From positions 124,001 through 188,000 of the forward strand of contig JAFQIY010000016.1 of NCBI GenBank assembly GCA_017415165.1: a DNA stretch of 64,000 bases. Reading direction: 5' to 3'. Position numbers and translations under genes: made by a program. The notes beneath the pieces were generated by a model. The model was not told where the DNA came from. It ran no database searches and saw only the letters and a list, made by a program, of their open reading frames with translations. The DNA is from Oscillospiraceae bacterium. GTDB taxonomy: Bacteria; Bacillota; Clostridia; Oscillospirales; Ruminococcaceae. This document shows, piece by piece, positions 1 to 64,000 of this stretch (position 1 is its first letter; each line of letters starts with the position of its first letter).

Positions 1-930
1 AGGGTAACCCTCAATAAATGCCTTCACGTTTTCGGCAACCACCTTAACAAGTCTTTCTCTTGTTTCAAGAGGAGCCCAGGCAATATGCGGAGTGATTATG
101 CAGTTCTTTGCACCGATAAGCGGACAATCCTCAGACATAGGCTCCTGACAGAGAACGTCCAGCGCCGCACCTGCAATTTTACCGCTGTTGAGTGCGTCGG
201 CGAGGTCCTGCTCATTTACAACGGGACCGCGGCTTGTGTTGATTATCACACAAGATGGCTTGCAATAGCTGAGCGTTTCCCTGTTGATAAGTCCCATAGT
301 TTCCTCTGTAAGAGGACAATGTGCGGTAATCACATCAGCCTCGCTGAAAAGCTCTTTAAGTCCCACAAACTTTACGGAGCCGTCCTGCTTTGCGGTACGG
401 GTATTTACGATAACATTCATATTGAATGCCTGTGCAATGTGAGCAACCTTGCGTCCGATTGAGCCATAACCGATAATGCCGATAGTCTTGCCGGCAAGCT
501 CCTGAATAGGGTACAGGAAATCAGAAAAGGTTTCCGACTTAATCCAGCCGCCGCTTTGCACGAACTTGTTGTATGCTGATGTACGGCTTGCAAAGTGCAG
601 AATGAACGAGAAAACAAGCTGAGCAACCGCCGCTGTTGAATAAGCGGGAACGTTGCACACGGTAATTCCGAGTTCATTGCAGGTTTTGATGTCAACGTTG
701 TTGTAGCCTGTTGCACACAAACCTATGTATTTCAGATTAGGACACGCACGAAGCACATCAGCTGTGAAAGGTGTCTTGTTGCAGAGCACAATTTCAGCGT
801 CGCCCACGTTTTCCACGATTTTGTCAACGGGAGTAAGCGGAAATTCCCTTACTTCGCCCAGTTTATAAATTTCATCAAAGGAAACATCGCCCCTTGATAC
901 GGTTTTTGCTTCAAGAATAGCAATTTTCAT
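1..930 (-). CDS. D-isomer specific 2-hydroxyacid dehydrogenase (3' end cut by window)
   Basis: Read from the minus strand, the protein starts MKIAILEAKTVSRGDVSF and stays open to base 1, so about 310 residues are visible and the C-terminus is missing. It carries the NAD-binding Rossmann motif GIIGYGSIGRKVA, the substrate-binding Arg in NTSRGPVVNE, a Glu in DVLCQEP and the catalytic His in ITPHIAWAP, the set that defines D-2-hydroxyacid dehydrogenases (NAD-dependent reduction of 2-keto acids in the cytoplasm). Hydroxypyruvate or glycerate-type substrates are likely from the overall look, but the specificity cannot be read. Its ATG overlaps the TAA of mscL by one base (TAATG), so translation is probably coupled to mscL. 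Confidence 0.85.
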   Translation of the reverse strand, partial: MKIAILEAKTVSRGDVSFDEIYKLGEVREFPLTPVDKIVENVGDAEIVLCNKTPFTADVLRACPNLKYIGLCATGYNNVDIKTCNELGITVCNVPAYSTAAVAQLVFSFILHFASRTSAYNKFVQSGGWIKSETFSDFLYPIQELAGKTIGIIGYGSIGRKVAHIAQAFNMNVIVNTRTAKQDGSVKFVGLKELFSEADVITAHCPLTEETMGLINRETLSYCKPSCVIINTSRGPVVNEQDLADALNSGKIAGAALDVLCQEPMSEDCPLIGAKNCIITPHIAWAPLETRERLVKVVAENVKAFIEGYP

Positions 931-1394
931 TATGCCTTGACCTCTTCCTTTTCTTCAACTTCAAGTTCAGAGGTACAGTGTGGGCAGCGTGTTGCTTCGA
1001 TAGCAATTTCCGAAGTACAGTAAGGGCACTTCTTTGTTGTAGGTGCAGCAGGTGCTTCCGGCTTCTTGACAATCTTGCTTGCTGTGTTTGCTGTCTTTAC
1101 AATAATGAAAAGAACAAAAGCAACGATGAGGAAGTTAATTACAGCTGTAATAAATGCACCGTACTTGATAGCAACGCTTTCAACTGTGCCGTCTTCAAGA
1201 GTTTTCTTGCCGATTTCGATAGCAAGCTGGCTGAAATCCTTCTTGAAGATGATACCGATAATCGGGGAAATAAGGTCGTTTACCACAGAGTCGATGATAG
1301 CCTTGAATGCAGCACCGATGATAACACCGACAGCCATATCGAGGACGTTGCCTCTCATTGCAAATTCCTTGAATTCATTAAAAAACTTTTTCAT
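930..1394 (-). CDS. mscL: Large-conductance mechanosensitive channel MscL with C-terminal zinc ribbon
   Basis: 154 residues. The N-terminal helix and first membrane segment MKKFFNEFKEFAMRGNVLDM and GVIIGAAFKAIIDSVV are typical of MscL, followed by a short extracellular loop and a second membrane segment (INFLIVAFVLFIIVKTA). The pentameric channel opens under membrane tension on osmotic downshock. After the usual end, near residue 118, this protein adds two CxxC pairs (CPYC and CPHC) and an acidic tail, which look like a small cytoplasmic zinc ribbon. It is transcribed from a promoter at 1455-1483 and leads into the dehydrogenase gene by a one-base stop/start overlap. Confidence 0.95.
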   Translation of the reverse strand: MKKFFNEFKEFAMRGNVLDMAVGVIIGAAFKAIIDSVVNDLISPIIGIIFKKDFSQLAIEIGKKTLEDGTVESVAIKYGAFITAVINFLIVAFVLFIIVKTANTASKIVKKPEAPAAPTTKKCPYCTSEIAIEATRCPHCTSELEVEEKEEVKA

Positions 1395-1454
1395 TATAAT
1401 ATTCTCCCTTTAATTTTACTTTCTGCGGAAACACTTATCCACATTAACCTGTAT

Positions 1455-1483
1455 ATTATAGCACATTTCTCAATCCTTTTCAA
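1455..1483 (-). promoter_or_regulatory. Sigma-A type promoter for mscL
   Basis: On the minus strand, TTGAAA (1483-1478), a 17-bp spacer and TATAAT (1460-1455). It lies about 60 bp before the mscL start and is divergent from the acetyltransferase promoter 20 bp away. Confidence 0.75.
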
Positions 1484-1501
1484 TAGTTTTCGGGAACAAA
1501 G

Positions 1502-1530
1502 TTGATTTAAGAATACTTGTGTGATATAAT
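1502..1530 (+). promoter_or_regulatory. Sigma-A type promoter for the acetyltransferase gene
   Basis: TTGATT (1502-1507), 17-bp spacer, TATAAT (1525-1530). The expected start near 1537 falls right at the GAGGAG ribosome binding site, so the mRNA leader would be only about 14 nt. Confidence 0.7.
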
Positions 1531-1550
1531 TTACCCGAGGAGATGATACT

Positions 1551-2111
1551 ATGCCGATTGAAATAAGACCTGTTACTACGAATGACTCTGCTGAACTGCT
1601 GGGAATATATGCTCCCTATGTAACAGAAACGGCTATTACATTTGAGTATGACGTCCCGACAGCTGACGAATTTACAGAACGTATCAGAAGCACGCTTGAA
1701 AAATATCCCTACATTGCCGCTGTTGAGAATGGTGAAATTATAGGCTACGCTTACGCAGGGGTGTTCAAAAGCCGTGCCGCTTATGATTACGATGTTGAGG
1801 TTACGATATACATAAAAAAAGAACACCGCAGAAGCGGTGTAGGAAAGCTGCTTTACAGCGAACTTGAACAACTGCTGAAAAAGCAAGGCATAACCAACCT
1901 TTATGCGTGCATAGCCTGCACGGAAAACGAGGACGAATTTCTCACAAATGACAGCGTGGAATTCCACCAGCGTATGGGTTACCGCCTTGTCGGCACGTTT
2001 AAGCAATGCGGCTACAAGTACAACCGCTGGTATGATATGGTATGGATGGAAAAGATTATCGGTGAACATCTGGCAAAGCAGCCTGAAATTATAAAATTTG
2101 CTGACCTTTGA
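1551..2111 (+). CDS. GNAT-family N-acetyltransferase, phosphinothricin acetyltransferase-like
   Basis: 186 residues, one GNAT domain. The N-terminus MPIEIRPVTTNDSAELLGIY and the later FEYDVPTADEF resemble the phosphinothricin/methionine-sulfone N-acetyltransferase (PAT) branch. The acetyl-CoA pyrophosphate loop is in KKEHRRSGVGKLLYSELE (Q/RxxGxG/A pattern), and the C-terminal NRWYDMVWMEK is usual in this branch. PAT-like enzymes acetylate the amino group of amino-acid analogues in the cytoplasm; the true substrate is unknown. The ATG has GAGGAG 8 bases upstream. Monocistronic: the next gene has its own promoter. Confidence 0.85.
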   Translation: MPIEIRPVTTNDSAELLGIYAPYVTETAITFEYDVPTADEFTERIRSTLEKYPYIAAVENGEIIGYAYAGVFKSRAAYDYDVEVTIYIKKEHRRSGVGKLLYSELEQLLKKQGITNLYACIACTENEDEFLTNDSVEFHQRMGYRLVGTFKQCGYKYNRWYDMVWMEKIIGEHLAKQPEIIKFADL

Positions 2112-2203
2112 ATTACAGCGAATTGTACTTATTAATCTGCATAAAAAAACGGGAAACTTTTTTGCCAAACGTAAAACACATATTATAAAGTACACTTTAT
2201 GGC

Positions 2204-2232
2204 TTGAAAATGGATTTCCATTACTGTATAAT
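2204..2232 (+). promoter_or_regulatory. Sigma-A type promoter for the GH5 mannanase
   Basis: TTGAAA (2204-2209), 17-bp spacer, TATAAT (2227-2232), about 32 bp before the mannanase start codon. No operator-like palindrome was seen next to it. Confidence 0.75.
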
Positions 2233-2264
2233 AATAAAGAAATTTTATCGAAAGGACTTTTACA

Positions 2265-3323
2265 ATGAAGAAGAAATTACTTGCAATTGCACTTGCCGCT
2301 TTTATGGCAATTTCTGTTACAGCCTGCTCCAACGGTGGTGCTGAAACGGAAACAGAATCAACAACTACAACCGAAGCAACAACCGCCGCTGAACCTGAGG
2401 ACTTACTCCCTGAGGGTGCAGGCTTCAAGGTTGACGGTACAAAGCTTCTTGACGCTAACGGAAACGAATTTGTAATTCGTGGTATCAATCACCCGCACGC
2501 TTGGTTCAAGGACCAGCTTGAAACCGCTTATGACGCTATTGCTGAAACAGGCTCAAACAGCATCAGAATTGTTCTGGGCAGCGGTGTGCAGTACGGCAAG
2601 ACAAATATGAAGGAACTTGAACGTGTTATCGAAAACGCTAAGGAACGTGATATGATTGCTGTTGTTGAAGTGCATTGCGTAACAGGCAGCGACAGCATTG
2701 ACGACCTTATGAAGGTTACTGACTTCTGGATTGAAATGAAGGATGTGCTTGCAGGAACAGAGGCTTACTGTATTCTCAACATTGCCAACGAATGGGTCGG
2801 CAAGTGGGACAGCACCATCTGGCGTGACGGTTACACACAGGCTATCCCTAAGCTTCGTGAAGCAGGAATAAAGAACACGATTATGGTTGACTCCGCAGGC
2901 TGGGGACAGTATGCAAAGTGCGTACAGGACTACGGTATGGAAGTTTTCGAGTCCGACCCTGACAGGAATACTATGTTTTCCGTGCATATGTACGGTGCGG
3001 CAGGCAAGAACAGCGACACAATCGAAGCCGCTATCAAGGGTGCAACCGACCAGGGACTCTGCATTATCGTTGGCGAATTCGGACACAATCATTCAGACGG
3101 TGACGTTGACGAGGCCTACATTATGCAGTACTGCACTGACAACAGCATCGGCTATATGGGCTGGAGCTGGAAGGGCAACGGCGGCGGTGTTGAATATCTC
3201 GACATTGCAAACGAGTGGGACGGCTCCGTGCTTTCTCCCGACTGGGGCGAGGTTCTCATTAACGGTGCAACGGGCATAAAGGCTACTTCTGAAACCTGTT
3301 CGATTTTTGAGGATGCGGCGTAA
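2265..3323 (+). CDS. Lipoprotein endo-beta-1,4-mannanase, glycoside hydrolase family 5 (GH5_8-like)
   Basis: 352 residues. A lipoprotein signal peptide ends in VTAC with the lipidated Cys at 21, followed by a Thr/Glu-rich linker to about residue 46. The catalytic TIM barrel opens with FVIRGINHPHAWFKDQ and continues with IRIVLGSGVQY, NIANEW, MVDSAGWGQY, VHMYG, IIVGEFG and GWSWKGNGGG, closely matching bacterial GH5 subfamily 8 mannanases. Glu176 (NIANEW) is the expected acid/base and Glu271 (VGEFG) the nucleophile. It should cut mannan backbones while tethered to the outer face of the membrane. No carbohydrate-binding or dockerin module is visible. Single-gene unit with its own promoter and terminator. 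Confidence 0.93.
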   Translation: MKKKLLAIALAAFMAISVTACSNGGAETETESTTTTEATTAAEPEDLLPEGAGFKVDGTKLLDANGNEFVIRGINHPHAWFKDQLETAYDAIAETGSNSIRIVLGSGVQYGKTNMKELERVIENAKERDMIAVVEVHCVTGSDSIDDLMKVTDFWIEMKDVLAGTEAYCILNIANEWVGKWDSTIWRDGYTQAIPKLREAGIKNTIMVDSAGWGQYAKCVQDYGMEVFESDPDRNTMFSVHMYGAAGKNSDTIEAAIKGATDQGLCIIVGEFGHNHSDGDVDEAYIMQYCTDNSIGYMGWSWKGNGGGVEYLDIANEWDGSVLSPDWGEVLINGATGIKATSETCSIFEDAA

Positions 3324-3336
3324 ATTACATACTAAA

Positions 3337-3389
3337 AAGAGCAAGGATTAATCCGTGTAGCCACAAACTCCTTGCTCTTACTATTTTTC
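3337..3389 (+). terminator. Intrinsic terminator after the mannanase gene
   Basis: An 11-bp perfect stem, AAGAGCAAGGA pairing with TCCTTGCTCTT (3337-3347 with 3369-3379), followed by a T-rich tract. Confidence 0.75.
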
Positions 3390-3420
3390 ACAAATTACAA
3401 TTTTAACCAACCAAATCCCC

Positions 3421-3449
3421 TTGCTAATTTTCCAGAAATATGATATAAT
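3421..3449 (+). promoter_or_regulatory. Sigma-A type promoter for tex
   Basis: TTGCTA (3421-3426), 17-bp spacer, TATAAT (3444-3449). The predicted transcript start, near 3456, leaves about 50 nt of leader before the TTG start at 3508. Confidence 0.6.
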
Positions 3450-3507
3450 GGAAAAGCTGTTTTGCTAAATGCTGCAGCACGGCATTTTACTCAAAGGAGA
3501 GATTATT

Positions 3508-5682
3508 TTGAACATTAACGAAACCCTTGCCAAAGAATTCAAGCTTCGTCAGGAGCAGATTGACAACACAATTGCTCTCATCGACGACGGCAAAACAATT
3601 CCGTTTATTGCACGTTACCGTAAGGAGCTGACAGGCTCACTGGACGACCAGGTGCTCCGTGAAATCTTTGACAGGCTTACATATCTGCGCAACCTCGAAA
3701 AGCGCAAGGAGGAAATCACCTCTGCAATTACCGAGCAGGAAAAGATGACAGACGAGATTGCTGCTGCAATTGAAAAGGCTATGACTCTTGTTGAGGTTGA
3801 GGACATTTACCGTCCTTTCAAGCCAAAGAGAAAGACACGTGGCTCTGTTGCCCGTGAGCGTGGACTTGAGCCTCTTGCTGAATTTATTCTTGCTCAGGAC
3901 AAGTCCTCCGACCCGAACAGCGAAGCTGAAAAATTTGTTGACGAAGAAAAGGGCGTACCTGACGCTGCTGCTGCAATTCAGGGTGCTATGGATATCATTG
4001 CTGAGGATATTTCCGACGACGCTGAGCTCCGTAAGAAGCTTCGTGCGATGATTACAAAACAGGGTATGATGACCTCCAAGGCGGCTGACCCTGAGGAAGA
4101 AACCGTGTACAACAACTACTATGAATTTTCCGAGCCAGTGTTCAGAATTGCTGGACACCGTGTACTTGCACTTGACCGTGGTGAGCGTGAGGACAAGCTT
4201 AAAGTCAGCATTGTAATTCCCGAAATGAGCGGCGAAAATCTTACAGCTGAAAATTATGTGAAGAACAATTCCGCTTGCGGAGAGCTTGTGAAGGCAGCTG
4301 CCGAGGACAGCTTCAAGCGTCTGATATTCCCGTCCGTTGAGCGTGAAATCCGTGCTGACCTTACTGCAAAGGCTTGCGAGGACGCAATCAAGGTGTTCGC
4401 TTCAAACCTCCGTCAGCTTCTTATGCAGCCTCCCGTTAAGGGCAACGTTGCTCTCGGTCTTGACCCGGGTTACAGAACAGGCTGTAAGCTTGCGGTTGTT
4501 GACGCTACAGGCAAGGTGCTGGAAACAGGTGTTGCATACATCACAACAGGCGAACAGCGTAAAATTGAACAGGGCAAGGTGCTAGTGAAGAAGCTTATCG
4601 AGAAGCACGGCGTTTCCATTATCGCAATCGGCAACGGTACGGCTTCACGTGAGTCTGAAGCCTTTGTTGCCGAGCTTATCAAGGAAATTCCGCAGAAGGT
4701 AAGCTATATGGTTGTTTCCGAGGCAGGTGCATCGGTTTACTCAGCATCAAAGCTTGCGGCGGCTGAATTCCCTGAGTACGACGTTTCTCTCAGAAGTGCG
4801 GTTTCTATTGCAAGACGTTTGCAGGACCCGCTTGCTGAGCTTGTAAAGATTGACCCTAAGGCAATTGGCGTAGGTCAGTATCAGCACGATATGCCTAAGG
4901 CAAGAATGGACGAGGCACTTTCGGGTGTTGTTGAAGATTGCGTAAACAGCGTTGGTGTTGACCTTAACACAGCTTCGCACTCCCTGCTTTCCTACATCGC
5001 AGGTATCAGTGCGGCTGTTGCGAAGAATATCGTTGCATACCGTGAGGAGAACGGTTCTTTCACAGACAGAAAGCAGCTTCTCAAGGTTGCCAAGCTTGGC
5101 CCTAAGGCATTTGAGCAGTGTGCAGGCTTTCTCCGTGTTAGCGGCGGCAAGAATCCTCTCGATAATACAGCTGTTCACCCTGAAAGCTACGAAGCGGCTA
5201 AGAAAATCATTGACGAGTGCGGCTTCTCAATTGCTGATTTGAAGGGCAACAAGCTTGCTGAAATTCCTGCTGCTGCCGAAAAAATCGGTGTTGCAAAAAT
5301 TGCTGAAACAGCAGGCATCGGTGTACCGACTGTAAAGGACATCGTCAAGGAGCTTGCAAAGCCCGGACGTGACCCCCGTGACGAGCTTCCTCCGCCACTT
5401 CTCAGAAGCGGTGACGTTATGGAAATCAAGGATTTGAAGCCGGGTATGGAGCTTGTTGGTACGGTAAGAAACGTTATCGACTTCGGCTGCTTCGTTGATA
5501 TCGGCGTACACGAGGACGGTCTGGTGCATATTTCCCAGATTTGCGACCGTTACATCAAGCACCCTCTTGAAGCTGTAAAAGTTAACGAGGTTGTAAAGGT
5601 TCGTGTCCTTGACGTTGACGTCAAGAGAAAGAGAATTTCCCTTACAATGAAGCTGAACGAGAAAAAAGATTCTGCGAAATAA
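3508..5682 (+). CDS. tex: Tex family RNA-binding transcription accessory protein
   Basis: 724 residues from the TTG start chosen here. The N-terminal helical part contains DDGKTIPFIARYRKELTG, the Tex hallmark, followed by the YqgF/RNase H-like domain (ALGLDPGYRTGCKLAVVD, IGNGTASRE), helix-hairpin-helix motifs (VDLNTASHSLLSYIAGI) and a C-terminal S1 RNA-binding domain (GTVRNVIDFGCFVDIG through RKRISLTMKL). Tex acts on transcription complexes and nucleic acids in the cytoplasm; its exact role is unsettled in most species. The frame also has an ATG at 3469 without a ribosome binding site. TTG 3508 has AAAGGAGA 7 bases upstream and gives the usual N-terminus (NINETLAKEF). Confidence 0.93.
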   Translation: MNINETLAKEFKLRQEQIDNTIALIDDGKTIPFIARYRKELTGSLDDQVLREIFDRLTYLRNLEKRKEEITSAITEQEKMTDEIAAAIEKAMTLVEVEDIYRPFKPKRKTRGSVARERGLEPLAEFILAQDKSSDPNSEAEKFVDEEKGVPDAAAAIQGAMDIIAEDISDDAELRKKLRAMITKQGMMTSKAADPEEETVYNNYYEFSEPVFRIAGHRVLALDRGEREDKLKVSIVIPEMSGENLTAENYVKNNSACGELVKAAAEDSFKRLIFPSVEREIRADLTAKACEDAIKVFASNLRQLLMQPPVKGNVALGLDPGYRTGCKLAVVDATGKVLETGVAYITTGEQRKIEQGKVLVKKLIEKHGVSIIAIGNGTASRESEAFVAELIKEIPQKVSYMVVSEAGASVYSASKLAAAEFPEYDVSLRSAVSIARRLQDPLAELVKIDPKAIGVGQYQHDMPKARMDEALSGVVEDCVNSVGVDLNTASHSLLSYIAGISAAVAKNIVAYREENGSFTDRKQLLKVAKLGPKAFEQCAGFLRVSGGKNPLDNTAVHPESYEAAKKIIDECGFSIADLKGNKLAEIPAAAEKIGVAKIAETAGIGVPTVKDIVKELAKPGRDPRDELPPPLLRSGDVMEIKDLKPGMELVGTVRNVIDFGCFVDIGVHEDGLVHISQICDRYIKHPLEAVKVNEVVKVRVLDVDVKRKRISLTMKLNEKKDSAK

Positions 5683-5693
5683 TTAAAACAGCA

Positions 5694-5752
5694 CGCTGAA
5701 AATGCGCCGTCTTTGTAACAATTGACGGACGGCATTTTCAGCGTTTTTCTTT
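5694..5752 (+). terminator. Intrinsic terminator after tex
   Basis: A 12-bp perfect stem (CGCTGAAAATGC with GCATTTTCAGCG, 5694-5705 with 5732-5743) followed by TTTTTCTTT. Confidence 0.8.
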
Positions 5753-5857
5753 GGAAAATTCTGTTTATGGATAATGCTTGAAATTGCAGACTGCCGACAT
5801 TGAATAAGTTGTTAAAAATAAATAAATTTGAACAAAATATTTCCGTGTCGGAAAAGT

Positions 5858-5886
5858 TTGCCGAATTAAAAACGTGGGAGTATAAT
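5858..5886 (+). promoter_or_regulatory. Sigma-A type promoter for the ECF S-component gene
   Basis: TTGCCG (5858-5863), 17-bp spacer, TATAAT (5881-5886). The leader to the ATG at 5919 is only about 26 nt, too short for a riboswitch. Confidence 0.7.
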
Positions 5887-5918
5887 ACAGACATACCAAA
5901 CGAAAGGGAGTCTTTATT

Positions 5919-6503
5919 ATGACCGCAACAGCAAAAAAACGTCAGAACTTATACCGTATTGTAGCCGTTGGACTTATGGCGGCGCTTGTTTATATCGGCA
6001 ACTTTATGCAGATTAAGTTTGCAAACGATGCCCGTGTTCATCTTGGCAACTCAATGTGCCTGCTTGCAGGTCTGCTTTTCGGCGGACTCAACGGAGGTCT
6101 TGCGTCAGGTATAGGCGGTGCGATGTACGACCTGTTCGACCCGATTTACATTACCTCTGCACCATATACTTTTCTGTCGAAATTCTGTATGGGATTTGTA
6201 GCAGGTAAGCTGAACCGTATCAATATGCAGAACGAATTCGTAAGAACAGTCATTGCGGCATTGTGCGGTCAGGTTACATATATTGTTCTGTACCTCGGAA
6301 AGAACTTTGTTGAACAGCTTATTCTCGGCAATCCTATGGAAACAGCTATGGGCGTTATGGCAACAAAGGCAGCAACCTCCTGCATCAACGGCGGACTTGC
6401 TGTTCTGATTTCGATACCGCTTTATTTTGCAATCCGAAAGGCTTTGCAGGCTACAGGTTTCAGAATTCTTGTAGAAAACAGTCCCGAAAAAACAAGTGAA
6501 TAA
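5919..6503 (+). CDS. ECF transporter S component (substrate-binding membrane subunit)
   Basis: 194 residues with about five or six hydrophobic segments. It opens YRIVAVGLMAALVYIGNFMQIKF and has the glycine-rich loop GLLFGGLNGGLASGIGGAMYDL, the look of vitamin-type energy-coupling-factor S components (Pfam ECF-type riboflavin transporter superfamily). It would capture a vitamin or precursor and work with a shared EcfAAT module encoded elsewhere. No riboswitch is visible upstream, and the residues do not tell the substrate. Single gene between its own promoter and terminator. The start has AAAGGGAG about 9 bases upstream. Confidence 0.8.
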   Translation: MTATAKKRQNLYRIVAVGLMAALVYIGNFMQIKFANDARVHLGNSMCLLAGLLFGGLNGGLASGIGGAMYDLFDPIYITSAPYTFLSKFCMGFVAGKLNRINMQNEFVRTVIAALCGQVTYIVLYLGKNFVEQLILGNPMETAMGVMATKAATSCINGGLAVLISIPLYFAIRKALQATGFRILVENSPEKTSE

Positions 6504-6510
6504 AATGATG

Positions 6511-6540
6511 ACCTGCGTATTTTGCGCAGGTTTTCTTTTT
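6511..6540 (+). terminator. Intrinsic terminator after the ECF S-component gene
   Basis: Stem ACCTGCG/CGCAGGT (6511-6517 with 6525-6531) followed by TTTTCTTTTT. Confidence 0.8.
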
Positions 6541-6648
6541 GCGCATATTATATTGTATTTAGCACAAAAAAATTGCAAAAAGCTATACACATTTTGCTTT
6601 AAATATGGTATAATGAAAGTTAAAGTTAATTCTGAAAGGAAAATTAAG

Positions 6649-7350
6649 ATGGCTTACGTTGAATTCAGGGACGTTTACAAAAGATATCAGATGGGCGAAG
6701 TAACAATCGCTGCATCTGACGGCGTGAATTTCGAAATAGAAAAGGGCGAATTTGCGGTAATTGTCGGTGCATCTGGTGCAGGCAAGACTACTGTGCTGAA
6801 TATGCTGGGCGGTATGGACACCTGTGACGAAGGAAAAATTCTTGTTGACGGCAAGGATGTAGCAAAATTTTCCACAAAAGAAATGACACGCTACCGCCGT
6901 CAGGATATCGGCTTCGTGTTTCAGTTCTACAACCTTGTGCAGAATCTTACTGCAAAGGAAAACGTTGAGCTTGCAACGGAAATCTGCTCCGATGCTGTTG
7001 ATGCGGAAGAAGTTCTCCGTCAGGTAGGACTTGGTGAGCGTATCAACAATTTCCCTGCTCAGCTTTCGGGCGGTGAGCAGCAGCGTGTTTCAATTGCAAG
7101 AGCGTTGGCGAAGTCACCGAAGCTGCTTCTTTGCGACGAGCCTACAGGCGCACTTGACTACAACACGGGCAAGACAATTCTCAAGCTTTTGCAGGACACC
7201 TGCCGCGAAAAGGGTATGACGGTTGTTGTTATTACTCACAATCAGGCGATTACTCCTATGGCAGACCGTGTTATAAAGATAAAGAACAGCAAGGTTTCAA
7301 GAGTTACCCTTAACGAAAATCCTGTATCCGTAGATACTATTGAATGGTGA
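6649..7350 (+). CDS. ABC transporter ATP-binding protein, LolD/MacB family
   Basis: 233 residues from ATG 6649 (GAAAGGA 8 bases upstream); the frame is open further upstream but has no better start. Walker A is GASGAGKTT at residues 40-48, then the Q-loop [15 protein letters not shown], the signature [15 protein letters not shown], Walker [13 protein letters not shown] and the H-loop VVVITHN. These mark the lipoprotein-export/macrolide-export class that drives FtsX-type permeases. A -10 box (TATAAT, 6609-6614) lies upstream without a convincing -35. The permease follows 16 bases after its stop, so the two form one transporter. Confidence 0.93.
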
Positions 7351-7366
7351 GCAGAGGTATATACTT

Positions 7367-10300
7367 ATGAAAAAAATGCTGTTTCGCAACACGCTCAGAA
7401 GCGTGAAAAATACCAAAAGCCGTTTTATTGCAATTATGGCAATTATTGCAATCGGCAGCGGCTTCTTTGCAGGCGTTAAGTCGGCAGGCCCCGATATGAA
7501 GCTGAGTGCCGCAGATTATCTTCACAAGCAGGCACTTGACGATTTTCACATTGTTTCCGAGCTTGGTATGGACGACGAGGACGTTGCCGCCGCTGAAAAG
7601 CTGGGAATTGCTGACGAGATTTACGCAGGTTACTCCGCTGATTTGATGTTCAGCGCACTTGACGGTGCAGAAAAAATCATCAAGGTTTATTCATACAACC
7701 CCGACAGCGGCATAAGCAAGCCCTACATAACCGAGGGACGTCTGCCTGAAAAGGCTGGGGAAATCTTCATTGATGAAAAACTGTTCAGCAATGCGGTTGC
7801 TGAAATGGGCGGAACAATGTCCCTGCATACTGGTGATGACCGTGAACTTGAAGATATGCTCAATTCAAGCGGTTATACTGTTGTTGGCAAGGGACTTCTC
7901 CCCCGTTACGTTTCCTTTGAACGTGGCACGACTACAATCGGTAACGGTTCAATCGACGGCTGGGCACTTGTTCCTGAGGAAAATTTCACTTACGAAGTTT
8001 ACACGGATATGTACCTGAGCATTGCCGAGGCTGACGGTGTTGACCCGTACAGCGATGAGTACGAGGACATTATTTCCCGCAGCACTGACATTCTTGAAGC
8101 ATTTGCAGAAAAGCAGATTGAGCATAGAAAATCTGTTATTACCGATGAAGCCTACGTTGAAATCAACGATGCAAAGGCTGAATTGGAGGACGGAAAAAAG
8201 GAACTTGCCGATGCTGAAAAGAAAATTGAGGACGGTAAGAAAGAGCTTGCTGATGCTGAAAAGGAGATTGCTGACGGCAAAGCACAGATTGAAGACGGCG
8301 AATCTCAGATTTTCGATGCAATGGAAGCCTTTGAGGGCTGTGTACGAACAGAACAGCGGCTCAAACAGATTATTTCCGATTATGAAACAAATGCTGCTGA
8401 CAGCAATGAAGCCAATGAACGCATAGATGAACTCAACGAAGAATTCTTTACTGTTGACGAAACATTAAAACAGCTTCTGACAGGATATATAATGATGCCT
8501 GCCGCTTATGATGACGGTACAAAGGTAATGGCAAAACAGGGAATTGACCAGTATATTACCGCAATTCACGAACAGGCTGATGAGATTTCACTGCAAATAT
8601 CAGAAGCACAGGAAGAAATTGACAACGCAAAACAGGAACTTTCCGACGGCGAAAAAGAAATTGCAGATGCAAAACAGGAAATTGCTGACGGTGAAAAGGA
8701 AGTAGCCGATGCAAAGGTGGAAATTGCCGATGCGGAAAAGGAAATTGCCGATGCCGAAGCTGAACTTGCAGAAGAACTTGACGGTGCGGAAATGTACGTT
8801 TTTGACCGTGATATGTACCCTGCATACGCAAACTATGCTGAGGACTGCGAGCGAGTTGACGCAATTGCCGCTGTGTTCCCGATTTTCTTCATTCTTGTTG
8901 CGGCACTTGTTTGCTGTACAACAATGACCCGAATGGTTGAGGAACAGCGTACACAAATCGGCACGCTGAAAGCCCTCGGCTACAGCCGTTTTTCCATTAT
9001 CGGGCAGTACATTATATATGCACTTGCGGCAAGTATTCCAGGCACGCTGATTGGTCTGCTGATTGGCTTCAACACCATTCCTGCAATCATTTACGAGTGC
9101 TACCACGCAATGTACAATCAGCCTTACATTATTGCACCTTTCCGCTGGGATTACGCAATCGGCTGTGCTGTTGCGGCTTGTCTTTGCACGGGTCTTTCCG
9201 CACTTTTCGCAAGCCGTCAGGAACTTGTTTCCGTACCTGCACAGCTTATGCGTCCGAAGCCGCCGAAGGAAGGCAAACGAATACTTCTGGAGCGTATCAC
9301 GTTTATTTGGAAACATCTGAAATTCACAACAAAGGTTACTTTCAGAAATCTGTTCAGATACAAGGCACGTCTGCTTATGACCGTTATCGGTATCGCAGGC
9401 TGTACGGCACTTCTTCTCACAGGGTACGGCTTGCAGTATTCGGTAACATCTATTGTTGACAAGCAGTACGGCGAGGTGTTTCAGTACGACTCAATGGTTA
9501 TACTTGATACAAATGCTGACGATGAAGCTTACGCTTCTGTGGTGCAGGATTCACTTGACACGGGTGTTATTTCCGAACAGCTTTTTGCGTTGCAGGAAAC
9601 TCACGATGCTGCAAATTCAAGCGGTGAGGATGTTGAAACCTACATTCTTGTACCTGAAAATTATGCTGAACTGGACAAGTTCATTGACCTGCACAACCGT
9701 GTGTCAGGTGAAACCTACGAACTTGGAGAAAGCGGCGTAATAATCGGCGAAAAGATTTCCCGTATGCTTGGTGTGCAAGCAGGAGACGAAATTCATTTCA
9801 ATGAGGGACATCCTCTCAGGGTTGCTTCTGTGTGCGAAAACTATACCTTCAATTATGTGTTTATGAGCCGTGCCGATTATGAAAAGGCAGGCTTTGAGGA
9901 CGAATTCAGAAGCAATATAATCCTGCAGAATATGAATGACCTCAGCAAGGAAGACGTGCTTTCAACAAAGCTTGTTGGCAATGAATCTGTGCTGACTGTT
10001 CAGTTTTCATCAAACGGCGGTGACAAATTCCGCGACCTTGTAAGCAGTCTGTCAATGATTATCGTTGTTGTAATCGTTGCGGCAGGTGCACTGGCATTTG
10101 TTGTTCTGTTCAACCTTTCAAACATAAACATAAACGAGCGTGTAAGAGAGCTTGCAACTATCAAGGTGCTCGGCTTCTACGACGGAGAGGTTGCGGCATA
10201 TGTATACCGTGAAAATGTACTTCTGACTCTTATGGGTACGGGTGCGGGACTTGTTCTCGGAATTTTCCTTGAAAAGTTTGTCGTGCACACCGCTGAGGTT

Positions 10301-10450
10301 GACTCGGTAATGTTTGCACCTGAAATTCCGCTTTACTGCTTCCTTGCGGCAGCGGCACTGACCGTACTCTTTGCAGTGGTCGTAAATATCACACTCTATT
10401 TCAGACTCAAGAAAATTGATATGGCAACTTCCCTTAAAGCGATTGAATAA
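7367..10450 (+). CDS. FtsX-like ABC transporter permease with extracellular coiled coils
   Basis: 1027 residues from ATG 7367 (AGAGGT about 8 bases upstream); an in-frame ATG at 7340 would overlap the ATPase gene. One N-terminal membrane helix (FIAIMAIIAIGSGFFAG) precedes a large outer domain. Two coiled-coil stretches at about residues 261-315 and 404-471 repeat variants of DAEKEIADGKKE. Then come two FtsX-type membrane bundles (from about 500, and the final quarter), the second holding NININERVRELATIKVLGF, the typical cytoplasmic coupling helix. This is the type VII, mechanotransmission-like permease of the upstream ATPase. Substrate or partner unknown; similar permeases control cell-wall enzymes or resist antimicrobial peptides. 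Confidence 0.9.
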   Translation: MKKMLFRNTLRSVKNTKSRFIAIMAIIAIGSGFFAGVKSAGPDMKLSAADYLHKQALDDFHIVSELGMDDEDVAAAEKLGIADEIYAGYSADLMFSALDGAEKIIKVYSYNPDSGISKPYITEGRLPEKAGEIFIDEKLFSNAVAEMGGTMSLHTGDDRELEDMLNSSGYTVVGKGLLPRYVSFERGTTTIGNGSIDGWALVPEENFTYEVYTDMYLSIAEADGVDPYSDEYEDIISRSTDILEAFAEKQIEHRKSVITDEAYVEINDAKAELEDGKKELADAEKKIEDGKKELADAEKEIADGKAQIEDGESQIFDAMEAFEGCVRTEQRLKQIISDYETNAADSNEANERIDELNEEFFTVDETLKQLLTGYIMMPAAYDDGTKVMAKQGIDQYITAIHEQADEISLQISEAQEEIDNAKQELSDGEKEIADAKQEIADGEKEVADAKVEIADAEKEIADAEAELAEELDGAEMYVFDRDMYPAYANYAEDCERVDAIAAVFPIFFILVAALVCCTTMTRMVEEQRTQIGTLKALGYSRFSIIGQYIIYALAASIPGTLIGLLIGFNTIPAIIYECYHAMYNQPYIIAPFRWDYAIGCAVAACLCTGLSALFASRQELVSVPAQLMRPKPPKEGKRILLERITFIWKHLKFTTKVTFRNLFRYKARLLMTVIGIAGCTALLLTGYGLQYSVTSIVDKQYGEVFQYDSMVILDTNADDEAYASVVQDSLDTGVISEQLFALQETHDAANSSGEDVETYILVPENYAELDKFIDLHNRVSGETYELGESGVIIGEKISRMLGVQAGDEIHFNEGHPLRVASVCENYTFNYVFMSRADYEKAGFEDEFRSNIILQNMNDLSKEDVLSTKLVGNESVLTVQFSSNGGDKFRDLVSSLSMIIVVVIVAAGALAFVVLFNLSNININERVRELATIKVLGFYDGEVAAYVYRENVLLTLMGTGAGLVLGIFLEKFVVHTAEVDSVMFAPEIPLYCFLAAAALTVLFAVVVNITLYFRLKKIDMATSLKAIE

Positions 10451-10465
10451 GGATAGGTGTTGTAA

Positions 10466-11710
10466 ATGAAATCATCTTACGAAAAAGAAAAAATAATAAG
10501 CATAGTTATCATTGCTGTATCGGTAATTATAATGGCGGTTGTGGGTGCAATCATTATTATAAATCACGGCAAATCCGATGAAACCCCAAACAATGAACTT
10601 ATGCCCGATATTGTCGGCTACAGCTTCAATGAGGTACAGGCGTGCTACGAAAGATTTTTCATACTTGAAGCAATCGGTGAGGATTACTCCGATAAATTTG
10701 CGGAGGGAGCAATTCTTTCACAGGACATTGCTGTCGGTACACCTTACGAAAAAGGTAACACAACTGTCAAGGTAACCGTAAGCAAAGGCGTCAAGCCTGT
10801 CGAAACAACAGCGCCCGTAACCGAGCCAATTGTAACAACTACAGTTGAAACAGAGCCGCCGAAGGTTGACGGACCGATTGACAATCCTGCCGCTGCATTT
10901 GAAACAAATTTCCCCTCCTATGCGTTGGATATTGCTACCTACGACCTTGAAATTCCTGATGGCAGGGGCACGGAAATCATCAACGAGCTTTACAGTCTTA
11001 TGCGTGCCCACGGCGCTGACGCAGGTTTCCTCTACTACAACCCTGAAAACGGCGGAAGTGTTGAATACAATGCTGATGAGCGTTTTTCCTCAGGAAGCAT
11101 CATCAAGGCGATTTACGCAAGAAGCATTCTCGGCGCAGGAATTGACCTTTCAGCCGAATATGAAATGACTGAGGAACTGCTCAACAGCCAATACGAGCTT
11201 GTGAATGATGAGCCTGTGGGAACAATGTTCACCGCCGAAGAACTCATCCGTGCAGCAATTGTACAAAGCAACAACACAGCATATAAAATGCTTTATCATT
11301 ACATCGGGTACACGGATTTTAATGAGTACGCAAAATCACTCAATCTTCCTCAGCGTATGACTGACGATAACTACTGGTTCAGAATGACTTCACGTCAGAC
11401 AGCGGCTTACTTCAAGGACATATATTACTTTATTGACCGGCACGTAAACGGTGAACTTATGCTTGAGTGTATGGCAAATTCTGAATACCGTGAAATGTTT
11501 TCTGCAGCACTGCCTGATAAGACGGTTGCTGAAAAATACGGATATCTGCCCCAGGAGGATTTTTACACACTTGGCGATGCAGGCATAATTTACGACGATG
11601 ACTCAGCCTATATCCTTGTTGCCTACGTCCGCGGCACAGGCACAAATCTTAACACTGAGTTCTTCCGTGAAACAGCGGCACTTGTAGATGAGCTTCACGA
11701 ATTACTGTGA
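10466..11710 (+). CDS. Membrane-anchored PASTA-domain serine hydrolase (class A beta-lactamase/transpeptidase-like fold)
   Basis: 414 residues. A single N-terminal membrane helix (about 10-32) places the rest outside. Residues about 46-112 resemble a PASTA domain (MPDIVGYSFNEVQ through TTVKVTVSKG), followed by a Thr/Pro-rich linker and, from about 165, a domain with S211-I-I-K214 (SxxK) and S268-N-N270 (SxN), the first two motifs of penicillin-binding serine enzymes. A KTG-like third motif is not clear (PDKTVAEKYG is the nearest), so it may be a peptidoglycan sensor or a diverged enzyme. It starts 15 bases after the permease and belongs to the same operon. Confidence 0.75.
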   Translation: MKSSYEKEKIISIVIIAVSVIIMAVVGAIIIINHGKSDETPNNELMPDIVGYSFNEVQACYERFFILEAIGEDYSDKFAEGAILSQDIAVGTPYEKGNTTVKVTVSKGVKPVETTAPVTEPIVTTTVETEPPKVDGPIDNPAAAFETNFPSYALDIATYDLEIPDGRGTEIINELYSLMRAHGADAGFLYYNPENGGSVEYNADERFSSGSIIKAIYARSILGAGIDLSAEYEMTEELLNSQYELVNDEPVGTMFTAEELIRAAIVQSNNTAYKMLYHYIGYTDFNEYAKSLNLPQRMTDDNYWFRMTSRQTAAYFKDIYYFIDRHVNGELMLECMANSEYREMFSAALPDKTVAEKYGYLPQEDFYTLGDAGIIYDDDSAYILVAYVRGTGTNLNTEFFRETAALVDELHELL

Positions 11711-11814
11711 TAATGCCAAAGATTAACAGTGTATTTTTTACCATTTTATTAATTTATTGTGCATAACGTCAAAAAATCTTATTAAAATTTTATTTTGTTT
11801 ACTATTAATAATGT

Positions 11815-11843
11815 TTGACTATTTTAAGAATTTATGTTATAAT
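11815..11843 (+). promoter_or_regulatory. Sigma-A type promoter for the SHOCT-protein gene
   Basis: TTGACT (11815-11820), 17-bp spacer, TATAAT (11838-11843), in an AT-rich stretch before the ATG at 11884. Confidence 0.75.
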
Positions 11844-11883
11844 ATTTTACAGTTAATTATTATACGAAAGTGGTGTTATTTCG

Positions 11884-13074
11884 ATGGATAATCAGGCAAG
11901 TATGTACAGCGAGAAAAAACTTGCTTATTTTGAAACGGTTTACAGAGAGTCTAAGCTCTCCAAACCGCAGGATGTTAACATAACTGTTACAGCTAATCAT
12001 ATATACGGTGTTGCATATATCTGCGAACAGCAGGGTATTATTGAGGAAGACCCTGTTTATTCCCGTTTCAGCTGTGGTCTTGAGGAAATCACAAAGATTT
12101 ATATCAACAATAACAACAAGATGAATCCTATTTACGTTCAGTGCGATGATACTTCCAAGAATGTTATCAACCGTAAGAGAATTATTCTCCCTTGCTTCCC
12201 TGATAACGATGCCATCATCAAGGTTATCAACGAAGCAAAGGCTGAGGTTGATGAAAAGCTTGAAAAGCAGCGTGAAATGGAAAAAAATCAGAAAATCAAG
12301 CAGCTTGAAGCACGCCGCAGAGCTCAGGACGATGAGTTCGAGTCCTTAACAAGCGGCTGGAATGAAATCAAGGCAGAGAAGCCTGCACCTAAGGTTGAAT
12401 CTAAGCCTGCTCCTGCACCTGCACCAAAGGCTGAGCCTAAGCCTGCTCCAGCACCTGCTCCTAAGGCTGAACCTAAGCCTGCTCCTGCACCTGCTCCTAA
12501 GGCTGAGCCTAAGCCTGCTCCTGCTCCAGCGCCACAGGTTGAACCTGCTCCATCTGCTGTTTCTGTTGAAGATATTCTCGGACTTGACGATATTCTCGGC
12601 ATCAAGCACGAAGCACCATCAGCTGCACCTGTAGCTGCTATGGAGGTTGTTGATGAAATTCCTGATGAACAGGCTATCGAAGCAATCCCTGAAGCAGTTG
12701 TTCAGAAAGACCCTGACGAAATTGAAGCAGTTGAAATTCCTGCTGAAATTCCTGATCCAACGCCCAAGGCTGAGCCTGTTAAGGAAAAACCTGCACAGAC
12801 AATTGAAGAAATTGATACTGCAGCAGAAATCGCAAGAAAGCTTACACCTAAGGCTGCACCAAAGCGTACAGCTGCTCCTAAGGAGGAAAAGGTTGAGGTT
12901 AAGCCTGAGCCGAAGAGAGAAATCAATGTTATTTCTGACGATGTTGCAGAACATATGACTCTTGACGATTTCGAAACAGCTGTAAAGAAGCTTAAAGCAA
13001 TGTTTGACAACGGAATGATTTCCGAGGGCGAATTTGCCGCTGAAAAGAAGAAGCTTCTCAAGCATCTCTATTAA
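11884..13074 (+). CDS. Repeat-rich protein with C-terminal SHOCT-like domain
   Basis: 396 residues with no signal peptide or membrane helix, so probably cytoplasmic. The N-terminal part (1-115) is folded-looking and resembles a small beta-rich binding module; I do not recognise its family. A charged helix (118-155) leads into four 12-residue units of the type PKAEPKPAPAPA (residues 169-216), then an acidic Ala/Pro/Glu-rich linker. The last 35 residues (LDDFETAVKKLKAMFDNGMI to KKLLKHLY) match the short C-terminal SHOCT oligomerisation motif. Function unknown; a scaffold or regulated oligomer is possible. Own promoter and terminator. Confidence 0.7.
   Translation: MDNQASMYSEKKLAYFETVYRESKLSKPQDVNITVTANHIYGVAYICEQQGIIEEDPVYSRFSCGLEEITKIYINNNNKMNPIYVQCDDTSKNVINRKRIILPCFPDNDAIIKVINEAKAEVDEKLEKQREMEKNQKIKQLEARRRAQDDEFESLTSGWNEIKAEKPAPKVESKPAPAPAPKAEPKPAPAPAPKAEPKPAPAPAPKAEPKPAPAPAPQVEPAPSAVSVEDILGLDDILGIKHEAPSAAPVAAMEVVDEIPDEQAIEAIPEAVVQKDPDEIEAVEIPAEIPDPTPKAEPVKEKPAQTIEEIDTAAEIARKLTPKAAPKRTAAPKEEKVEVKPEPKREINVISDDVAEHMTLDDFETAVKKLKAMFDNGMISEGEFAAEKKKLLKHLY
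12388..12531 (+). repeat. Four tandem 36-bp units inside the SHOCT-protein gene
   Basis: Four in-frame 36-bp units encode PKVESKPAPAPA followed by three PKAEPKPAPAPA. The units differ mainly at third codon positions. Copy number is likely to vary between strains. Confidence 0.85.
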
Positions 13075-13082
13075 TACATATC

Positions 13083-13108
13083 AAAGCCGTACTTTTGTAC
13101 GGCTTTTG
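13083..13108 (+). terminator. Intrinsic terminator after the SHOCT-protein gene
   Basis: Stem AAAGCCGTAC/GTACGGCTTT with a TTTT loop, followed by TTGTGTT. Confidence 0.75.
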
Positions 13109-13114
13109 TGTTAT

Positions 13115-13146
13115 ATAAAGAAAACGGACACCCGAAAGTGTCCGTT
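13115..13146 (-). terminator. Intrinsic terminator for the minus-strand gene at 13161-14165
   Basis: Stem AACGGACAC/GTGTCCGTT (13123-13131 with 13138-13146). Read on the minus strand it is followed by TTCTTTATAT, so it ends the converging transcript. Confidence 0.65.
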
Positions 13147-13160
13147 AATTTTATGGTATG

Positions 13161-14165
13161 TTAATATCTCTGCAAGGTTTCAAGTGCTTCTTTTAGAGCA
13201 AACTTTTCAGCACTACCTTCAGGTGCAGCTTCGTATTGTGCCCTGATACGTTCAATAGCTTCATTCATTCGTCCGCTTGATGCTTTGCTGAAATCATCAG
13301 CATCAAACTCATCATCATCACCGTTATCATCAATAACAGCACCTGATAAGTCGATGTTTGCACCAAATGGTACCTTTTCAAGAATTTTTTTCAGCATACG
13401 TCCGCTGCTGATTACAGCGCCTGAAAGGTCAATGTTTCGCCAAGAACCAAAGCTGTTGAAATTTTCGCCTGTTTCCAAGGATTTGTTTCGTTCAGTCCAC
13501 CACTGTTCATAAGTCAAATCTTCCAGTTCAGCGTAAGCATCATTTTCAAGTGCAGACATAAATCTTGCAACAGCGTGCTGTGCTATGATAAGAAAAGTAA
13601 CATTTCCCGTTTCGCCCGTTGTGAATGGAATTTCATACACACGGAGCAAACCGCTTTCATCACGCTTACTTAAAACAGGCTTAAAACGGCTCTTATCAAG
13701 CGGATAAGTAAATCTGTCATCCCAATTGTTATCCTCAAACATAATAAATTGAGAAACAGCATCATTCGTATCATTATGTCCGCCTGTCATCGCAAAACGA
13801 AATACATAATCCGTGTTAGGTTCAAGCTGTTTAGTGCTTTTAATCTGAGTCCAAGACCAGTTCCAGTCGCCGATTTCGTACATCTCAACAACTTTACCAT
13901 TCTTATCATTGACAACCATTCTGCTGCCGACATTGGAATCACAGGTTGAGTCAAACTTGAATTCTCTTGCATTAAAATTTATAACATTACTCATAATAAA
14001 ATCCTCCATATTTTCAGGAGCATGAGTATGCCTTTGCAAAAGACGGATTTCACAGTCTGAGACATACTCTGCCCGACCGTTTTTAACCAGTCCCTTTGCC
14101 CTTTTGGGGTAAGTCCGACCGATTTCTTTTCCGAATTCATCTGTGACAATTACGTTTTTTTCTAT
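13161..14165 (-). CDS. Unknown protein with N-terminal YPKRAKGLVK-type domain; start codon apparently ATA
   Basis: The N-terminal 40 residues (NVIVTDEFGKEIGRTYPKRA, then KGLVKNGRAEYVSD) are a small basic module I recognise from many Clostridia proteins but cannot assign a function. From about residue 58 a second region begins MSNVINFNAREFKFDS with several Trp/Asp-rich strands (EIGDWNWSW). The C-terminus repeats NIDLSGAVI twice. The promoter at 14237-14265 starts transcription near 14230, so the upstream TTG at 14231 cannot be the start. The best ribosome binding site (AAGGGGGAG) lies 6 bases before an ATA at 14165. A second good site (GGAGG, 8-base spacing) serves ATG 13994. Translation may start at either one or both. 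Confidence 0.6.
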   Translation of the reverse strand: MEKNVIVTDEFGKEIGRTYPKRAKGLVKNGRAEYVSDCEIRLLQRHTHAPENMEDFIMSNVINFNAREFKFDSTCDSNVGSRMVVNDKNGKVVEMYEIGDWNWSWTQIKSTKQLEPNTDYVFRFAMTGGHNDTNDAVSQFIMFEDNNWDDRFTYPLDKSRFKPVLSKRDESGLLRVYEIPFTTGETGNVTFLIIAQHAVARFMSALENDAYAELEDLTYEQWWTERNKSLETGENFNSFGSWRNIDLSGAVISSGRMLKKILEKVPFGANIDLSGAVIDDNGDDDEFDADDFSKASSGRMNEAIERIRAQYEAAPEGSAEKFALKEALETLQRY

Positions 14166-14236
14166 GGGTTTCTCCCCCTTTGCCGTGATATTTAATTGTG
14201 TGCTGTTTTTTGTTATGGGTGCCGTCCCCAAGAACT

Positions 14237-14265
14237 ATTGTAGCATATTTCAGATAATTTGGCAA
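14237..14265 (-). promoter_or_regulatory. Sigma-A type promoter for the minus-strand gene
   Basis: On the minus strand TTGCCA (14265-14260), 17-bp spacer, TACAAT (14242-14237). Back to back with the rnpB promoter. Confidence 0.65.
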
Positions 14266-14305
14266 GAGATTTTACCACAAAATATTATTTGACCACTTGT
14301 ATAAC

Positions 14306-14334
14306 TTGACAACCATACCCCAAAATGCTATAAT
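14306..14334 (+). promoter_or_regulatory. Consensus sigma-A promoter of rnpB
   Basis: Perfect TTGACA (14306-14311), 17-bp spacer and perfect TATAAT (14329-14334). The predicted start at about 14341 coincides with the first base of the RNase P RNA. Confidence 0.9.
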
Positions 14335-14340
14335 AACCTT

Positions 14341-14687
14341 GCGAGTAAGCTATGCGGTTGAAAACTGACTTATCATCAGCTTTAGGAAAGTCCGAGCATC
14401 ACAGAGCAGGGTAGCTGCTAACGGCAGCCGAGGGCGACCTTAGGGACAGTGCAACAGAAATATACCGCCAGATTTTCTGGTAAGGATGGAAAGGCGAGGT
14501 AAGAGCTCACCAGAGTGCGGGAGACCGTACTGCTATGTAAACCCTACCCGATGCAACGTCATTTTGGAACAATACGTTATTGTCTGCTCGGCAGGCGTAT
14601 TGCAAAGACGGCTTGAGCATTTCGGCAACGATTTGCCTAGATAGATTTCCGCACACGACAAAACTCGGCTTATCGGCTTAGTCGCAT
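14341..14687 (+). ncRNA. rnpB: RNase P RNA (catalytic RNA of tRNA 5' processing), type A-like
   Basis: The ends pair as helix P1 (GCGAGTAAGC at 14341 with GCTTAGTCGC at 14676-14685, one mismatch). Conserved core blocks occur in the right order: GGAAAGTCCGAGCATC, ACAGAAATATACCGCC, GGTAAGGATGGAAAGG, AGAGCTCACCAG, GCCTAGATAGAT and ACTCGGCTTATCG. About 347 nt, normal for the molecule. With RnpA it removes 5' leaders from precursor tRNAs. Start set by the promoter and P1; the 3' end is good to a few bases. The 578 bases between the flanking genes hold this RNA, its promoter and a terminator. Confidence 0.95.
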
Positions 14688-14698
14688 TTAATAAAAAC

Positions 14699-14745
14699 AA
14701 ACAGAACCGTTTCCTATTGTTCAGAAAACGGTTCTGTTTTTTATT
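14699..14745. terminator. Bidirectional terminator between rnpB and the solute-binding protein gene
   Basis: A 12-bp stem (AACAGAACCGTT with AACGGTTCTGTT) with TTTTTTATT on the plus side and an A-rich stretch on the other side, giving a U-rich tail on the minus strand. It can end rnpB and the converging gene. Confidence 0.75.
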
Positions 14746-16414
14746 AAAGTCCCATATCCTTTTTTACATAGTCTGTCATAATTTCTTCAAGCCTGTCAGC
14801 GCCGTTGTTATGACACCAATCGGTAATTTCTTTCCACTTTGCATCAAATTCCTCGGCAGGAACAGTAATCGCATTCTGCACCTCGGTTTTAATATATGTG
14901 TCAAGGCTTTCAAGAAGTATGCCCTCCTCGCTGAGAGAGTGAATTTCCATATCACTTATCAATGTTCTTGTGTATGTCGGCAATTCATCTGCCTGCGGGA
15001 ACATTTCAGCAAAGAGAGTTACTCCGTACCCCTCAGCAGCGGCAGCCTGCGGCTCTGTATATGCTGCAACATATTTATTTACAGCAGCAGAATAGTATTT
15101 TCCGTCAGCATTTTTCTCAGTAAGTCCTCTCATTGGGAAAGGCTCAGCATAAAGCGAAGCACCTGTGTCCTCATAATAGGTTTCGGAAGTAGGGTCAAAT
15201 TCGGCATTGATATCCTCGATTGCAAAATTGACAAGCTCCTGTGCCTCATCACTGCACCACCAATCGAGGAAACGGAACGCTCTTTCAGGTTCTTCACAGG
15301 CTGATGTAATTCCGATACCGTCAGCAACGTCGTAATTACCGTAATCTGCAAGGAACTGAACCTGCATATCCTTATCAAGCGTTACCGCAATCGGACAATA
15401 CATTTTATCGTATTTCCAAGCTGCGGAAAGGATTTCTTCGGCAGGTGCATAATCCTCATAATAATCTGCGATAGCAAGGACGTTACCATTGGAAATGCGT
15501 TCAACATATGCATCGTGCTTCAATGAAAACGACTTTTCATCAAGAACGCCGTCGTTATACATCTGATTAAGCCACTTCACGATTTCGTAGGTACGCTCAT
15601 CAGTCCATTTGTATACGACTTCGCCCGTTTCGTTGTCAACAAGAAATTCGCCGTCGTCTGGATAACCCAGCAGATAATTAATTCTTACGCTTACCGTATC
15701 AAGCCACTGCTGCTGAGGTGCACCGCAAAGGAGCAAACCGCCGCTTGTGGGGTAAAGCTCCTTATATTGTTTCAGACAGTCCCCAAGCTGTTCAAGAGTC
15801 TTTATTTCGGGGTAGCCCAATTCTGCAAGGACTGCATACTGAATCTGGAATGTACCCTCAGCGGTAAACTGTGCGGGAGTTGAACCGCCTGTTCCGAAGG
15901 TATAAAGCTTTCCGTCCTCGGAACGGAGTGTATCAAGGTTATCGCCGTACATTTCAGGGAAAAATTCCCCTACAGTTTCAACGTACTCATCAAGTGCAAT
16001 CAGCGTACCATTCTCAACAAGCTCAGCTGTACGCTCACCTGCATAAATCAGGTCAGGGATTTCTCCTGATTCAATCAGTGCGTCAAGTCCCGTTTCGTCC
16101 TCCGGGACAATAATTTCAAGAGTTACACCTGTCCTTGCGGTAATTTCCTGAGCAACAAGTGTATCAAACGCTGCGGCATATTCGGGGTTATCCACGAAAA
16201 GCGACAGCGTTAAAGGCGTTGTATCCATAGGCGGAATAACACGCTCGGTTGTGGTTGCTTCTGTCTCTGAAACAGATTCTGTGGGCACGGTTGTTTCCGA
16301 AGAAGCTTCGGTTGCAGATGTTCCGGTTGTAACGTCATTATTGTCCGTGCAGGCACACATTGAAGCAGTCATTGCGGCGGACAATGCAAGTGAAATATAT
16401 TTTTTTGTATTCAT
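14744..16414 (-). CDS. Extracellular solute-binding lipoprotein (family 1, LplA-like)
   Basis: 556 residues. A signal peptide ends at the lipobox SMCAC (Cys22), then a Thr/Ser/Glu-rich linker to about residue 62 (TTTERVIPPMDTTPLTLSLF). The mature part reads as a two-lobed sugar-type binding protein: ALIESGEIPDLIYAGERTAE, GKLYTFGTGGS, AFRFLDWWCSDEAQELVNF and the closing EEFDAKWKEITDWCHNNGAD are typical of LplA-like oligosaccharide receptors of Firmicutes. It would bind a carbohydrate outside the cell for ABC import, but no permease lies beside it. It is divergent from the SGNH hydrolase gene, and its leader carries the 15-bp element described at 16424-16438. Confidence 0.88.
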   Translation of the reverse strand: MNTKKYISLALSAAMTASMCACTDNNDVTTGTSATEASSETTVPTESVSETEATTTERVIPPMDTTPLTLSLFVDNPEYAAAFDTLVAQEITARTGVTLEIIVPEDETGLDALIESGEIPDLIYAGERTAELVENGTLIALDEYVETVGEFFPEMYGDNLDTLRSEDGKLYTFGTGGSTPAQFTAEGTFQIQYAVLAELGYPEIKTLEQLGDCLKQYKELYPTSGGLLLCGAPQQQWLDTVSVRINYLLGYPDDGEFLVDNETGEVVYKWTDERTYEIVKWLNQMYNDGVLDEKSFSLKHDAYVERISNGNVLAIADYYEDYAPAEEILSAAWKYDKMYCPIAVTLDKDMQVQFLADYGNYDVADGIGITSACEEPERAFRFLDWWCSDEAQELVNFAIEDINAEFDPTSETYYEDTGASLYAEPFPMRGLTEKNADGKYYSAAVNKYVAAYTEPQAAAAEGYGVTLFAEMFPQADELPTYTRTLISDMEIHSLSEEGILLESLDTYIKTEVQNAITVPAEEFDAKWKEITDWCHNNGADRLEEIMTDYVKKDMGL

Positions 16415-16423
16415 AGTTTTCTC

Positions 16424-16438
16424 CTGTATTTTGGTTTA
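16424..16438 (-). repeat. 15-bp leader element, copy upstream of the solute-binding protein
   Basis: TAAACCAAAATACAG on the minus strand, ending directly before the GGAG-type ribosome binding site of the gene at 14744-16414. A perfect copy in the opposite orientation precedes the divergent gene. Confidence 0.8.
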
Positions 16439-16571
16439 CATTATTAACTTTATCACAAATATCACGTTATCCAAATGCAAAAATCAGACATAATTTATTG
16501 CAGAAATTTCACATTTGCAAGTTAATAAAGAAATAATTTTTCTGTAATATTTTGAAATATGTAAAATATGC

Positions 16572-16600
16572 TTGAAAAATGTACTTGTCTGTTGTATAAT
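16572..16600 (+). promoter_or_regulatory. Sigma-A type promoter for the SGNH-hydrolase operon
   Basis: TTGAAA (16572-16577), 17-bp spacer, TATAAT (16595-16600). The leader to the ATG at 16671 is about 64 nt and holds the 15-bp element. Confidence 0.75.
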
Positions 16601-16643
16601 AGTAATGTTAGTTTTAAAATTACTCTGCCTGATGGCTCATATA

Positions 16644-16658
16644 TAAACCAAAATACAG
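16644..16658 (+). repeat. 15-bp leader element, copy upstream of the SGNH hydrolase
   Basis: TAAACCAAAATACAG, directly before the AAAGG ribosome binding site of the gene at 16671. Exact inverted counterpart of 16424-16438, 205 bp away. Confidence 0.8.
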
Positions 16659-16670
16659 AAAGGTCCGATT

Positions 16671-17648
16671 ATGTCTTATAACGACAAGAAATCAACACCT
16701 GCAGACATTGCCGCAACGCTTGTTATTCTTGTTCTTGCGGCGGCTATTGTGGTGTTGCTTTGCATATACATTCTGAAACTGGGTGGCGCTTTTGAAGCAA
16801 AGCCTGAGCCCGTCCAGACTACACATATCATCAGCGAAGCTGCTGTTACGGAAACAACCACTGAAACCGAAATAATAATAACCACGACCTCTGCTGTCAC
16901 GGAAGAAAGCATCCCTGCTGTTACTGTGCCGCTGGGTGAATATGATGAAGCTTTCTTTGAACGCACATTTATCGTGGGTGACTCTCTTTCCACTGGCTTT
17001 GTCAATTATGAATTTCTCCCTGCCGACAAGGTTTTTGCTCAGGCAGGTCTTACACCGTCATCAATTATGTTTACCGAAGTCGGCGGCTCACTTGTATACG
17101 ATAAGGTTACTGAAAATAATCCCGAATACATCTGCATAATGCTCGGCACAAACGGTATTGCTTATCTTGAAGCAGATTTTATGTCAGAAAAGATGAGCTT
17201 GTTTATTGACGAGCTGAGAATGAATTGTCCCGATTCTGAAATCGTTCTTGTTTCAATTCCGCCTGTTACAGCTGAACACGAAATTGATGTGCCCGAAACA
17301 AATATCGACAGAATCAAGCTTTACAACTCCTGCATTGAAAAGCTTGCTGAGGAAAAGGATGTCATCTGGGTTGAAACCTACAGCATACTTTGTGATAACA
17401 CAGGTTATCTTGCTGATGAATATGCGGAAACTGACGGTCTGCACCTTAAAATTCACGCTTACCCCATTATTCTCAGCAGAATTCAGGAAGCTATTATGAA
17501 TTATGAGCTTATACAGGAGCTTGAGGCTGAAAACACATCTGAAACGGATGCTGTTACCGAAAGTGAAACGATGGAATCAACCGAAGAAGCTGTTGTCACA
17601 ACATTACCCGAGGAAACAGAAGCTTCTGAAATTCCTGTAAATTCTTAA
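16671..17648 (+). CDS. Membrane-anchored SGNH/GDSL-type hydrolase
   Basis: 325 residues. One membrane helix (about 11-37) is followed by a Thr-rich extracellular linker and, from about 90, an SGNH domain: block I IVGDSLSTGF (catalytic Ser), block II glycine in VGGSLVYD, block III GTNG (Asn of the oxyanion hole) and block V DGLHL (catalytic Asp and His). The tail is Thr/Glu-rich and disordered. Such enzymes remove or add O-acyl groups on cell-wall polymers or glycans outside the cell. First gene of an operon with a DUF4358 lipoprotein and probably an AI-2E-family transporter. Confidence 0.88.
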   Translation: MSYNDKKSTPADIAATLVILVLAAAIVVLLCIYILKLGGAFEAKPEPVQTTHIISEAAVTETTTETEIIITTTSAVTEESIPAVTVPLGEYDEAFFERTFIVGDSLSTGFVNYEFLPADKVFAQAGLTPSSIMFTEVGGSLVYDKVTENNPEYICIMLGTNGIAYLEADFMSEKMSLFIDELRMNCPDSEIVLVSIPPVTAEHEIDVPETNIDRIKLYNSCIEKLAEEKDVIWVETYSILCDNTGYLADEYAETDGLHLKIHAYPIILSRIQEAIMNYELIQELEAENTSETDAVTESETMESTEEAVVTTLPEETEASEIPVNS

Positions 17649-17665
17649 TCGAAAGGACTTATCCA

Positions 17666-18154
17666 ATGAAAAAATCAATTATTGCAATTGCAATTACTGC
17701 TATGCTTATGCTGACAGGCTGCGAAAGCGGAGAAGCTGTTGAAGCAAATGCAACAGTAAGCACTGCTGCCGAAGCAACTGCAAGCGGCATTACAGCGGCT
17801 GTTATGGCGGAAATCGAAATTCCGTCAGCAATGGAAAAAAACGCAGAAAATATCGGAGCATACTACGACATAGACACAGCAACAGTTGCTGAAATGTCCG
17901 TGTTCATCTGCGGAAGCGGTGCTTATCCCGATGAACTTGCGGTGTTCAAGTTCAATGACGAAGCAGGCGCAAAGGCTGGCGCTGAGGCTGTACAAAGCAG
18001 ACTTGACAGTCAGATTGCTATTTACACCGACTACACACCTGCTGAAATGTATAAGCTTAACGAGGCTGTTCTTATCACAGAGGGCAACTGGGTAGTCTTT
18101 GCAGCTTGTGCAGACAATGCAAGAGCAAAGGAAATTATTGAAAGCATTCTTTAA
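17666..18154 (+). CDS. DUF4358-like lipoprotein
   Basis: 162 residues. Lipobox LTGC gives Cys19. The mature part (IEIPSAMEKNAENIGAYYDI, MSVFICGSGAYPDELAVFKF, then a repeat-free alpha/beta fold ending IIESIL) fits DUF4358, a Firmicutes family of unknown function on the outer membrane face that is often found beside acyl-transfer or SGNH genes. AAAGGA lies 9 bases before the ATG, which starts 17 bases after the hydrolase stop, so the two are co-transcribed. Confidence 0.75.
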   Translation: MKKSIIAIAITAMLMLTGCESGEAVEANATVSTAAEATASGITAAVMAEIEIPSAMEKNAENIGAYYDIDTATVAEMSVFICGSGAYPDELAVFKFNDEAGAKAGAEAVQSRLDSQIAIYTDYTPAEMYKLNEAVLITEGNWVVFAACADNARAKEIIESIL

Positions 18155-18217
18155 TACATATATGCACCCCTTTTCGGCATAAAATACAAGTATAAACTGC
18201 TGAAAAGGACGGGCGCA

Positions 18218-19294
18218 ATGGATAAAAAAACTATAAGAACCATACTTTTCACGGCTTTTATTGCGGCGGCACTTGTTGCCACGGCGATAAAGCCTGAATT
18301 TTTTTCAGGAATACTTTCCAAGGCGGCGAACCTGCTTATGCCGCTTTTTATAGGTGCGGCAATTGCTTTTGTGATGAATATTCCTGCAATGAAATTCCGC
18401 AGGCTCTATCTCCGTGCTTTCAAAAAAGCAAACGAAAAGACAATCAATACTCTTTCCGTTGCAACGTCCTACATTCTCCTTGTTGCAATACTTGCGGGAA
18501 TTATATGGATAATCGTACCTCAGCTTATTTCAAGCGTGAAGCTGTTCTTTGACAATTTTGATGAATATTACAGCAACTTTATCGGTTACTGTGAAAAGCT
18601 TGAAAAGCGTGACACGCTGGGGATTTTTGCAGCACTCAGAAAGGCTCTGGAAAGCTTCAGTGCAGGTCTGCCCGATATGCTTGAAAAAGCGGCAGTGAAA
18701 AGCTCGGACATTGTAGGCGGTGCGGCACGCTTGCTGATTGGCTTTGTTTTTTCCATTTACATTCTTTCCGATAAGAAAAATATCCGCTGCGGAGTTTCAA
18801 TTATTGTGAAGAAATTTTCAAAAGAACGCTACGAAACGGTTTGCAGGCGCTACAGAATGGTTTATGATATTTTCAGCCGTTTTGTTGTGGGACAGATTTC
18901 CGAGGCAATAATTCTGGGGGTTCTGTGTTATATCGGAATGAAAATATTCAGATTTGAATATGCACTGCTGATAAGCACGATAATCGGTGTAACAGCGCTT
19001 ATTCCCGTTGTCGGAGCAATTATCGGGACAGTCCCCTCGGCACTGCTGATTTTTCTGATTAATCCTGTCCGTGCGATATGGTTTGTGGTGTTCATAATCG
19101 TCCTTCAGCAGCTTGAAAATAATCTTATTTATCCTAAGGTTGTGGGAAAAAATCTCGGTATTCCGCCTGTACTTGTACTGCTGGCGATAATGCTCGGCGC
19201 AGGCATCGGCGGCACGGCAGGAATTCTTTTAGGTGTACCGCTTATGTCGCTTGCATATGCACTGCTGCACGAAAAACTTGCTGAGGAAAAATGA
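18218..19294 (+). CDS. AI-2E family transporter (YhhT/PerM-like membrane protein)
   Basis: 358 residues with about eight hydrophobic segments in the family layout: two at the N-terminus, a soluble stretch (KLFFDNFDEYYSNFIGYCEK), then a C-terminal bundle containing TALIPVVGAIIGTVPSALLI and GGTAGILLGVPLMSLAYALL, the conserved signature. The family was named for autoinducer-2 export, but members also act as cation/proton antiporters, so the cargo is open. AAAAGGACGG precedes the ATG. It follows the DUF4358 gene by 63 bases and ends at a strong terminator. Confidence 0.88.
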   Translation: MDKKTIRTILFTAFIAAALVATAIKPEFFSGILSKAANLLMPLFIGAAIAFVMNIPAMKFRRLYLRAFKKANEKTINTLSVATSYILLVAILAGIIWIIVPQLISSVKLFFDNFDEYYSNFIGYCEKLEKRDTLGIFAALRKALESFSAGLPDMLEKAAVKSSDIVGGAARLLIGFVFSIYILSDKKNIRCGVSIIVKKFSKERYETVCRRYRMVYDIFSRFVVGQISEAIILGVLCYIGMKIFRFEYALLISTIIGVTALIPVVGAIIGTVPSALLIFLINPVRAIWFVVFIIVLQQLENNLIYPKVVGKNLGIPPVLVLLAIMLGAGIGGTAGILLGVPLMSLAYALLHEKLAEEK

Positions 19295-19296
19295 AA

Positions 19297-19334
19297 ATGG
19301 GTATCGGAAACAAATCCGATACCCATTAATTTTA
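19297..19334. terminator. Bidirectional terminator between the AI-2E-family and binding-protein genes
   Basis: A 12-bp perfect stem (ATGGGTATCGGA/TCCGATACCCAT, 19297-19308 with 19315-19326), T-rich on the plus side and with AAAA before it for the minus side. Confidence 0.8.
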
Positions 19335-21683
19335 CATATTTTCAGCAATGTAATTTGAAACTCTGTTCTGAATGATGTCTGCAACTTCCTTCGCTGTCTT
19401 CTGTCCCTCAAAGAATGGTGCAGCCTCTTCCTCGATAATCTTGTAGATATCACGGTCATAGCGGCTTACGTTTGTCGTGGACTTGATAAGGTCAAGGACA
19501 CGCTGGTTATCTTCGTCAGTGTTTTCACCAATCTTGATTTCCTGACCGCCAATGTAGTAGGTGTTGTCGTAATACTGCTTTTCGCCGTTTTCGTCAACCC
19601 AGAATGGTCTTTCCTTAGCCTTTTCCATCTGAGCTTCAAGTGCGGAAATCTTGATAGGATACTGCCATTCAAACTGGCTCTGGTATTCGTCGGAAAGAAA
19701 ATACTTGATAAACTCCCACGCGCCGTCAGGATTTGCAGCCTTGGATGTGATTGCAATGGAAGTGCTTGCCTGAATAGCAGCACCGTTGCCCTTTGCACCA
19801 GGATAGCCCTTGAAAGTAATAGGCTCACCGAAATTACCCATTTCCATTTCACGGATTGCACGGAAATTGCTCATATACTGGTCGCTTACAAGTGCCTTAT
19901 TATCTCTGAAACGTGTTTCCTGCTCCATCCAGTAATTGTTGTCCTGATAGAGAGTGTCCCAGTCAATTTCCTTAGGGAAACGGCTTGCAAATTCGAGTAC
20001 CTTGATGAAATCGTCGGAATTGAAGTGGCACTCGCCTGTTGCTGTATCAATATAGCTGTCGTAGCAGTTGGAAATAAGAGTCATAAACACACCGTCACGG
20101 GTCATTTCGTAGCCGAATACCATTGCCTCAGGATGAGCGTCAGCGAGGGCAATGAATTCATCCATTGTCCAGCCCGGCTCCTCGCCTACGATTGAGGATT
20201 TACCAACGAGAGTTGTAATGTTAAAGCTTGGTACAAGCTCATAAAGCTTACCGTCAACGGAATATGCGTCAAAGATATTTGTGAGGTAATCTTCCTTGTT
20301 GATGGTTTCGTCCTTGTCCATATACTGATAAAGGTCTGCAAGGAGTCCCTTTGAGATGTAGCTGTCAACAGGAAGCTCGTTGTTGAGCACGATAATATCA
20401 GGGATGTTACCCGAAATCATATCGTTGTTCATTCTCTTGAGTGCTTCATCGTAGCTCTTTGTTGCGTAATCGTCATAGGATGTAAGCTCAATTTTGTAAA
20501 GTTCGTTTGTCTTGTTGAACTCTACAATCTGACGCTTAACGCCGATATCAAGGTAAAGAGCGTAAATCTTGACAAGCTTCTTGTCAGGAATTTCAGCAGG
20601 GTCAACCTTTGTAAGAATGTTGATTACAAGGTCGTCTGTAGACCAGCTGTAGCCGCCGCCCTGATAGTCATATTCGTATGTAAGGCAGAGAATTCTTCCG
20701 TCAGGTAACACAGTTGTACCGTTGCTGTCCATAGCAGTTGTGTCAATACCAGACTTGAGCCAGTCGATAATTACTTCGCTTTCGCCAGTTTCGATATCGT
20801 AGCCGACAAGTCCTGAGTCTCTTGTGATAAGAAGGTCGTGCTCGTCTGTACCTGCCATAATCTGACCGTTCATTTCGTATGGGTATTCGGTGCCGAGCTG
20901 CTGTGCTGCACAGTCAATTTCATAAAGCTTGCTTTCGGTGATGTACTCGCCGTCAACGTCCTGACCTGTTGTAAACATTGTAAAAAGTCTTCCGTCGCCT
21001 GCTTTATACATACCGCCCATCCAGCTGTTGTCATTAGCAGCTTCATTCTTGATAACATACTTCATACCGCCGTTATCGTCAACACCGAAAATCATACCGT
21101 TGCTGCTGATAAGCATTGTTCCATCGTTTGCAAAATTGATGTTTTCAGGATAGAACCAATCCTGATTGGTTTCCTTCATAGCCTGCTCCTTGAATTTTTC
21201 AAGGTCAAGCTCGGAAAGCAGCTCGCCCTCAGTATTGAACCTCTTTACGAAGTAGCCTTCTTTGGACTCACCTGTTAATTCGTTCCACTCATAAGAGTTT
21301 TCGATTGCAACAAGGTTACCGTCATTGTCCATAGCGAGGTTGTTGATATATCTGCTTGAGTTGGATGTACCATCGTTTGTTGTGAGAACAGCCTCCTTTA
21401 TAAGAGTGCCGTCAAGACCGACAATCTGCAATAATGTTTCGCTGGTGTAGGTCATATTTTCGCCTTCACCCTCGGTGTGAGACTTGTCACCTACGATGTA
21501 GAATTTGTCATTGGCGTAGAGCATACGGTTGATGTAGTCAAGACCACCCGGAAGCTCAACCTTCTGTGATGAGTAAATGTTGTCCTTGGAAGCGTAAACT
21601 TCCTTCTTACCGCAGGATGTAAGGGAAAGTGCCATACCCACTGCCATTACTGCCGCAGTAATTCTTGATGCAATTTTATTCAT
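19332..21683 (-). CDS. Lipoprotein fusion of a propeller-like domain and a family 1 solute-binding domain
   Basis: 783 residues from ATG 21683 (an upstream TTG at 21689 is possible). Lipobox LTSC, Cys24. Residues about 35-375 carry recurring blades of the type NNLAMDNDGNLVAIENS, INFANDGTMLISSNG and MDSNGTTVLPDGRILCLTYE, suggesting a beta-propeller. From about 385 a binding-protein module follows (KIYALYLDIGVKRQIVEFNK, MISGNIPDIIVLNNELPVDS, NPDGAWEFIKYFLSDEYQ). Almost double the usual receptor length. It is last in a five-gene operon, and its start overlaps the preceding gene. Presumed receptor for the two sugar-type permeases; ligand unknown. Confidence 0.85.
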   Translation of the reverse strand: MNKIASRITAAVMAVGMALSLTSCGKKEVYASKDNIYSSQKVELPGGLDYINRMLYANDKFYIVGDKSHTEGEGENMTYTSETLLQIVGLDGTLIKEAVLTTNDGTSNSSRYINNLAMDNDGNLVAIENSYEWNELTGESKEGYFVKRFNTEGELLSELDLEKFKEQAMKETNQDWFYPENINFANDGTMLISSNGMIFGVDDNGGMKYVIKNEAANDNSWMGGMYKAGDGRLFTMFTTGQDVDGEYITESKLYEIDCAAQQLGTEYPYEMNGQIMAGTDEHDLLITRDSGLVGYDIETGESEVIIDWLKSGIDTTAMDSNGTTVLPDGRILCLTYEYDYQGGGYSWSTDDLVINILTKVDPAEIPDKKLVKIYALYLDIGVKRQIVEFNKTNELYKIELTSYDDYATKSYDEALKRMNNDMISGNIPDIIVLNNELPVDSYISKGLLADLYQYMDKDETINKEDYLTNIFDAYSVDGKLYELVPSFNITTLVGKSSIVGEEPGWTMDEFIALADAHPEAMVFGYEMTRDGVFMTLISNCYDSYIDTATGECHFNSDDFIKVLEFASRFPKEIDWDTLYQDNNYWMEQETRFRDNKALVSDQYMSNFRAIREMEMGNFGEPITFKGYPGAKGNGAAIQASTSIAITSKAANPDGAWEFIKYFLSDEYQSQFEWQYPIKISALEAQMEKAKERPFWVDENGEKQYYDNTYYIGGQEIKIGENTDEDNQRVLDLIKSTTNVSRYDRDIYKIIEEEAAPFFEGQKTAKEVADIIQNRVSNYIAENM

Positions 21684-22740
21684 CAGCAATACCTGCCTTT
21701 CTGTTTTTGATTTTTGTAAATAATTTATTGAAAATACGCTTTACCGTATTTACAAACCAAGTGAAAAATGTTTTTCTTTTTCGGTAACCTATAACTATAT
21801 AGGTAGAAGCCGTGCCGATCGGAAGTATCAGTCCGAGAAACTGAAAGACAAGCACAAGTGCAGATTTATCCTCAGTAATTCTTGCGGCATTTTCCCAGTA
21901 AGGATAAACAATTGAATTGTCTCTTACAGAGCGCATACCGAAATTCCTGATGATATCAAACCGATTTTTCAGGCTGTATCTTGCCGAATTTTCAACAGCT
22001 GTGTATCTTTCCTTTTCAACGGGTACAGACTCCGTGACAATTTTTTCCGCAAGTCCCGTTACAGGGTCGGGCAGACACGCCTCATAACAGCTGAAATACG
22101 GGTCATTGCCGAGAATTTCGTACCCCTGATAAGGCATAAACATCATCGGTGACTCGCCTAAAAGCTTTTCCGTTTCGGAATTATCACTCTTTCGGAATAC
22201 ACCTGCTATATAGAAATATTTTGTCCCGATAAGCACAGGCTTTCCTGCAATGTCACTTGCACCATAAAGCTGCCACGCAAGTGTTTCATCAATCAGCACA
22301 CGGTCATACATAAGATTATCATCGGAATAGTAATACCCCGAAAGAAGCTCCAACGGGTGAAAGAGGAAGAAGTCCCCGCCCGTTATTATCGTCTGCACCT
22401 CCGTATTTCCGTAATCCGAAGAAACTGTCATTTTTACATTTCCTGACGAAAAGGCATCTACCCATATTCTTGCGTTTGCCTTTTCCGATACAAGTGAATT
22501 TTCCACAAGCTTTTTTCCTATATCAACTCTTGCTGTGAAAACCCCGTCTGTATTCATTGCAAACATCTCGTCGGTAACTATGCTTACCTGTGCATACCTC
22601 TCACTGCCGTCTGACCATCGTTCAACTGTATGCTGGTCAGGCAGTGAATTCTTTATCATTGATGCTGCAAGCGTCATTAATGCAAAAAACAGAAGCGATA
22701 TTCCGTTTATAACAATAAGAACTATATGTTTCCGTTTCAT
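21676..22740 (-). CDS. MacB-like extracytoplasmic protein with two membrane helices
   Basis: 354 residues from ATG 22740 (GAAAGG about 6 bases upstream). One N-terminal helix (VLIVINGISLLFFALMTLAA), an external domain of about 250 residues resembling the MacB periplasmic core (FTARVDIGKKLVENSLVSEK, VLIDETLAWQLYGASDIAGK, FYIAGVFRKSDNSETEKLLG), then one C-terminal helix (LVLVFQFLGLILPIGTAST) and a basic tail. Normal MacB/FtsX permeases have four helices; the usual last three are replaced by one, so it probably cannot form a complete permease. Its stop overlaps the start of the binding-protein gene. Confidence 0.7.
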   Translation of the reverse strand: MKRKHIVLIVINGISLLFFALMTLAASMIKNSLPDQHTVERWSDGSERYAQVSIVTDEMFAMNTDGVFTARVDIGKKLVENSLVSEKANARIWVDAFSSGNVKMTVSSDYGNTEVQTIITGGDFFLFHPLELLSGYYYSDDNLMYDRVLIDETLAWQLYGASDIAGKPVLIGTKYFYIAGVFRKSDNSETEKLLGESPMMFMPYQGYEILGNDPYFSCYEACLPDPVTGLAEKIVTESVPVEKERYTAVENSARYSLKNRFDIIRNFGMRSVRDNSIVYPYWENAARITEDKSALVLVFQFLGLILPIGTASTYIVIGYRKRKTFFTWFVNTVKRIFNKLFTKIKNRKAGIADE

Positions 22741-22754
22741 AATCACCTTTCACA

Positions 22755-24641
22755 TCAGGACTCAACAAGTCGTACCTGCATACCTGCTTCAATCGGTTTT
22801 GTAGAAGTTGTGATAATAAATTCTCCTCCGAAAAGTCCTCCCGAAATTGCCGAAGAAGTATCATCGGAAGCAAGAACCTCAATATCAACTCTTTCAGCAG
22901 TATATCGGTTGCCAAGCGGACTGCTCTTTGCAACGACAGACAGCACGAATTTACCGTTGTTGTCCTCACGGATTGCACTGTTAGGCACAATCATTTCGTA
23001 TGGCTGACCCTTTGCACCCATAGCAAGCTGCAGATTTTGTCCGGGGGTAACATCGCCTGTTATTTCAAATCTGAGAATTTTATTCTTGGCAGGGTTTGCG
23101 GCATCTGACTTGATAGCCTGAAGAACAGCCTTTGCATCGCCGTACCAGAAATATTGAATTTCTGCTTCGTCACCGACCTTTACCTTTCTCGCCTGTTCGG
23201 TTGTAACAGTCATTTCAAGAGTGTATCCCTTATCTGTCATTTCAATTTTTGCAATGGAAGACCCCTGAGCTGCTTCTTCACCTGCAACAAAAGGAAGCTC
23301 TGTAATTCTTCCTGCAACCTGTGCCTTGATTTCTGTATCAACAGACTTGGCTTCAAGCTTTTTCACAAGCTCCTCCTGGTTAAAAATTTCGTCCTGCTTA
23401 GCTTTTAAATCGAGAGCCGCAATTCCCGCATTTTCTGCATCAGACTGCTGTTTCTGAACAAGGGTAACTTTCATCTGTTCAATTTCTCTTTCAGCAGCAC
23501 GGATTTCCGCTTCTGCCTCCTCATCGGTTTTTGAAGCCTTGCCCTTCAGCTCCTCAGATTCAACCATAAGCTCATCAAGTATATTCTGAGTGGTCTCCTG
23601 CTTTGTCTTGATATCAGTTTTCACCTCAAAAAGTGCGGTATCAAATTTAAGCTTTGCGTCATCACATTTTTTCTGATTAGTAGAGAGAGTTATTCTTTCA
23701 GCATTGAGAAGCTGCTGATTTCTTGAGTAACTGCTTGATTTTGAAAGCTCACTGTTGTAATCCTCCTGCAAATGCTGCAAATCAAGGTTAAGTCTGTTGA
23801 GCTTTGCATTAAGTGCATCAATGGTTTCCTGACTAAAATCAGATTTCATATACTCATTTGTAATTTCAGTCTGGGTTTCGCTAATTTCAAGGAGCTTATT
23901 GTCCATTGCCTGTTTTGCCGCCTTTATTCCTTCAGCATTTCCGCCTGAAGCAATATCTCCCTCATATTTCTTGATTTTATCCTCTGTCTTAGCCTTTGCC
24001 TTCTCAGCAGCGTCATATGTAGCCTTGACCTTGCTAATCTTGTTGTAATAATCCGTACCTAAAGAGGTATAATCTTCCGCAGCAAGCGCCGCAAGCTGTT
24101 CAGTATATGATTCAATCTGCTTCTTATAGCTTTTAATTTTGTCCTCGATTGCTTCATAGTCCTTACGATAATCGTCAAGATTTTCATATTCGGCTTTGAG
24201 AAGCACCAAATCTTCTTCCTTATTTTTTATACTGAGATTATCGAGAGTATAATCTTCGCCTGTAACAAGCAATGCTTTCTTATATTCCAGCTTTAGGCTG
24301 TCAAGAGTTTTCTTTGCCGCTTCAAGTTCAGGACTTTCAGTCTCCTCGAGAGTCATTATTGTCTGTCCCTTTTCAACCACATCTCCGACACTGACATTAA
24401 CAACTGCGATAACTCTTGTTTCATCAAGCTTCATTTCATAGCTTTGATTAGCAGTAACAGTACCGCTTCCTCTTATCTGCTCGGAAAGCGTACCGCCGCC
24501 TATGTACTGTGCCGAAACCTCAGGAAGTGAGTAATTCATTATTGTATTTGAAAAGAAAGTCAGAATGAGCATTATCACAAGAAAAATGATTATTGCATTT
24601 TTTACCCATTCTCTCCTTTTGGTGCTTTTATTTTCGTTCAT
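22755..24641 (-). CDS. HlyD/RND-type membrane-fusion adaptor with long coiled coil
   Basis: 628 residues. N-terminal membrane helix (about 14-36), then a first half-lipoyl segment (RGSGTVTANQSYEMKLDETR and VSVGDVVEKGQTIMTLEE). About 330 residues of alpha-helical coiled coil follow (roughly 105-440), then the second lipoyl half (AQVAGRITELPFVAGEEAAQ), a beta-barrel (MTVTTEQARKVKVGDEAEIQ) and a C-terminal domain (EMIVPNSAIREDNNGKFVLS). This is the layout of MacA-type adaptors, with an unusually long hairpin. Gram-positive adaptors of this type serve MacB-like exporters. Here the neighbours are a partial MacB-like protein and sugar-type import permeases. Confidence 0.88.
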   Translation of the reverse strand: MNENKSTKRREWVKNAIIIFLVIMLILTFFSNTIMNYSLPEVSAQYIGGGTLSEQIRGSGTVTANQSYEMKLDETRVIAVVNVSVGDVVEKGQTIMTLEETESPELEAAKKTLDSLKLEYKKALLVTGEDYTLDNLSIKNKEEDLVLLKAEYENLDDYRKDYEAIEDKIKSYKKQIESYTEQLAALAAEDYTSLGTDYYNKISKVKATYDAAEKAKAKTEDKIKKYEGDIASGGNAEGIKAAKQAMDNKLLEISETQTEITNEYMKSDFSQETIDALNAKLNRLNLDLQHLQEDYNSELSKSSSYSRNQQLLNAERITLSTNQKKCDDAKLKFDTALFEVKTDIKTKQETTQNILDELMVESEELKGKASKTDEEAEAEIRAAEREIEQMKVTLVQKQQSDAENAGIAALDLKAKQDEIFNQEELVKKLEAKSVDTEIKAQVAGRITELPFVAGEEAAQGSSIAKIEMTDKGYTLEMTVTTEQARKVKVGDEAEIQYFWYGDAKAVLQAIKSDAANPAKNKILRFEITGDVTPGQNLQLAMGAKGQPYEMIVPNSAIREDNNGKFVLSVVAKSSPLGNRYTAERVDIEVLASDDTSSAISGGLFGGEFIITTSTKPIEAGMQVRLVES

Positions 24642-24656
24642 ATCAAAAATCCTTTC

Positions 24657-25577
24657 TTAACCCTTGATACCTCCGGAATATGTAATACCCTCAACAAGAT
24701 AGTCCTCACCATAGAGGAAGATAAGGAGTGCAGGTATCATATAGATTGTTGCAACAGCAAATGCAAGTCCGATTTCGCCTGTGTTAATCCTTGACAGAAA
24801 TACTGACAGCGGATACAAGTCAGGGTCGGAAAGCAGGATGAGCGGCTGTTCAACCATATTCCAGTAATCTATAAAAACAAGAATTGCTACCGAATAAAGT
24901 GCGCTTTTGCAAAGGGGCATACAGATATACATAAAAATCTGCAGCTCACCTGCTCCGTCAAGCTTTGCCGCCTCTATCATAACCGACGGAATACGTCTCA
25001 TAATCTTTGTCAGCAGAAACACCGAAAACGGTGTGAAAATTCCCGGCAGAATAATTGCCCAACGTGTATCCAGAATGTTCAGCCAATCGGAAACAAGATA
25101 GTTTGGTACAAGCGTTACCTGATACGGCATAAGCATTACGATTATGTACACGAAAAACAATATTTCCTTCAGCCTGCCCTTCAGCCTTGCAAAGCCGTAT
25201 GCCGCAAGCGACGCCGTGCCAAGCTGAAAAACCACAATCGGTACAACAAGAATTACTGAATTCCAGAATTTCAGCAGGTAATCGGGACTCTTGAAAAGCA
25301 CAGTAAAATACTGACTGAATGACACCATATCGGGAATAAATTTAAGATTAATCCTTTCGGAAACATATACCTTGCTGCCCTCCTCGGTTGTGGCAAAAAC
25401 AGAACCGTAGTTAGCGCTGATTTCCGAAGCACTCATAAACGAGTTTGCAATTGTAAGCACTGTTGGAAGCAGAAAAATTACTGCGGAAACAGCTGCAAAA
25501 ACAGTAAGCACCGCAACAATTATTTTCTGTCTTATTCGGGAAGGTCTTCGGATTTTTTTTACAGCAGCATTACTCAT
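24657..25577 (-). CDS. Carbohydrate ABC transporter permease (MalG-like)
   Basis: 306 residues, six predicted membrane helices. The cytoplasmic EAA loop reads IEAAKLDGAGELQIFMYICM, the ATPase docking motif of binding-protein-dependent importers. N-terminus is basic (KKIRRPSRIRQK). Typical family length is 270-300. Its ATG overlaps the stop of the preceding permease gene by 4 bases (ATGA), so the two are translationally coupled, as for MalF/MalG pairs. No ATPase gene is present in the operon; importers of this class often share a multi-sugar ATPase encoded elsewhere. Confidence 0.93.
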   Translation of the reverse strand: MSNAAVKKIRRPSRIRQKIIVAVLTVFAAVSAVIFLLPTVLTIANSFMSASEISANYGSVFATTEEGSKVYVSERINLKFIPDMVSFSQYFTVLFKSPDYLLKFWNSVILVVPIVVFQLGTASLAAYGFARLKGRLKEILFFVYIIVMLMPYQVTLVPNYLVSDWLNILDTRWAIILPGIFTPFSVFLLTKIMRRIPSVMIEAAKLDGAGELQIFMYICMPLCKSALYSVAILVFIDYWNMVEQPLILLSDPDLYPLSVFLSRINTGEIGLAFAVATIYMIPALLIFLYGEDYLVEGITYSGGIKG

Positions 25578-26458
25578 CCCTCAACATCCTCCCCGAATTT
25601 ATTTTCAGCAATAAACAGCGCTCCGATAATTATTATCATTACAATCGCCATCAGTATTGCTGCCGAAGAAAGCTTCTGATAGTCAATGTTACGGAAGGTG
25701 TTGTTCATAAAATGCTGAAGCATATACAGGCTGTCATATGGGTAATCCCCTGTAAGCAGATAGACTTCACGGAAAACCTTGAAGGAGTTAATCAGCGAAA
25801 GCACTGTTACAAAAAGAATTGTCGGGGAAAGGTAACGAAGCTTTATTTTGAAGAATTTATACACGGAGCCTGCACCCTCAAGAGTTGCAACCTCCAGTAT
25901 ATCCTTTGGTATGTTATTCAATGCCGCAAGGAACAAAATCATATTGTATCCGAGGTTTTTCCACAGGAACAGAAGCACTACGACTACCTGCCCCAGCTCG
26001 GATTTAAGCCAGTCGATTTTGTCAACGTCAAAGTTGGCAAGAAATTCGTTCAGTGCACCATTGTAATGGAAAATTACCTGCCATATAAGCACGACCGATG
26101 CAACAGGTACCATCATAGGACACAGGAAGCTTGTTCTGAACTGACTTACAAACGGGATTTTGCTGTCCAGCAGCATTGCAAGGAACATTGACAGCACCAC
26201 CGCCAGCGGGACGGAAATCATTGCGAAGGAAAATGTGTTGAGAGCCGCCTTTTTGAACGCATTGTTTTTAAGCACATTTATGTAATTGTCAAGGAACACA
26301 AATTCCTTGCTGATTGCGTTATCTACCATTGAATAATATATAATCACACAAAAAGGGATTATAAAGAAAATCAACACGCCTATAAGACTCGGTATAAGAC
26401 ACACGGCAGGAAAAACGCTGTCTTTATTGGGTTGCTTGCGGGATTTGCTCTTTTTCAT
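25574..26458 (-). CDS. Carbohydrate ABC transporter permease (MalF/UgpA-like)
   Basis: 294 residues from ATG 26458 (MKKSKSRKQPNKDS). An ATG at 26494 has no ribosome binding site, whereas AAAGGAG lies about 14 bases before 26458, slightly far. Six membrane helices; the EAA loop is LEVATLEGAGSVYKFFKIKL, then the family motif PTILFVTVLSLINSFKVF. It pairs with the downstream MalG-like subunit to form the translocation pore. First gene of the five-gene operon. Confidence 0.92.
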   Translation of the reverse strand: MKKSKSRKQPNKDSVFPAVCLIPSLIGVLIFFIIPFCVIIYYSMVDNAISKEFVFLDNYINVLKNNAFKKAALNTFSFAMISVPLAVVLSMFLAMLLDSKIPFVSQFRTSFLCPMMVPVASVVLIWQVIFHYNGALNEFLANFDVDKIDWLKSELGQVVVVLLFLWKNLGYNMILFLAALNNIPKDILEVATLEGAGSVYKFFKIKLRYLSPTILFVTVLSLINSFKVFREVYLLTGDYPYDSLYMLQHFMNNTFRNIDYQKLSSAAILMAIVMIIIIGALFIAENKFGEDVEG

Positions 26459-26506
26459 TTTATGCCCTGAAACTCCTTTCTGCAAAGATAACATTTTACT
26501 TCAACA

Positions 26507-26535
26507 ATTATATCATACATTTTTCTCTTTTTCTA
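26507..26535 (-). promoter_or_regulatory. Probable promoter of the five-gene transporter operon
   Basis: On the minus strand TAGAAA (26535-26530), 17-bp spacer, TATAAT (26512-26507). The -35 is weak, which would fit regulated expression. Confidence 0.5.
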
Positions 26536-26618
26536 TTATTAACGAAAACTGTAACCATTTTTTAAACATTATGCCAAAATATTAACTTTTGTAACCGTAT
26601 TGAAACCTTTTGCAGCAG

Positions 26619-26647
26619 TTGACAGATATTTTGCAATGTGTTATTAT
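26619..26647 (+). promoter_or_regulatory. Sigma-A type promoter for the small lipoprotein gene
   Basis: TTGACA (26619-26624), 17-bp spacer, TATTAT (26642-26647), about 30 bp before the ATG at 26677. Confidence 0.7.
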
Positions 26648-26676
26648 TTTATTGAATAATTTTTTGGAGATGTAAA

Positions 26677-27207
26677 ATGAAATATACAACTTTACTCGCT
26701 ATTGCTGTTTCTGCGGCAATTCTTTCGGGATGTACCACTGAAACAACAGAAACGGAGGTTACCGAAACAACTTCAGAAACCTCCGCTACTACCTTTAATC
26801 AATATATTCTCACTCGCGGCTGGGACGGGAATGAACTGCTGGAAAGCATTTTTTACCTTGGTGAATATCATCCCCTGCCGATGTCAATTGAAGATAAGCC
26901 TGACTATACATTATCTGACGGATTTCTGTACTTTCCTGACGGCTCGTATGCAAGAGCGGCAGTTGATAACGACGGAAGAATTGTCGCTCTCAATCTGTCA
27001 GCAGATACCGCTCCTGATGATTTTTCAATATACGGCATTGATTTTAACTCACGTCCCTCGGAAATCTCCGAAAAGGTCGGATTTGCAAACGCTGTTGTCG
27101 GAAACGAAGAGGAAGATATTATGTTTGAATTCACAGGCGGAGGTATTTCACAGCTTACCTTTAAATTCAGCCAAAAGAAGCTTATTGCTGTATATATTCA
27201 CGCATAA
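26677..27207 (+). CDS. Small lipoprotein of unknown function
   Basis: 176 residues. Lipobox LSGC (Cys19), then a Thr/Glu-rich spacer to about residue 45. The mature part (LESIFYLGEYHPLPMSIEDK, YFPDGSYARAAVDNDGRIVA, MFEFTGGGISQLTFKF) looks like a small beta-rich domain that I do not recognise. TTGGAG precedes the ATG. Its last 26 bases overlap the 3' end of the converging htrA gene, and no terminator separates them, so the two transcripts can pair at their 3' ends. Confidence 0.7.
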   Translation: MKYTTLLAIAVSAAILSGCTTETTETEVTETTSETSATTFNQYILTRGWDGNELLESIFYLGEYHPLPMSIEDKPDYTLSDGFLYFPDGSYARAAVDNDGRIVALNLSADTAPDDFSIYGIDFNSRPSEISEKVGFANAVVGNEEEDIMFEFTGGGISQLTFKFSQKKLIAVYIHA

Positions 27208-28348
27208 GCTTTTCCTCACCGAGAATTAATGTTATCTCTGAATTTTTTCCGTCACGGTAAACTGTCAGCACTATTTTCTCACCTGAGCTGAAGGTTTCCT
27301 TTATTCTGTTCAGGTCACGCATTGTTTTTACCGTTTCACTGTCAGCTGCAACAATTATATCGCCCACCTCTATTCCGCACGCTTCGGCTGCGGAATTTTT
27401 TTCAATATAGCGAACGTACACACCCTCAGGCAGTCCATAATATTTTGCATTGCTTTCGCCCACATCCTCGCCGCTTATTCCGATGCTTGCCCTGCCTGTA
27501 ACGTACCCGTTCCGAATAAGGTCATCAATTATCGGTTTTGCCGATGTGATTGGAATAGCAAAGCCTAAACCCTCTGCGTAATCGGAAATAATCTTGCTGG
27601 AATTAATCCCCACAACCTGACCGCAGGAATTGAGCAGGGGTCCTCCGCTGTTGCCGGGGTTGATTGCCGCGTCGGTCTGAATGAGGTTCATTTCGTACAC
27701 GTCAATTGTTATGGTACGGTTCAGGGCACTGATTATTCCGCTTGTTACAGAGCCGTAAAGCTCAAATCCGAGCGGATTTCCGATTGCTACAGCAAGCTCA
27801 CCCTCGGAAAGATTTGTACTGTCACCGAATTCAGCGGATGTAAGCTTTTTGCCTTCCGTATTTATTTTCAGCACGGCAAGGTCTGTCCGTGGGTCTGCAC
27901 CGACAATTTCGGCGGCATATTCTTCCTTATCGGAAAGCACGACTGTAACCTGCTGGGCAAGAGAATGATTTTCGTCCGTGCTGCTTCTTACAACGTGAGA
28001 ATTGGTTACGATATATCCGTCAGGCGAAATGATTATGCCTGTACCTGTGCCGCCTGTTGTTTCGGAAAATTTTGCAGAAATACCCACAACTGAGGGCTTG
28101 ACCTTTTTCACAATTTCAGGCACGGAAAGCTCCTTTGCCTGACTTGAAAAGGTTATCACGCTTTTATATTCTCCTCTTGCATTTTCAGAAGCATATTCCG
28201 CACTCGCCTGCTCCCCGTCCCAATAATACATACCTACCGATGCCGATATTATCAGCGCTGCCGACACCGCAAGCACAACAAAAGGGAAAACTCCGAAGCT
28301 GTTTTTTTCAGACACTTCGGAGTTTTGACGCTTACAAAAAAATTTCAT
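27182..28348 (-). CDS. Membrane-anchored HtrA/DegP-family serine protease
   Basis: 388 residues. One membrane helix (about 20-42, FGVFPFVVLAVSAALIISAS) anchors it outside the cell. A trypsin-like domain carries His118 (TNSHVV), Asp156 (RTDLAVLK) and Ser234 (NPGNSGGPLL), a complete triad, followed by one PDZ domain from about 285 (ASIGISGEDVGE, SAAEACGIEVGDIIVAADSE). It degrades misfolded exported proteins. The length and single PDZ match Bacillus HtrA types. The first 20 codons contain a strong hairpin (28289-28326). Convergent 26-base overlap with the small lipoprotein gene. Confidence 0.93.
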   Translation of the reverse strand: MKFFCKRQNSEVSEKNSFGVFPFVVLAVSAALIISASVGMYYWDGEQASAEYASENARGEYKSVITFSSQAKELSVPEIVKKVKPSVVGISAKFSETTGGTGTGIIISPDGYIVTNSHVVRSSTDENHSLAQQVTVVLSDKEEYAAEIVGADPRTDLAVLKINTEGKKLTSAEFGDSTNLSEGELAVAIGNPLGFELYGSVTSGIISALNRTITIDVYEMNLIQTDAAINPGNSGGPLLNSCGQVVGINSSKIISDYAEGLGFAIPITSAKPIIDDLIRNGYVTGRASIGISGEDVGESNAKYYGLPEGVYVRYIEKNSAAEACGIEVGDIIVAADSETVKTMRDLNRIKETFSSGEKIVLTVYRDGKNSEITLILGEEKLMREYIQQ

Positions 28349-28435
28349 TGCATTTTCTCCTCGGAAAGTTTTATATTATCTTTCCCGAAAATGCAGAAAA
28401 TATTATTCAGAAAATTTATTTATTGCAAATAAAAT

Positions 28436-28477
28436 TCCAAAGCAAAAATCCGCCTCTGAAATATCAGAAGCGGATTT
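28436..28477 (-). terminator. Intrinsic terminator of metK
   Basis: On the minus strand AAATCCGCTTCTGA, loop TATT, TCAGAGGCGGATTT, then TTGCTTT: a 14-bp stem with one mismatch, starting seven bases after the metK stop. Confidence 0.8.
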
Positions 28478-28483
28478 GTAATT

Positions 28484-29662
28484 TTAGTTTACAGCCTTTT
28501 TAAGCTCTTCAACCTTGTCTGTACGCTCCCACGCAACACCAAGGTCTTCACGTCCCATATGACCGTAAGCGGCAAGCTGACGGTACTGTGGCTTGCGGAG
28601 TTCAAGTGTGCTGATAATTGCGGCAGGACGGAGGTCAAATACCTTGTCAACTGCTTCTGCAAGCTTATCGTCAGCAACCTTGCCTGTGCCGAATGTATCA
28701 ACCATAACAGAAACAGGCTTAGCTACGCCGATTGCGTACGCAAGCTCAACCTCGCACTTTTCAGCAAGACCTGCTGCAACGATATTCTTTGCAACATATC
28801 TTGCAGCGTAAGCAGCACTACGGTCAACCTTTGTAGGGTCCTTACCGCTGAATGCGCCGCCGCCGTGACGAGCGTAACCGCCGTATGTATCAACGATAAT
28901 CTTACGTCCTGTAAGACCGCTGTCGCCCTGTGGACCGCCGATTACGAAGCGTCCAGTCGGGTTTACGAAATACTTTGTATCAACAAGAAGCTCAGCAGGA
29001 ACGATTGGCTTGATAACCTTTTCGATGATATCCTCACGGATTTTGTCGAGGGAAACCTCTGCGGCGTGCTGAGAAGAAACAACGATTGTATCAACTCTTA
29101 CAGGCTTGCCGTCCTCATATTCAACAGTAACCTGTGTCTTTCCGTCAGGACGGAGATAAGGGAGGACGCCTGTCTTTCTTACGTCAGTAAGCTTCTTAGC
29201 GAGCTTATGAGCGAGGGAGATAGGCATAGGCATAAGCTCAGGAGTTTCGTTACAAGCGTAACCGAACATCATACCCTGGTCACCTGCACCTGTGGACATA
29301 TCGTCGTTGCTTTCACCTGCCTTGTGTTCGAGTGCCTCGTCAACGCCCATAGCAATGTCTGTGGACTGCTCGTCGATAGACTGGAGCACGGAGCAAGTGT
29401 GACCGTCAAAGCCGTACTTAGCACGGTCGTAGCCGATGTCGATAACAACCTGTCTTACAATTCTTGGGATATCAACATAACAATTTGTTGTAATTTCGCC
29501 CATACAGAGCACCATACCTGTTGTTGTTGCAGTTTCGCAGGCAACACGTCCCATAGGGTCCTGAGCGAGAATTGCGTCGAGGACTGCGTCGGAAATCTGG
29601 TCACAGATTTTGTCGGGATGACCTTCTGTTACTGATTCAGATGTAAAAAGCATTTTTGCCAT
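28484..29662 (-). CDS. metK: S-adenosylmethionine synthetase
   Basis: 392 residues from ATG 29662 (AGAAAGGA 9 bases upstream), the usual length. Family motifs are present: [20 protein letters not shown] at the N-terminus, [15 protein letters not shown] (signature 1), the P-loop-like [20 protein letters not shown], and [20 protein letters not shown]. Makes SAM from methionine and ATP in the cytoplasm. Its leader holds a SAM-I riboswitch and a terminator hairpin, so expression should fall when SAM is plentiful. Single-gene unit. Confidence 0.98.
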
Positions 29663-29691
29663 TTTAATCAATCCTTTCTTTTTGATATAAC

Positions 29692-29725
29692 AAGAACAGC
29701 GCTCGGAAACTACTCCAAGCGCTGT
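29692..29725 (-). terminator. Riboswitch-controlled terminator hairpin of metK
   Basis: On the minus strand ACAGCGCTTGG, an 8-base loop, CCGAGCGCTGT, then TCTTGTT. It lies between the SAM-I aptamer and metK and is the expected expression platform. The U-tract is weak. Confidence 0.75.
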
Positions 29726-29744
29726 GAATTTTTACACTAAAAAT

Positions 29745-29867
29745 TCCTCATCTCTCGGATAATTCCGCAGGATTTAGCACCTTTTTTGCCAGCGAACCAC
29801 AGGTTCGTTTGCAATCAGGTTGCCGGGCTTCACAGGACCAGTTCCTCCGCCACTCTTGATAAGGGTT
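29745..29867 (-). promoter_or_regulatory. SAM-I (S-box) riboswitch aptamer
   Basis: Read on the minus strand the conserved blocks are all present in order: CTTATCAAGAGTGGCGGAGG, GAACTGGTCCTGTGAAGCCC, CGGCAACC, GGTGCTAAATCCTGC and CGAGAGATGAG. This is the S-box consensus. SAM binding should stabilise the aptamer and allow the downstream terminator to form, turning metK off. Confidence 0.95.
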
Positions 29868-29884
29868 ATTCAATTAACAATATA

Positions 29885-29913
29885 AGTATAGCACGGCTAT
29901 CGACATTTGTCAA
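29885..29913 (-). promoter_or_regulatory. Sigma-A type promoter of the riboswitch-metK unit
   Basis: On the minus strand TTGACA (29913-29908), 17-bp spacer, TATACT (29890-29885), about 18 bases before the aptamer. Confidence 0.8.
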
Positions 29914-29920
29914 CAGGAAA

Positions 29921-30598
29921 TTATTTGTTCCAGAAATAAATTACCGCTGCACAGGTTGCAATAAGGAAAATTGCGATGACGTACACAAAAGCGTAACGCT
30001 TGATATGGCTTCCTTCTGTCGGTGCGGAAGTTGTTTCGGGAAGAACGTGTGCCTTACGCATAATTGTAGACAATGGCTTATACAGAAGCATTGTGATAGC
30101 GCTGTTCAGCACGGCTTTAAGCAGGTTGAACGGCAGGAACACAGGCACAAGCATTTCCGCAACAGCTTCTCTCGGTGTTTCCATATAAAGCGGAGTAATG
30201 AGGTAATTCCACGCAAGCATTACGCCGACCATTACAACCGAACCCATCGCAAGTCCGATTACCGCGCCCTTGATTGTATGTACTTTTTTGTACACGATTG
30301 CCGCCGTGCAGGCAAATGAAACGGTTGACAAGAAGTTCATCAGTGCACCGATTGGTCCTGTTCCGCTGATTGTTACCATTTCAACAAGGGACACAACTGC
30401 TGACATAAGCATTGACGCAAGAGGACCGAAAAGGAAACCACCGATTGTGATAATTACGTCCTTCGGCTCGTATTTAAGGAACAGTACGACAGGTATTCTG
30501 AAAATGAATACCGCAACGTAAGCGATTGCAGTCATCATTGCCAGAACGACCATTTTTTTCGTGTCCATACGACTTGTTTTTCTGAGTGTGTTTTCCAT
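29921..30598 (-). CDS. ribU: Riboflavin ECF transporter S component
   Basis: 225 residues with about six hydrophobic segments. The loop after the first helices reads VVLFLKYEPKDVIITIGGFL, the motif typical of RibU, and GPIGALMNFLSTVSFACTA matches its later segment. The FMN riboswitch in the leader supports riboflavin (or FMN) as the substrate. It would use a shared EcfAAT module encoded elsewhere. GGAGG lies 7 bases before the ATG. The C-terminus has an extra hydrophilic stretch and one further hydrophobic segment (YAFVYVIAIFLIATCAAVIY), longer than the usual ~190-200 residues. Confidence 0.93.
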   Translation of the reverse strand: MENTLRKTSRMDTKKMVVLAMMTAIAYVAVFIFRIPVVLFLKYEPKDVIITIGGFLFGPLASMLMSAVVSLVEMVTISGTGPIGALMNFLSTVSFACTAAIVYKKVHTIKGAVIGLAMGSVVMVGVMLAWNYLITPLYMETPREAVAEMLVPVFLPFNLLKAVLNSAITMLLYKPLSTIMRKAHVLPETTSAPTEGSHIKRYAFVYVIAIFLIATCAAVIYFWNK

Positions 30599-30635
30599 AA
30601 GATTACCTCCATAAAAATATTAGAGCAACCATAAC

Positions 30636-30672
30636 AGAAAAAACGCCTGCGGAAATTATTCCACAGGCGTAC
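30636..30672 (-). terminator. FMN-riboswitch terminator before ribU
   Basis: On the minus strand ACGCCTG(TGG), AATAATT, (CC G)CAGGCGT, then TTTTTTCTG. It sits between the FMN aptamer and ribU. Confidence 0.85.
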
Positions 30673-30703
30673 TCGCGCAAAATTATTGCATAATGCGTTT
30701 GTT

Positions 30704-30893
30704 TCTTTCATCCGGACTATACCGTCGGTTCTGGAATTACACCAGATCAACAAAGCTTTCACTTCGCTCGTGGACTCAAATACACAAATCTATATATTAC
30801 ACTCATCCCACGGCAATGCTTGCATTGCCGTAGAACAAATCTCCGATTTGTTCTTTTTACCACCGGTGAGGAATTGCACCTCGCCCTGAAACA
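30704..30893 (-). promoter_or_regulatory. FMN (RFN) riboswitch aptamer
   Basis: On the minus strand the conserved blocks are CAGGGCGAGGTGCAATTCCT, CACCGGTGGT, GATCTGGTGTAATTCCAGA, ACCGACGGTATAGTCC and GGATGAAAGAA, the RFN consensus. A variable arm with a strong internal hairpin (around the CGGCAATGCTTGCATTGCCG palindrome) makes it somewhat long. The 318 bases between ribU and the CD1247-type gene consist of this switch and its terminator. Confidence 0.95.
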
Positions 30894-30916
30894 GTTGCTA
30901 TTAAGTTGTACTGAGC

Positions 30917-31372
30917 TTATTCGTCAGCTTCTTCGTCCTCTTCATCGAAATCGAATTCGAGAAGTTCGTTGCAGCCGGGGCAGTTCATAGAACCTTCCTC
31001 AAGCATACCCTCGTTAAGGCAGATTGTGTCGCCGCAGCTTGGGCAAACAACCTCGTAAAGCTCGTCGTCATCTTCGTCATAGTAATCATCGTAATCGTCA
31101 TCGCAGCAATCGCAGTCATCATCGTCGCAGCAGCAATCGCAATCGTCGTCGATTTCATAGAAATCACGCTCTACTTCGCCGAGATCCTCGTCGATTGTAT
31201 CAACAACCTCTACGATTTCGTCAATCTGATCCTGCATATCCTCAGCTGTGAGAGCGATATCCTGAAGAATATCAGCCATTGCAGCAAGAATCTTGCCTTC
31301 CTTTGTGGACTCGCCAACTTCGAGTCCTTCCATAAGACCCTTGAGGTATGCTACCTTTTCACCAAGCTTCAT
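30917..31372 (-). CDS. CD1247-type protein with Asp/Cys-rich linker and zinc ribbon
   Basis: 151 residues. The N-terminal helical region (MKLGEKVAYLKGLMEGLEVG to residue about 70) matches the CD1247 N-terminal domain found beside efp in Clostridia. The middle (about 75-102) is almost only Asp, Cys, Glu and Tyr, with CDCCC and CDCC clusters. The C-terminal part has CPSC and CPGC, a zinc ribbon, and ends in an acidic tail. A metal-binding role is plausible from sequence only; the family's function is unknown to me. It lies 63 bases downstream of efp and shares its direction; ribU follows. Confidence 0.75.
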   Translation of the reverse strand: MKLGEKVAYLKGLMEGLEVGESTKEGKILAAMADILQDIALTAEDMQDQIDEIVEVVDTIDEDLGEVERDFYEIDDDCDCCCDDDDCDCCDDDYDDYYDEDDDELYEVVCPSCGDTICLNEGMLEEGSMNCPGCNELLEFDFDEEDEEADE

Positions 31373-31435
31373 AGGTTAATCCTCCTTTTCGGACTGTAAT
31401 AATTATTAAAGTATTTTATGCACACGGCAGAGCGA

Positions 31436-31993
31436 TTATGCTCTTTCCATGTATTCACCTGTTCTTGTGTCAATTCTTACCATTTCACCCTCGTTGATGA
31501 AGAGAGGAACCTTGATTTCTGCACCAGTTTCAGTTGTAGCCGGCTTTGTAGCGTTAGTAGCTGTGTTACCTGCAACACCCGGTTCAGTGTGAGCAATCTG
31601 GAGTTCAACGAAGTTTGGTGGTTCAACTGCAAAAACCTTGCCCTTGTAAGAGCAAACCTTACACATCATTTCTTCCTTAACGAACTTGAAGTTGTCAGAA
31701 AGCTCAGCGGAGCTGATTGGCACCTGCTCGAATGTTTCAGGGTCCATAAAGTAGTAAAGCTCGCCGTCTGTGTAGGAATACTGCATATCCTTTCTTTCAA
31801 CGAAAGCTGTCGGGAACTTTGCGGAAGGGTTGTAGCTCTTTTCAATAACGGAGCCTGTAATAACGTTCTTAATCTTAGTTCTTACGAAAGCAGCGCCCTT
31901 ACCCGGCTTAACGTGCTGGAATTCAACTACCTGCAAAACGTTGCCGTCTTCTTCAAAAGTAACGCCGTTTCTGAAATCGCCTGCTGTAATCAT
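31436..31993 (-). CDS. efp: Translation elongation factor P
   Basis: 185 residues in three beta-rich domains: KOW-like N-terminal ([17 protein letters not shown]), OB domain II ([20 protein letters not shown]) and OB domain III, with [20 protein letters not shown] at the end. Lys32 in VKPGKGAAF is the tip residue that reaches the peptidyl-tRNA and is modified in some bacteria. EF-P rescues ribosomes stalled at proline runs. The window itself encodes such a Pro-rich client (11884-13074). Own promoter at 32063-32091. Confidence 0.97.
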
Positions 31994-32062
31994 AAATAAA
32001 CCATCCTTGTAATTTTTTTCGCAACTGCACTGCCGTACAGTTTAGCAATTATGCTCATATAT

Positions 32063-32091
32063 ATTTTACTATATATTTTGCAATATTGCAA
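32063..32091 (-). promoter_or_regulatory. Sigma-A type promoter for efp
   Basis: On the minus strand TTGCAA (32091-32086), 17-bp spacer, TAAAAT (32068-32063), about 70 bases before the efp start. Confidence 0.6.
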
Positions 32092-32132
32092 GTGTTTTTC
32101 ACATTTTTTCCGCCGCAAACATAATATTTACG

Positions 32133-32172
32133 GAAAATTTAAAAGCGGACAGATATTATTCTGCCCGCTTTC
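32133..32172 (-). terminator. Intrinsic terminator of rpsU
   Basis: On the minus strand AAAGCGGGCAGA, loop ATAAT, ATCTGTCCGCTTT, then TAAATTTT: a roughly 12-bp stem with one mismatch. Confidence 0.7.
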
Positions 32173-32199
32173 TTGCAATTAAGCGTTAATAATTAACAA

Positions 32200-32373
32200 T
32201 TAATACTTACGCTTACGAGCAGCTTCGGACTTCTTCTTACGCTTTACCGAAGGCTTCTCATAGTGTTCTCTTTTACGAACTTCAGCGATAACGCCGTCCT
32301 TTGCGCAGCTTCTCTTGAAGCGCTTGAGAGCGGTATCCAAAGATTCGTTTTTACCAACACGAATTTCTGCCAA
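32200..32373 (-). CDS. rpsU: Ribosomal protein S21
   Basis: 57 residues starting at TTG 32373, with GGGAGGG 7 bases upstream: the protein reads [20 protein letters not shown] and ends EAARKRKY, a full S21 of the small ribosomal subunit. No ATG is available in the right place, so the TTG start is well supported. Monocistronic, with its own promoter (32431-32460) and terminator. Confidence 0.96.
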
Positions 32374-32430
32374 TTTAATTCCCTCCCTTTGCCATACGGC
32401 AGAGGTTTATATACAAGATATAACTATTTT

Positions 32431-32460
32431 ATTATACCTTATACACCCTAATGTTGTCAA
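32431..32460 (-). promoter_or_regulatory. Sigma-A type promoter of rpsU
   Basis: On the minus strand TTGACA (32460-32455), 18-bp spacer, TATAAT (32436-32431). Confidence 0.8.
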
Positions 32461-32524
32461 GAGTAATTTCAAAAAAACTCAACAAAAAATTTTAACATTT
32501 TTCGGTAAGGTTACATAAATGCAG

Positions 32525-34951
32525 TTACTTTACTACGATATTAACAAGTCTGCCCTTTACATAAATTTCCTTAACAATGTTCTTTCCGTCGATTGCGGAA
32601 GCAACGCCTTCGTCTGCCTTAGCAATGCCGAGAACCTCAGCCTGCTCAGCTTCGGCAGGAATCATAATCTTAGCCTTGATTTTGCCGTTGACCTGTACAG
32701 CGATTTCTATTGTATAGACTACAAGTTCCTTTTCATCGTAAACAGGCCAGCTTTCATATGCAATGGTATCATCGTGACCGAAAATGCTCCAGATTTCTTC
32801 GCAGACGTGCGGAGTAATAGGAGAAAGCAGCTTCACAATGCCTTCAGCATATTCCTTAGGACACTTCTCTGCCTTGTATGCTGCATTCATAAATATCATA
32901 AGCTGGCTGATAGCTGTATTGAAAGCAAGCGCTTCAAAATCCTCTGTAACCTTTTTAACAGTCTGATGATACACCATTGCAAGTGTACCGTCATTTTCAT
33001 CGGTAAGATTTTTGCTTTCGGTAAAGAAATTCCATACTCTTGTAATGAACTTTCTTGCACCCTCTACACCTGCGTTGCTCCAAGGCTTTGAAACCTCAAG
33101 AGGACCCATAAACATCTCATACAGACGGAGTGTATCTGCACCGTAATCTCTTACGATATCACTTGGGTTAATAACGAATTCAGGGAAACGCTTACCCATT
33201 TTAATTCCGTTTTCGCCGAGAATCATACCCTGATGAACAAGCTTCTTGAACGGCTCCTTTGTAGGTGCAAGACCCTTATCGTAAAGATATCTGTTCCAGA
33301 TTCTTGAATACATAAGGTGTCCTACAGCGTGCTCAGGACCGCCTACATAAAGGTCTACAGGCATCCAGTGCTTGAGCAGCTCAGGGTCAGCAAACTGCTT
33401 ATCGTTGTTCGGGTCGATATAGCGGAAGTAATACCAGCTTGAACCCGCAGAACCCGGCATTGTAGAGGTCTCTCTGAGTCCCTTTACGCCGTTCTCATCG
33501 TAATTTTTCCATTCAGTTGCATTTTCAAGAGGAGCCTTGCCGTTTTTGCCCTTGTAGTCCTCCAGCTCAGGAAGAATAAGCGGCAAATTCTCATCTGCAA
33601 GGACGTGAATTTTACCGTCCTCTGTGTGAACAACAGGAACAGGCTCACCCCAGTAACGCTGACGTGCAAAAATCCACTCTCTGAAATGATAGTTTGTTGT
33701 ACGCTTTGCTACACCCATCTTTTCAAGCTTTACTGTGATAGCTTCCTTTGCTTCCTCAACGGTAAGACCTGTAAACTCCTCTGAATTGATAAGCTTGAAG
33801 CCTTTTCCGAGGTAGCTGCCCTTTTCGAGAGCCTTTTCAGAAACGTCCACGCCTTCGCCGTCGATAACCTGAATCATATCAATATTATGTGCAATAGCAT
33901 ATTCAAAGTCACGCTGGTCGTGGGACGGAACAGCCATAACCGCACCTGTACCGTAGCTTGCAAGAACAAAGTCACCGATGAACATTCTTACTTCCTTGCC
34001 GTTGACAGGGTTGATACAGGTCACACCTTTAAGCTCACAGCCTGACTTTGTCTTGTTGAGCTCTGTACGGTCCATATCGTTCTTTTTGAGCGTTTCATTG
34101 ATGTAAGCCTGAACCTCGTCCTTGTTTGTAATACGGGGCATAAGTGTTTTTACAATATCTCCGTCAGGAGCAAGCACCATAAATGTAATGCCGTAAATTG
34201 TTTCAATACAAGTAGTATAGATACTGAACTCGCCGCCGCCGACAATATCAAACTTGACCTCAACACCTGTTGATTTGCCTATCCAGTTACGCTGCATTGC
34301 CTTGGTGGACTCAGGCCAGTTGATTTCCTCCAGACCTTCAAGGAGTTTTTCGGCAAAAGCAGGCTGGTCGATAACCCACTGCTTCATATTCTTTCTTACA
34401 ACAGGGTAACCGCCTCGCTCGGATTTGCCGTCGATAACCTCGTCATTTGAAAGAACCGTACCCAATTCCTCACACCAGTTTACAGGCATATCAACATACT
34501 TTGCGTAGCCGTCAAGATAAAGCTGCTTAAAAATCCACTGTGTCCACTTATAGAATGACGGGTCAGAGGTTGCAATCATCTTTGACCAGTCATAGTCAAA
34601 GCCCAGCTCCTTGAGCTGCTTTGAAAAAGTCTTGATATTCTCCTGTGTAAAACCGTTAGGGTGATTACCAGTTGTAACAGCATACTGCTCTGCAGGAAGT
34701 CCGAAGGAGTCGTAGCCCATAGGGTGGAGCACGTTATAGCCCTGCATTCTCTTCATTCGGGAAACAATATCAGTTGCTGTGTAGCCCTCAGGGTGACCTG
34801 CGTGAAGTCCTACACCTGACGGATACGGGAACATATCAAGCACATAATATTTGGGCTTTGAAAAATCCCAGACATCTGTTTTGAAGCATTCATTTTTCTC
34901 CCAGTATTCCTGCCACTTTTTTTCAATGGCGGTATGATCGTATCTTTCCAA
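32525..34951 (-). CDS. leuS: Leucyl-tRNA synthetase
   Basis: 808 residues from TTG 34951, which has AAAGGA 9 bases upstream and gives the usual ERYDHTAIEKKWQ start; an ATG three codons earlier directly abuts the ribosome binding site. HIGH-type motif PYPSGVGLHAGHPEG, CP1 editing domain (TGAVMAVPSHDQRDFEYA), WYYFRYIDPNN, and the ATP-site loop as IKMGKRFPEFVINPSD in place of KMSKS. Class Ia enzyme charging tRNA-Leu. It ends the yhbY-nadD-yqeK-rsfS cluster, from which it is separated by three membrane-protein genes. No T-box is present in the short upstream gap. Confidence 0.97.
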   Translation of the reverse strand: MERYDHTAIEKKWQEYWEKNECFKTDVWDFSKPKYYVLDMFPYPSGVGLHAGHPEGYTATDIVSRMKRMQGYNVLHPMGYDSFGLPAEQYAVTTGNHPNGFTQENIKTFSKQLKELGFDYDWSKMIATSDPSFYKWTQWIFKQLYLDGYAKYVDMPVNWCEELGTVLSNDEVIDGKSERGGYPVVRKNMKQWVIDQPAFAEKLLEGLEEINWPESTKAMQRNWIGKSTGVEVKFDIVGGGEFSIYTTCIETIYGITFMVLAPDGDIVKTLMPRITNKDEVQAYINETLKKNDMDRTELNKTKSGCELKGVTCINPVNGKEVRMFIGDFVLASYGTGAVMAVPSHDQRDFEYAIAHNIDMIQVIDGEGVDVSEKALEKGSYLGKGFKLINSEEFTGLTVEEAKEAITVKLEKMGVAKRTTNYHFREWIFARQRYWGEPVPVVHTEDGKIHVLADENLPLILPELEDYKGKNGKAPLENATEWKNYDENGVKGLRETSTMPGSAGSSWYYFRYIDPNNDKQFADPELLKHWMPVDLYVGGPEHAVGHLMYSRIWNRYLYDKGLAPTKEPFKKLVHQGMILGENGIKMGKRFPEFVINPSDIVRDYGADTLRLYEMFMGPLEVSKPWSNAGVEGARKFITRVWNFFTESKNLTDENDGTLAMVYHQTVKKVTEDFEALAFNTAISQLMIFMNAAYKAEKCPKEYAEGIVKLLSPITPHVCEEIWSIFGHDDTIAYESWPVYDEKELVVYTIEIAVQVNGKIKAKIMIPAEAEQAEVLGIAKADEGVASAIDGKNIVKEIYVKGRLVNIVVK

Positions 34952-35008
34952 AAAAATCATTCCTTTGCTTTATTTAGTGCGGATTGTTCCGAATGACGGA
35001 AAATCCGT

Positions 35009-35506
35009 TTATTTACTTAATTGTTCAACTAAATCTATATGAGCATTTATCTTCTTTGAATAAAGAAAAACAAGTCCAATTATCAGATTTACAGGAATTG
35101 ACAATGTATACAGTGTTGTTATAGCTTCAAATGCAAATTCAGGCAGAAACGCCAAAGGCTTTATATCACTGAGCCAACCGACAAACGCAGCTGCGCTGCA
35201 TATAAAGCATCCAATGGGATAAACCCAGCGGTAAGCCTTTGCCCGATACCACAAATATCCCACAAGAGAAGCAGCAATCAAACCAAGAAAAAGCTTTCCG
35301 CACAGGATATATGACACAGCGGAAATTGCTGTCAGAACTGCCATAATCATCAGCGATATTCCGCCCGTATTCCCTGCTGTACATTTCAGATTTTCAATAT
35401 ATTTGCGCTGGTCGGATGCAGTGATATCATTTGCCGGTGCGTTTCCAATCCAATCCCAGTCATCAACATATTTTTCTATTTTTAAAATAAAAAGAGATAT
35501 TCGCAT
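35009..35506 (-). CDS. Small membrane protein of unknown function
   Basis: 165 residues. A hydrophilic N-terminus (KYVDDWDWIGNAPANDITAS) precedes four hydrophobic segments (ISLMIMAVLTAISAVSYIL; LFLGLIAASLVGYLWY; YPIGCFICSAAAFVGWL; LYTLSIPVNLIIGLVFLY). I do not recognise a family. It lies between the cell-division and tRNA-synthetase genes, in the same direction. Its start lacks a strong ribosome binding site. Confidence 0.55.
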   Translation of the reverse strand: MRISLFILKIEKYVDDWDWIGNAPANDITASDQRKYIENLKCTAGNTGGISLMIMAVLTAISAVSYILCGKLFLGLIAASLVGYLWYRAKAYRWVYPIGCFICSAAAFVGWLSDIKPLAFLPEFAFEAITTLYTLSIPVNLIIGLVFLYSKKINAHIDLVEQLSK

Positions 35507-35541
35507 TATATCACCATATTTCCCGTATCAAGAACAATTCC

Positions 35542-36168
35542 TTAGGTACAATATGTTCTTATACGCTTGTCAAAAACCATCAGAAACGCTACAACAAGGT
35601 ATCCGATACCAAAAACGGCATATACAAGCTGAATAAGATTTGCATTCGAAACAAATCCGAACTTTGCAAGAAATTCAACCTTGCTGATAATTGTAAAAAA
35701 GCCAATTGCCGTCAGCACGTTCATTATCGTCAGTGCAAGCCACGGAAGAAAGCCGCCGTTATAGAATTTGCGGATAAGCCATATTCTTGTGCCGTTTGTT
35801 ACAATAGACGGACCTCCGAAGGACAGAAATATCGAAATAACAGAGGTTGCAACCATAAAAATACAGATTGCCTTTACCATCTTTTCGCCGTGCTCACGGT
35901 TCAGAAGCTCTTCCTCGTTGTAATTTGCCGCAAAGAAGCTTTCCTGACGTTCCTGCCTGCCACCCTCACTTGTTGATATGTTTCTTGCGGCAACAGGCTC
36001 CTGCGGAACAGTTCTTTCGGGAATCACAAATTCCTTATGCTCCACAGGTACAGGTTCTTCCTTGAAATCGCTTCCATCAAGGCTTTCCAAAACAGGCATT
36101 TCGCTTCCGTCAAGACTTTCAAGAACGGGCAATTCGATTTCATCCATATCATAATTATTATTGTCCAT
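35542..36168 (-). CDS. Membrane protein with acidic N-terminal tandem repeat, unknown function
   Basis: 208 residues from ATG 36168 (AGGGGA 8 bases upstream). The N-terminal ~85 residues are acidic and cytoplasmic-looking and begin with two copies of PVLESLDGS. Then come four hydrophobic segments (AICIFMVATSVISIFLSFG; LPWLALTIMNVLTAIGFFTI; LIQLVYAVFGIGYLVVAFLM and neighbours) and a short tail. No recognised family. Confidence 0.6.
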   Translation of the reverse strand: MDNNNYDMDEIELPVLESLDGSEMPVLESLDGSDFKEEPVPVEHKEFVIPERTVPQEPVAARNISTSEGGRQERQESFFAANYNEEELLNREHGEKMVKAICIFMVATSVISIFLSFGGPSIVTNGTRIWLIRKFYNGGFLPWLALTIMNVLTAIGFFTIISKVEFLAKFGFVSNANLIQLVYAVFGIGYLVVAFLMVFDKRIRTYCT

Positions 36169-36198
36169 AGTCATTTCCCCTTTATGATTAAAATTGTG

Positions 36199-36567
36199 TC
36201 ATTTATCTTCAGTCATATCGTATACTTCTCTGAAATAGGTACTGAGATTGCTGTTGAAAGAAAGCATAAGCAACACGGCTGCATCAATTATCATTACTGC
36301 CGCTGCTGCTATTATGTAGGCAGGAGCAATATGTCCTGCTGTCATAATTATCATAACAGTAAGCACGGGAAGCTGCGATATACTAAGTATCACTCCGCAG
36401 TTTCTTGCGGTGAGACTTCCCTTTCCGATATGGTATGCAATCACAAAGCCGATTGCTGCCATTAATATATTGAGGCTTATCAGCGAAAAAAGCGACACAA
36501 TAAAGCACATAACCGACACAGCTATCGCTGTCTTTCTGCCCTTTTCAGCCTTGTCTGACAACGTCAT
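36199..36567 (-). CDS. Small membrane protein of unknown function
   Basis: 122 residues, about four hydrophobic segments (AIAVSVMCFIVSLFSLISLN; LMAAIGFVIAYHIG; VILSISQLPVLTVMIIMTAG; YIIAAAAVMIIDAAVLLML). GAAAGGA precedes the ATG. Follows rsfS by 41 bases and is probably co-transcribed with it. No recognised family. Confidence 0.6.
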   Translation of the reverse strand: MTLSDKAEKGRKTAIAVSVMCFIVSLFSLISLNILMAAIGFVIAYHIGKGSLTARNCGVILSISQLPVLTVMIIMTAGHIAPAYIIAAAAVMIIDAAVLLMLSFNSNLSTYFREVYDMTEDK

Positions 36568-36608
36568 GCAACCATATCCTTTCCCGTTATTTATGGCTCA
36601 GCGTTTTC

Positions 36609-36962
36609 TTAGTCCAAATACTTTGAAATATCAATATCCTCGCCGTCGCTCCAAAGACGTTCAAGGTTATAGAAATCACGGGTTTCCTTATAGAAAATAT
36701 GGATTACAACATCGGAATAATCGAGGATAATCCAGTTTGAACCGTTGTTGCCCTGAACCTGCTTAGGCTCTCTGCCCTGCTGCTTGAGTCTGAATTCGAC
36801 CTCGTCTGCAAGCGCCTTTGTCTGTGTTGAGGACGTACCGTCTGCAATTATAAAATAATCGGCAAGAATTGTCAAGTCCCCTATCTTTATCACGCGGATA
36901 TCCTCAGCCTTTTTGCCATCGAGGATTTTTACCGCAGAAGCAATAAGTTCTTCCTGTGTCAT
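36609..36962 (-). CDS. rsfS: Ribosomal silencing factor RsfS
   Basis: 117 residues, the full family length. Motifs: ILDGKKAEDIRVIKIGDLTI, ADYFIIADGTSSTQTKALAD, GNNGSNWIILDYSDVVIHIF and YNLERLWSDG. Binds ribosomal protein L14 and keeps subunits apart under starvation. Its ATG follows directly on the stop of yqeK (no gap), so the two are translationally coupled. Confidence 0.96.
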   Translation of the reverse strand: MTQEELIASAVKILDGKKAEDIRVIKIGDLTILADYFIIADGTSSTQTKALADEVEFRLKQQGREPKQVQGNNGSNWIILDYSDVVIHIFYKETRDFYNLERLWSDGEDIDISKYLD

Positions 36963-37553
36963 TTATACTTCAATCCTTTCCTTTTTCTTTTCGGTTATGT
37001 AATGATTATACGCTTCAATAGTGTGGTACGGGAGCATTGAGCCTTTTGCAACAACGTCCGTAACCGAGAATTTCAGCGCTTCAAGCATTGCCTTGTCAAG
37101 ACTCTGAAAGGCAAGCTTTCTCATTTTGTTTACATCTTTGTAATTACGGTCTGCAGAAATCAAATCCGCAAGATAAATTATCTTTTCCAGCTTGCTCATA
37201 TTGGCACGTCCCACAGTATGGTAACGTACCGCATTAAGCATATCATCATCGTGGATATTCAGCACGTTTTCAGCGTACCACGCACCTGCCACAGCGTGAA
37301 AAAGCGGCGGCGTACAAAGCTCCACCTCGGAGACATTCAGCTTTGATTTCTTCACCATTTCCAGCTGTTCTTCCTTGGGGATTTCCTTGCAGATATCGTG
37401 GAGAAGTCCCGTAATATATGCCTTTTCCTTATCGGCATAATCAAATTTCTCCGCAAGCTTCCTTGCTTCCTCCGCAACGTTAAGGCTGTGCTGAAAGCGC
37501 TTTTTGGAAAGCCTTATTTCCAGAATATCGGTAATTTCAGTTGCGGAACACAT
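36963..37553 (-). CDS. yqeK: YqeK-family HD hydrolase, bis(5'-nucleosyl)-tetraphosphatase (symmetrical)
   Basis: 196 residues. HD-domain metal ligands are seen in KRFQHSLNVAEEARKLA (His), ITGLLHDICKEIP (His-Asp) and FHAVAGAWYAENV, plus VRYHTVGRANMSKLEKIIYL ADL-type C-terminal motif. The family hydrolyses Ap4A to two ADP. Position between nadD and rsfS is the conserved Firmicutes order. AAAAGGAGG lies upstream of the ATG. Confidence 0.95.
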   Translation of the reverse strand: MCSATEITDILEIRLSKKRFQHSLNVAEEARKLAEKFDYADKEKAYITGLLHDICKEIPKEEQLEMVKKSKLNVSEVELCTPPLFHAVAGAWYAENVLNIHDDDMLNAVRYHTVGRANMSKLEKIIYLADLISADRNYKDVNKMRKLAFQSLDKAMLEALKFSVTDVVAKGSMLPYHTIEAYNHYITEKKKERIEV

Positions 37554-37568
37554 AGGGAAATCCTCCTT

Positions 37569-38177
37569 TTAGTCAGTATAAAGCTTGTTCTCCAGAATAT
37601 ATTTTACTACATTTTCGTGCACATAGCAAGATATATCGGAATTTTTTTTGATTTTTTCACGGATTTCCGTTGATGAAGCCTCGTATACATCCGTGCGGAG
37701 AAGCTTTACATTGCCGTATTTACGGAGGTTTTCAGCCTGTGCTTCAAGCTTGGCAATATCTGTTTCGCCGTCCTCACGGGAAGCAGCGATGAGGGTGCAC
37801 ATTGAGAGAATTTCCTCGAAATTCTTCCATCGTTCAAAGGAAAGAAGCATATCGCTGCCCATAATGAAAAACAGGTTATCATTGGGATAGAGCGTGCGGA
37901 AATGGCGGATTGTATTCACGGTATAGCTTACCTCTGACAGCGAGATTTCGTAGTCGCTGACGGTTACGAAATCCATATCCGCAAAGGCAAGTCTGCACAT
38001 TTCAAGGCGGTCTGCCGCCGAAGCAGGCTTGCGCTCCATATTCTGCTTGAAGGGAGAAATTGCTGTAGGCATAATGATTATCTCGTCAAGCTCGGTTTTG
38101 TCGTAAATCTGCTGAACGAGATTGACGTGTCCCTTGTGCACGGGGTCAAAGCTGCCGCCGAAAATTGCTCTGTTCAT
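37569..38177 (-). CDS. nadD: Nicotinate-nucleotide adenylyltransferase
   Basis: 202 residues. Nucleotidyltransferase motif GGSFDPVHKGHVNLVQ (GxFxPxHxGH), IIMPTAISPFKQ, FIMGSDMLLSFERWKN and the C-terminal SSTEIREKI (ISSTxIR). Joins ATP and nicotinate mononucleotide in NAD synthesis. Its ATG overlaps the TAA of yhbY by one base. Confidence 0.97.
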   Translation of the reverse strand: MNRAIFGGSFDPVHKGHVNLVQQIYDKTELDEIIIMPTAISPFKQNMERKPASAADRLEMCRLAFADMDFVTVSDYEISLSEVSYTVNTIRHFRTLYPNDNLFFIMGSDMLLSFERWKNFEEILSMCTLIAASREDGETDIAKLEAQAENLRKYGNVKLLRTDVYEASSTEIREKIKKNSDISCYVHENVVKYILENKLYTD

Positions 38178-38473
38178 TACTTTGTTTTAAGGTCAATTTT
38201 CGGATTCTGCGGGTTGCGCTTGAAAAGCACGAACTTGCTGCCGATAACCTGTACAACCTCGGACTTTGTCTTTTCTGCAAGCTCGTTTGCTGCCTCGGCA
38301 GGTGAAAGCATACAGTTTTCCTGCACCTTCATCTTGATAAGCTCACGTGCCTTGAGTGCGTCATTTACCTGAATAACAAGTGTATCAATAACGCCGTTCT
38401 TGCCAACCTGAAGAATTGTGTCTTCTGTTGAAGCTATACTTTTGAGCTTTGCTCTCTGTTTGCTGTTTAACAT
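38177..38473 (-). CDS. yhbY: YhbY-type RNA-binding protein (CRM domain)
   Basis: 98 residues forming one CRM domain: LNSKQRAKLKSIASTEDTIL, QVGKNGVIDTLVIQVNDALK, ARELIKMKVQEN and VQVIGSKFVLFKRN. Associates with pre-50S ribosomal subunits. It starts one base after the stop of the upstream hydrolase gene and overlaps nadD, so all are likely co-translated. Confidence 0.95.
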   Translation of the reverse strand: MLNSKQRAKLKSIASTEDTILQVGKNGVIDTLVIQVNDALKARELIKMKVQENCMLSPAEAANELAEKTKSEVVQVIGSKFVLFKRNPQNPKIDLKTK

Positions 38474-38474
38474 T

Positions 38475-39284
38475 TTAATCTATCCTTTCTTTTATAAGAA
38501 ACTCATATATTCTTCTATTGAAATCCTTCGCTTCCTCGTATGCGGAATGTCCCAGATTTTCATACATATAAATCTTACAATTCAGCTTCTCCGCAATTTC
38601 TTCGGAAGCCTCTCCTGTGACAACCTTATCCTGTTTTCCTCCAAGCACAAACACGGGACAGCTGATTTTATCCAGTTCATCCCAGGCTTCACAGGTAAGA
38701 CAGGCTTTCGCAAGAGTTATAAAACGCTTTACGTCTTTAGGCTTCTGCATTATTGTCAGAAGCGGCATAAAAAGCTTATATCGTATGACGTACTCCTCGG
38801 AATACATTTTCTCAGCCATATCCTTTACAAAGGTTTTCATATCGCCTTTTTCAGCCATTTCAATCCAGTTGTTAACAACGGTTTTAACTGTTTCGTTGCT
38901 ACGGGAAAGTGTTACGCAAAGCACTAATTTATTCACAAGGTCAGGTCGGTCAATTGCAAGGTACTGTGAAATCATTCCGCCCTGTGACACGCCGATAACG
39001 TCTGCATTTGATATTTTCAGCTTGTCCATTGCCGCCGCAACGTCCTTTGCAATGTCCCTTACGGTATATCCCTCGTGGATGTTTTCCTTTCGGTCAAAAA
39101 CGTACACTTTATATTCCTTTGTAAAAATACGGAACATATACGCAAGCGAAACCGATGCACCTTTAATACCTCGGGTGTTTAGTCCTTGTATCAGAACAAG
39201 TGGCTTATCTCCGCTGCCGAAAGTAATATAGTCAAGCTTCATATTGTCAGTTGTTAATGTATCCTCTTTTGCGTTGTAAAACAT
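38475..39284 (-). CDS. Alpha/beta hydrolase
   Basis: 269 residues. Oxyanion region LVLIQGLNTRG, nucleophile elbow GVSQGGMISQY (Ser), acid in VFVLGGKQDKVVTG (Asp) and His in YENLGHSAYEE complete a catalytic triad. No signal peptide, so cytoplasmic. Substrate unknown; esterase or lipase-like action is expected from the fold. Sits between tsaD and yhbY in tight spacing (12 and 1 bases), so it shares their transcript. Confidence 0.85.
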   Translation of the reverse strand: MFYNAKEDTLTTDNMKLDYITFGSGDKPLVLIQGLNTRGIKGASVSLAYMFRIFTKEYKVYVFDRKENIHEGYTVRDIAKDVAAAMDKLKISNADVIGVSQGGMISQYLAIDRPDLVNKLVLCVTLSRSNETVKTVVNNWIEMAEKGDMKTFVKDMAEKMYSEEYVIRYKLFMPLLTIMQKPKDVKRFITLAKACLTCEAWDELDKISCPVFVLGGKQDKVVTGEASEEIAEKLNCKIYMYENLGHSAYEEAKDFNRRIYEFLIKERID

Positions 39285-39296
39285 TTACGTCACCTT

Positions 39297-40328
39297 TTAC
39301 TTTACCGAAATATCATCAAGCGAAAGCGTTGCAACAGCGTTAAGACTTTCGTCCGCACGTCTGCCTGCAAGGTAGTCGTAATAAGCCTGACAGCCTATCA
39401 TTGCCGCATTGTCGCCGCAAAGGAACATTGCGGGCATATACAGCTTGAAGCCGTTTTTCTTACACTCCTTTTCAAGCAGTCCGCGCACTGCTGAGTTTGC
39501 GGAAACGCCCCCTGCAAGTGCAACAGTTTTATAGCCATATGCCTTTGCCGCACCGATTGTTCTTTCCACGAGAATTTCGGAAATTGTTTTCTGGAAAGCC
39601 GCCGCAAGATCGTTCTTGTTCACGGTTTCGCCTTTTTGCTCAGCGTTGTGGGCGATATTTATCACGGCTGTTTTGAGTCCCGAAAATGAGAAATCGAACT
39701 CACTTCCTGTTACCTTCGGATGAGGGAGTTTATATGTGTCGGGATTGCCCTCCTTAGCCGCCTTGTCGATATGCACGCCGCCAGGGTATGGAAAGCCGAG
39801 GACTCTTGCCGCCTTGTCGAATGCTTCGCCTGCGGCATCGTCACGGGTTCTGCCGATTACACGGAATTTTGTATAGTCCAGTACCTCAATAATGTGTGAG
39901 TGTCCGCCGCTTGCCACAAGGCAAAGGTATGGCGGTTTCAGCGGTTCATCGCTTTCTGCGCTTGTGAGGTAGTTTGCGGCGATGTGTCCTGCTATGTGAT
40001 GTGTCGGGATAAGCGGCTTGCCAGTTGCCATTGCAAGTCCCTTCGCAAAGCTTGTACCGACGAGAAGTGCGCCGATTAAACCAGGTGCATAGGTTACTGC
40101 AAAAGCGTCAATATCGTCAAGTGTACAGTTTGCTTCTTCAAGTGCACGCTGAACAACATCGAGAATGTTTTCACAGTGACGACGTGATGCAATTTCGGGA
40201 ACAACTCCGCCGAATTTTTTATGCTCCTCAATCTGCGAGGCGACGATGTTTGAGTGGATTTTCTTCCCGTCCTCAACGACAGCTGCCGCTGTTTCGTCGC
40301 AGGAGCTTTCTATTGCAAGAATTTTCAT
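39297..40328 (-). CDS. tsaD: tRNA N6-threonylcarbamoyladenosine transferase TsaD
   Basis: 343 residues from ATG 40328 (AAAGGA 9 bases upstream; a TTG three codons earlier is less likely). ASKHA ATPase-fold motifs: AIESSCDETAAAVVEDG, metal ligands in PTHHIAGHIAANY, CLVASGGHSHI, VIGRTRDDAAGEAFDKAARV, and ALAGGVSANSAVR. Catalyses the last step of t6A37 modification together with TsaB and TsaE. rimI lies just upstream, a common pairing. Confidence 0.97.
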   Translation of the reverse strand: MKILAIESSCDETAAAVVEDGKKIHSNIVASQIEEHKKFGGVVPEIASRRHCENILDVVQRALEEANCTLDDIDAFAVTYAPGLIGALLVGTSFAKGLAMATGKPLIPTHHIAGHIAANYLTSAESDEPLKPPYLCLVASGGHSHIIEVLDYTKFRVIGRTRDDAAGEAFDKAARVLGFPYPGGVHIDKAAKEGNPDTYKLPHPKVTGSEFDFSFSGLKTAVINIAHNAEQKGETVNKNDLAAAFQKTISEILVERTIGAAKAYGYKTVALAGGVSANSAVRGLLEKECKKNGFKLYMPAMFLCGDNAAMIGCQAYYDYLAGRRADESLNAVATLSLDDISVK

Positions 40329-40363
40329 ATTTTTCAATCCTTTCGTGCAACAATAAATCTATC

Positions 40364-40810
40364 TTATTTACTAAATTGTTTTGTATACAAAACTGCATTT
40401 TCTCTCGGCTGCTCGTAAAAATTCTTACGCAGACCGACACGCTCAAAGCCGTGTTTTTCGTAAAGTGAAATTGCCGCCGAATTGCTCTCGCGGACTTCAA
40501 GTCCGACAGCTTCAACCTCGCTCGGAAGTGCTTCAAAAAAACCAGTGAGAAGCTTGCCGCCTATGCCTTTTTTGCGGTGCTGTTCAGACGTTGCAACGCT
40601 GTAAATATCGGCGTTGTCAAAAAGGAAAACACCTGTGATAAAGCCTGCGATTTCGCCGTCAGCTTCGGCAACCAACGTTACCGCATTTTCCTGCGTGAGT
40701 GCGTCCGCAAAAGCCGCTTCGCTCCAAGGCTGAGGTATGCTCGCTTTTTCGATTTCAGCAATTTTGGGGACGTCCTTCGCCGCCGCTTTTCTGATTATTA
40801 TATCACTCAT
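40364..40810 (-). CDS. rimI: GNAT acetyltransferase, RimI-like
   Basis: 148 residues from ATG 40810. GNAT fold with acetyl-CoA motif VATSEQHRKKGIGGKLLTGF and the C-terminal LEVRESNSAAISLYEKHGFE (RimI/RimJ signature: NxxAxxLYxxxGF). Expected to N-terminally acetylate ribosomal protein S18 or related proteins; its place next to tsaD supports this assignment. Its start overlaps the dus stop (ATGAGTGA), so it is translationally coupled. Confidence 0.88.
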   Translation of the reverse strand: MSDIIIRKAAAKDVPKIAEIEKASIPQPWSEAAFADALTQENAVTLVAEADGEIAGFITGVFLFDNADIYSVATSEQHRKKGIGGKLLTGFFEALPSEVEAVGLEVRESNSAAISLYEKHGFERVGLRKNFYEQPRENAVLYTKQFSK

Positions 40811-41780
40811 TGTTTCTTTTTGCAACCTCATCACAAAGCTCACGCAAATCGTCGATACTGCTTAATTTTCCACAGCGGTTTCGTAACTCCGCCGCTCCCT
40901 GCATACCCTTTAGGTAGTATGCACACTGTCTGCGTGCCTCGCTCATTCCGATACGCTCGCCCTTATATTTTACCGCAAGCTCAACCTGTCTGCACATCAT
41001 TTCAAGGCGCTGCTTCAAGGTTGGCTCGGGAAGAATTTCTCCTGTTTCGATGTAGTGTTTGATTTGCCCGAAAAGCCACGGTCTGCCGTAGCTGCCCCGA
41101 CCAATCATAACGAGGTCACAGCCTGTTTCACGGTACATTGCCGCCGCTGTTTCGGGGGAATTTACGTCGCCGTTTCCGATGACGGGAATATTCACGGCTT
41201 CCTTGACCTTGCGGATAATCTCCCCGTCAGCCTTGCCGTGGTACATCTGATTTTTGGTGCGTCCGTGCACTGCAACAGCCGCCGCACCAGCCTGCTCCAT
41301 TGCCTTTGCAAAGTCGACAGCGTTGACATTGTTCTCGTCCCAGCCCTTGCGGAATTTTACCGTAACGGGCACGGGTACAGCTTTAACAGTTGCTTCAACA
41401 ATTTCAGCCGCAAGCTTCGGGTCTTTCATAAGTGCACTGCCTGCGCCGTTGCCTGCAACCTTAGGCACGGGGCAACCCATATTGATGTCGATTATATCGG
41501 GCTTGTACACCATAAGCCGCTTTGCCGCTTCTGCCATAAAATCAGGCTCGCTGCCGAAAAGCTGTAAAGCATAGGGACGCTCGTAATCCATAACGGTGCA
41601 AAGCTCCTCGGTTTTGCGGTCAGAGTAGCAGAGCCCCTTTGCGGAAATCATTTCCGACACCATATATGCACAGCCGTTTTCCTTGCACAGCGCACGGTAT
41701 GCTCTGTCCGCAACCGATGCCATAGGGGCAAGGGCGGCTGTTTTTTCTATTTTTATGTTTTTGATGTTGATGTGTTCCAA
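40803..41780 (-). CDS. dus: tRNA-dihydrouridine synthase
   Basis: 325 residues, TTG start at 41780 with AAAGGA 8 bases upstream. FMN-dependent TIM barrel: APMASVADRAYRALC at the N-terminus, DINMGCPVPKVAGNGAGSAL with the catalytic Cys, VKFRKGWDENN, AVHGRTKNQMYHGKADGEII, IGNGDVNSPETA and VMIGRGSYGRPWLF. C-terminal helical RNA-binding part ends in KGMQGAAELRNRCGK. Reduces uridines in tRNA D-loops. First gene of the dus-rimI-tsaD-hydrolase-yhbY run. Confidence 0.96.
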   Translation of the reverse strand: MEHINIKNIKIEKTAALAPMASVADRAYRALCKENGCAYMVSEMISAKGLCYSDRKTEELCTVMDYERPYALQLFGSEPDFMAEAAKRLMVYKPDIIDINMGCPVPKVAGNGAGSALMKDPKLAAEIVEATVKAVPVPVTVKFRKGWDENNVNAVDFAKAMEQAGAAAVAVHGRTKNQMYHGKADGEIIRKVKEAVNIPVIGNGDVNSPETAAAMYRETGCDLVMIGRGSYGRPWLFGQIKHYIETGEILPEPTLKQRLEMMCRQVELAVKYKGERIGMSEARRQCAYYLKGMQGAAELRNRCGKLSSIDDLRELCDEVAKRNNE

Positions 41781-41819
41781 ATTGGTGTTCCTTTCGGTTA
41801 ACAGTAGGTATAATATACT

Positions 41820-42476
41820 TTAAACAAATTCGTTTCTAAGCATTTCCAAAAGTTCTTCTTTCTTATCAAAGGAATACTTAGAACATTCTGCCTCTCGTAA
41901 TCCTATATATTTCAAAAAATATTTGTTGTTTTTGAAATACACAAAAGTACCCATACAATTCAATTTGTCATTAAAAAATATCTTTGATATATTTTCTTCC
42001 GAAATATCAAAATTTGCAAGTTCAGCTAAGACATATTCCTTAATTTCTTCCGTCTTTGAAATATCATATCTGCTGTTTTTTCTGGTTGTTGAAACCATCC
42101 CCGACACTGCATAAGCCATAATAATTACCCCGCCTATGCTTATCAGCACAAGCTCAACTCTCATCGCTGTTGAAAAATCGCTCAGGGATTTCTTGTGATG
42201 CGCAACCTCGATAGTGTCGCCCACGTCAAGTCCATAGTAATAATGCTCGTGGGAAAGTGTCTTTTTGTACTTGTGCAGACCAATCTTATAGCTTACTTTT
42301 ATAAATTTCACGTCACTTGTTTCGTCAACGGGGATTTCCCTTATAAGCTCGTCAACCTGTGCTGAAACCGTACTCGGAGCGTTGCTGTCGAAACAGGGGT
42401 AAACCGTGTACAGGACAAAACCAAGCATTGAAAGCGATATGAAAATCAGCAGTATGCTGTATAGTGTTGATTTCAC
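41820..42476 (-). CDS. DUF3592-like membrane protein
   Basis: 218 residues, GTG start at 42476 (AAAGGGG 7 bases upstream). Two membrane helices (LYSILLIFISLSMLGFVLYT and VELVLISIGGVIIMAYAVSG) flank an external domain with VSAQVDELIREIPVDET, VSYKIGLHKYKKTLSHEHYY and LDVGDTIEVAHH, the DUF3592 layout; a cytoplasmic C-terminal domain of about 90 residues is unfamiliar. Function unknown. First of three non-housekeeping genes between dus and polA. Confidence 0.65.
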   Translation of the reverse strand: MKSTLYSILLIFISLSMLGFVLYTVYPCFDSNAPSTVSAQVDELIREIPVDETSDVKFIKVSYKIGLHKYKKTLSHEHYYYGLDVGDTIEVAHHKKSLSDFSTAMRVELVLISIGGVIIMAYAVSGMVSTTRKNSRYDISKTEEIKEYVLAELANFDISEENISKIFFNDKLNCMGTFVYFKNNKYFLKYIGLREAECSKYSFDKKEELLEMLRNEFV

Positions 42477-42498
42477 GAAAGCACCCCTTTTATTTAAA

Positions 42499-43086
42499 TC
42501 AGGTCAATATCTTTTCATTTGCGTGTGCATAATAAACAGTTTTTGGCTTGCAGCTCATAATAAGCTTCCAGTCTTTTTCAAGTTCGGTATTGTCTTCATA
42601 TGCGGCAAGGTAATCTATCGGCTCCAAATCACCGACATAACAATCGCCGTTGTCGAGAATAACTGAAATGCTGTCATTACTGTGGCTTGCGGTAGAAATA
42701 ATTTCGCCGTCTATGCCTACGCTATGAAGAAATTTTCTGCTTTCCTCACAGCTGATACATACTGCATTTTCTGTATCGATTGGCTCGTAATTCAGCCGCT
42801 TGTCCCTTACGAAAATCTCATCAGAAAAATGTACATACTGTTTCTGTGTATCAATCAGAAGGAGCCTTACGCCTTGTTTCATAAGCTCACTTACCAGACC
42901 AATATGGTCGGGGTGATAGTGGGTTGCCAGTACATAGGTAATATCCTTGATTTCGATGTGGTACTTCTTGATTTCCTTGTAGAATGACGGAAGCGTACCT
43001 GCATAATCCGTATCAACAAGTATGTTTGCCTTTGTCCCACGGATAAAAAAGGTATTCGTGTTTCCGTATTTTAACTTGCTTACCAA
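42499..43086 (-). CDS. MBL-fold metallo-hydrolase
   Basis: About 195 residues; a TTG at 43086 gives MVSKLKYGNTNTFFIRGTKA, and an alternative TTG at 43125 lengthens it by 13 residues. Neither has a good ribosome binding site. The metal-binding motif is ATHYHPDHIGLVSEL (HxHxDH), with further ligands in TASHSNDSISVIL and CYVGDLEPIDY and a final YYAHANE. The substrate cannot be inferred; glyoxalase II-like or lactonase-like reactions are common in the family. Lies 22 bases upstream of the DUF3592-like gene. Confidence 0.8.
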   Translation of the reverse strand: MVSKLKYGNTNTFFIRGTKANILVDTDYAGTLPSFYKEIKKYHIEIKDITYVLATHYHPDHIGLVSELMKQGVRLLLIDTQKQYVHFSDEIFVRDKRLNYEPIDTENAVCISCEESRKFLHSVGIDGEIISTASHSNDSISVILDNGDCYVGDLEPIDYLAAYEDNTELEKDWKLIMSCKPKTVYYAHANEKILT

Positions 43087-43137
43087 GATATCAACTCTAT
43101 TCTGCTTATAAAAATAACAAATCAAAAAATCTTACAA

Positions 43138-44022
43138 TCAGTCCTTCGCCTCATATCGGTTTTTATCCTTTTTGCCATCAGCATTAAGCCTGATAAAGAG
43201 AATTATTGCTGTGACAATTAAAAATGTCATAGACAGCACACCTGTCGGGTTTGGTCCAAGCAGACCGCTTTTAAGCGATACTGAACAGAAAACAGGTATT
43301 TCTCCGATAAGATTTACAACACCGTGCATTATTGCAGCATACATACAGTTGCCTGTTTTCAATGTGACATACGAAAAAATAATTCCTGTAGTTATGCACA
43401 GCAGCATCATTACCGCCATATTTGTCCACGGTGCACCGAAATTTTCACTGCTGTAGTTGAAGCCGAGATATATAAGCGGCATATGTGCAAGTCCCCACTC
43501 AATGCCGTTAATCAACACTGCTTTCTTTGCACCGTGCTTCTCAACCTGATGCCACAGCAGATAACCTCGCCAGCCGATTTCCTCGCCAAGCTCCAGCAGA
43601 TGAAGCGGAACAAATACCGCTGATAATAAAACGCATACTACCGCAAATACCAATGGGTTTGATATTTTCATAGCCGAAGCATTTTCAAGCAGTGCACCCA
43701 TTTCAAAAACTCCGCTGTATTCGCTGCTGAAAACAAGGAAGTACAAAACCGCACCGAGAGCAATTGCCACACCGGGCACAAATGCACTGAAAAGCCACAT
43801 TTTCCAATTATTCCATACTTTAAGGGATAATCTGAATTTGTCCGTTTCTCCCGAACGCTTACGCACAATTAATGCTGTCACCACGGGAAGGGGTGTGAAG
43901 CCTATATGCAGAATATTGTAAAAAATTCCTGTCTGAAAAATCGCTTCAAGGATACCAAGTCCATAGGTTACAACAAACATTATTGTAAGATACATTTTTA
44001 TTGCTGAATTGCTTTTGTCCAT
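43138..44022 (-). CDS. CPBP-family intramembrane metalloprotease
   Basis: 294 residues from ATG 44022 (AAAAAGGTG 6 bases upstream). Eight or so hydrophobic segments. The Abi/CPBP active-site motifs are present: LGEEIGWRGYLLWHQ (EExxxR), WGLAHMPLIYLG (His) and MYAAIMHGVVNLIG (His). Such proteases process prenylated peptides, bacteriocins or give self-immunity; the target here is unknown. The last five codons (YEAKD and stop) copy the end of the upstream polA gene nearly base for base. Confidence 0.88.
   Translation of the reverse strand: MDKSNSAIKMYLTIMFVVTYGLGILEAIFQTGIFYNILHIGFTPLPVVTALIVRKRSGETDKFRLSLKVWNNWKMWLFSAFVPGVAIALGAVLYFLVFSSEYSGVFEMGALLENASAMKISNPLVFAVVCVLLSAVFVPLHLLELGEEIGWRGYLLWHQVEKHGAKKAVLINGIEWGLAHMPLIYLGFNYSSENFGAPWTNMAVMMLLCITTGIIFSYVTLKTGNCMYAAIMHGVVNLIGEIPVFCSVSLKSGLLGPNPTGVLSMTFLIVTAIILFIRLNADGKKDKNRYEAKD
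43142..43155. repeat. 14-bp direct repeat, copy at the CPBP gene 3' end
   Basis: TCCTTCGCCTCATA, identical to 44052-44065 at the polA 3' end; both encode YEAKD before the stop. Confidence 0.8.
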
Positions 44023-44047
44023 ATAATTCACCTTTTTCAAATATGAC

Positions 44048-46585
44048 TCAATCCTTCGCCTCATACCAGGTCTTACCCTTTGCAACGTCAGCAGTAAGCG
44101 GAATATCAAGCTTTACTGCGTTACGCATTTCCTCGCCCAGTACAGCCGCCGCACGTTCTGCGTCAGCCTCGCTTACCTCGATAATCAGTTCGTCGTGCAC
44201 CTGCAAAATAAGGCGTGCGTCAAGCTGTTCAGCTTTAAGACGGTTGTAGACCTTTATCATTGCGATTTTGATTATGTCAGCCGCCGTGCCCTGAATTGGT
44301 GCGTTCATTGCGGCACGCTTGCCGAAAGCCTGAATGCTCTTATTGGAATTTTTCAGTTCGGGAATTGGTCTGCGTCTGCCGAACATTGTCACAGCATAGC
44401 CCTTTTCCTTTGCGTCGTCAACGGTTGTTTCCATAAACTTCTGCACGTTCGGATATTTGGCAAAATAATTCTTTATATAACGGTCTGCCTCGGCAACGGA
44501 AACACCGATATCCTTTGAAAGTGAGAAAGCACCGATGCCATAGACAATGCCGAAGTTTACAGCCTTTGCGGCACGTCGCATTTCGGAGGTTACCATATCC
44601 GCAGGCATATCAAAAACCTGTGCGGCGGTTGCGGTGTGGATATCCATACCCTTGTTGAAGCCGTCCTGCATATTTGCGTCGCCGCTCATATGGGAGAGAA
44701 TACGCAGTTCAATCTGGCTGTAGTCGGCATCGAGAAGCACCTTGCCCTCGTCTGCAACAAAGAATTTACGCATATTCCTGCCAAGTTCGGTACGGACAGG
44801 AATGTTCTGCACGTTTGGCTCGGCGGAGGAAATTCGTCCTGTTCTTGTTTCCGTCTGCTTGAAAACCGAGTGAACTCTGCCGTCGTCAGCGATTACTTTC
44901 AGCAGTCCCTCAACGTAGGTTGAGTTAAGCTTCGAAAGCTGACGGTACTGCAGAATTGCGTCCACGATTTCGTGCTTGTCACGAAGATTTTCCAGCACCT
45001 CGGCATTGGTAGAGTAACCTGTTTTGGTTTTCTTGCCTGTGGGGAGTCCCATCTCCTCAAAAAGCACCACACCAAGCTGTTTCGGTGAGCCGATATTAAA
45101 CTCGTGACCAGCCATAAAATAAATCTGCTGTTCGAGACCGTCCATATCAATTTTAAGCTGTTCGCCGAAAGTTTTGATACCTTCACTGTCAACCTTTACG
45201 CCGTAGTGCTCCATTGATGCAAGCACCTCTGTCAGCGGCATTTCAACCTCGTTCAGAAGCCACATCATACCCTGCTTTTCAGTTTCGGCAAGCATTGTGG
45301 GGATAAGGGTGTCAAGTGCCGCAACTTCGGCAAATTCGCCCAATTTCTCATATGCAGGTGAGCCGTACTCGGCACACATTCTTTCAGTTGTGTACTCGTT
45401 GGAATTTGTATTTAAAACGTACCCTAAAATATCTGCGTCAGCGGCAACATTTTTCAGTTCTGTGCCGTTTTCGATACAGAAGCGGTACACGGGTTTTGCA
45501 TTTGCTGTATATTTTTTGCACGGTGAGGAAAGAAAATCAAGCTGTGTTTTCTTGTCGGCAACCGTATAGATTTTGCCCTCGGAAGTAAGGTGCATAACGT
45601 CATCTTTGATGAGGAAAGTTGCCTGTTCAAGTGCTGTTATATCGCCTGAAAATTCGCCCGAAATTGTGTACTCCTTTTTCTCTGCGGGAACGGTTTCAGA
45701 TGCTGTTTCAACAACTGCGGAGGGCTTGATTTTAAGGCGGTCAAGAAGCTTGAACATTTCAAGATTTGTGAGAAGCTGTGAGATTTTTTCTTCGTCAGCC
45801 TCGCCGGTTTTATATGCAGAAATATCCGTTTCAACAGGCGCATTTTTCACGATTGTTGCAAGCCATTTGCTCTGCTCGGCATCTGCCTTGCCTGCTTCAA
45901 GCTTGGTGATAACGGACTTTGTTGCGGTTACATTTCCGCTTTCAAGTGCGGAGTAAAGCTCCTCAACGGTGTGGTAGTCCTTGATAAGCTGGGTAGCGGT
46001 TTTCTCGCCGATACCCTTTACGCCGCTGATGTTATCGGAGCTGTCACCCATAAGTGCTTTCAGGTCGATAAGCTGTATTGGTGCAATTCCGTAATCCTCA
46101 GTGAATTTTGCTTCGTTGTACTTGACCGTGCCCTTTGTTGTGTGGAGCAGGACGGTCGTGCTGTCGGAAATAAGCTGGAGGGAGTCTCTGTCTCCTGTGA
46201 GAATATAGCACTCGCCCTTTTCGTCGTCACAAAGCTTGGAGAGCGTACCGAGAATATCGTCTGCCTCGTACCCCTCGCACTCAATAACCTTTGCACCGAG
46301 AGCCGTGAGCAATTCCTTTATCATCGGCATCTGCTGTGCAAGCTCGTCGGGCATACCGTGGCGGTTAGCCTTGTAGCTTGCAACCGCCTTATGACGGAAG
46401 GTAGGTGCACGAAGGTCAAAGGCAGCAGCTACTCCGTCGGGGTTGAGCTCGCCTGCCACAGCGAGGTATATATTCATAAATCCTGTCAGGGCATTGGTGT
46501 AGACGCCCTTTTTGTTGGACAGCATCTTTATTCCGTAGAATGCACGGTTCATAATGCTGTTACCGTCTATGGCAAGCAGTTTCAT
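44048..46585 (-). CDS. polA: DNA polymerase I
   Basis: 845 residues. N-terminal 5' nuclease domain (LLAIDGNSIMNRAFYGIKML, ECEGYEADDILGTL, KGIGEKTATQLIKDY helix-hairpin-helix), a middle 3'-5' exonuclease-like domain that has lost its acidic residues, and the C-terminal polymerase: motif A DADYSQIELRILSHMS, motif B RRAAKAVNFGIVYGIGAFSL and motif C LQVHDELIIEV. The degenerate proofreading domain is normal for this phylum. Fills gaps and removes RNA primers. AAGGAG precedes the ATG; follows rdgB by 13 bases. Confidence 0.98.
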   Translation of the reverse strand: MKLLAIDGNSIMNRAFYGIKMLSNKKGVYTNALTGFMNIYLAVAGELNPDGVAAAFDLRAPTFRHKAVASYKANRHGMPDELAQQMPMIKELLTALGAKVIECEGYEADDILGTLSKLCDDEKGECYILTGDRDSLQLISDSTTVLLHTTKGTVKYNEAKFTEDYGIAPIQLIDLKALMGDSSDNISGVKGIGEKTATQLIKDYHTVEELYSALESGNVTATKSVITKLEAGKADAEQSKWLATIVKNAPVETDISAYKTGEADEEKISQLLTNLEMFKLLDRLKIKPSAVVETASETVPAEKKEYTISGEFSGDITALEQATFLIKDDVMHLTSEGKIYTVADKKTQLDFLSSPCKKYTANAKPVYRFCIENGTELKNVAADADILGYVLNTNSNEYTTERMCAEYGSPAYEKLGEFAEVAALDTLIPTMLAETEKQGMMWLLNEVEMPLTEVLASMEHYGVKVDSEGIKTFGEQLKIDMDGLEQQIYFMAGHEFNIGSPKQLGVVLFEEMGLPTGKKTKTGYSTNAEVLENLRDKHEIVDAILQYRQLSKLNSTYVEGLLKVIADDGRVHSVFKQTETRTGRISSAEPNVQNIPVRTELGRNMRKFFVADEGKVLLDADYSQIELRILSHMSGDANMQDGFNKGMDIHTATAAQVFDMPADMVTSEMRRAAKAVNFGIVYGIGAFSLSKDIGVSVAEADRYIKNYFAKYPNVQKFMETTVDDAKEKGYAVTMFGRRRPIPELKNSNKSIQAFGKRAAMNAPIQGTAADIIKIAMIKVYNRLKAEQLDARLILQVHDELIIEVSEADAERAAAVLGEEMRNAVKLDIPLTADVAKGKTWYEAKD
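44052..44065. repeat. 14-bp direct repeat, copy at the polA 3' end
   Basis: TCCTTCGCCTCATA, identical to 43142-43155; the two copies flank the CPBP gene. Confidence 0.8.
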
Positions 46586-46598
46586 AGCTTTGTTCTCC

Positions 46599-47165
46599 TT
46601 ATTTCACAAAATATTCTTTCAGCTTTTTAAGAGCAAGTGCACGGTGACTTACCTTGTTCTTTTCCTCTGCGGAAATTTCGGCAAAGGATTTGTCGCCGTA
46701 CATAAAAATCGGGTCGTAGCCGAAACCGTTTGTGCCGCGGTTTTCGTAGCCGATTTTGCCGAAGCACTTACCCTCAAAGTAGTGCTCAGCACCGTTTTCA
46801 TCAATGTAACAGATACAGCAGGCAAAATCCGCTGTACGCTTTTCGTCAGGCACGTCCTTCATTTCCGCAAGGACTTTCGCCTTGCGCTGTCCCTCGGGTG
46901 CATAGCGTGCGGAGTAAACTCCGGGTGCGCCGTCAAGGGCTTCAATTTCAAGTCCGCTGTCGTCAGCAAGCACGGGGAGTCCCGTCATTTCGTAGACAGC
47001 CTTTGCCTTGAGGAAAGCGTTTTCGGCAAAGGTTTTGCCGTTTTCCTCAACCTCTATATCAGCGCCAGCTTCCGCCTGTGAAACAACCTCGAAGCCGGCA
47101 GGCTCAAGAATTTCACGGATTTCACGGAGCTTGTTCTTGTTGTTTGATGCGAGAATTATTTTCAT
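46599..47165 (-). CDS. rdgB: XTP/dITP diphosphatase (RdgB/HAM1 family)
   Basis: 188 residues from ATG 47165 (AAGGAG 7 bases upstream). Family motifs: ILASNNKNKLREIREIL, VLADDSGLEIEALDGAPGVY, SARYAPEG and GYDPIFMYGDKSFAEIS, then HRALALKKLKEYF. Removes non-canonical purine nucleoside triphosphates before they enter DNA, fitting its place directly upstream of polA. Confidence 0.97.
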   Translation of the reverse strand: MKIILASNNKNKLREIREILEPAGFEVVSQAEAGADIEVEENGKTFAENAFLKAKAVYEMTGLPVLADDSGLEIEALDGAPGVYSARYAPEGQRKAKVLAEMKDVPDEKRTADFACCICYIDENGAEHYFEGKCFGKIGYENRGTNGFGYDPIFMYGDKSFAEISAEEKNKVSHRALALKKLKEYFVK

Positions 47166-47175
47166 AGGATACTCC

Positions 47176-47646
47176 TTATGCTTTGTTCCATTCAACAATT
47201 ATTTTTGAACAACTTATTTTCATTTTTGCAACACTGTTGCGCAACAGCTTTATATCTTTTCTGAAATCAATCATAACGTCAACCATTTTTCCGCAATGTG
47301 TCTTACTATCACTCAGAGATAAAATCATAGGTATTTCGTTGCGGATTTCATTAATCAACACATCAATTTCAGATTTTTTCAACTCAATATCAGGAAATAT
47401 TACAACCTCATCCTTTCTGTCATCGGTGTAATTTTCCCAACCGTCAGCAAAATGCTTCCATCCAGCGTCAACAGCTTTTTCAATGCAGAAATTACAGAAA
47501 TGTATTGCTGATATATCTCCGATTATGACGCCGTTATATATTTTGTCAACGTTCCAAATCATATCAGCACCGTCAAAGCTTAACCCTTTGATAACAGCAT
47601 CGTGAAAAGATAAACTACGCAGGTCATTTGCAAAAATGTATTTCAT
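47176..47646 (-). CDS. Protein of unknown function
   Basis: 156 residues, no signal peptide or membrane helix. Starts MKYIFANDLRSLSFHDAVIK and contains FDGADMIWNVDKIYNGVIIG, CNFCIEKAVDAGWKHFADGW and a basic C-terminus (DFRKDIKLLRNSVAKMKISC). I do not recognise the family; the opening SFHDAVI pattern is reminiscent of small cytoplasmic proteins found as strays in Firmicutes. Its ATG sits at the ftsY stop (one-base overlap) and rdgB follows 10 bases later, so it is embedded in the operon. Confidence 0.6.
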   Translation of the reverse strand: MKYIFANDLRSLSFHDAVIKGLSFDGADMIWNVDKIYNGVIIGDISAIHFCNFCIEKAVDAGWKHFADGWENYTDDRKDEVVIFPDIELKKSEIDVLINEIRNEIPMILSLSDSKTHCGKMVDVMIDFRKDIKLLRNSVAKMKISCSKIIVEWNKA

Positions 47647-48938
47647 TATTCCTCGCCTTCATTTTCGTCAGCCTTTTTCTTCTTGCCAAAGGAAATTTCC
47701 TTGAACAGGAAGCCGAACTTACCGTTCTTCAAATCCTTCTTTTCGGCAGGCTTTTCAGCTTCGTCAGCGGTTTCTTCCTTGCCTTCCTCGGACTCATCAT
47801 CGCCGTCAAGCTTATCCTTTATATCGTCAACGATATCCTCGAACTTGTCCTCGATTTTATCGCCGATTTCTTCGAATTTATCCTCAACCTTATCGGCAGC
47901 GTCCTCAATCTTGTTGCCCATATTCTCAAAGAAATCCTCTGCCTTTTCAAGCACGGACTCGTTTTCCTTTTCGTCCTCTTTTTCGTCCTTCTTATCGTCA
48001 AGACGCTCGTAGTTGTAGTCGAAATCTGTTTCTGTTTCAAAGAGTGCGTCCGCAAAATCACGTGCACAGAAATCCTGCAAATCGTCAAGCTTTTCGCCCA
48101 CGCCCACAAGCTTTACAGGTATGCCAAGTTCACGGTGAATTGAGATAATGATACCGCCCTTTGCTGTGCCGTCAAGCTTTGTGAGGACAATGCCTGTAAT
48201 CTCGGCAACCTCACTGAAAAGCTTAGCCTGATTTACAGCGTTCTGACCTGTTGTGGAGTCGAGAACAAGCAGTGTTTCAAGCACACAGCCCTCAGCCTGC
48301 TGGTGAACGATACGGCTGATTTTGCGGAGTTCGTCCATAAGATTTTTCTTGTTGTGGAGACGTCCTGCCGTGTCGCAGATAAGGATATCCGTGCCTCTTG
48401 CCTTTGCCGCTGTTACTGCGTCAAAAACTACGGAAGCAGGGTCGGAGCCTTCTGCGTGCTTGACAATATCAACACCTGCGCGTTCAGTCCACACTTCAAG
48501 CTGTTCAATTGCAGCTGCACGGAATGTATCCGCCGCCGCAACGAGAACCTTCTTGCCCTCGTTCTTGTAGCGTGCCGCAAGCTTGCCGATTGTGGTTGTC
48601 TTGCCTGCGCCGTTTACACCGATAATGAGAATAACCGTAGGGGTTGTGGAGGTGTCAATTTTCTTGTCCTCACCAAGCATTTCGGCAATGATTTCCTTTA
48701 ATTCGTCCTTGATAAGAGCAGGGTCTGTGATACCCTTTTCCTTTACCTTTTTACGAAGCTCGCCGCAGATATCGAGGGAAGTTTCCACGCCGATATCGCA
48801 GGTTATGAGAAGCTCCTCAAGCTCCTCGAAAAACTCCTCGTCAATTTTTGTAAATGAGTTCATCAGCGCTTCAAGCTTGCCCATCATAGAGTCCTTTGTC
48901 TTTTTCAGACCAGCGGCAATTTTTCTGAAAATGTTCAT
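47646..48938 (-). CDS. ftsY: Signal recognition particle receptor FtsY with C-terminal acidic extension
   Basis: 430 residues from ATG 48938 (AGGAGGT 6 bases upstream; an ATG at 48944 abuts that site). The N domain starts at residue 1 (NIFRKIAAGLKKTKDSMMGK). The GTPase domain has G1 GVNGAGKTTTIGKLA, DTFRAAAIEQLEVW, G3 DTAGRLHNKKNLMDEL and G4 TKLDGTAKGG. From about 308 to 430 there is a very acidic tail with amphipathic units (NKIEDAADKVEDKFEEIGDK) and a short basic end. FtsY normally has its acidic region before the NG domain. Docks SRP-ribosome complexes at the membrane. Confidence 0.95.
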   Translation of the reverse strand: MNIFRKIAAGLKKTKDSMMGKLEALMNSFTKIDEEFFEELEELLITCDIGVETSLDICGELRKKVKEKGITDPALIKDELKEIIAEMLGEDKKIDTSTTPTVILIIGVNGAGKTTTIGKLAARYKNEGKKVLVAAADTFRAAAIEQLEVWTERAGVDIVKHAEGSDPASVVFDAVTAAKARGTDILICDTAGRLHNKKNLMDELRKISRIVHQQAEGCVLETLLVLDSTTGQNAVNQAKLFSEVAEITGIVLTKLDGTAKGGIIISIHRELGIPVKLVGVGEKLDDLQDFCARDFADALFETETDFDYNYERLDDKKDEKEDEKENESVLEKAEDFFENMGNKIEDAADKVEDKFEEIGDKIEDKFEDIVDDIKDKLDGDDESEEGKEETADEAEKPAEKKDLKNGKFGFLFKEISFGKKKKADENEGEE

Positions 48939-48957
48939 TGTCATACCTCCTGTTTTA

Positions 48958-48985
48958 GAGTTTGGAATGTGGAGTTTGGAGTGTG
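48958..48985. repeat. Four heptad repeats (GARTKTG type) between ftsY and smc
   Basis: GAGTTTG, GAATGTG, GAGTTTG and GAGTGTG in tandem, i.e. two 14-mers differing at one base. Lies just upstream of the ftsY ribosome binding site. Confidence 0.75.
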
Positions 48986-49000
48986 GAATTGCTCCAAAAA

Positions 49001-49031
49001 ATTACGAATTACGAATTACGCATTACGAATT
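49001..49031. repeat. Four heptad repeats (ATTACGA type) at the smc 3' end
   Basis: ATTACGA, ATTACGA, ATTACGC, ATTACGA plus ATT in tandem. The smc stop codon (49023-49025) and its last two codons lie inside the array. Confidence 0.85.
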
Positions 49032-52000
49032 AATATCAACATCAGCAGGCGGCTGGTCAAGACGGAGCACCTTTGAGATGCCCTTTTCCTGCATTGTTAC
49101 GCCGTACATAACGTCAGCCTCGTCCATTGTTCCTCGACGGTGTGTAACGAGGATAAACTGTGTTGTATCGGTAAAGTTGCGCAGATACTGTGCGTACTTT
49201 GAAACGTTGATATCGTCAAGTGCCGCCTCGATTTCGTCAAGGATACAGAATGGTGCAGGCTTGATTTTGAGGATTGCAAAATAAATCGCAATTGCAACAA
49301 ATGCCTGCTCGCCGCCTGAGAGAAGCGACAAATTCTTGATAACCTTGCCCGGAGGTGCGACGTTGATTTCGATACCAGATTCAAGCACATCATCGGGGTC
49401 AGTAAGCGCCAGTTCAGCCTTGCCGCCGCCGAAAAGCTCAACAAATATCTGCTTGAAGTTTTCATTTATCTGATTGAAGCTTTCGCTGAACTGACGGCGC
49501 ATATTGTCGGTCAGCTCGTCGATAAGCTTTTCAAGCTCACGCTTTGAGGTTTCCACGTCGTCAAGCTGTTCCTTCATAAAGGTGTAACGCTCGGAAACTT
49601 CCTTGTACTCCTCGATTGCCGCAACGTTTACGCTGCCGAGGCCGCGGATTTTCTGCTTGATTTCGTTCAGGTCACGCTGTACCGTAAGCAGATTTTCAAC
49701 AGGCTGAGCGATTTCCATAGCTTCGGAAAGATACATATTGTACTGCTCCTGCATTTCGGAAATGATGCCGTCATAGCTGTTCTGCACGGAAACACGGCGT
49801 TCTTCAAGCCTTGTCATTTCACGTGAGAACTTTTCCTTCTGCTCGTTCAGCTCACGGATTTTTACACGTCCCTCATTGGACTTCTGCTCCATAGCACGGT
49901 GCTCGGACTGCTGCTCGGCAATCTTCTCGTTTATGCCTGCAACCGCGTCAGCCGCACCTGCAAGTGAAGCCTTTCTTTCCTCGATAAGAGCCTGCTTTTC
50001 TGCTATAATTCTGTGCTGTTCCTCAAGCTGTGCGGCAAGCCTTGCGGTGTTGTCGCCAAGTGCGGAGAACTGCTCCTCAAGCTGCTTGATTTCAGCACAA
50101 AGCACTTCCTTATCCTTTGCACGCTCCATCTGATAGAGCTTCATTTCGGAAAGCTTCGCAGAAAGTTCCTCACGCTTTTCACGGAGACTGCTTCTCTGCT
50201 CGTCGCTGTCCGCCGCAAGCTTTTCAAGTTCTGCAATTTCAGCCTCGCACTTCTTTAATTCGTCAGCCGCTGTGATTGCGTTCTTTTCCGTTTCGGCAAT
50301 CTTTTCAGCATAATATTTTGCGTTGTCGGCAGCATTTTCAAGCTGCTGTGCGTTCTGCTCCATAAGAGCGTCAATACGCTTGATTTCGGCGTCAAAACGA
50401 ATTCTGTCCTCGCCGATTATGCGGAGTTCGTCCTTTGCACCTTCAATGTCAAAGCCAAGCTTGTCGGTTTCAGCCTGCAATTTGTCAACGGTCTGCTTCA
50501 CCTCTGCAAGACGTGCAGAAAGCTTCTCCTTTTCGGCTGTGAGCTTTTCGATATCGTTCTTTCTTGTAAGCACGCCGCTTGACTTCGCCGCAGAACCACC
50601 CGTGAACGAACCGCCTGCGTTGATTACCTGTCCGTCGAGGGTTACTATTTTGAATTTATAGCCGTATTTTTTAGCGATAACTGTTGCCGTATCAATATCC
50701 TCGGCAACAACAATTCTACCGAGAAGTGATGTGAAAATTCCGCCTAATTCCTGCTGAAAACCAACAAGGTCAACAGCAAGAGAAACGTAACCTGTGCAAT
50801 CATCAAGACCCTTTTCAGCAAGGCGGTTGCCCTTGACAGATGTTACAGGAAGGAATGTTGCACGTCCGGCTTTTGTTTCCTGCAAAAGACGGATACCACG
50901 TTTTGCGGTTTCTTCGTTATCGACAACGATATTCTGCAATGCACCGCCGAGAGCAGTTTCAATTGCCACACTGTACTTCTGTTCAACGTTTATAAGCTGT
51001 GCAACAGAGCCGTAGACACCACGGATTTGTCCCGTTTTGGACGCTTTGAGCACCTGCTTTACCGAGTGGGCAAAGCCCTCCATACTGTTTTCAAGGTCGT
51101 TCAGCAGACGAATTCTCTGCTCCTTGTCACGGATTGAGAAGCCGATGTCGTCGTACTCCTTTTTAGCAAGTGCAAGCTTTTCGGCACGTCCCGAATAAAG
51201 CTTTGAAATGCCGTTGATACGGTTGTTTGCCTCGTTTGTCTTTTCGTCAAGAAGACCTATTCCGTCCTCAACTTCCTTCTTTTCCTTTGTAAGCTCCTCA
51301 CTGTTTATGCGGAGCTGTTCTTCCATTGCACGGCTTTGTTTCAGCTGTTCGTTAAGTTCAGCCTTGCCGCTGTCGCCTGAGGAAATTGTTATATTCAGCT
51401 CGGACTGCTTGATGTAAAGCTTGTTAAGGCTGCCGCTTACGTCGGAATACTTGCTGTCGAAGCTGTCCTGCTCGGAAATGAGAGTGTTCAGCTCCTCACT
51501 TGTCTTTGCGTACTCCTTTTCGCTGCTCTGAATATCCTCGTCAGCCCTCTTTACAAGCGCCTGCTTTTCTTCAATAATTCTGCGGTTTTCCTCACCCGAA
51601 TTTTCAGCGTTCTTCTGCTGGCTTTCTATGTCGGCAATTGCTTCGTTGCAGTGCTCAATATCATTTTCGTACACGGCTATATCCGAGTGAAGCTGTGTGT
51701 TGGAACGCTCTGCTTCAAGAATTTGCTCACGAAGCTCCTCTATTCGGATTGAGCTTTCCTGCATTTTATTCTGCAAATCCTCAGCCTCAGCTTCAAGACG
51801 TGAAATGTCAGCTTCAATGCCATCATATTCATTTGTGTTAATAAGTATTTTATCGGAGAGGTCGGAAAGCTTGATTTTCAAGTCGTCAAGCTGCTTGACC
51901 CATACCGTAATTTCCAGCGATTTTTTCTGCTCGGAATATTCAAGGAATTTTGCTGCCTTTTCCGACTGAATACGCAGCGGCTCAACTCTGCTTTCCAGCT

Positions 52001-52589
52001 CGCCCATTATGTCACGCAGACGGAGAATGTTCTCCTGTGCGGCAGAAAGGCGGCGTTCAGCCTCTGCTTTTTTGTAGCGGAACTTTGAAATTCCTGCGGC
52101 TTCCTCGAAGATTTCACGACGCTCGCCTGACTTTGCAGAAACAATTTCCGCAACACGACCCTGTCCGATTATGGAGTAGCCGTCACGTCCGAGACCCGTG
52201 TCCATAAACAGCTCGATAATATCCTTCAGACGCACCTGTGCACCGTTGATAAGGTACTCGCTTTCGCCGCTTCTGTAAAGCTTTCTTGTTACGGAAACCC
52301 TGTCGGACGGAAGCTGGAGAATACCTCTGTTGTTGACGATGTTAAGGGTAACCTGTGCGTAGCCGACAGCCTTTCGCTGAGTTGTACCTGCGAAGATAAC
52401 GTCCTCCATCTTACCGCCTCGAAGGCTCTTTGAGGACTGCTCGCCAAGTACCCAGCGCACAGCGTCACCGATATTCGATTTACCGCTTCCGTTTGGTCCG
52501 ACAACAGCTGTCAGGCCCTTGTGGAAGTCCAGTTTTATTTTGTCGGGGAAGGATTTAAACCCCTGCATTTCAAGTGATTCAAGATACAT
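49023..52589 (-). CDS. smc: Chromosome segregation protein SMC
   Basis: 1188 residues, the usual length. Head: Walker A GPNGSGKSNIGDAVRWVLGE and R-loop near SSKSLRGGKMEDVIF. Long coiled coils (about 170-500 and 670-1020) flank a hinge (RGVYGSVAQLINVEQKYSVA, GRATFLPVTSVKGNRLAEKG, GGSFTGGSAAKSSGVLTR). The C-terminal head has signature LSLLSGGEQAFVAIAIYFAI and Walker B FCILDEIEAALDD. Forms the condensin ring with ScpA and ScpB. Its ATG follows the radical SAM gene stop by one base; AAAGGA lies upstream. The 3' end runs into heptad repeats. Confidence 0.98.
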   Translation of the reverse strand: MYLESLEMQGFKSFPDKIKLDFHKGLTAVVGPNGSGKSNIGDAVRWVLGEQSSKSLRGGKMEDVIFAGTTQRKAVGYAQVTLNIVNNRGILQLPSDRVSVTRKLYRSGESEYLINGAQVRLKDIIELFMDTGLGRDGYSIIGQGRVAEIVSAKSGERREIFEEAAGISKFRYKKAEAERRLSAAQENILRLRDIMGELESRVEPLRIQSEKAAKFLEYSEQKKSLEITVWVKQLDDLKIKLSDLSDKILINTNEYDGIEADISRLEAEAEDLQNKMQESSIRIEELREQILEAERSNTQLHSDIAVYENDIEHCNEAIADIESQQKNAENSGEENRRIIEEKQALVKRADEDIQSSEKEYAKTSEELNTLISEQDSFDSKYSDVSGSLNKLYIKQSELNITISSGDSGKAELNEQLKQSRAMEEQLRINSEELTKEKKEVEDGIGLLDEKTNEANNRINGISKLYSGRAEKLALAKKEYDDIGFSIRDKEQRIRLLNDLENSMEGFAHSVKQVLKASKTGQIRGVYGSVAQLINVEQKYSVAIETALGGALQNIVVDNEETAKRGIRLLQETKAGRATFLPVTSVKGNRLAEKGLDDCTGYVSLAVDLVGFQQELGGIFTSLLGRIVVAEDIDTATVIAKKYGYKFKIVTLDGQVINAGGSFTGGSAAKSSGVLTRKNDIEKLTAEKEKLSARLAEVKQTVDKLQAETDKLGFDIEGAKDELRIIGEDRIRFDAEIKRIDALMEQNAQQLENAADNAKYYAEKIAETEKNAITAADELKKCEAEIAELEKLAADSDEQRSSLREKREELSAKLSEMKLYQMERAKDKEVLCAEIKQLEEQFSALGDNTARLAAQLEEQHRIIAEKQALIEERKASLAGAADAVAGINEKIAEQQSEHRAMEQKSNEGRVKIRELNEQKEKFSREMTRLEERRVSVQNSYDGIISEMQEQYNMYLSEAMEIAQPVENLLTVQRDLNEIKQKIRGLGSVNVAAIEEYKEVSERYTFMKEQLDDVETSKRELEKLIDELTDNMRRQFSESFNQINENFKQIFVELFGGGKAELALTDPDDVLESGIEINVAPPGKVIKNLSLLSGGEQAFVAIAIYFAILKIKPAPFCILDEIEAALDDINVSKYAQYLRNFTDTTQFILVTHRRGTMDEADVMYGVTMQEKGISKVLRLDQPPADVDINS

Positions 52590-52590
52590 T

Positions 52591-53586
52591 TTATTCGTCC
52601 TTTTTCAATATAATTTCACGGTTTTGCAGCCTGCTGTCGGGACGGATTTTTATTCCTATACCCTTTGCGGCAAAGTATTCAATGTTGCACCGCTTCTGAC
52701 CTGCCGCCTTGCTGACGGCGTTTGGTGCAGCAAAAACCGTGTAGTTGTTTTTGTGTTCTGTGTTCTTTTCAATCTCCCTGCGGAAAAGGATTCCCTCGCA
52801 GATTTCGCGGAAAGCGGGGTGATAAAATCCCCCCAGCATATCCCCTTCAACCGTTTCCGAAGCGTGCAGACCAAGCTTGATAACCCGTATGCCCTTCTGC
52901 TCAAACATTGTCAGCATATCGGCGCAGATTTCCGCTGCCGTGTCAAAGCCATAAGGCACATATTCGCCGCTTTGAAATAACTCGCCAAGCCGTGTTCCGC
53001 GGAGAATTACCACTGGGTAAATCCGCACGGTATCAGGTTTGATTTCTGCAATTTTTTCAGCCGTCTGCAAGTCCTTTTCGGGGGTGGATTTGTAAAGTCC
53101 CGTCATCATCTGCAAGCCCAATTCAAAACCGTTTTCACGGATTAACCGTGACGCTTTTTCAACGTCCTCTGCCGTGTGTCCTCTGTCGTTTGCCGCAAGC
53201 ACTTCGTTGTCCATTGACTGTGCACCAAGCTCGATTGCGGTTACTCCGTACTTTTTCAGCAACGCAAGTACCTCGCTGTCAATGCAGTCGGGACGTGTAG
53301 AGATGCGTATTCCGCTGACCTTGCCGCTTTGCACGAAAGGCTGCGCCGCTTCAAGCAAAGACGTCATATAACTTCGTTCAATCGCTGTAAAACTACCGCC
53401 GAAAAAAGCGATTTCAGCCATACCCTGCGGCAAGTTTTCACAAGCCTGTGACAGCGTTTCCTTAACCTTGTCAGCCGTTGGTGCAGAAGCCGTGTGGCTG
53501 ATTGTGTGCTGGTTGCAGAATGAGCACATATTCGGACAGCCAAGATGCGGAATAAAGATTGAAATGTTACTGTGTTTAAGCTTCAT
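52591..53586 (-). CDS. Elp3-like radical SAM protein (no acetyltransferase domain)
   Basis: 331 residues. The iron-sulfur cluster motif is CPNMCSFCNQ (Cx3Cx2C) near residue 17, with the SAM-binding GG motif in EIAFFGGSFTAIERSYMTSL and RISTRPDCIDSEVLALLKKY, and VTAIELGAQSMDNEVL, the Elp3/HemN-like barrel. It ends before any GNAT domain, so it is shorter than true Elp3. Likely a tRNA or metabolite modifier; the family member between rnc and smc is common in Clostridia but uncharacterised to my knowledge. Starts 3 bases after the rnc stop. Confidence 0.88.
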   Translation of the reverse strand: MKLKHSNISIFIPHLGCPNMCSFCNQHTISHTASAPTADKVKETLSQACENLPQGMAEIAFFGGSFTAIERSYMTSLLEAAQPFVQSGKVSGIRISTRPDCIDSEVLALLKKYGVTAIELGAQSMDNEVLAANDRGHTAEDVEKASRLIRENGFELGLQMMTGLYKSTPEKDLQTAEKIAEIKPDTVRIYPVVILRGTRLGELFQSGEYVPYGFDTAAEICADMLTMFEQKGIRVIKLGLHASETVEGDMLGGFYHPAFREICEGILFRREIEKNTEHKNNYTVFAAPNAVSKAAGQKRCNIEYFAAKGIGIKIRPDSRLQNREIILKKDE

Positions 53587-53589
53587 ACT

Positions 53590-54279
53590 TTAAATTTTTA
53601 GTCCCATAAGCTTCAGCGCTTCCTTTGCGGCAGCCTGTTCAGCCTGCTTTTTGCTGTGTCCCTCGCCGCTTCCGATAACGTTGCTGTTAAGGCAGACATT
53701 CACCACGAATTTTCTGTCGTGGTCAGGTCCAATCTGGTCAGCAAGAACATACTCCACACGCTCCTCGGGGTTACGCTGGATAATTTCCTGTAGCATCGTC
53801 TTATAGTCCTGCAAAGCCTTTGCGCTGTTTGCGTCAAGATTTTTCGGAATAAAGGAAAGCACATACTTTGCTGCCGCTTCCATTCCTCCGTCAAGGAAAA
53901 TTGCGGCGATTACGGCTTCAAATGCGTCGGAAACGATTGACGGACGCTCTCTGCCGCCGCTGTTTTCCTCGCCTTTGCCGAGAAGGAGATGCTGTCCCAA
54001 ATCAATTTTTTTCGAGAACTCAAACAGTGCCTTTTCGCAGACCAGTGACGCTCTTATTTTGGTAAGCTCGCCCTCGGGCAAGTGCTTGAAATGGGTGAAA
54101 AGGTGCTCCGAAACAACGATTGAAAGCACGCTGTCACCGAGAAATTCGAGTCGCTCGTTGGAGTGTCTGCCGTGGTGCTTGTTTTCGTTTGCGTAGGAAG
54201 AATGGGACAGCGCTTCGTGAAGCAAATCCTTGTTCTTGAAGGTGTACCCGATTTTATTTTCAAACTCTGTGAAATTCAT
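53590..54279 (-). CDS. rnc: Ribonuclease III
   Basis: 229 residues from ATG 54279 (GAGGAA 7 bases upstream). The endonuclease signature NERLEFLGDSVLSIVVSEHL is intact, with the second acidic site in VSDAFEAVIAAIFLDGGMEA. A dsRNA-binding domain follows (DYKTMLQEIIQRNPEERVEY, GEGHSKKQAEQAAAKEALKL). Cuts double-stranded precursors of rRNA and other RNAs. Sits between plsX and smc, the classical order. Confidence 0.98.
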   Translation of the reverse strand: MNFTEFENKIGYTFKNKDLLHEALSHSSYANENKHHGRHSNERLEFLGDSVLSIVVSEHLFTHFKHLPEGELTKIRASLVCEKALFEFSKKIDLGQHLLLGKGEENSGGRERPSIVSDAFEAVIAAIFLDGGMEAAAKYVLSFIPKNLDANSAKALQDYKTMLQEIIQRNPEERVEYVLADQIGPDHDRKFVVNVCLNSNVIGSGEGHSKKQAEQAAAKEALKLMGLKI

Positions 54280-54305
54280 TTTCAATTCCTCACAAAAAAG
54301 GGTTG

Positions 54306-55316
54306 TTATTCTGCCTTTTTCTTTGCGTTAAGTTCGGCAAGTGAAGCTGTGATTTCCTCAACGACCTTGCCTTCAACGCAGTTCTTAGCCTGACGGATTG
54401 CATTGTAGAAAGCCTTTGCGTCAGATGAGCCGTGCGCCTTGATTACAGGCTTTGAGATACCGAGAAGTACAGCGCCGCCCACTTCCTTGTAGTCCATCTT
54501 ACTGCGGAAAGCCTTGATTTTCTTGTAGATGAGAAGTGCCGCAAGCTTGCCGCGGATTGTTGTCATAAGCATATCCTTGAGGGTCTTGCTGAAATATGAG
54601 CCCATACCCTCGTAAAGCTTGAGAACAACATTACCTGTGAAGCCGTCGGAAACTACAACCTCGCAAGCACCGAAGGGGATTTCTCTTGCTTCAAGGTTGC
54701 CGTAGAAATTAACAGGCGCTTCCTTGAACTGCTTATATGCGTCAAGCTCGATTTCTCTGCCCTTTGTATCCTCTGCACCGACATTTACAAGACCAACCTT
54801 AGGTGAGTCAACGCCCATAACCTTGTTCATATAGCAGCTGCCCATAATACCGAACTGCACAAGCATTTCGGGACGGCAATCAACGTTTGCACCGCCGTCA
54901 ACCAAAATCATATGACCTGCCGCTGTTGGCATAATCGGAGCAAGTGCCGCACGCTTAACGCCCTTGATACGCTTTGCGATAAATGTTGCACCCACAACAA
55001 GAGCACCCGTGCTGCCTGCGGAAACGAATGCATCGCCCTGACCCTCAGCAAGTGCCTTGAGTCCCACAGCCATTGAGCAGTCAGCCTTACCCTTGATAAC
55101 CTCGGTAGGCTCTTCGTGAATGTCGATAACCGACTCAGTATGTATTATTGATATTTTTTCAAGGCTTATACCGTTTTCAGCGGCTGTGTCCTTGATGATT
55201 TTTTCGTTACCTGTGAGGACAACCTCAACGTCAAGCTTTGCAACAGCTTCGGCTGCACCCTTAATGACCTCGAGAGGTGCGTTATCACCGCCGAATGCGT
55301 CAACGATTATTTTCAT
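54306..55316 (-). CDS. plsX: Phosphate acyltransferase PlsX
   Basis: 336 residues. Motifs: IVDAFGGDNAPLEVIKGAAE at the N-terminus, VSAGSTGALVVGATFIAKRI, ILVDGGANVDCRPEMLVQFG and VVSDGFTGNVVLKLYEGMG. Converts acyl-ACP to acyl-phosphate, the first step of phosphatidic acid synthesis with PlsY, as a peripheral membrane enzyme. GAAAGGAAG precedes the ATG. The acpP gene that often follows plsX is missing here; rnc comes 26 bases later. Confidence 0.97.
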   Translation of the reverse strand: MKIIVDAFGGDNAPLEVIKGAAEAVAKLDVEVVLTGNEKIIKDTAAENGISLEKISIIHTESVIDIHEEPTEVIKGKADCSMAVGLKALAEGQGDAFVSAGSTGALVVGATFIAKRIKGVKRAALAPIMPTAAGHMILVDGGANVDCRPEMLVQFGIMGSCYMNKVMGVDSPKVGLVNVGAEDTKGREIELDAYKQFKEAPVNFYGNLEAREIPFGACEVVVSDGFTGNVVLKLYEGMGSYFSKTLKDMLMTTIRGKLAALLIYKKIKAFRSKMDYKEVGGAVLLGISKPVIKAHGSSDAKAFYNAIRQAKNCVEGKVVEEITASLAELNAKKKAE

Positions 55317-55337
55317 AGCTTTACTTCCTTTCAGATT

Positions 55338-55829
55338 CTATTGCATTTTCTTCGGTCTTATATTTGTATGTACCGTCAGGAACTGTTCAAATTCTTCTGC
55401 TATAACTTCACCTAAACAGCTTTTGCCAATCATATAGCATTTTACATTATCAAGATAAAGGTGATAAATATTTTTCATTTCCTTGATTTCAACAATATCA
55501 GAATATTTTACATTGCATTCTTCTCCGTGTACAATCACCTTAAATGAGTTATCATAGAAAACATATCTGTTGTTGATTTCTTTTCTGAACATACGAATTG
55601 CAAATATCAGAAATAACAACGGCAAAGTAAAACAAAATATAAATGCTATCATAATGACACTTGTAAATTCACTGTCAAATCCATTTACTGACCATATAAT
55701 TGTAACCGTAATCCCTGCTATAATATTAGGAATACCCAACAGACCAAGTATAAAAACACCCCAATAAAGACCAGGGGAAAAAGTTCTGCACTTTTCTTTA
55801 AATGTGAAATCATAAATGGGTTCGTTCAT
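55338..55829 (-). CDS. YcxB-like membrane protein
   Basis: 163 residues. Two membrane helices (YWGVFILGLLGIPNIIAGIT and SVIMIAFIFCFTLPLLFLIF) then a cytoplasmic domain: FYDNSFKVIVHGEECNVKYS, DIVEIKEMKNIYHLYLDNVK, CYMIGKSCLGEV. That pattern resembles the YcxB-like C-terminal fold, a small PH-like unit of unknown role. Its ATG overlaps no gene but follows trmFO by 3 bases, with a GAGAGGGG ribosome binding site lying in the trmFO 3' end. Confidence 0.65.
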   Translation of the reverse strand: MNEPIYDFTFKEKCRTFSPGLYWGVFILGLLGIPNIIAGITVTIIWSVNGFDSEFTSVIMIAFIFCFTLPLLFLIFAIRMFRKEINNRYVFYDNSFKVIVHGEECNVKYSDIVEIKEMKNIYHLYLDNVKCYMIGKSCLGEVIAEEFEQFLTVHTNIRPKKMQ

Positions 55830-55832
55830 ACG

Positions 55833-57155
55833 TCATACCCCTCTCATATACCCCTCAAACGCTTCAAGTGCCCTGTCGGCGATAACCTGATAGCGTTCCT
55901 GCTTGTCCTTTATGCGTACTCCAATTTCGGGGAGAATTCCCATATTTGCACCCATTGGCTGGAAATTTTCAACCGTTTCGTCGGATATATATCTTGCAAG
56001 TGCACCAATCATCGTTTCCTGCGGGAGAATGATTGTATCCTTACCCTGCAAACGTCTTGCCATATTGAGTCCCGCCATAATTCCGCTTGCGGCTGACTCC
56101 ATATAACCCTCAACCCCTGTAATCTGTCCCGCAAAAAACAGGCTGCTCCGTGCTCTCAGCGAGAAATCTCCGTCAAGCACCTTCGGGGAGTTGATGAAAG
56201 AGTTGCGGTGCATTACTCCATAGCGGACAAACTCCGCATTTGCAAGTCCCGGAATCATTGAGAAAACACGCTTCTGCTCGCCGAATTTCAGGTTTGTCTG
56301 AAAGCCTACAATGTTGTAGAGCGTACCGCCGCTGTTTTCCTTTCTCAGCTGTACAACAGCGTAGGGACGGCGGTTTGTTACGGGGTCGTACAGTCCCACG
56401 GGCTTCATTGCACCGTAACGCATTGTTTCCTCGCCACGCTTTGCAAGCACCTCAATGGGCATACAACCCTCGTACACGGTGAAGTCATCGTTGCCCTTTG
56501 GCTTCTGTGTGTCAAATTCGTGGAGAGGTGCGGACTCGGCATTTTTCAGCTCATTCCAGAATTCAATATATTCCTCTTTCGTAAAGGGACAATTGATGTA
56601 ATCATCGTCACCCTTGCCATAGCGTGCCGCAAAGAAAATTCTGTCCTTGTCAAGTGACTCGTAGGTTACGATAGGCGCCGCCGCATCGTGAAAGCTGAGG
56701 TAACCGCCGCAAAGTTTTTCAATGCTTTCAGCAAGTCCGCCTGCTGTCAGCGGACCCGTTGCGATTATCACGTTGCCCTCAGGAATTTCGGTAATCTCGC
56801 CGCACTTCACGGTGATGTTAGGCTCGGACTTGATTTTCTCCGTCACCAAATCAGAAAATTTTTCACGGTCAACAGCAAGCGCACCGCCTGCCGGCACTTT
56901 CGTTTCCTCAGCACAGGGCACGGTAAGCGAGCCAAGTCTGCGCATTTCTTCCTTCAGCAGACCTGCCGCAGAGTTGACACGTGAGGCTTTCAAAGAGTTG
57001 GAGCAGACCAACTCCGCAAAGCCCTGATATTTATGTGCAGGGGTGAATTTCACGGGCTTCATTTCCCACAAATTCACCTGAAAACCTGCCTTTGCAAGCT
57101 GCCAAGCCGCTTCACAGCCTGCCAAACCTGCACCTATTACAGTAATTTTATCCAT
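55833..57155 (-). CDS. trmFO: Methylenetetrahydrofolate-tRNA-(uracil-5-)-methyltransferase TrmFO
   Basis: 440 residues. FAD-binding VIGAGLAGCEAAWQLAKAGF at the N-terminus, ELVCSNSLKASRVNSAAGLL, NVIIATGPLTAGGLAESIEK, FTVYEGCMPIEVLAKRGEET and the C-terminal ITGVEGYMESAASGIMAGLN with PMGANMGILPE. Folate-dependent enzyme making m5U54 in the tRNA T-loop, the standard route in Firmicutes. AAGGATA lies before the ATG; follows the small zinc-ribbon gene by 6 bases and is downstream of topA, a conserved pairing. Confidence 0.98.
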   Translation of the reverse strand: MDKITVIGAGLAGCEAAWQLAKAGFQVNLWEMKPVKFTPAHKYQGFAELVCSNSLKASRVNSAAGLLKEEMRRLGSLTVPCAEETKVPAGGALAVDREKFSDLVTEKIKSEPNITVKCGEITEIPEGNVIIATGPLTAGGLAESIEKLCGGYLSFHDAAAPIVTYESLDKDRIFFAARYGKGDDDYINCPFTKEEYIEFWNELKNAESAPLHEFDTQKPKGNDDFTVYEGCMPIEVLAKRGEETMRYGAMKPVGLYDPVTNRRPYAVVQLRKENSGGTLYNIVGFQTNLKFGEQKRVFSMIPGLANAEFVRYGVMHRNSFINSPKVLDGDFSLRARSSLFFAGQITGVEGYMESAASGIMAGLNMARRLQGKDTIILPQETMIGALARYISDETVENFQPMGANMGILPEIGVRIKDKQERYQVIADRALEAFEGYMRGV

Positions 57156-57161
57156 ATTTAG

Positions 57162-57353
57162 TTATCCTTGTTTTTTGAAAACCTTGGGGTCATTAGCGTA
57201 AAATTCAATATATCCACACTTTGGACAGCCATAGCAATCTACCGCACTTACCTTGTTGTCATCAATTATCTTTCGTGATGTATTCTCAACACGAAACGGC
57301 ATCATTATCATTGTATCGCTGCACATTTCTGTATTGCATTTAGGACAGTTCAT
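57162..57353 (-). CDS. Small zinc-ribbon protein
   Basis: 63 residues. Two CxxC pairs (MNCPKCNTEMC and YGCPKCGYIEFYAND) frame a short strand region, an intact zinc-binding fold with nothing else attached. GAAAGGGG precedes the ATG. Lies between topA and trmFO in tight spacing. Nucleic-acid or protein binding is possible; no named family recognised. Confidence 0.7.
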   Translation of the reverse strand: MNCPKCNTEMCSDTMIMMPFRVENTSRKIIDDNKVSAVDCYGCPKCGYIEFYANDPKVFKKQG

Positions 57354-57371
57354 CTCAATACCCCTTTCAGC

Positions 57372-59450
57372 TTACTTTTCCTTTTTGATAGCAACCTCGT
57401 AGCCGCAGCCGTCCTTTAAGCAGAACATTTTTCCGCCCTTCTTGAACAAGGTTGTGCCGTCGTTGCACTTAGGACACTTGTCGGAAACAGGTGTATCCCA
57501 AGTCATAAACTCGCAGTTCGGATTATCCTCACAGCCGAAATACTTCTTGCCCTTCTTTGACTTCTTCTGAAGCACCTTCTTGTGGCACTTAGGACAAACG
57601 CCGCCTGTATCCTTTACGATACGCTTTGTGTTTGTGCAGTCAGGGAAACCGCTGCAAGCAAGGAACTTGCCGAAGCGTCCGATTTTGATAACCATAGGCT
57701 TGCCGCAAACCTCACAAACCTCTGATGTTTCCTCATCGGGAACACGGACACGCTTGCCGTCCATTGCCTTTTCAGCTTTTTCAAGAGTTGCCGCAAAATC
57801 ATCATAGAACTCGCTGAGTGTGTCAACCCAGTTCATTTCGCCGACCTCAACCTTGTCGAGATTGCTTTCCATTGTAGCGGTAAATTTTGCGTCAACGATA
57901 TGCTTGAAGTGCTGCTTCATAAGGTCTGTAGTAACCTCGCCAAGACCTGTAGGACGAAGCTGCTTGCCGTCACGCTCAACATAGAAACGGTTGATGATTG
58001 TTGAAATTGTCGGTGCATATGTTGAAGGACGTCCTATTCCGTTTTCTTCAAGTGCCTTGATAAGAGTTGCTTCTGTGTATCGTGCAGGAGGCTGTGTGAA
58101 GTGCTGGTGTCCTTCGATATTTTTCAGTTTAAGCACGTCACCCACTTCGATATTCGGGAGAACCTTTCCTTCTTCTTCATTCTTGGATTCCTCATACAGC
58201 ACGGTAAAGCCGTCGAACTTGACAGAGAAGCCTGTTGCACGGAAATTGCAGCCGTTTGCGTCAATATCAACGGAAACCGTATCAAGAACAGCGTTTGCCA
58301 TCTGACTTGCAATAAAGCGCTCCCAAATAAGCTTGTAAAGCTTGTACTGCTCAGTTGTAAGACTTGCCTTTACGCGTTCAGGAGTAAGCTCAGGCATTGA
58401 CGGACGGATTGCTTCGTGGGCATCCTGTGCGTTGGATTTGGATTTGTATACCTTAGGGGTATTCGGAACATAGTTCTTACCGTAGGTTGCGTTGATATAA
58501 TCGTAAGCAGCTGCTCTTGCTTCGTCAGAAACACGGAGGCTGTCTGTTCTCATATATGTGATAAGACCCACAGCACCCATACCCTCGATTTCAACACCCT
58601 CATAAAGAGTCTGTGCAGCCTTCATTGTCTTTGCTGCCGCAAAGCTGAGCTTCTTGGAAGCTTCCTGCTGCATTGTGGAGGTTGTGAACGGAGGTGCAGG
58701 TGACTTTCTGCGCACTGATTTCTTCACATCAGTAACCTTGTAATCTGCACCCTCAATTCTTTTGAGGACTGCATCGGTTTCAGCCTGAGAGTGAAGCTCT
58801 GTCTTTTCGCCGCCTATGCCCATAAAGCTTGCGTCAAACTGCTTCTTTGAGGACGGCGCTGTCATCTTTGCATCAATAGACCAGTATTCATCGGGCTTGA
58901 AGCCGTTAATCTGCTTTTCACGTTCAACGATAAGTGACACTGCCACCGACTGAACACGTCCTGCCGAAAGACCGCGGCGAACCTTTTTCCAGAGGAACGG
59001 AGAAAGCTTGTAACCGACAATTCTGTCAAGAATACGGCGTGCCTGCTGTGCATTTACAAGGTCGATATCAATTGAACGGGGATTAGCCATACCGTTCTGC
59101 ACGCCTGTTTTTGTGATTTCATTGAATGTTACACGGTTAGTCTGCTCCAACGGCAAATCAAGCATCTGTGCAAGGTGCCAGGAAATTGCCTCACCCTCGC
59201 GGTCAGGGTCAGTTGCGAGGTAAACGTAGTCCGACTTCTTGGCTTCTTTTTTCAGGCTTGCGATAAGTTCTTCCTTGCCCTTGATGTCAACGTAAACAGG
59301 CTCAAAGCCGTTGTCAACATCAACGCTGAGCTTGGACTTGGGCAGGTCACGGACGTGCCCCATTGAAGCCACAACTTCATATCCGCTGCCCAGATATTTC
59401 TTTATGGTTTTAGCCTTTGCAGGCGACTCTACTATTACAAGTTTTGACAT
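57372..59450 (-). CDS. topA: DNA topoisomerase I
   Basis: 692 residues. TOPRIM domain (KLVIVESPAKAKTIKKYLGS, ATDPDREGEAISWHL), the catalytic-Tyr motif LITYMRTDSLRVSDEA, HEAIRPS and SAGRVQSVAVSLIVEREKQI. The C-terminus carries three zinc-finger-like repeats (CEVCGKP...CSGFPDC, CPKCHKK...CEDNPNC, CPKCNDG...CLKDGC). Relaxes negative supercoils. AAAGGATAGG lies before the ATG. Downstream of dprA by 54 bases, the usual dprA-topA-trmFO order. Confidence 0.98.
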   Translation of the reverse strand: MSKLVIVESPAKAKTIKKYLGSGYEVVASMGHVRDLPKSKLSVDVDNGFEPVYVDIKGKEELIASLKKEAKKSDYVYLATDPDREGEAISWHLAQMLDLPLEQTNRVTFNEITKTGVQNGMANPRSIDIDLVNAQQARRILDRIVGYKLSPFLWKKVRRGLSAGRVQSVAVSLIVEREKQINGFKPDEYWSIDAKMTAPSSKKQFDASFMGIGGEKTELHSQAETDAVLKRIEGADYKVTDVKKSVRRKSPAPPFTTSTMQQEASKKLSFAAAKTMKAAQTLYEGVEIEGMGAVGLITYMRTDSLRVSDEARAAAYDYINATYGKNYVPNTPKVYKSKSNAQDAHEAIRPSMPELTPERVKASLTTEQYKLYKLIWERFIASQMANAVLDTVSVDIDANGCNFRATGFSVKFDGFTVLYEESKNEEEGKVLPNIEVGDVLKLKNIEGHQHFTQPPARYTEATLIKALEENGIGRPSTYAPTISTIINRFYVERDGKQLRPTGLGEVTTDLMKQHFKHIVDAKFTATMESNLDKVEVGEMNWVDTLSEFYDDFAATLEKAEKAMDGKRVRVPDEETSEVCEVCGKPMVIKIGRFGKFLACSGFPDCTNTKRIVKDTGGVCPKCHKKVLQKKSKKGKKYFGCEDNPNCEFMTWDTPVSDKCPKCNDGTTLFKKGGKMFCLKDGCGYEVAIKKEK

Positions 59451-59504
59451 TTTATCCTATCCTTTCAAATCTATGTGAGCGCTGTTACAGCGACATAATT
59501 TCTT

Positions 59505-60743
59505 TTAATTTGCGGTATAGATGTTCCCTGCCGCAGACTGCACCGCACCCTCAATTTCAAGGTCGGTCAGCACCATCAGCATTTCCGAGATATCCATTCC
59601 GCACATTTCTGCAAGCTCATCTGCCTGAACGGGCTTGCCTGCATTTTTAAGCATTTTATAAACCTCAGCTGTCTCATCATCAAGTACAGAAGCGTCAAAT
59701 TCAGACTTTTCCTCTGCTGCTTCTTCGGTATATTGCTTTTTCGTTTTATCTTCAATATCCTTATAAGGGGCAGGCTTTGCTTTTGCCTTGTACGTCTTCT
59801 CCTCAAAATCATCAGGAAGAACAACAACATCCGAGGTCTGCGCTTTCGCTATTTTATGTCCATAGTTTTCGTAATATTCATAAACAATATCCTTGACTCC
59901 GCAAAGACAAACCGCACCGTCACGGATAAGCGCAACATTACCTCCGTAACGTCTGTCAAAAAGGTCGTGCGGAGCAAGTGCAAATATTCCTTTTCCCTGA
60001 GTCAGCGCCATATTGGCGGAAATCAGTGCACCGCTTTTCTCAGCCGCTTCCGCAACGATAATTCCAAGAGAAAGTCCTGATAAAATTCTGTTTCGTGCAG
60101 GGAAGGAAACGTGCGAGCCGCTGAACTTAGGGAAATACTCCGAAATGAACAGACCGTTTTTCTCTATTTCCTCACGGTAGCTTCTGTTCTCCTTGGGATA
60201 ATCGTGGTCAAGACCGCACCCGAGCACTGCAATTGTCTTTCCTCCGTTTCTGACAGCAGAAAGATTTGCTGTAATATCAATACCCACCGCAAACCCGCTG
60301 ACAATGGTTATACCCATTTTGCAAAGCTCCTTGACCAGCGAAGCGGTAACCTTTACGCTGTACTCCGACGGTTTACGCGTACCCACAACCGAAAGGCTGA
60401 AATCATTTGCAAGACAGCTCATATCTCCCCTGCAGAACAGCACCGCAGGCGGATTGTAGATATTTTTCAGCCTTGCAGGATAAAGCTCATCATCATAGGT
60501 GAGTATGTATATATTTTTGCTTTCGCAATAGGAAATCATTTCATCAATCTGTTCAGCTGTAATTCTGTCAGCGTTTCTGCACTCGTTTGCATTTAAAAGC
60601 TTCGTGCGTTTTTCCTTGTCATTCAGAAACTCATACGCCTCCGAAACAGACTGAAAGCCCGACATAATCTGCCATATTCTGTTATTCCCGCAACCTATGC
60701 AATTGACTATCCACAGCCATTCATAAACATTTCTGCTGTCCAC
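59505..60743 (-). CDS. dprA: DNA processing protein DprA/Smf
   Basis: 412 residues, GTG start at 60743 (AAAAGGAGG upstream). N-terminal helical SAM-like part, then the Rossmann core: SVVGTRKPSEYSVKVTASLV, IVSGFAVGIDITANLSAVRN, AVLGCGLDHDYPKENRSYRE, FISEYFP and FPARNRILSGLSLGIIVAEA. After a linker of about 70 residues a C-terminal winged helix follows (DETAEVYKMLKNAGKPVQAD). Loads RecA on incoming single-stranded DNA in transformation. Confidence 0.95.
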   Translation of the reverse strand: MDSRNVYEWLWIVNCIGCGNNRIWQIMSGFQSVSEAYEFLNDKEKRTKLLNANECRNADRITAEQIDEMISYCESKNIYILTYDDELYPARLKNIYNPPAVLFCRGDMSCLANDFSLSVVGTRKPSEYSVKVTASLVKELCKMGITIVSGFAVGIDITANLSAVRNGGKTIAVLGCGLDHDYPKENRSYREEIEKNGLFISEYFPKFSGSHVSFPARNRILSGLSLGIIVAEAAEKSGALISANMALTQGKGIFALAPHDLFDRRYGGNVALIRDGAVCLCGVKDIVYEYYENYGHKIAKAQTSDVVVLPDDFEEKTYKAKAKPAPYKDIEDKTKKQYTEEAAEEKSEFDASVLDDETAEVYKMLKNAGKPVQADELAEMCGMDISEMLMVLTDLEIEGAVQSAAGNIYTAN

Positions 60744-60758
60744 TATGACGTCCTCCTT

Positions 60759-61544
60759 TTATTTTGCAAGCTCCCACATAATAATTCCTGCCGCCATTGC
60801 TGCATTGAGCGAATTCACGTTGCCCTGCATCTTTATCGTAAGTCTTTCGGTGCATATACTGCTCACCTCACGGGGCAGACCGTTGCCCTCGTTGCCGATA
60901 AGGATTACCCCGCCCTTTGAAAAATCGCAATCGGTAAGTGACACCGCATCGCTGTCTATAACCGCCGCAAAGCTTGGCACGCCTTTTTCCTCAAACAGCG
61001 GAAACGCTTTCTCAAAGTCAATCTCAGAAACGTTGAGTCTGAACAGGCTTCCCATTGTTGAGCGCACGACCTTAGGGTTGTACAAATCACAGCAATCTGC
61101 AAGGAAAACCGCGTCCACTCCGACTGCATCGGCAGTACGGATTATTGTCCCAAGATTGCCCGGGTCCTGAATTGAATGGAGCAGGAGATACCTTCCGCCC
61201 TTTTGCACTGTATCGGAAAATAAAGGCTTGCTAAGGCATTGACATATTGCAAAAATGCCCTGTGCGCTGTCGGTTGAGGAGATTTTATTTCCGATTTCAT
61301 CAGGAATTTCAAACACCTTAACGCTGTCGGGAAAATTCAATGCTTCACCTTGCTGTGCAAGCTTTTTCACATAGCTTTCCGTCACAAAAACAGAGTGAAG
61401 CTCTGCATTTTCCTTGACCGCATCCTCTACCAGACGCACCCCCTCAAGTGTGAACAGACCGTTCTCCTTACGGTACTTCTTGCCACCTGCAAGCTTGACA
61501 TAAAGCTTTATATTGGGGTTGTCCTTTGACGTAATTTTCTGCAT
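60759..61544 (-). CDS. SpoU/TrmH-family RNA 2'-O-methyltransferase
   Basis: 261 residues from ATG 61544 (AAGGAGG 7 bases upstream); the open frame extends further without another good site. N-terminal substrate-binding part (NGLFTLEGVRLVEDAVKENA), then the SPOUT knot: LLHSIQDPGNLGTIIRTADA, VRSTMGSLFRLNV, ILIGNEGNGLPREVSSICTE and IKMQGNVNSLNAAMAAGIIM. Methylates a ribose 2'-OH in rRNA or tRNA; the target is not readable. Lies downstream of rplT, from which a terminator separates it; a neighbour of this type after rplT is common in Firmicutes. Confidence 0.93.
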   Translation of the reverse strand: MQKITSKDNPNIKLYVKLAGGKKYRKENGLFTLEGVRLVEDAVKENAELHSVFVTESYVKKLAQQGEALNFPDSVKVFEIPDEIGNKISSTDSAQGIFAICQCLSKPLFSDTVQKGGRYLLLHSIQDPGNLGTIIRTADAVGVDAVFLADCCDLYNPKVVRSTMGSLFRLNVSEIDFEKAFPLFEEKGVPSFAAVIDSDAVSLTDCDFSKGGVILIGNEGNGLPREVSSICTERLTIKMQGNVNSLNAAMAAGIIMWELAK

Positions 61545-61589
61545 ATCACACCTCCTTATGCAGTATAAATTCCTGTAAACAAACATCAT

Positions 61590-61634
61590 AAAAAACCACA
61601 AAAAGTCAGAAGCAAGAATTTGCCTCTGACTTTG
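61590..61634 (-). terminator. Intrinsic terminator of the infC-rpmI-rplT operon
   Basis: On the minus strand AAAGTCAGAGGCAA, loop ATTC, TTGCTTCTGACTTT, then TTGTGGTTTTTT: a 14-bp stem with one mismatch. Confidence 0.85.
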
Positions 61635-61646
61635 AGTAATCTGAAA

Positions 61647-62000
61647 TTAAAGAGCAGCCTTAGCCTTTTCAACGAGTGCTGTAAAGCCAGCAGCGTCATT
61701 GATAGCAATTTCGGAAAGCATCTTTCTGTTGAGTGTGATACCAGCCTTCTTGAGACCGTTCATAAATGTAGAATAGTTCATACCATTCATCTTGCAAGCT
61801 GCGGAAATTCTTGTAATCCAGAGCTTTCTGAAATCACGCTTCTTGAGTCTTCTGCCGATGTAAGCGTAATTGCCGGACTTCATAACGGCTTCCTTAGCCA
61901 TCTTGAAGTGCTTGCTCTTAGCGCCCCAGTAACCCTTAGCAAGCTTTAAAACTTTATTTCTTCTCTTACGAGTAGCCATTGCTCCCTTAACACGAGCCAT
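61647..62000 (-). CDS. rplT: Ribosomal protein L20
   Basis: 117 residues: [20 protein letters not shown] through [20 protein letters not shown], full length. Binds 23S rRNA early in 50S assembly and, in Bacillus, represses its own operon by binding the infC leader. Third gene of infC-rpmI-rplT, 48 bases after rpmI. Confidence 0.98.
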
Positions 62001-62048
62001 AATCTTTTACCTCCGTTAAATTAATTTTGGTTGATGTACAGCTTCCTA

Positions 62049-62246
62049 TTACATGTAAGGGATAAGCTGCTTAACTGTTGCTGTATTTGCAGAGCCTGTG
62101 TAGCCAGCTGCTCTGTTGATTCTCTTACGCTTAGTAGCCTTCTGAGTAAGTCTGTGACGTCTGTTTGTCTTCTGGTACTTAACCTTACCGCCCTTAGTGA
62201 GCTTGAAACGCTTCTTAGCGCCGGAATGTGTCTTCTGCTTTGGCAT
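62049..62246 (-). CDS. rpmI: Ribosomal protein L35
   Basis: 65 residues: [40 protein letters not shown] and [20 protein letters not shown], a full L35. Between infC and rplT, the universal order, with AAGGAGGATAT before the ATG. Confidence 0.98.
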
Positions 62247-62287
62247 AATATATCCTCCTTCAATTTAGACAAAACTGTCCTTGTTGT

Positions 62288-62812
62288 TTATTTTGAAGCC
62301 TTTGGGGAAACGAACATAACAAGTGCGCGTCCCTCCATTTTAGATGGCTTTTCAACTGTACCTGCTTCAGCGCAAGCCTCCTTGAACTTTTCAAGCAGCT
62401 CCTCGCCGAGGTGAGGGTGAGCGATTGCACGCTTTCTAAAACGAACGGAAACCTTAATCTTGTCACCGGCTTTCAGGAACTTGATAGCCTGATTGACCTT
62501 TGTGTTGAAGTCGTTTGTATCAATTGTGGAGAACATTCTGATTTCCTTGATTTCAACAACCTTCTGATTTTTTCTTGCTTCCTTTTCGCGCTTGTTCTGT
62601 TCAAAAACATACTTGCCGTAGTCCATAATCTTACATACAGGCGGAACAGCCTGCGGTGAAATCTTGACAAGGTCAAATTCCTTTTCTTCCGCAATAGCAA
62701 GAGCTTCCTTTGCGGACATAATACCCAGCTGAGTACCGTCATTGTCGATTACACGGACTTCCTTATCACGGATTTCTTCATTAATCTGAACTTCTTTGCT
62801 GTTGTTGCTTAT
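62288..62812 (-). CDS. infC: Translation initiation factor IF-3, probable ATA start
   Basis: 174 residues from the ATA codon chosen here: ISNNSKEVQINEEIRDKEVR, the linker (SPQAVPPVCKIMDYGKYVFE), then the C-terminal domain KNQKVVEIKEIRMFSTIDTN and FLKAGDKIKVSVRFRKRAIA. The frame stays open to a TTG at 62986, but that stretch is a leader with a terminator hairpin and the promoter start lies at about 62988. GGGGGTG lies 6 bases before the ATA. AUU/AUC/AUA starts are the rule for infC and allow IF-3 to control itself. The coordinate of the ATA is good to two bases. Confidence 0.92.
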   Translation of the reverse strand: MSNNSKEVQINEEIRDKEVRVIDNDGTQLGIMSAKEALAIAEEKEFDLVKISPQAVPPVCKIMDYGKYVFEQNKREKEARKNQKVVEIKEIRMFSTIDTNDFNTKVNQAIKFLKAGDKIKVSVRFRKRAIAHPHLGEELLEKFKEACAEAGTVEKPSKMEGRALVMFVSPKASK

Positions 62813-62827
62813 GGTAAGCACCCCCAA

Positions 62828-62866
62828 ATAATAAAAATGAGCGGAAACAGAAACTGTTCCGCTCAC
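62828..62866 (-). terminator. Attenuator hairpin in the infC leader
   Basis: On the minus strand TGAGCGGAA, inner CAGTTTCTG, TTCCGCTCA, then TTTTTATTATTT: a strong terminator about 15 bases before the infC ribosome binding site. Placed 120-150 nt into the leader, it fits the L20-type leader of Bacillus, where L20 binding causes termination. Confidence 0.8.
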
Positions 62867-62994
62867 TGAAATCCTACTTAGCACATAGTTATGCTTAAAT
62901 TCAATCAGATATTGACCGCTGCTCGCCGTTTGCGGCAGGGTGAGAACGGAAGGTTCTGCTTTGTTTTCATTAAGGCATATCGCCAACAGATAGC

Positions 62995-63023
62995 ATTATA
63001 ACACACCTTAGTCCGTTTGTCAA
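62995..63023 (-). promoter_or_regulatory. Sigma-A promoter of the infC-rpmI-rplT operon
   Basis: On the minus strand TTGACA (63023-63018), 17-bp spacer, TATAAT (63000-62995), full consensus. Transcription should start at about 62988, leaving a leader of about 175 nt. Confidence 0.9.
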
Positions 63024-63041
63024 TACCTTTTTTCAAATTTT

Positions 63042-63479
63042 TTATTCGGCAGCTTCTTCTGAGCCTTCCTCAGGCATAGCAGCTGCGTTATACTTCAGCT
63101 TTGTCTGATATGCTTCATTGTCAAACCATTCATCAAGCACCTTCACGGAAATAGAGTAACCCGACTCGGTTTTCACATACTCGGTAATTTCACCCGCTGC
63201 AATAAGGTCAATAACCTTTTCTGTAGACAGATTAAGGTACTCACCTGCCTCTGCCTCGGTCATATAGTTGTTATTGCCGACAGCCATTTCAGAGGGAACA
63301 TTCAGCGTATTCGTTGCCGCAAACTGAGTTTCGGTAACTGTTTTATTGAGCTTCTTTATGCTGCCGCTGATATTCAGACCTGCAATAAGAATACATATAC
63401 CGAGGATAACTGCACCGAGAAAAGTTGCGTTGATACCGCCCGAGCGCTTTACGGGACGTGAATTTGACTGATTTGCCAT
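63042..63479 (-). CDS. Membrane-anchored helix-turn-helix (excisionase-like) protein
   Basis: 145 residues. Basic N-terminus (NQSNSRPVKRSGGIN), one membrane helix (ATFLGAVILGICILIAGLNI), a short spacer, then MTEAEAGEYLNLSTEKVIDL and IAAGEITEYVKTESGYSISV, a MerR/excisionase-like fold with recognition-helix pattern, and an acidic tail. With this topology the HTH-like domain might lie outside the cell, where it could not bind DNA, or inside if the helix is inverted. AAGGAGG lies 6 bases before the ATG. Function unknown. Confidence 0.7.
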   Translation of the reverse strand: MANQSNSRPVKRSGGINATFLGAVILGICILIAGLNISGSIKKLNKTVTETQFAATNTLNVPSEMAVGNNNYMTEAEAGEYLNLSTEKVIDLIAAGEITEYVKTESGYSISVKVLDEWFDNEAYQTKLKYNAAAMPEEGSEEAAE

Positions 63480-63505
63480 CAGAAAACCTCCTTGAAGTCA
63501 TAATT

Positions 63506-64000
63506 TTAAACAATCCTTACCTCTCTGCCGAGGGCAAAGGAATAGAGGTACGCTTCCTTTACAGGCTTGCCGAAAATCCTTCCGAGAGCCGCGCTGTAGA
63601 GTTTAAGCTGCAAATCATATCTTGCAACAAGCACGTCCCCGCTTTTCACACGGTCTGTCTTGTAGTCGATAATGACAATTCCGTCGTCCTCATCAAACAT
63701 ACAGTCGGCGATACCCTGAAGCATACTACTATTATTATACTCCATTAGTCTTTCATCGTCAAGAGCAGCATCGGATTTTTTGATTAAAAATTTCTGTTCA
63801 CGTCGGACATTGTCGGATTTCTTCATTCTGCGGTACAAATCAGACTTGAAAAATGCTGTAATCTGTTTTAAATTAAGGCTTGCACGCTCCTCCTCGGCAA
63901 GCAGTCCCATTTCCGTCAGTCTTTCCGCTTCAGCCGCAGGGTTAACCTCAGCAGCGGCATAATCTGCGTACTGCATAAACGTGTGCATTGCCGTACCCTT
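63506..64000 (-). CDS. addA: ATP-dependent helicase/nuclease subunit AddA, C-terminal part (5' end outside window)
   Basis: About 164 residues visible, beginning in-frame at the window edge with GTAMHTFMQYADY, a hallmark of the AddA nuclease domain. The PD-(D/E)xK catalytic strand is IVIIDYKTDRVKSGD, followed by ARYDLQLKLYSAALGRIFGK and a final YLYSFALGREVRIV. AddAB resects double-strand ends to Chi sites for RecA repair. The helicase motifs must lie beyond base 64000. Confidence 0.9.
   Translation of the reverse strand, partial: KGTAMHTFMQYADYAAAEVNPAAEAERLTEMGLLAEEERASLNLKQITAFFKSDLYRRMKKSDNVRREQKFLIKKSDAALDDERLMEYNNSSMLQGIADCMFDEDDGIVIIDYKTDRVKSGDVLVARYDLQLKLYSAALGRIFGKPVKEAYLYSFALGREVRIV

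Follow-up and report, generated by a model that had tools for sequence, protein, structure and literature searches.

A run of five genes on the minus strand of the window (the whole stretch of 64,000 nucleotides that was analysed, from a gut bacterium) looks like a real conserved unit, and apparently an undescribed cell-envelope machine, since many relatives carry these genes together, one branch having them next to genes of vancomycin resistance. We consider it fairly probable that these genes encode a MalFGK-type (type I) importer fitted with a MacAB-derived extracytoplasmic platform, together forming one ABC system. Among the papers listed by searches of open-licence PMC text, none describes this combination.

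Organization of the operon

The five open reading frames lie between 19332 and 26458, all on the minus strand, and their products match the Pfam families BPD_transp_1 (twice), HlyD_3, MacB_PCD and SBP_bac_8/SBP_bac_1. PERM1 (25574-26458), a MalF/UgpA-type permease, overlaps PERM2 (24657-25577), a MalG/UgpE-type permease, by 4 bases, and a gap of 15 bases separates PERM2 from the adaptor HLYD (22755-24641), confirming the tight spacing reported earlier. The MACB-like gene (21676-22740) and the lipoprotein gene LIPO (19332-21683) follow. Reading the sequence around the candidate starts, PERM1 most likely begins at 26458, with AAAGGAG upstream (its longest frame begins at 26494), the MACB-like gene at an ATG at 22740, and LIPO at an ATG at 21683, which gives it an 8-base overlap with the end of the MACB-like gene. 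A promoter-like pair upstream of PERM1 (26507-26535, minus strand; a consensus match only) and a bidirectional terminator-like hairpin of 13 pairs beyond LIPO (19296-19327) make a single transcript for all five genes plausible; promoter-like sites are barely commoner in the region (20) than expected from shuffles (16.1).

The two BPD_transp_1 permeases, each with an EAA loop (LEVATLEGAGS in PERM1, IEAAKLDGAGE in PERM2), have the make-up of a CUT1, or type I, importer; as the preliminary description stated, the loops, at which the ATPase docks, are intact, and they are retained across relatives of the module. The same description had proposed a long-hairpin adaptor, and the properties of HLYD agree with this: a single N-terminal membrane helix is followed by a lipoyl domain whose two halves are 333 residues apart, an arrangement typical of MacA/HlyD adaptors, and the protein probably carries a long helical hairpin. 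HLYD matches MacA in the PDB (E 2.7e-05), while its match to the RND_mfp model lies below the cut-off of that model.

In an AlphaFold2 model of the MACB-like protein (mean pLDDT 93.7), membrane helices at residues 5-33 and 283-322 flank a MacB-type external domain (PCD), and in fold the protein most resembles MacB, the S. pneumoniae MacB-like transporter and YknZ, which upholds the earlier view of a MacB-like external domain on two helices. The ATPase domain is absent, and these two helices stand in place of the four membrane helices and C-terminal FtsX-type half of MacB itself. MACB proteins of a second branch have 5-6 hydrophobic stretches, and the three scanned (L223, L230 and L302) gave no FtsX Pfam match.

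LIPO bears the lipobox LTSC (identified by eye) and, from about residue 390, a receptor half of the oligosaccharide-binding fold, as in the lipoprotein receptors of CUT1 importers. This half had been predicted together with an N-terminal propeller, and here the two parts of the prediction fared differently. The receptor half is borne out by fold matches; the propeller could not be confirmed, because the best 50 matches are receptor proteins or maltose-binding protein fusions whose alignments have about the length of the C half, and the N half (residues 39-377) is simply beta-rich in the predicted model.

The gene set is conserved from different starting points

The MACB-like gene is present in all 20 same-genus genomes among 61 genomes searched, and all five genes are complete at 17 of 22 same-genus loci, the remaining 5 being cut by contig ends. 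In a set of 80 named loci fetched via the MACB-like protein, which includes 21 contigs already in the 22-locus first set, 69 hold all five genes in the order PERM1-PERM2-HLYD-MACB. The hybrid of importer and exporter parts proposed in the preliminary description is therefore better supported than was claimed at the time.

Similar results were obtained in 391 genomes of the class searched with other parts of the operon. With the adaptor as seed, all 26 genomes with a match at E<=1e-20 fall within the 34 MACB-positive genomes. As the preliminary description had asked whether the permeases mostly occur without the adaptor and the MacB-like gene, we also used a permease as seed, so that this test of co-occurrence could have failed. 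It gave the opposite answer: both genes are present in 40 of the 48 genomes with PERM1 at E<=1e-60, the others being two exceptions (G422 and G155), one locus cut at a contig end (G072) and five that were left unread.

G422 has the permeases, receptor and adaptor but no MACB-like gene, G155 encodes an importer of the PERM1 permease family with neither adaptor nor MACB-like gene, and a second gene set at L397 has no adaptor match; the parts of the module are thus separable. PERM2 is missing upstream of the adaptor at L168, and the gene set is kept in a rearranged order at L388, L393 and L395. A phylum-wide search with query A4 matched 115 of 398 genomes, and among the 20 loci whose context was examined the module is present at six (L298-L303), the other 14 being ordinary MacB loci; no further matches were counted as module.

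Trees of the individual proteins group the module sequences together. The 41 module rows of the PERM1 tree separate from ordinary CUT1 permeases with support of 99/100 and the 42 of the PERM2 tree with an SH-aLRT of 100, in each case against the 10 outgroup permeases that remained once rows scoring >=200 bits to the module profiles had been filtered out; farther relatives turned up later by the PERM1 search lie outside both trees. In the MACB tree, 42 module rows separate from 24 others (SH-aLRT 96). For HLYD, a single module clade requires two changes to the tree and is not rejected (AU p 0.60), so that a single origin appears less firmly supported for the adaptor than for the other parts. 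Across 41 loci the distances of four module proteins correlate at r 0.89-0.96, values that species history alone could also give.

A MalK-type ATPase accompanies the module in several lineages

No MacB-type ATPase is found in the window operon, fused or adjacent, or as a constant neighbour in the genus and the 80 named loci; at ordinary MacB loci examined for comparison, 11 of 14 have an ABC ATPase of 229-259 aa in the gene run. A point against the importer reading is that at L132 and L136 a protein of the ABC-ATPase neighbour cluster (233-244 aa) is encoded two genes past MACB, beside an ECF-type S component. The preliminary description called the operon one without an ATPase, which is correct for the window and fails as a general trait. 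At L224, L230, L298 and L302, an ATPase with ABC_tran, OB_MalK and TOBE_2 domains adjoins MACB, and the L346 operon encodes one with the same three domains, LIPO lying between it and MACB. Proteins that are MalK-like by score also lie beside MACB at L133, L139, L155, L299 and all 16 loci of a deep clade. An operon lacking the ATPase is therefore a trait of the window's lineage.

The genome from which the window comes (G000) has one OB_MalK-type ATPase, encoded on a different contig, and its permease pairs on contigs C11, C28, C45 and C69 have no ABC_tran within 10 kb. The ATPase of this operon is thus probably shared within the genome, as had been suggested, even if an OB_MalK search gave no match in 2 of 15 same-genus genomes (its own included), both of them incomplete and module-bearing (G007 and G014). 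An ordinary MacB ATPase-permease nearby had been named as a reason to doubt the hybrid, and in the formal sense there is one, an FtsX/MacB-type ABC pair at 6496-10450. It lies 9 kb away on the opposite strand, and the genes that stay with the block across relatives do not include it; we regard it as a separate system and not as a partner.

van-type wall genes adjoin the operon in one deep clade

Of the 16 deep-clade loci, 13 have at least one van-type wall gene, whereas none was detected at the 22 ordinary MacB loci, detection having been seeded with proteins from the deep clade itself; a van-family ligase is present at 9 of the 16. Calls for VanI, VanX, VanW and VanS exceed curated cut-offs, and none of the deep-clade carboxypeptidases passes the cut-off of any curated van model. 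Elsewhere, no wall genes were detected at the 80 named or the 22 genus loci (overlapping sets), at 10 other loci of the window's branch, at four f45/f90 loci or at the 20 loci of the permease-seeded test, and in the window's genus the operon does not have VanRS and a van ligase alongside. Because glycopeptide-resistance and peptidoglycan genes surround the operon in this clade, its context suggests a role in the cell wall rather than a purely nutritional one.

Comparison with known systems

With CUT1 (MalFGK2-type, type I) importers served by a shared MsmX-type ATPase, the module has in common its MalF/MalG-type permeases with EAA loops and its oligosaccharide-class lipoprotein receptor; a MalK-type ATPase lies in the operon in several lineages, and in the window's genome one encoded elsewhere would probably serve it. 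It adds a near-constant adaptor and MacB-type subunit, and its receptor often has a beta-rich extra domain; CUT1 systems are not known to include an adaptor or a MacB-type subunit. A MacA-type adaptor and a MacB-type external domain occur side by side both in the module and in MacAB-TolC and YknXYZ/SpMacAB, the type VII systems (as described in PMC5985334). Unlike these, the module operon has no MacB-type ATPase and also encodes importer permeases and a receptor, and in the window's branch the MACB-like protein is reduced to two helices. The six-gene operon of the deep clade adjoins genes for VanRS-like proteins, a VanI-type ligase, VanX, VanW, VanZ or a D,D-carboxypeptidase, whereas the window operon has no van-type genes alongside. 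The published vanI cluster is given as vanX-murF-vanK-vanW-vanI-vanR-vanS (PMC4229326), in a report whose main text does not contain the words 'ABC', 'transporter', 'HlyD' or 'MacB'.

Proposed mechanism and alternative explanations

The sequences themselves show which genes make up the set, that the set is conserved whichever end a search starts from, and that the partner ATPase, in lineages that encode one, is of MalK type; the direction of transport, the substrate and the complex are ones we infer. In the proposed importer, PERM1 and PERM2 would form the membrane channel, powered by a MalK/MsmX-type ATPase, which some lineages would reserve for this system and the window's genus would share with others. 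LIPO would bind a saccharide-bearing ligand outside the cell. The MACB-like subunit, ATPase-less and, in this lineage, with two helices, would sit beside the channel and hold HLYD, whose hairpin may enter or cross the wall zone; the adaptor and the MacB-type domain could then act as a guide or gated chamber linking the wall to the channel. The ligand would most likely be a wall-associated saccharide, either a peptidoglycan or a wall-glycan fragment, although the receptor fold itself does not point to a substrate, and the deep-clade system would serve a glycopeptide or wall-stress response.

That the operon is an ordinary sugar importer lying by chance next to a decayed MacAB exporter has a negligible probability. 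Every part does come from a widespread family, half of a MacB is missing from the MACB-like protein, and the permease family of G155 and G422 manages without the full set; but the gene set is kept from either seed, even where its order is rearranged, and the trees have module clades. Synteny from MACB, adaptor and permease seeds, taken with these trees, rules out such a juxtaposition as far as sequence can. It is rather unlikely that the system imports dietary glycans as nutrients, the adaptor and MacB-type part simply bridging a thick envelope so that the receptor reaches the channel. The sugar-receptor fold of LIPO, the many gut samples among the 80 records, a uronate-isomerase-like neighbour cluster at 5 of the 80 loci (by eye) and a shared-ATPase logic like that of B. 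subtilis MsmX (PMC7658222) all fit such a function, which is, moreover, compatible with our main reading for the window's branch. The deep-clade partners, however, are wall genes, and among neighbour clusters found in at least 4 loci the commonest outside the module reaches only 16 of the 80 (a mixed ABC-ATPase cluster) and the next 12, a weak point against it.

Two further explanations were weighed. A complex that transports slowly or not at all and reports the state of the wall to a kinase, comparable to Bce-type systems, seems quite unlikely. VanRS-like or other kinase/regulator pairs adjoin the operon in the deep clade, weaker kinase/regulator matches lie near L300, L346, L389, L390, L394, L395, L402 and L406, and the receptor of the window's branch has its beta-rich extra domain. 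Against this, a search for VanS- and VanR-like proteins alone found none in the 80 named loci at the set threshold, and the intact EAA loops and working-type ATPase favour transport over pure sensing. It is likewise quite unlikely, slightly more so, that the module is an exporter or extractor in which a MalK-type ATPase clears some compound that acts on the wall out of the zone between membrane and wall, via the adaptor. The adaptor and MacB-type domain do function in export elsewhere, and the van-type context of one clade would suit such a role, but both channel and ATPase belong to the importer class and come with a receptor protein. Export is not known for importers of this fold.

Returning to an importer with a MacAB-derived platform, we suggest, tentatively, that it represents a separate ABC class, in which a MalFGK-powered system with a MacA adaptor and an ATPase-less MacB forms an envelope-spanning import duct. 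Such a class would predate the split of the sampled lineages, with a place in glycopeptide and wall-stress clusters in one clade and, among Oscillospirales and Lachnospirales of the gut, a longer adaptor hairpin and an extended receptor. If so, MacA-type adaptors would serve uptake besides export, and adaptors would gain a role in bacteria that lack an outer membrane. ABC systems are usually regarded as having importer parts and exporter parts that do not mix, and a conserved operon uniting them with a MalK-type motor would mean that a foreign ATPase can drive the adaptor and MacB-type domain, or that these can work passively. The link to van clusters in one clade makes a wall-stress role testable, one on which the vanI report is silent.

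A PADLOC search for anti-phage defence genes gave no match for the five window proteins and only general ATPase matches for the MalK-type protein of L302, so that we rejected a defence role. Among plasmid-borne named relatives, the adaptor search yielded a single record, from Subdoligranulum variabile (OY725868), with a distant version of the block at its locus L318; with the L302 adaptor as query, 14 records gave weak matches (22-28% identity), mostly labelled efflux adaptors.

The operon and its predicted protein folds

All five genes named in the preliminary description, which read the operon as a hybrid of importer and exporter parts, were found on the minus strand at 19332-26458. In Pfam searches, both permeases (PERM1, PERM2) match BPD_transp_1, the adaptor (HLYD) matches HlyD_3, the two-helix MACB-like protein matches MacB_PCD, and residues 390-672 of the receptor lipoprotein (LIPO) match SBP_bac_8/SBP_bac_1. 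The nearest NCBIfam models for the permeases are GlcU/UgpE and UgpA, with scores far under the curated cut-offs. Based on ribosome-site evidence, the starts of PERM1, the MACB-like gene and LIPO were revised to 26458, 22740 and 21683, respectively, while a promoter-like pair upstream of PERM1 and a bidirectional terminator-like hairpin downstream of LIPO were recognised as consensus matches only.

The MACB-like protein, modelled with AlphaFold2 from a 60-sequence alignment (mean pLDDT 93.7), is predicted to have helices at residues 5-33 and 283-322, plus a C-terminal helix at 324-355. Its top Foldseek match is Acinetobacter baumannii MacB (5gko, E 1.8e-11), and further leading matches include the Streptococcus pneumoniae MacB-like transporter (5xu1), MacB of MacAB-TolC (5nik) and the external domain of YknZ (5f9q). 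Because whole-query TM-scores for the first five matches are 0.37-0.41, the part held in common is the external domain. In its two-helix form the protein cannot by itself be a MacB transporter. The LIPO model (pLDDT 88.6) joins a beta-rich half (residues 39-377) to a receptor half; its best fold match, at E 2.6e-17, is 7x0o, a sugar-binding protein of Clostridium thermocellum, and all of the top 50 are receptor proteins or fusions with one. Profile comparison of HLYD with the PDB gave a weak match to MacA (E 2.7e-05).

The gene set is conserved as a unit

Using the MACB-like protein as a seed, we found relatives in 22 of 61 related genomes, the window's own included: 20/20 of the same genus, 1/16 from other genera of the family, and none of the 24 from other families of the order. 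The 22 loci taken from every matching genome except the window's own (21 genomes; the genus set) keep the complete set and its order in 17 cases, with contig ends cutting five, and at least one of eight comparison genes from the window is present at six. One complete locus, L054, has a single in-frame stop at codon 272 of LIPO (7208-9565, minus strand), which may reflect a pseudogene or an assembly error.

A scan of named genomes yielded 203 relatives, the best 80 of which were fetched (21 on contigs that, judged by their length, were already in the genus set, 59 new). The complete set was found in 69 of these best 80, including 52 of the new loci, in the order PERM1-PERM2-HLYD-MACB with lipoprotein genes upstream, downstream or both; median intergenic gaps are -4, 29 and 12 bases (72 loci). 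In 10 of the 11 incomplete loci a contig end lies where the missing gene is expected (assumed for the receptor of L139). L168 is the only true exception among the named loci, having HLYD-MACB-LIPO without PERM2 in the 952 bases upstream of the adaptor. No cluster of non-module neighbours, read by eye, occurs in more than 16 of the 80. Receptors diversify and the other four genes remain single; LIPO is tandemly duplicated in L062, L064-L068 and L180, the last having as many as four copies downstream of MACB.

Since these loci were fetched by the MACB-like protein, they cannot reveal permeases that lack a MACB-like gene, and we therefore used the adaptor and PERM1 as converse seeds, each against 391 genomes of the class. 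MACB matches (E<=1e-6) were found in 34 genomes and the adaptor (E<=1e-20) in 26, all within those 34. Of the eight MACB genomes without an adaptor match, G267 has the module (L223); the fetched stretches of the other seven, two on contigs under 10 kb, contain no module permease. PERM1 relatives (E<=1e-60) were identified in 48 genomes, among them G267 and every one of the 26 with the adaptor; in 25 of these 27 the seed genes lie within a few kb, and in G140 and G201 they are split between contigs. For the remaining 21, flanks were read in 16 genomes (17 loci), leaving out G094, G096, G141, G167 and G394, and 13 of these 16 (L387-L399) have adaptor and MACB-like genes alongside the permeases, the weakest MACB calls (19-59 bits) being backed by profile-profile comparison with probabilities of 90-98. 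The adaptor and MACB frames are fragmented in G419, the adaptor is in two pieces in G403, G413 gave no PERM2 match, and L397 contains a further set in which MACB, and not the adaptor, was matched. G072 is cut, and a second G143 locus (L403) ends after PERM2. By these gene calls, the combination is found in at least 40 of the 48 PERM1 genomes, or roughly a tenth of those sampled from the class, which supports the hybrid as a conserved unit; the permease-seeded search widened the known distribution and also brought exceptions, G155 and G422.

In G155 (L400), module-family permeases occur without adaptor or MACB-like gene, and a MalK-like gene lies three genes on. In G422 (L402), permeases and adaptor are accompanied by a phosphodiesterase-like gene in the position of the MacB-like gene, which suggests that the adaptor can serve without the MacB-like part. 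Adaptor and MACB-like genes precede the permeases in L388, L393 and L395. In L219 and L221 (family f66), a second CUT1-type set adjoins the module, and its 833-873 aa protein contains a PERM1-like permease region.

A probable MalK-type partner ATPase

The operon had also been described as lacking an ATPase, and this holds for the window's operon, but other lineages encode a MalK-type gene after MACB. In L224 and L230, MACB is followed by a frame that overlaps its end and encodes an ATPase matching ABC_tran, OB_MalK and TOBE_2, and a MalK-like gene follows MACB in all six module loci (L298-L303) from a batch of 20. With a single query and a threshold of 300 bits or higher, a MalK-type gene is present at 16/16 loci of a deep clade, 2/4 f45/f90 loci, 2/10 other deep loci and 3/80 named loci (L133, L139 and L155, each immediately after MACB), and at none of the 22 genus loci or 22 ordinary MacB loci. 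Of the 14 ordinary MacB loci in the batch of 20, 11 include an ABC ATPase of 229-259 aa within the gene run. Absence of the ATPase from the operon is thus a lineage trait.

The only OB_MalK match in the window's genome is a protein of 411 aa with ABC_tran, OB_MalK and TOBE_2 on contig C18, and no ABC_tran match lies within 10 kb of the genome's permease pairs on C11, C28, C45 and C69. Sharing of such ATPases is known, for example for MsmX of Bacillus subtilis (PMC7658222), and these data support the earlier proposal that the ATPase would be shared. OB_MalK was present in 19 of the 23 genomes searched, with no match in G007 (89% complete) and G014 (82% complete) of the same genus.

Two branches of the module

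The PERM1 tree sets 41 module rows apart from 10 ordinary CUT1 permeases (support 99/100) and the PERM2 tree 42 from 10 (support 100), the permease outgroup being small, with rows at >=200 bits to the module profiles filtered out. The MACB tree separates 42 module rows from 24 ordinary MacB permeases (SH-aLRT 96). For the adaptor (42 module, 25 ordinary) two changes are needed, and the AU test does not reject a single clade (p 0.60). Over 41 loci, pairwise distances are correlated among the four proteins (r 0.89-0.96; <=0.26 in 2000 permutations), a correlation to which shared species history adds.

L318 apart, both the PERM1 and MACB trees split the module into two branches, the first comprising the window's genus, Lachnospiraceae and relatives, and the second f45, f90, f109, f177, f196, f229 and f238. 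First-branch MACB-like proteins usually have two hydrophobic helices, and those of the second branch 5-6 hydrophobic stretches; four to six are also seen in the MACB-scored farther loci from the PERM1 search. The adaptor segment between the lipoyl halves is 220-432 residues in the first branch and 87-134 in the second. In the window it is 333 residues (~166 per arm), which as a fully helical segment would span no more than ~25 nm; since ordinary adaptors in the same table range over 59-336 residues, the long hairpin is not unique to the module. First-branch receptors are mostly ~735-890 aa long; those of the van-linked deep clade and of L226 measure ~450-500 aa, that of L230 703 aa and that of L223 730 aa.

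Cell-wall genes adjoin the operon in one clade

Within the second branch, the six-gene operons of L301-L303 are flanked by an OmpR-type regulator and a HisKA kinase. A D,D-carboxypeptidase (Peptidase_S11), VanZ, a D-Ala-D-Ala ligase family protein, VanW and FemAB were each found beside one or two of these three operons. Further searches gave matches in 11/113 genomes of G643's order and 4/82 of G780's class, and with them twelve more loci. At fixed bit thresholds, wall genes occur at 13 of the 16 deep-clade loci, the others being L300, L343 (5.1 kb) and L347, a broken copy. They were found at 0/4 f45/f90, 0/10 other deep, 0/80 named, 0/22 genus and 0/22 ordinary MacB loci with queries taken from the deep clade, which could miss distant homologues in control loci, and none was labelled in 20 farther loci from the PERM1 search. 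In L347 (G871), the permease and MACB frames lie in pieces near kinase/regulator genes.

Ten proteins were scanned with curated NCBIfam models. Above cut-off were VanI ligases (700) in L301, L345 and L346 (749, 731 and 755 bits), VanX (320) in L345 and L346 (390 and 388), VanW (365) in L345 (474) and VanS (400) in L339 (407); under it were the L336 ligase (nearest VanG, 451 vs 495 bits) and the carboxypeptidases of L339 and L345 (VanY-D, 92 and 78 vs 625 bits). vanI was described in Desulfitobacterium and Desulfosporosinus in a paper whose main text lacks the words ABC, transporter, HlyD and MacB (PMC4229326), and the VanI calls suggest that the van-linked genomes are Desulfitobacterium-like. 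In a survey of van regulators, Robinsoniella is mentioned as having ABC transporters downstream of vanRS and Enterococcus as having one, of unspecified type, beside them (PMC11273654).

A possible mechanism

The gene set, its order, its conservation and, where encoded, its MalK-type partner are established at the level of sequence. Transport would be carried out by the permeases with MalK, and the MACB-like subunit and adaptor may supply an extracytoplasmic guide or chamber, by analogy with MacA and MacB in export; Gram-positive adaptors have been treated together with MacB homologues (PMC5985334). A wall-derived ligand, proposed because of one clade's gene context and the sugar-receptor fold, is the least certain step, and no wall genes were seen next to the operon in the window's own branch. 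Every part comes from a known family, and the literature searched, mostly open-access, contained no description of importer permeases combined with an adaptor and a MacB-like protein; since the parts are known and the combination matches no system found, we class the module as a variant of type I importers.

A very distant version of the block, L318, comes from a Subdoligranulum variabile record of 305 kb that is labelled as a plasmid (OY725868), with a receptor, two permeases, and adaptor-like and MACB-like proteins without Pfam matches, between an upstream kinase and a downstream GGDEF-EAL protein. The window itself also holds a separate FtsX/MacB-type ABC system at 6496-10450 (plus strand), made up of an ATPase of 284 aa and a permease of 1036 aa that matches FtsX and MacB_PCD; its neighbours are a PASTA plus beta-lactamase-like protein and an S component of the ECF riboflavin type. 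At 14744-16414 (minus strand) lies another SBP_bac_1 lipoprotein gene with no adjoining permeases, which was found near the operon in just two of the 22 genus-set loci, L054 and L055.
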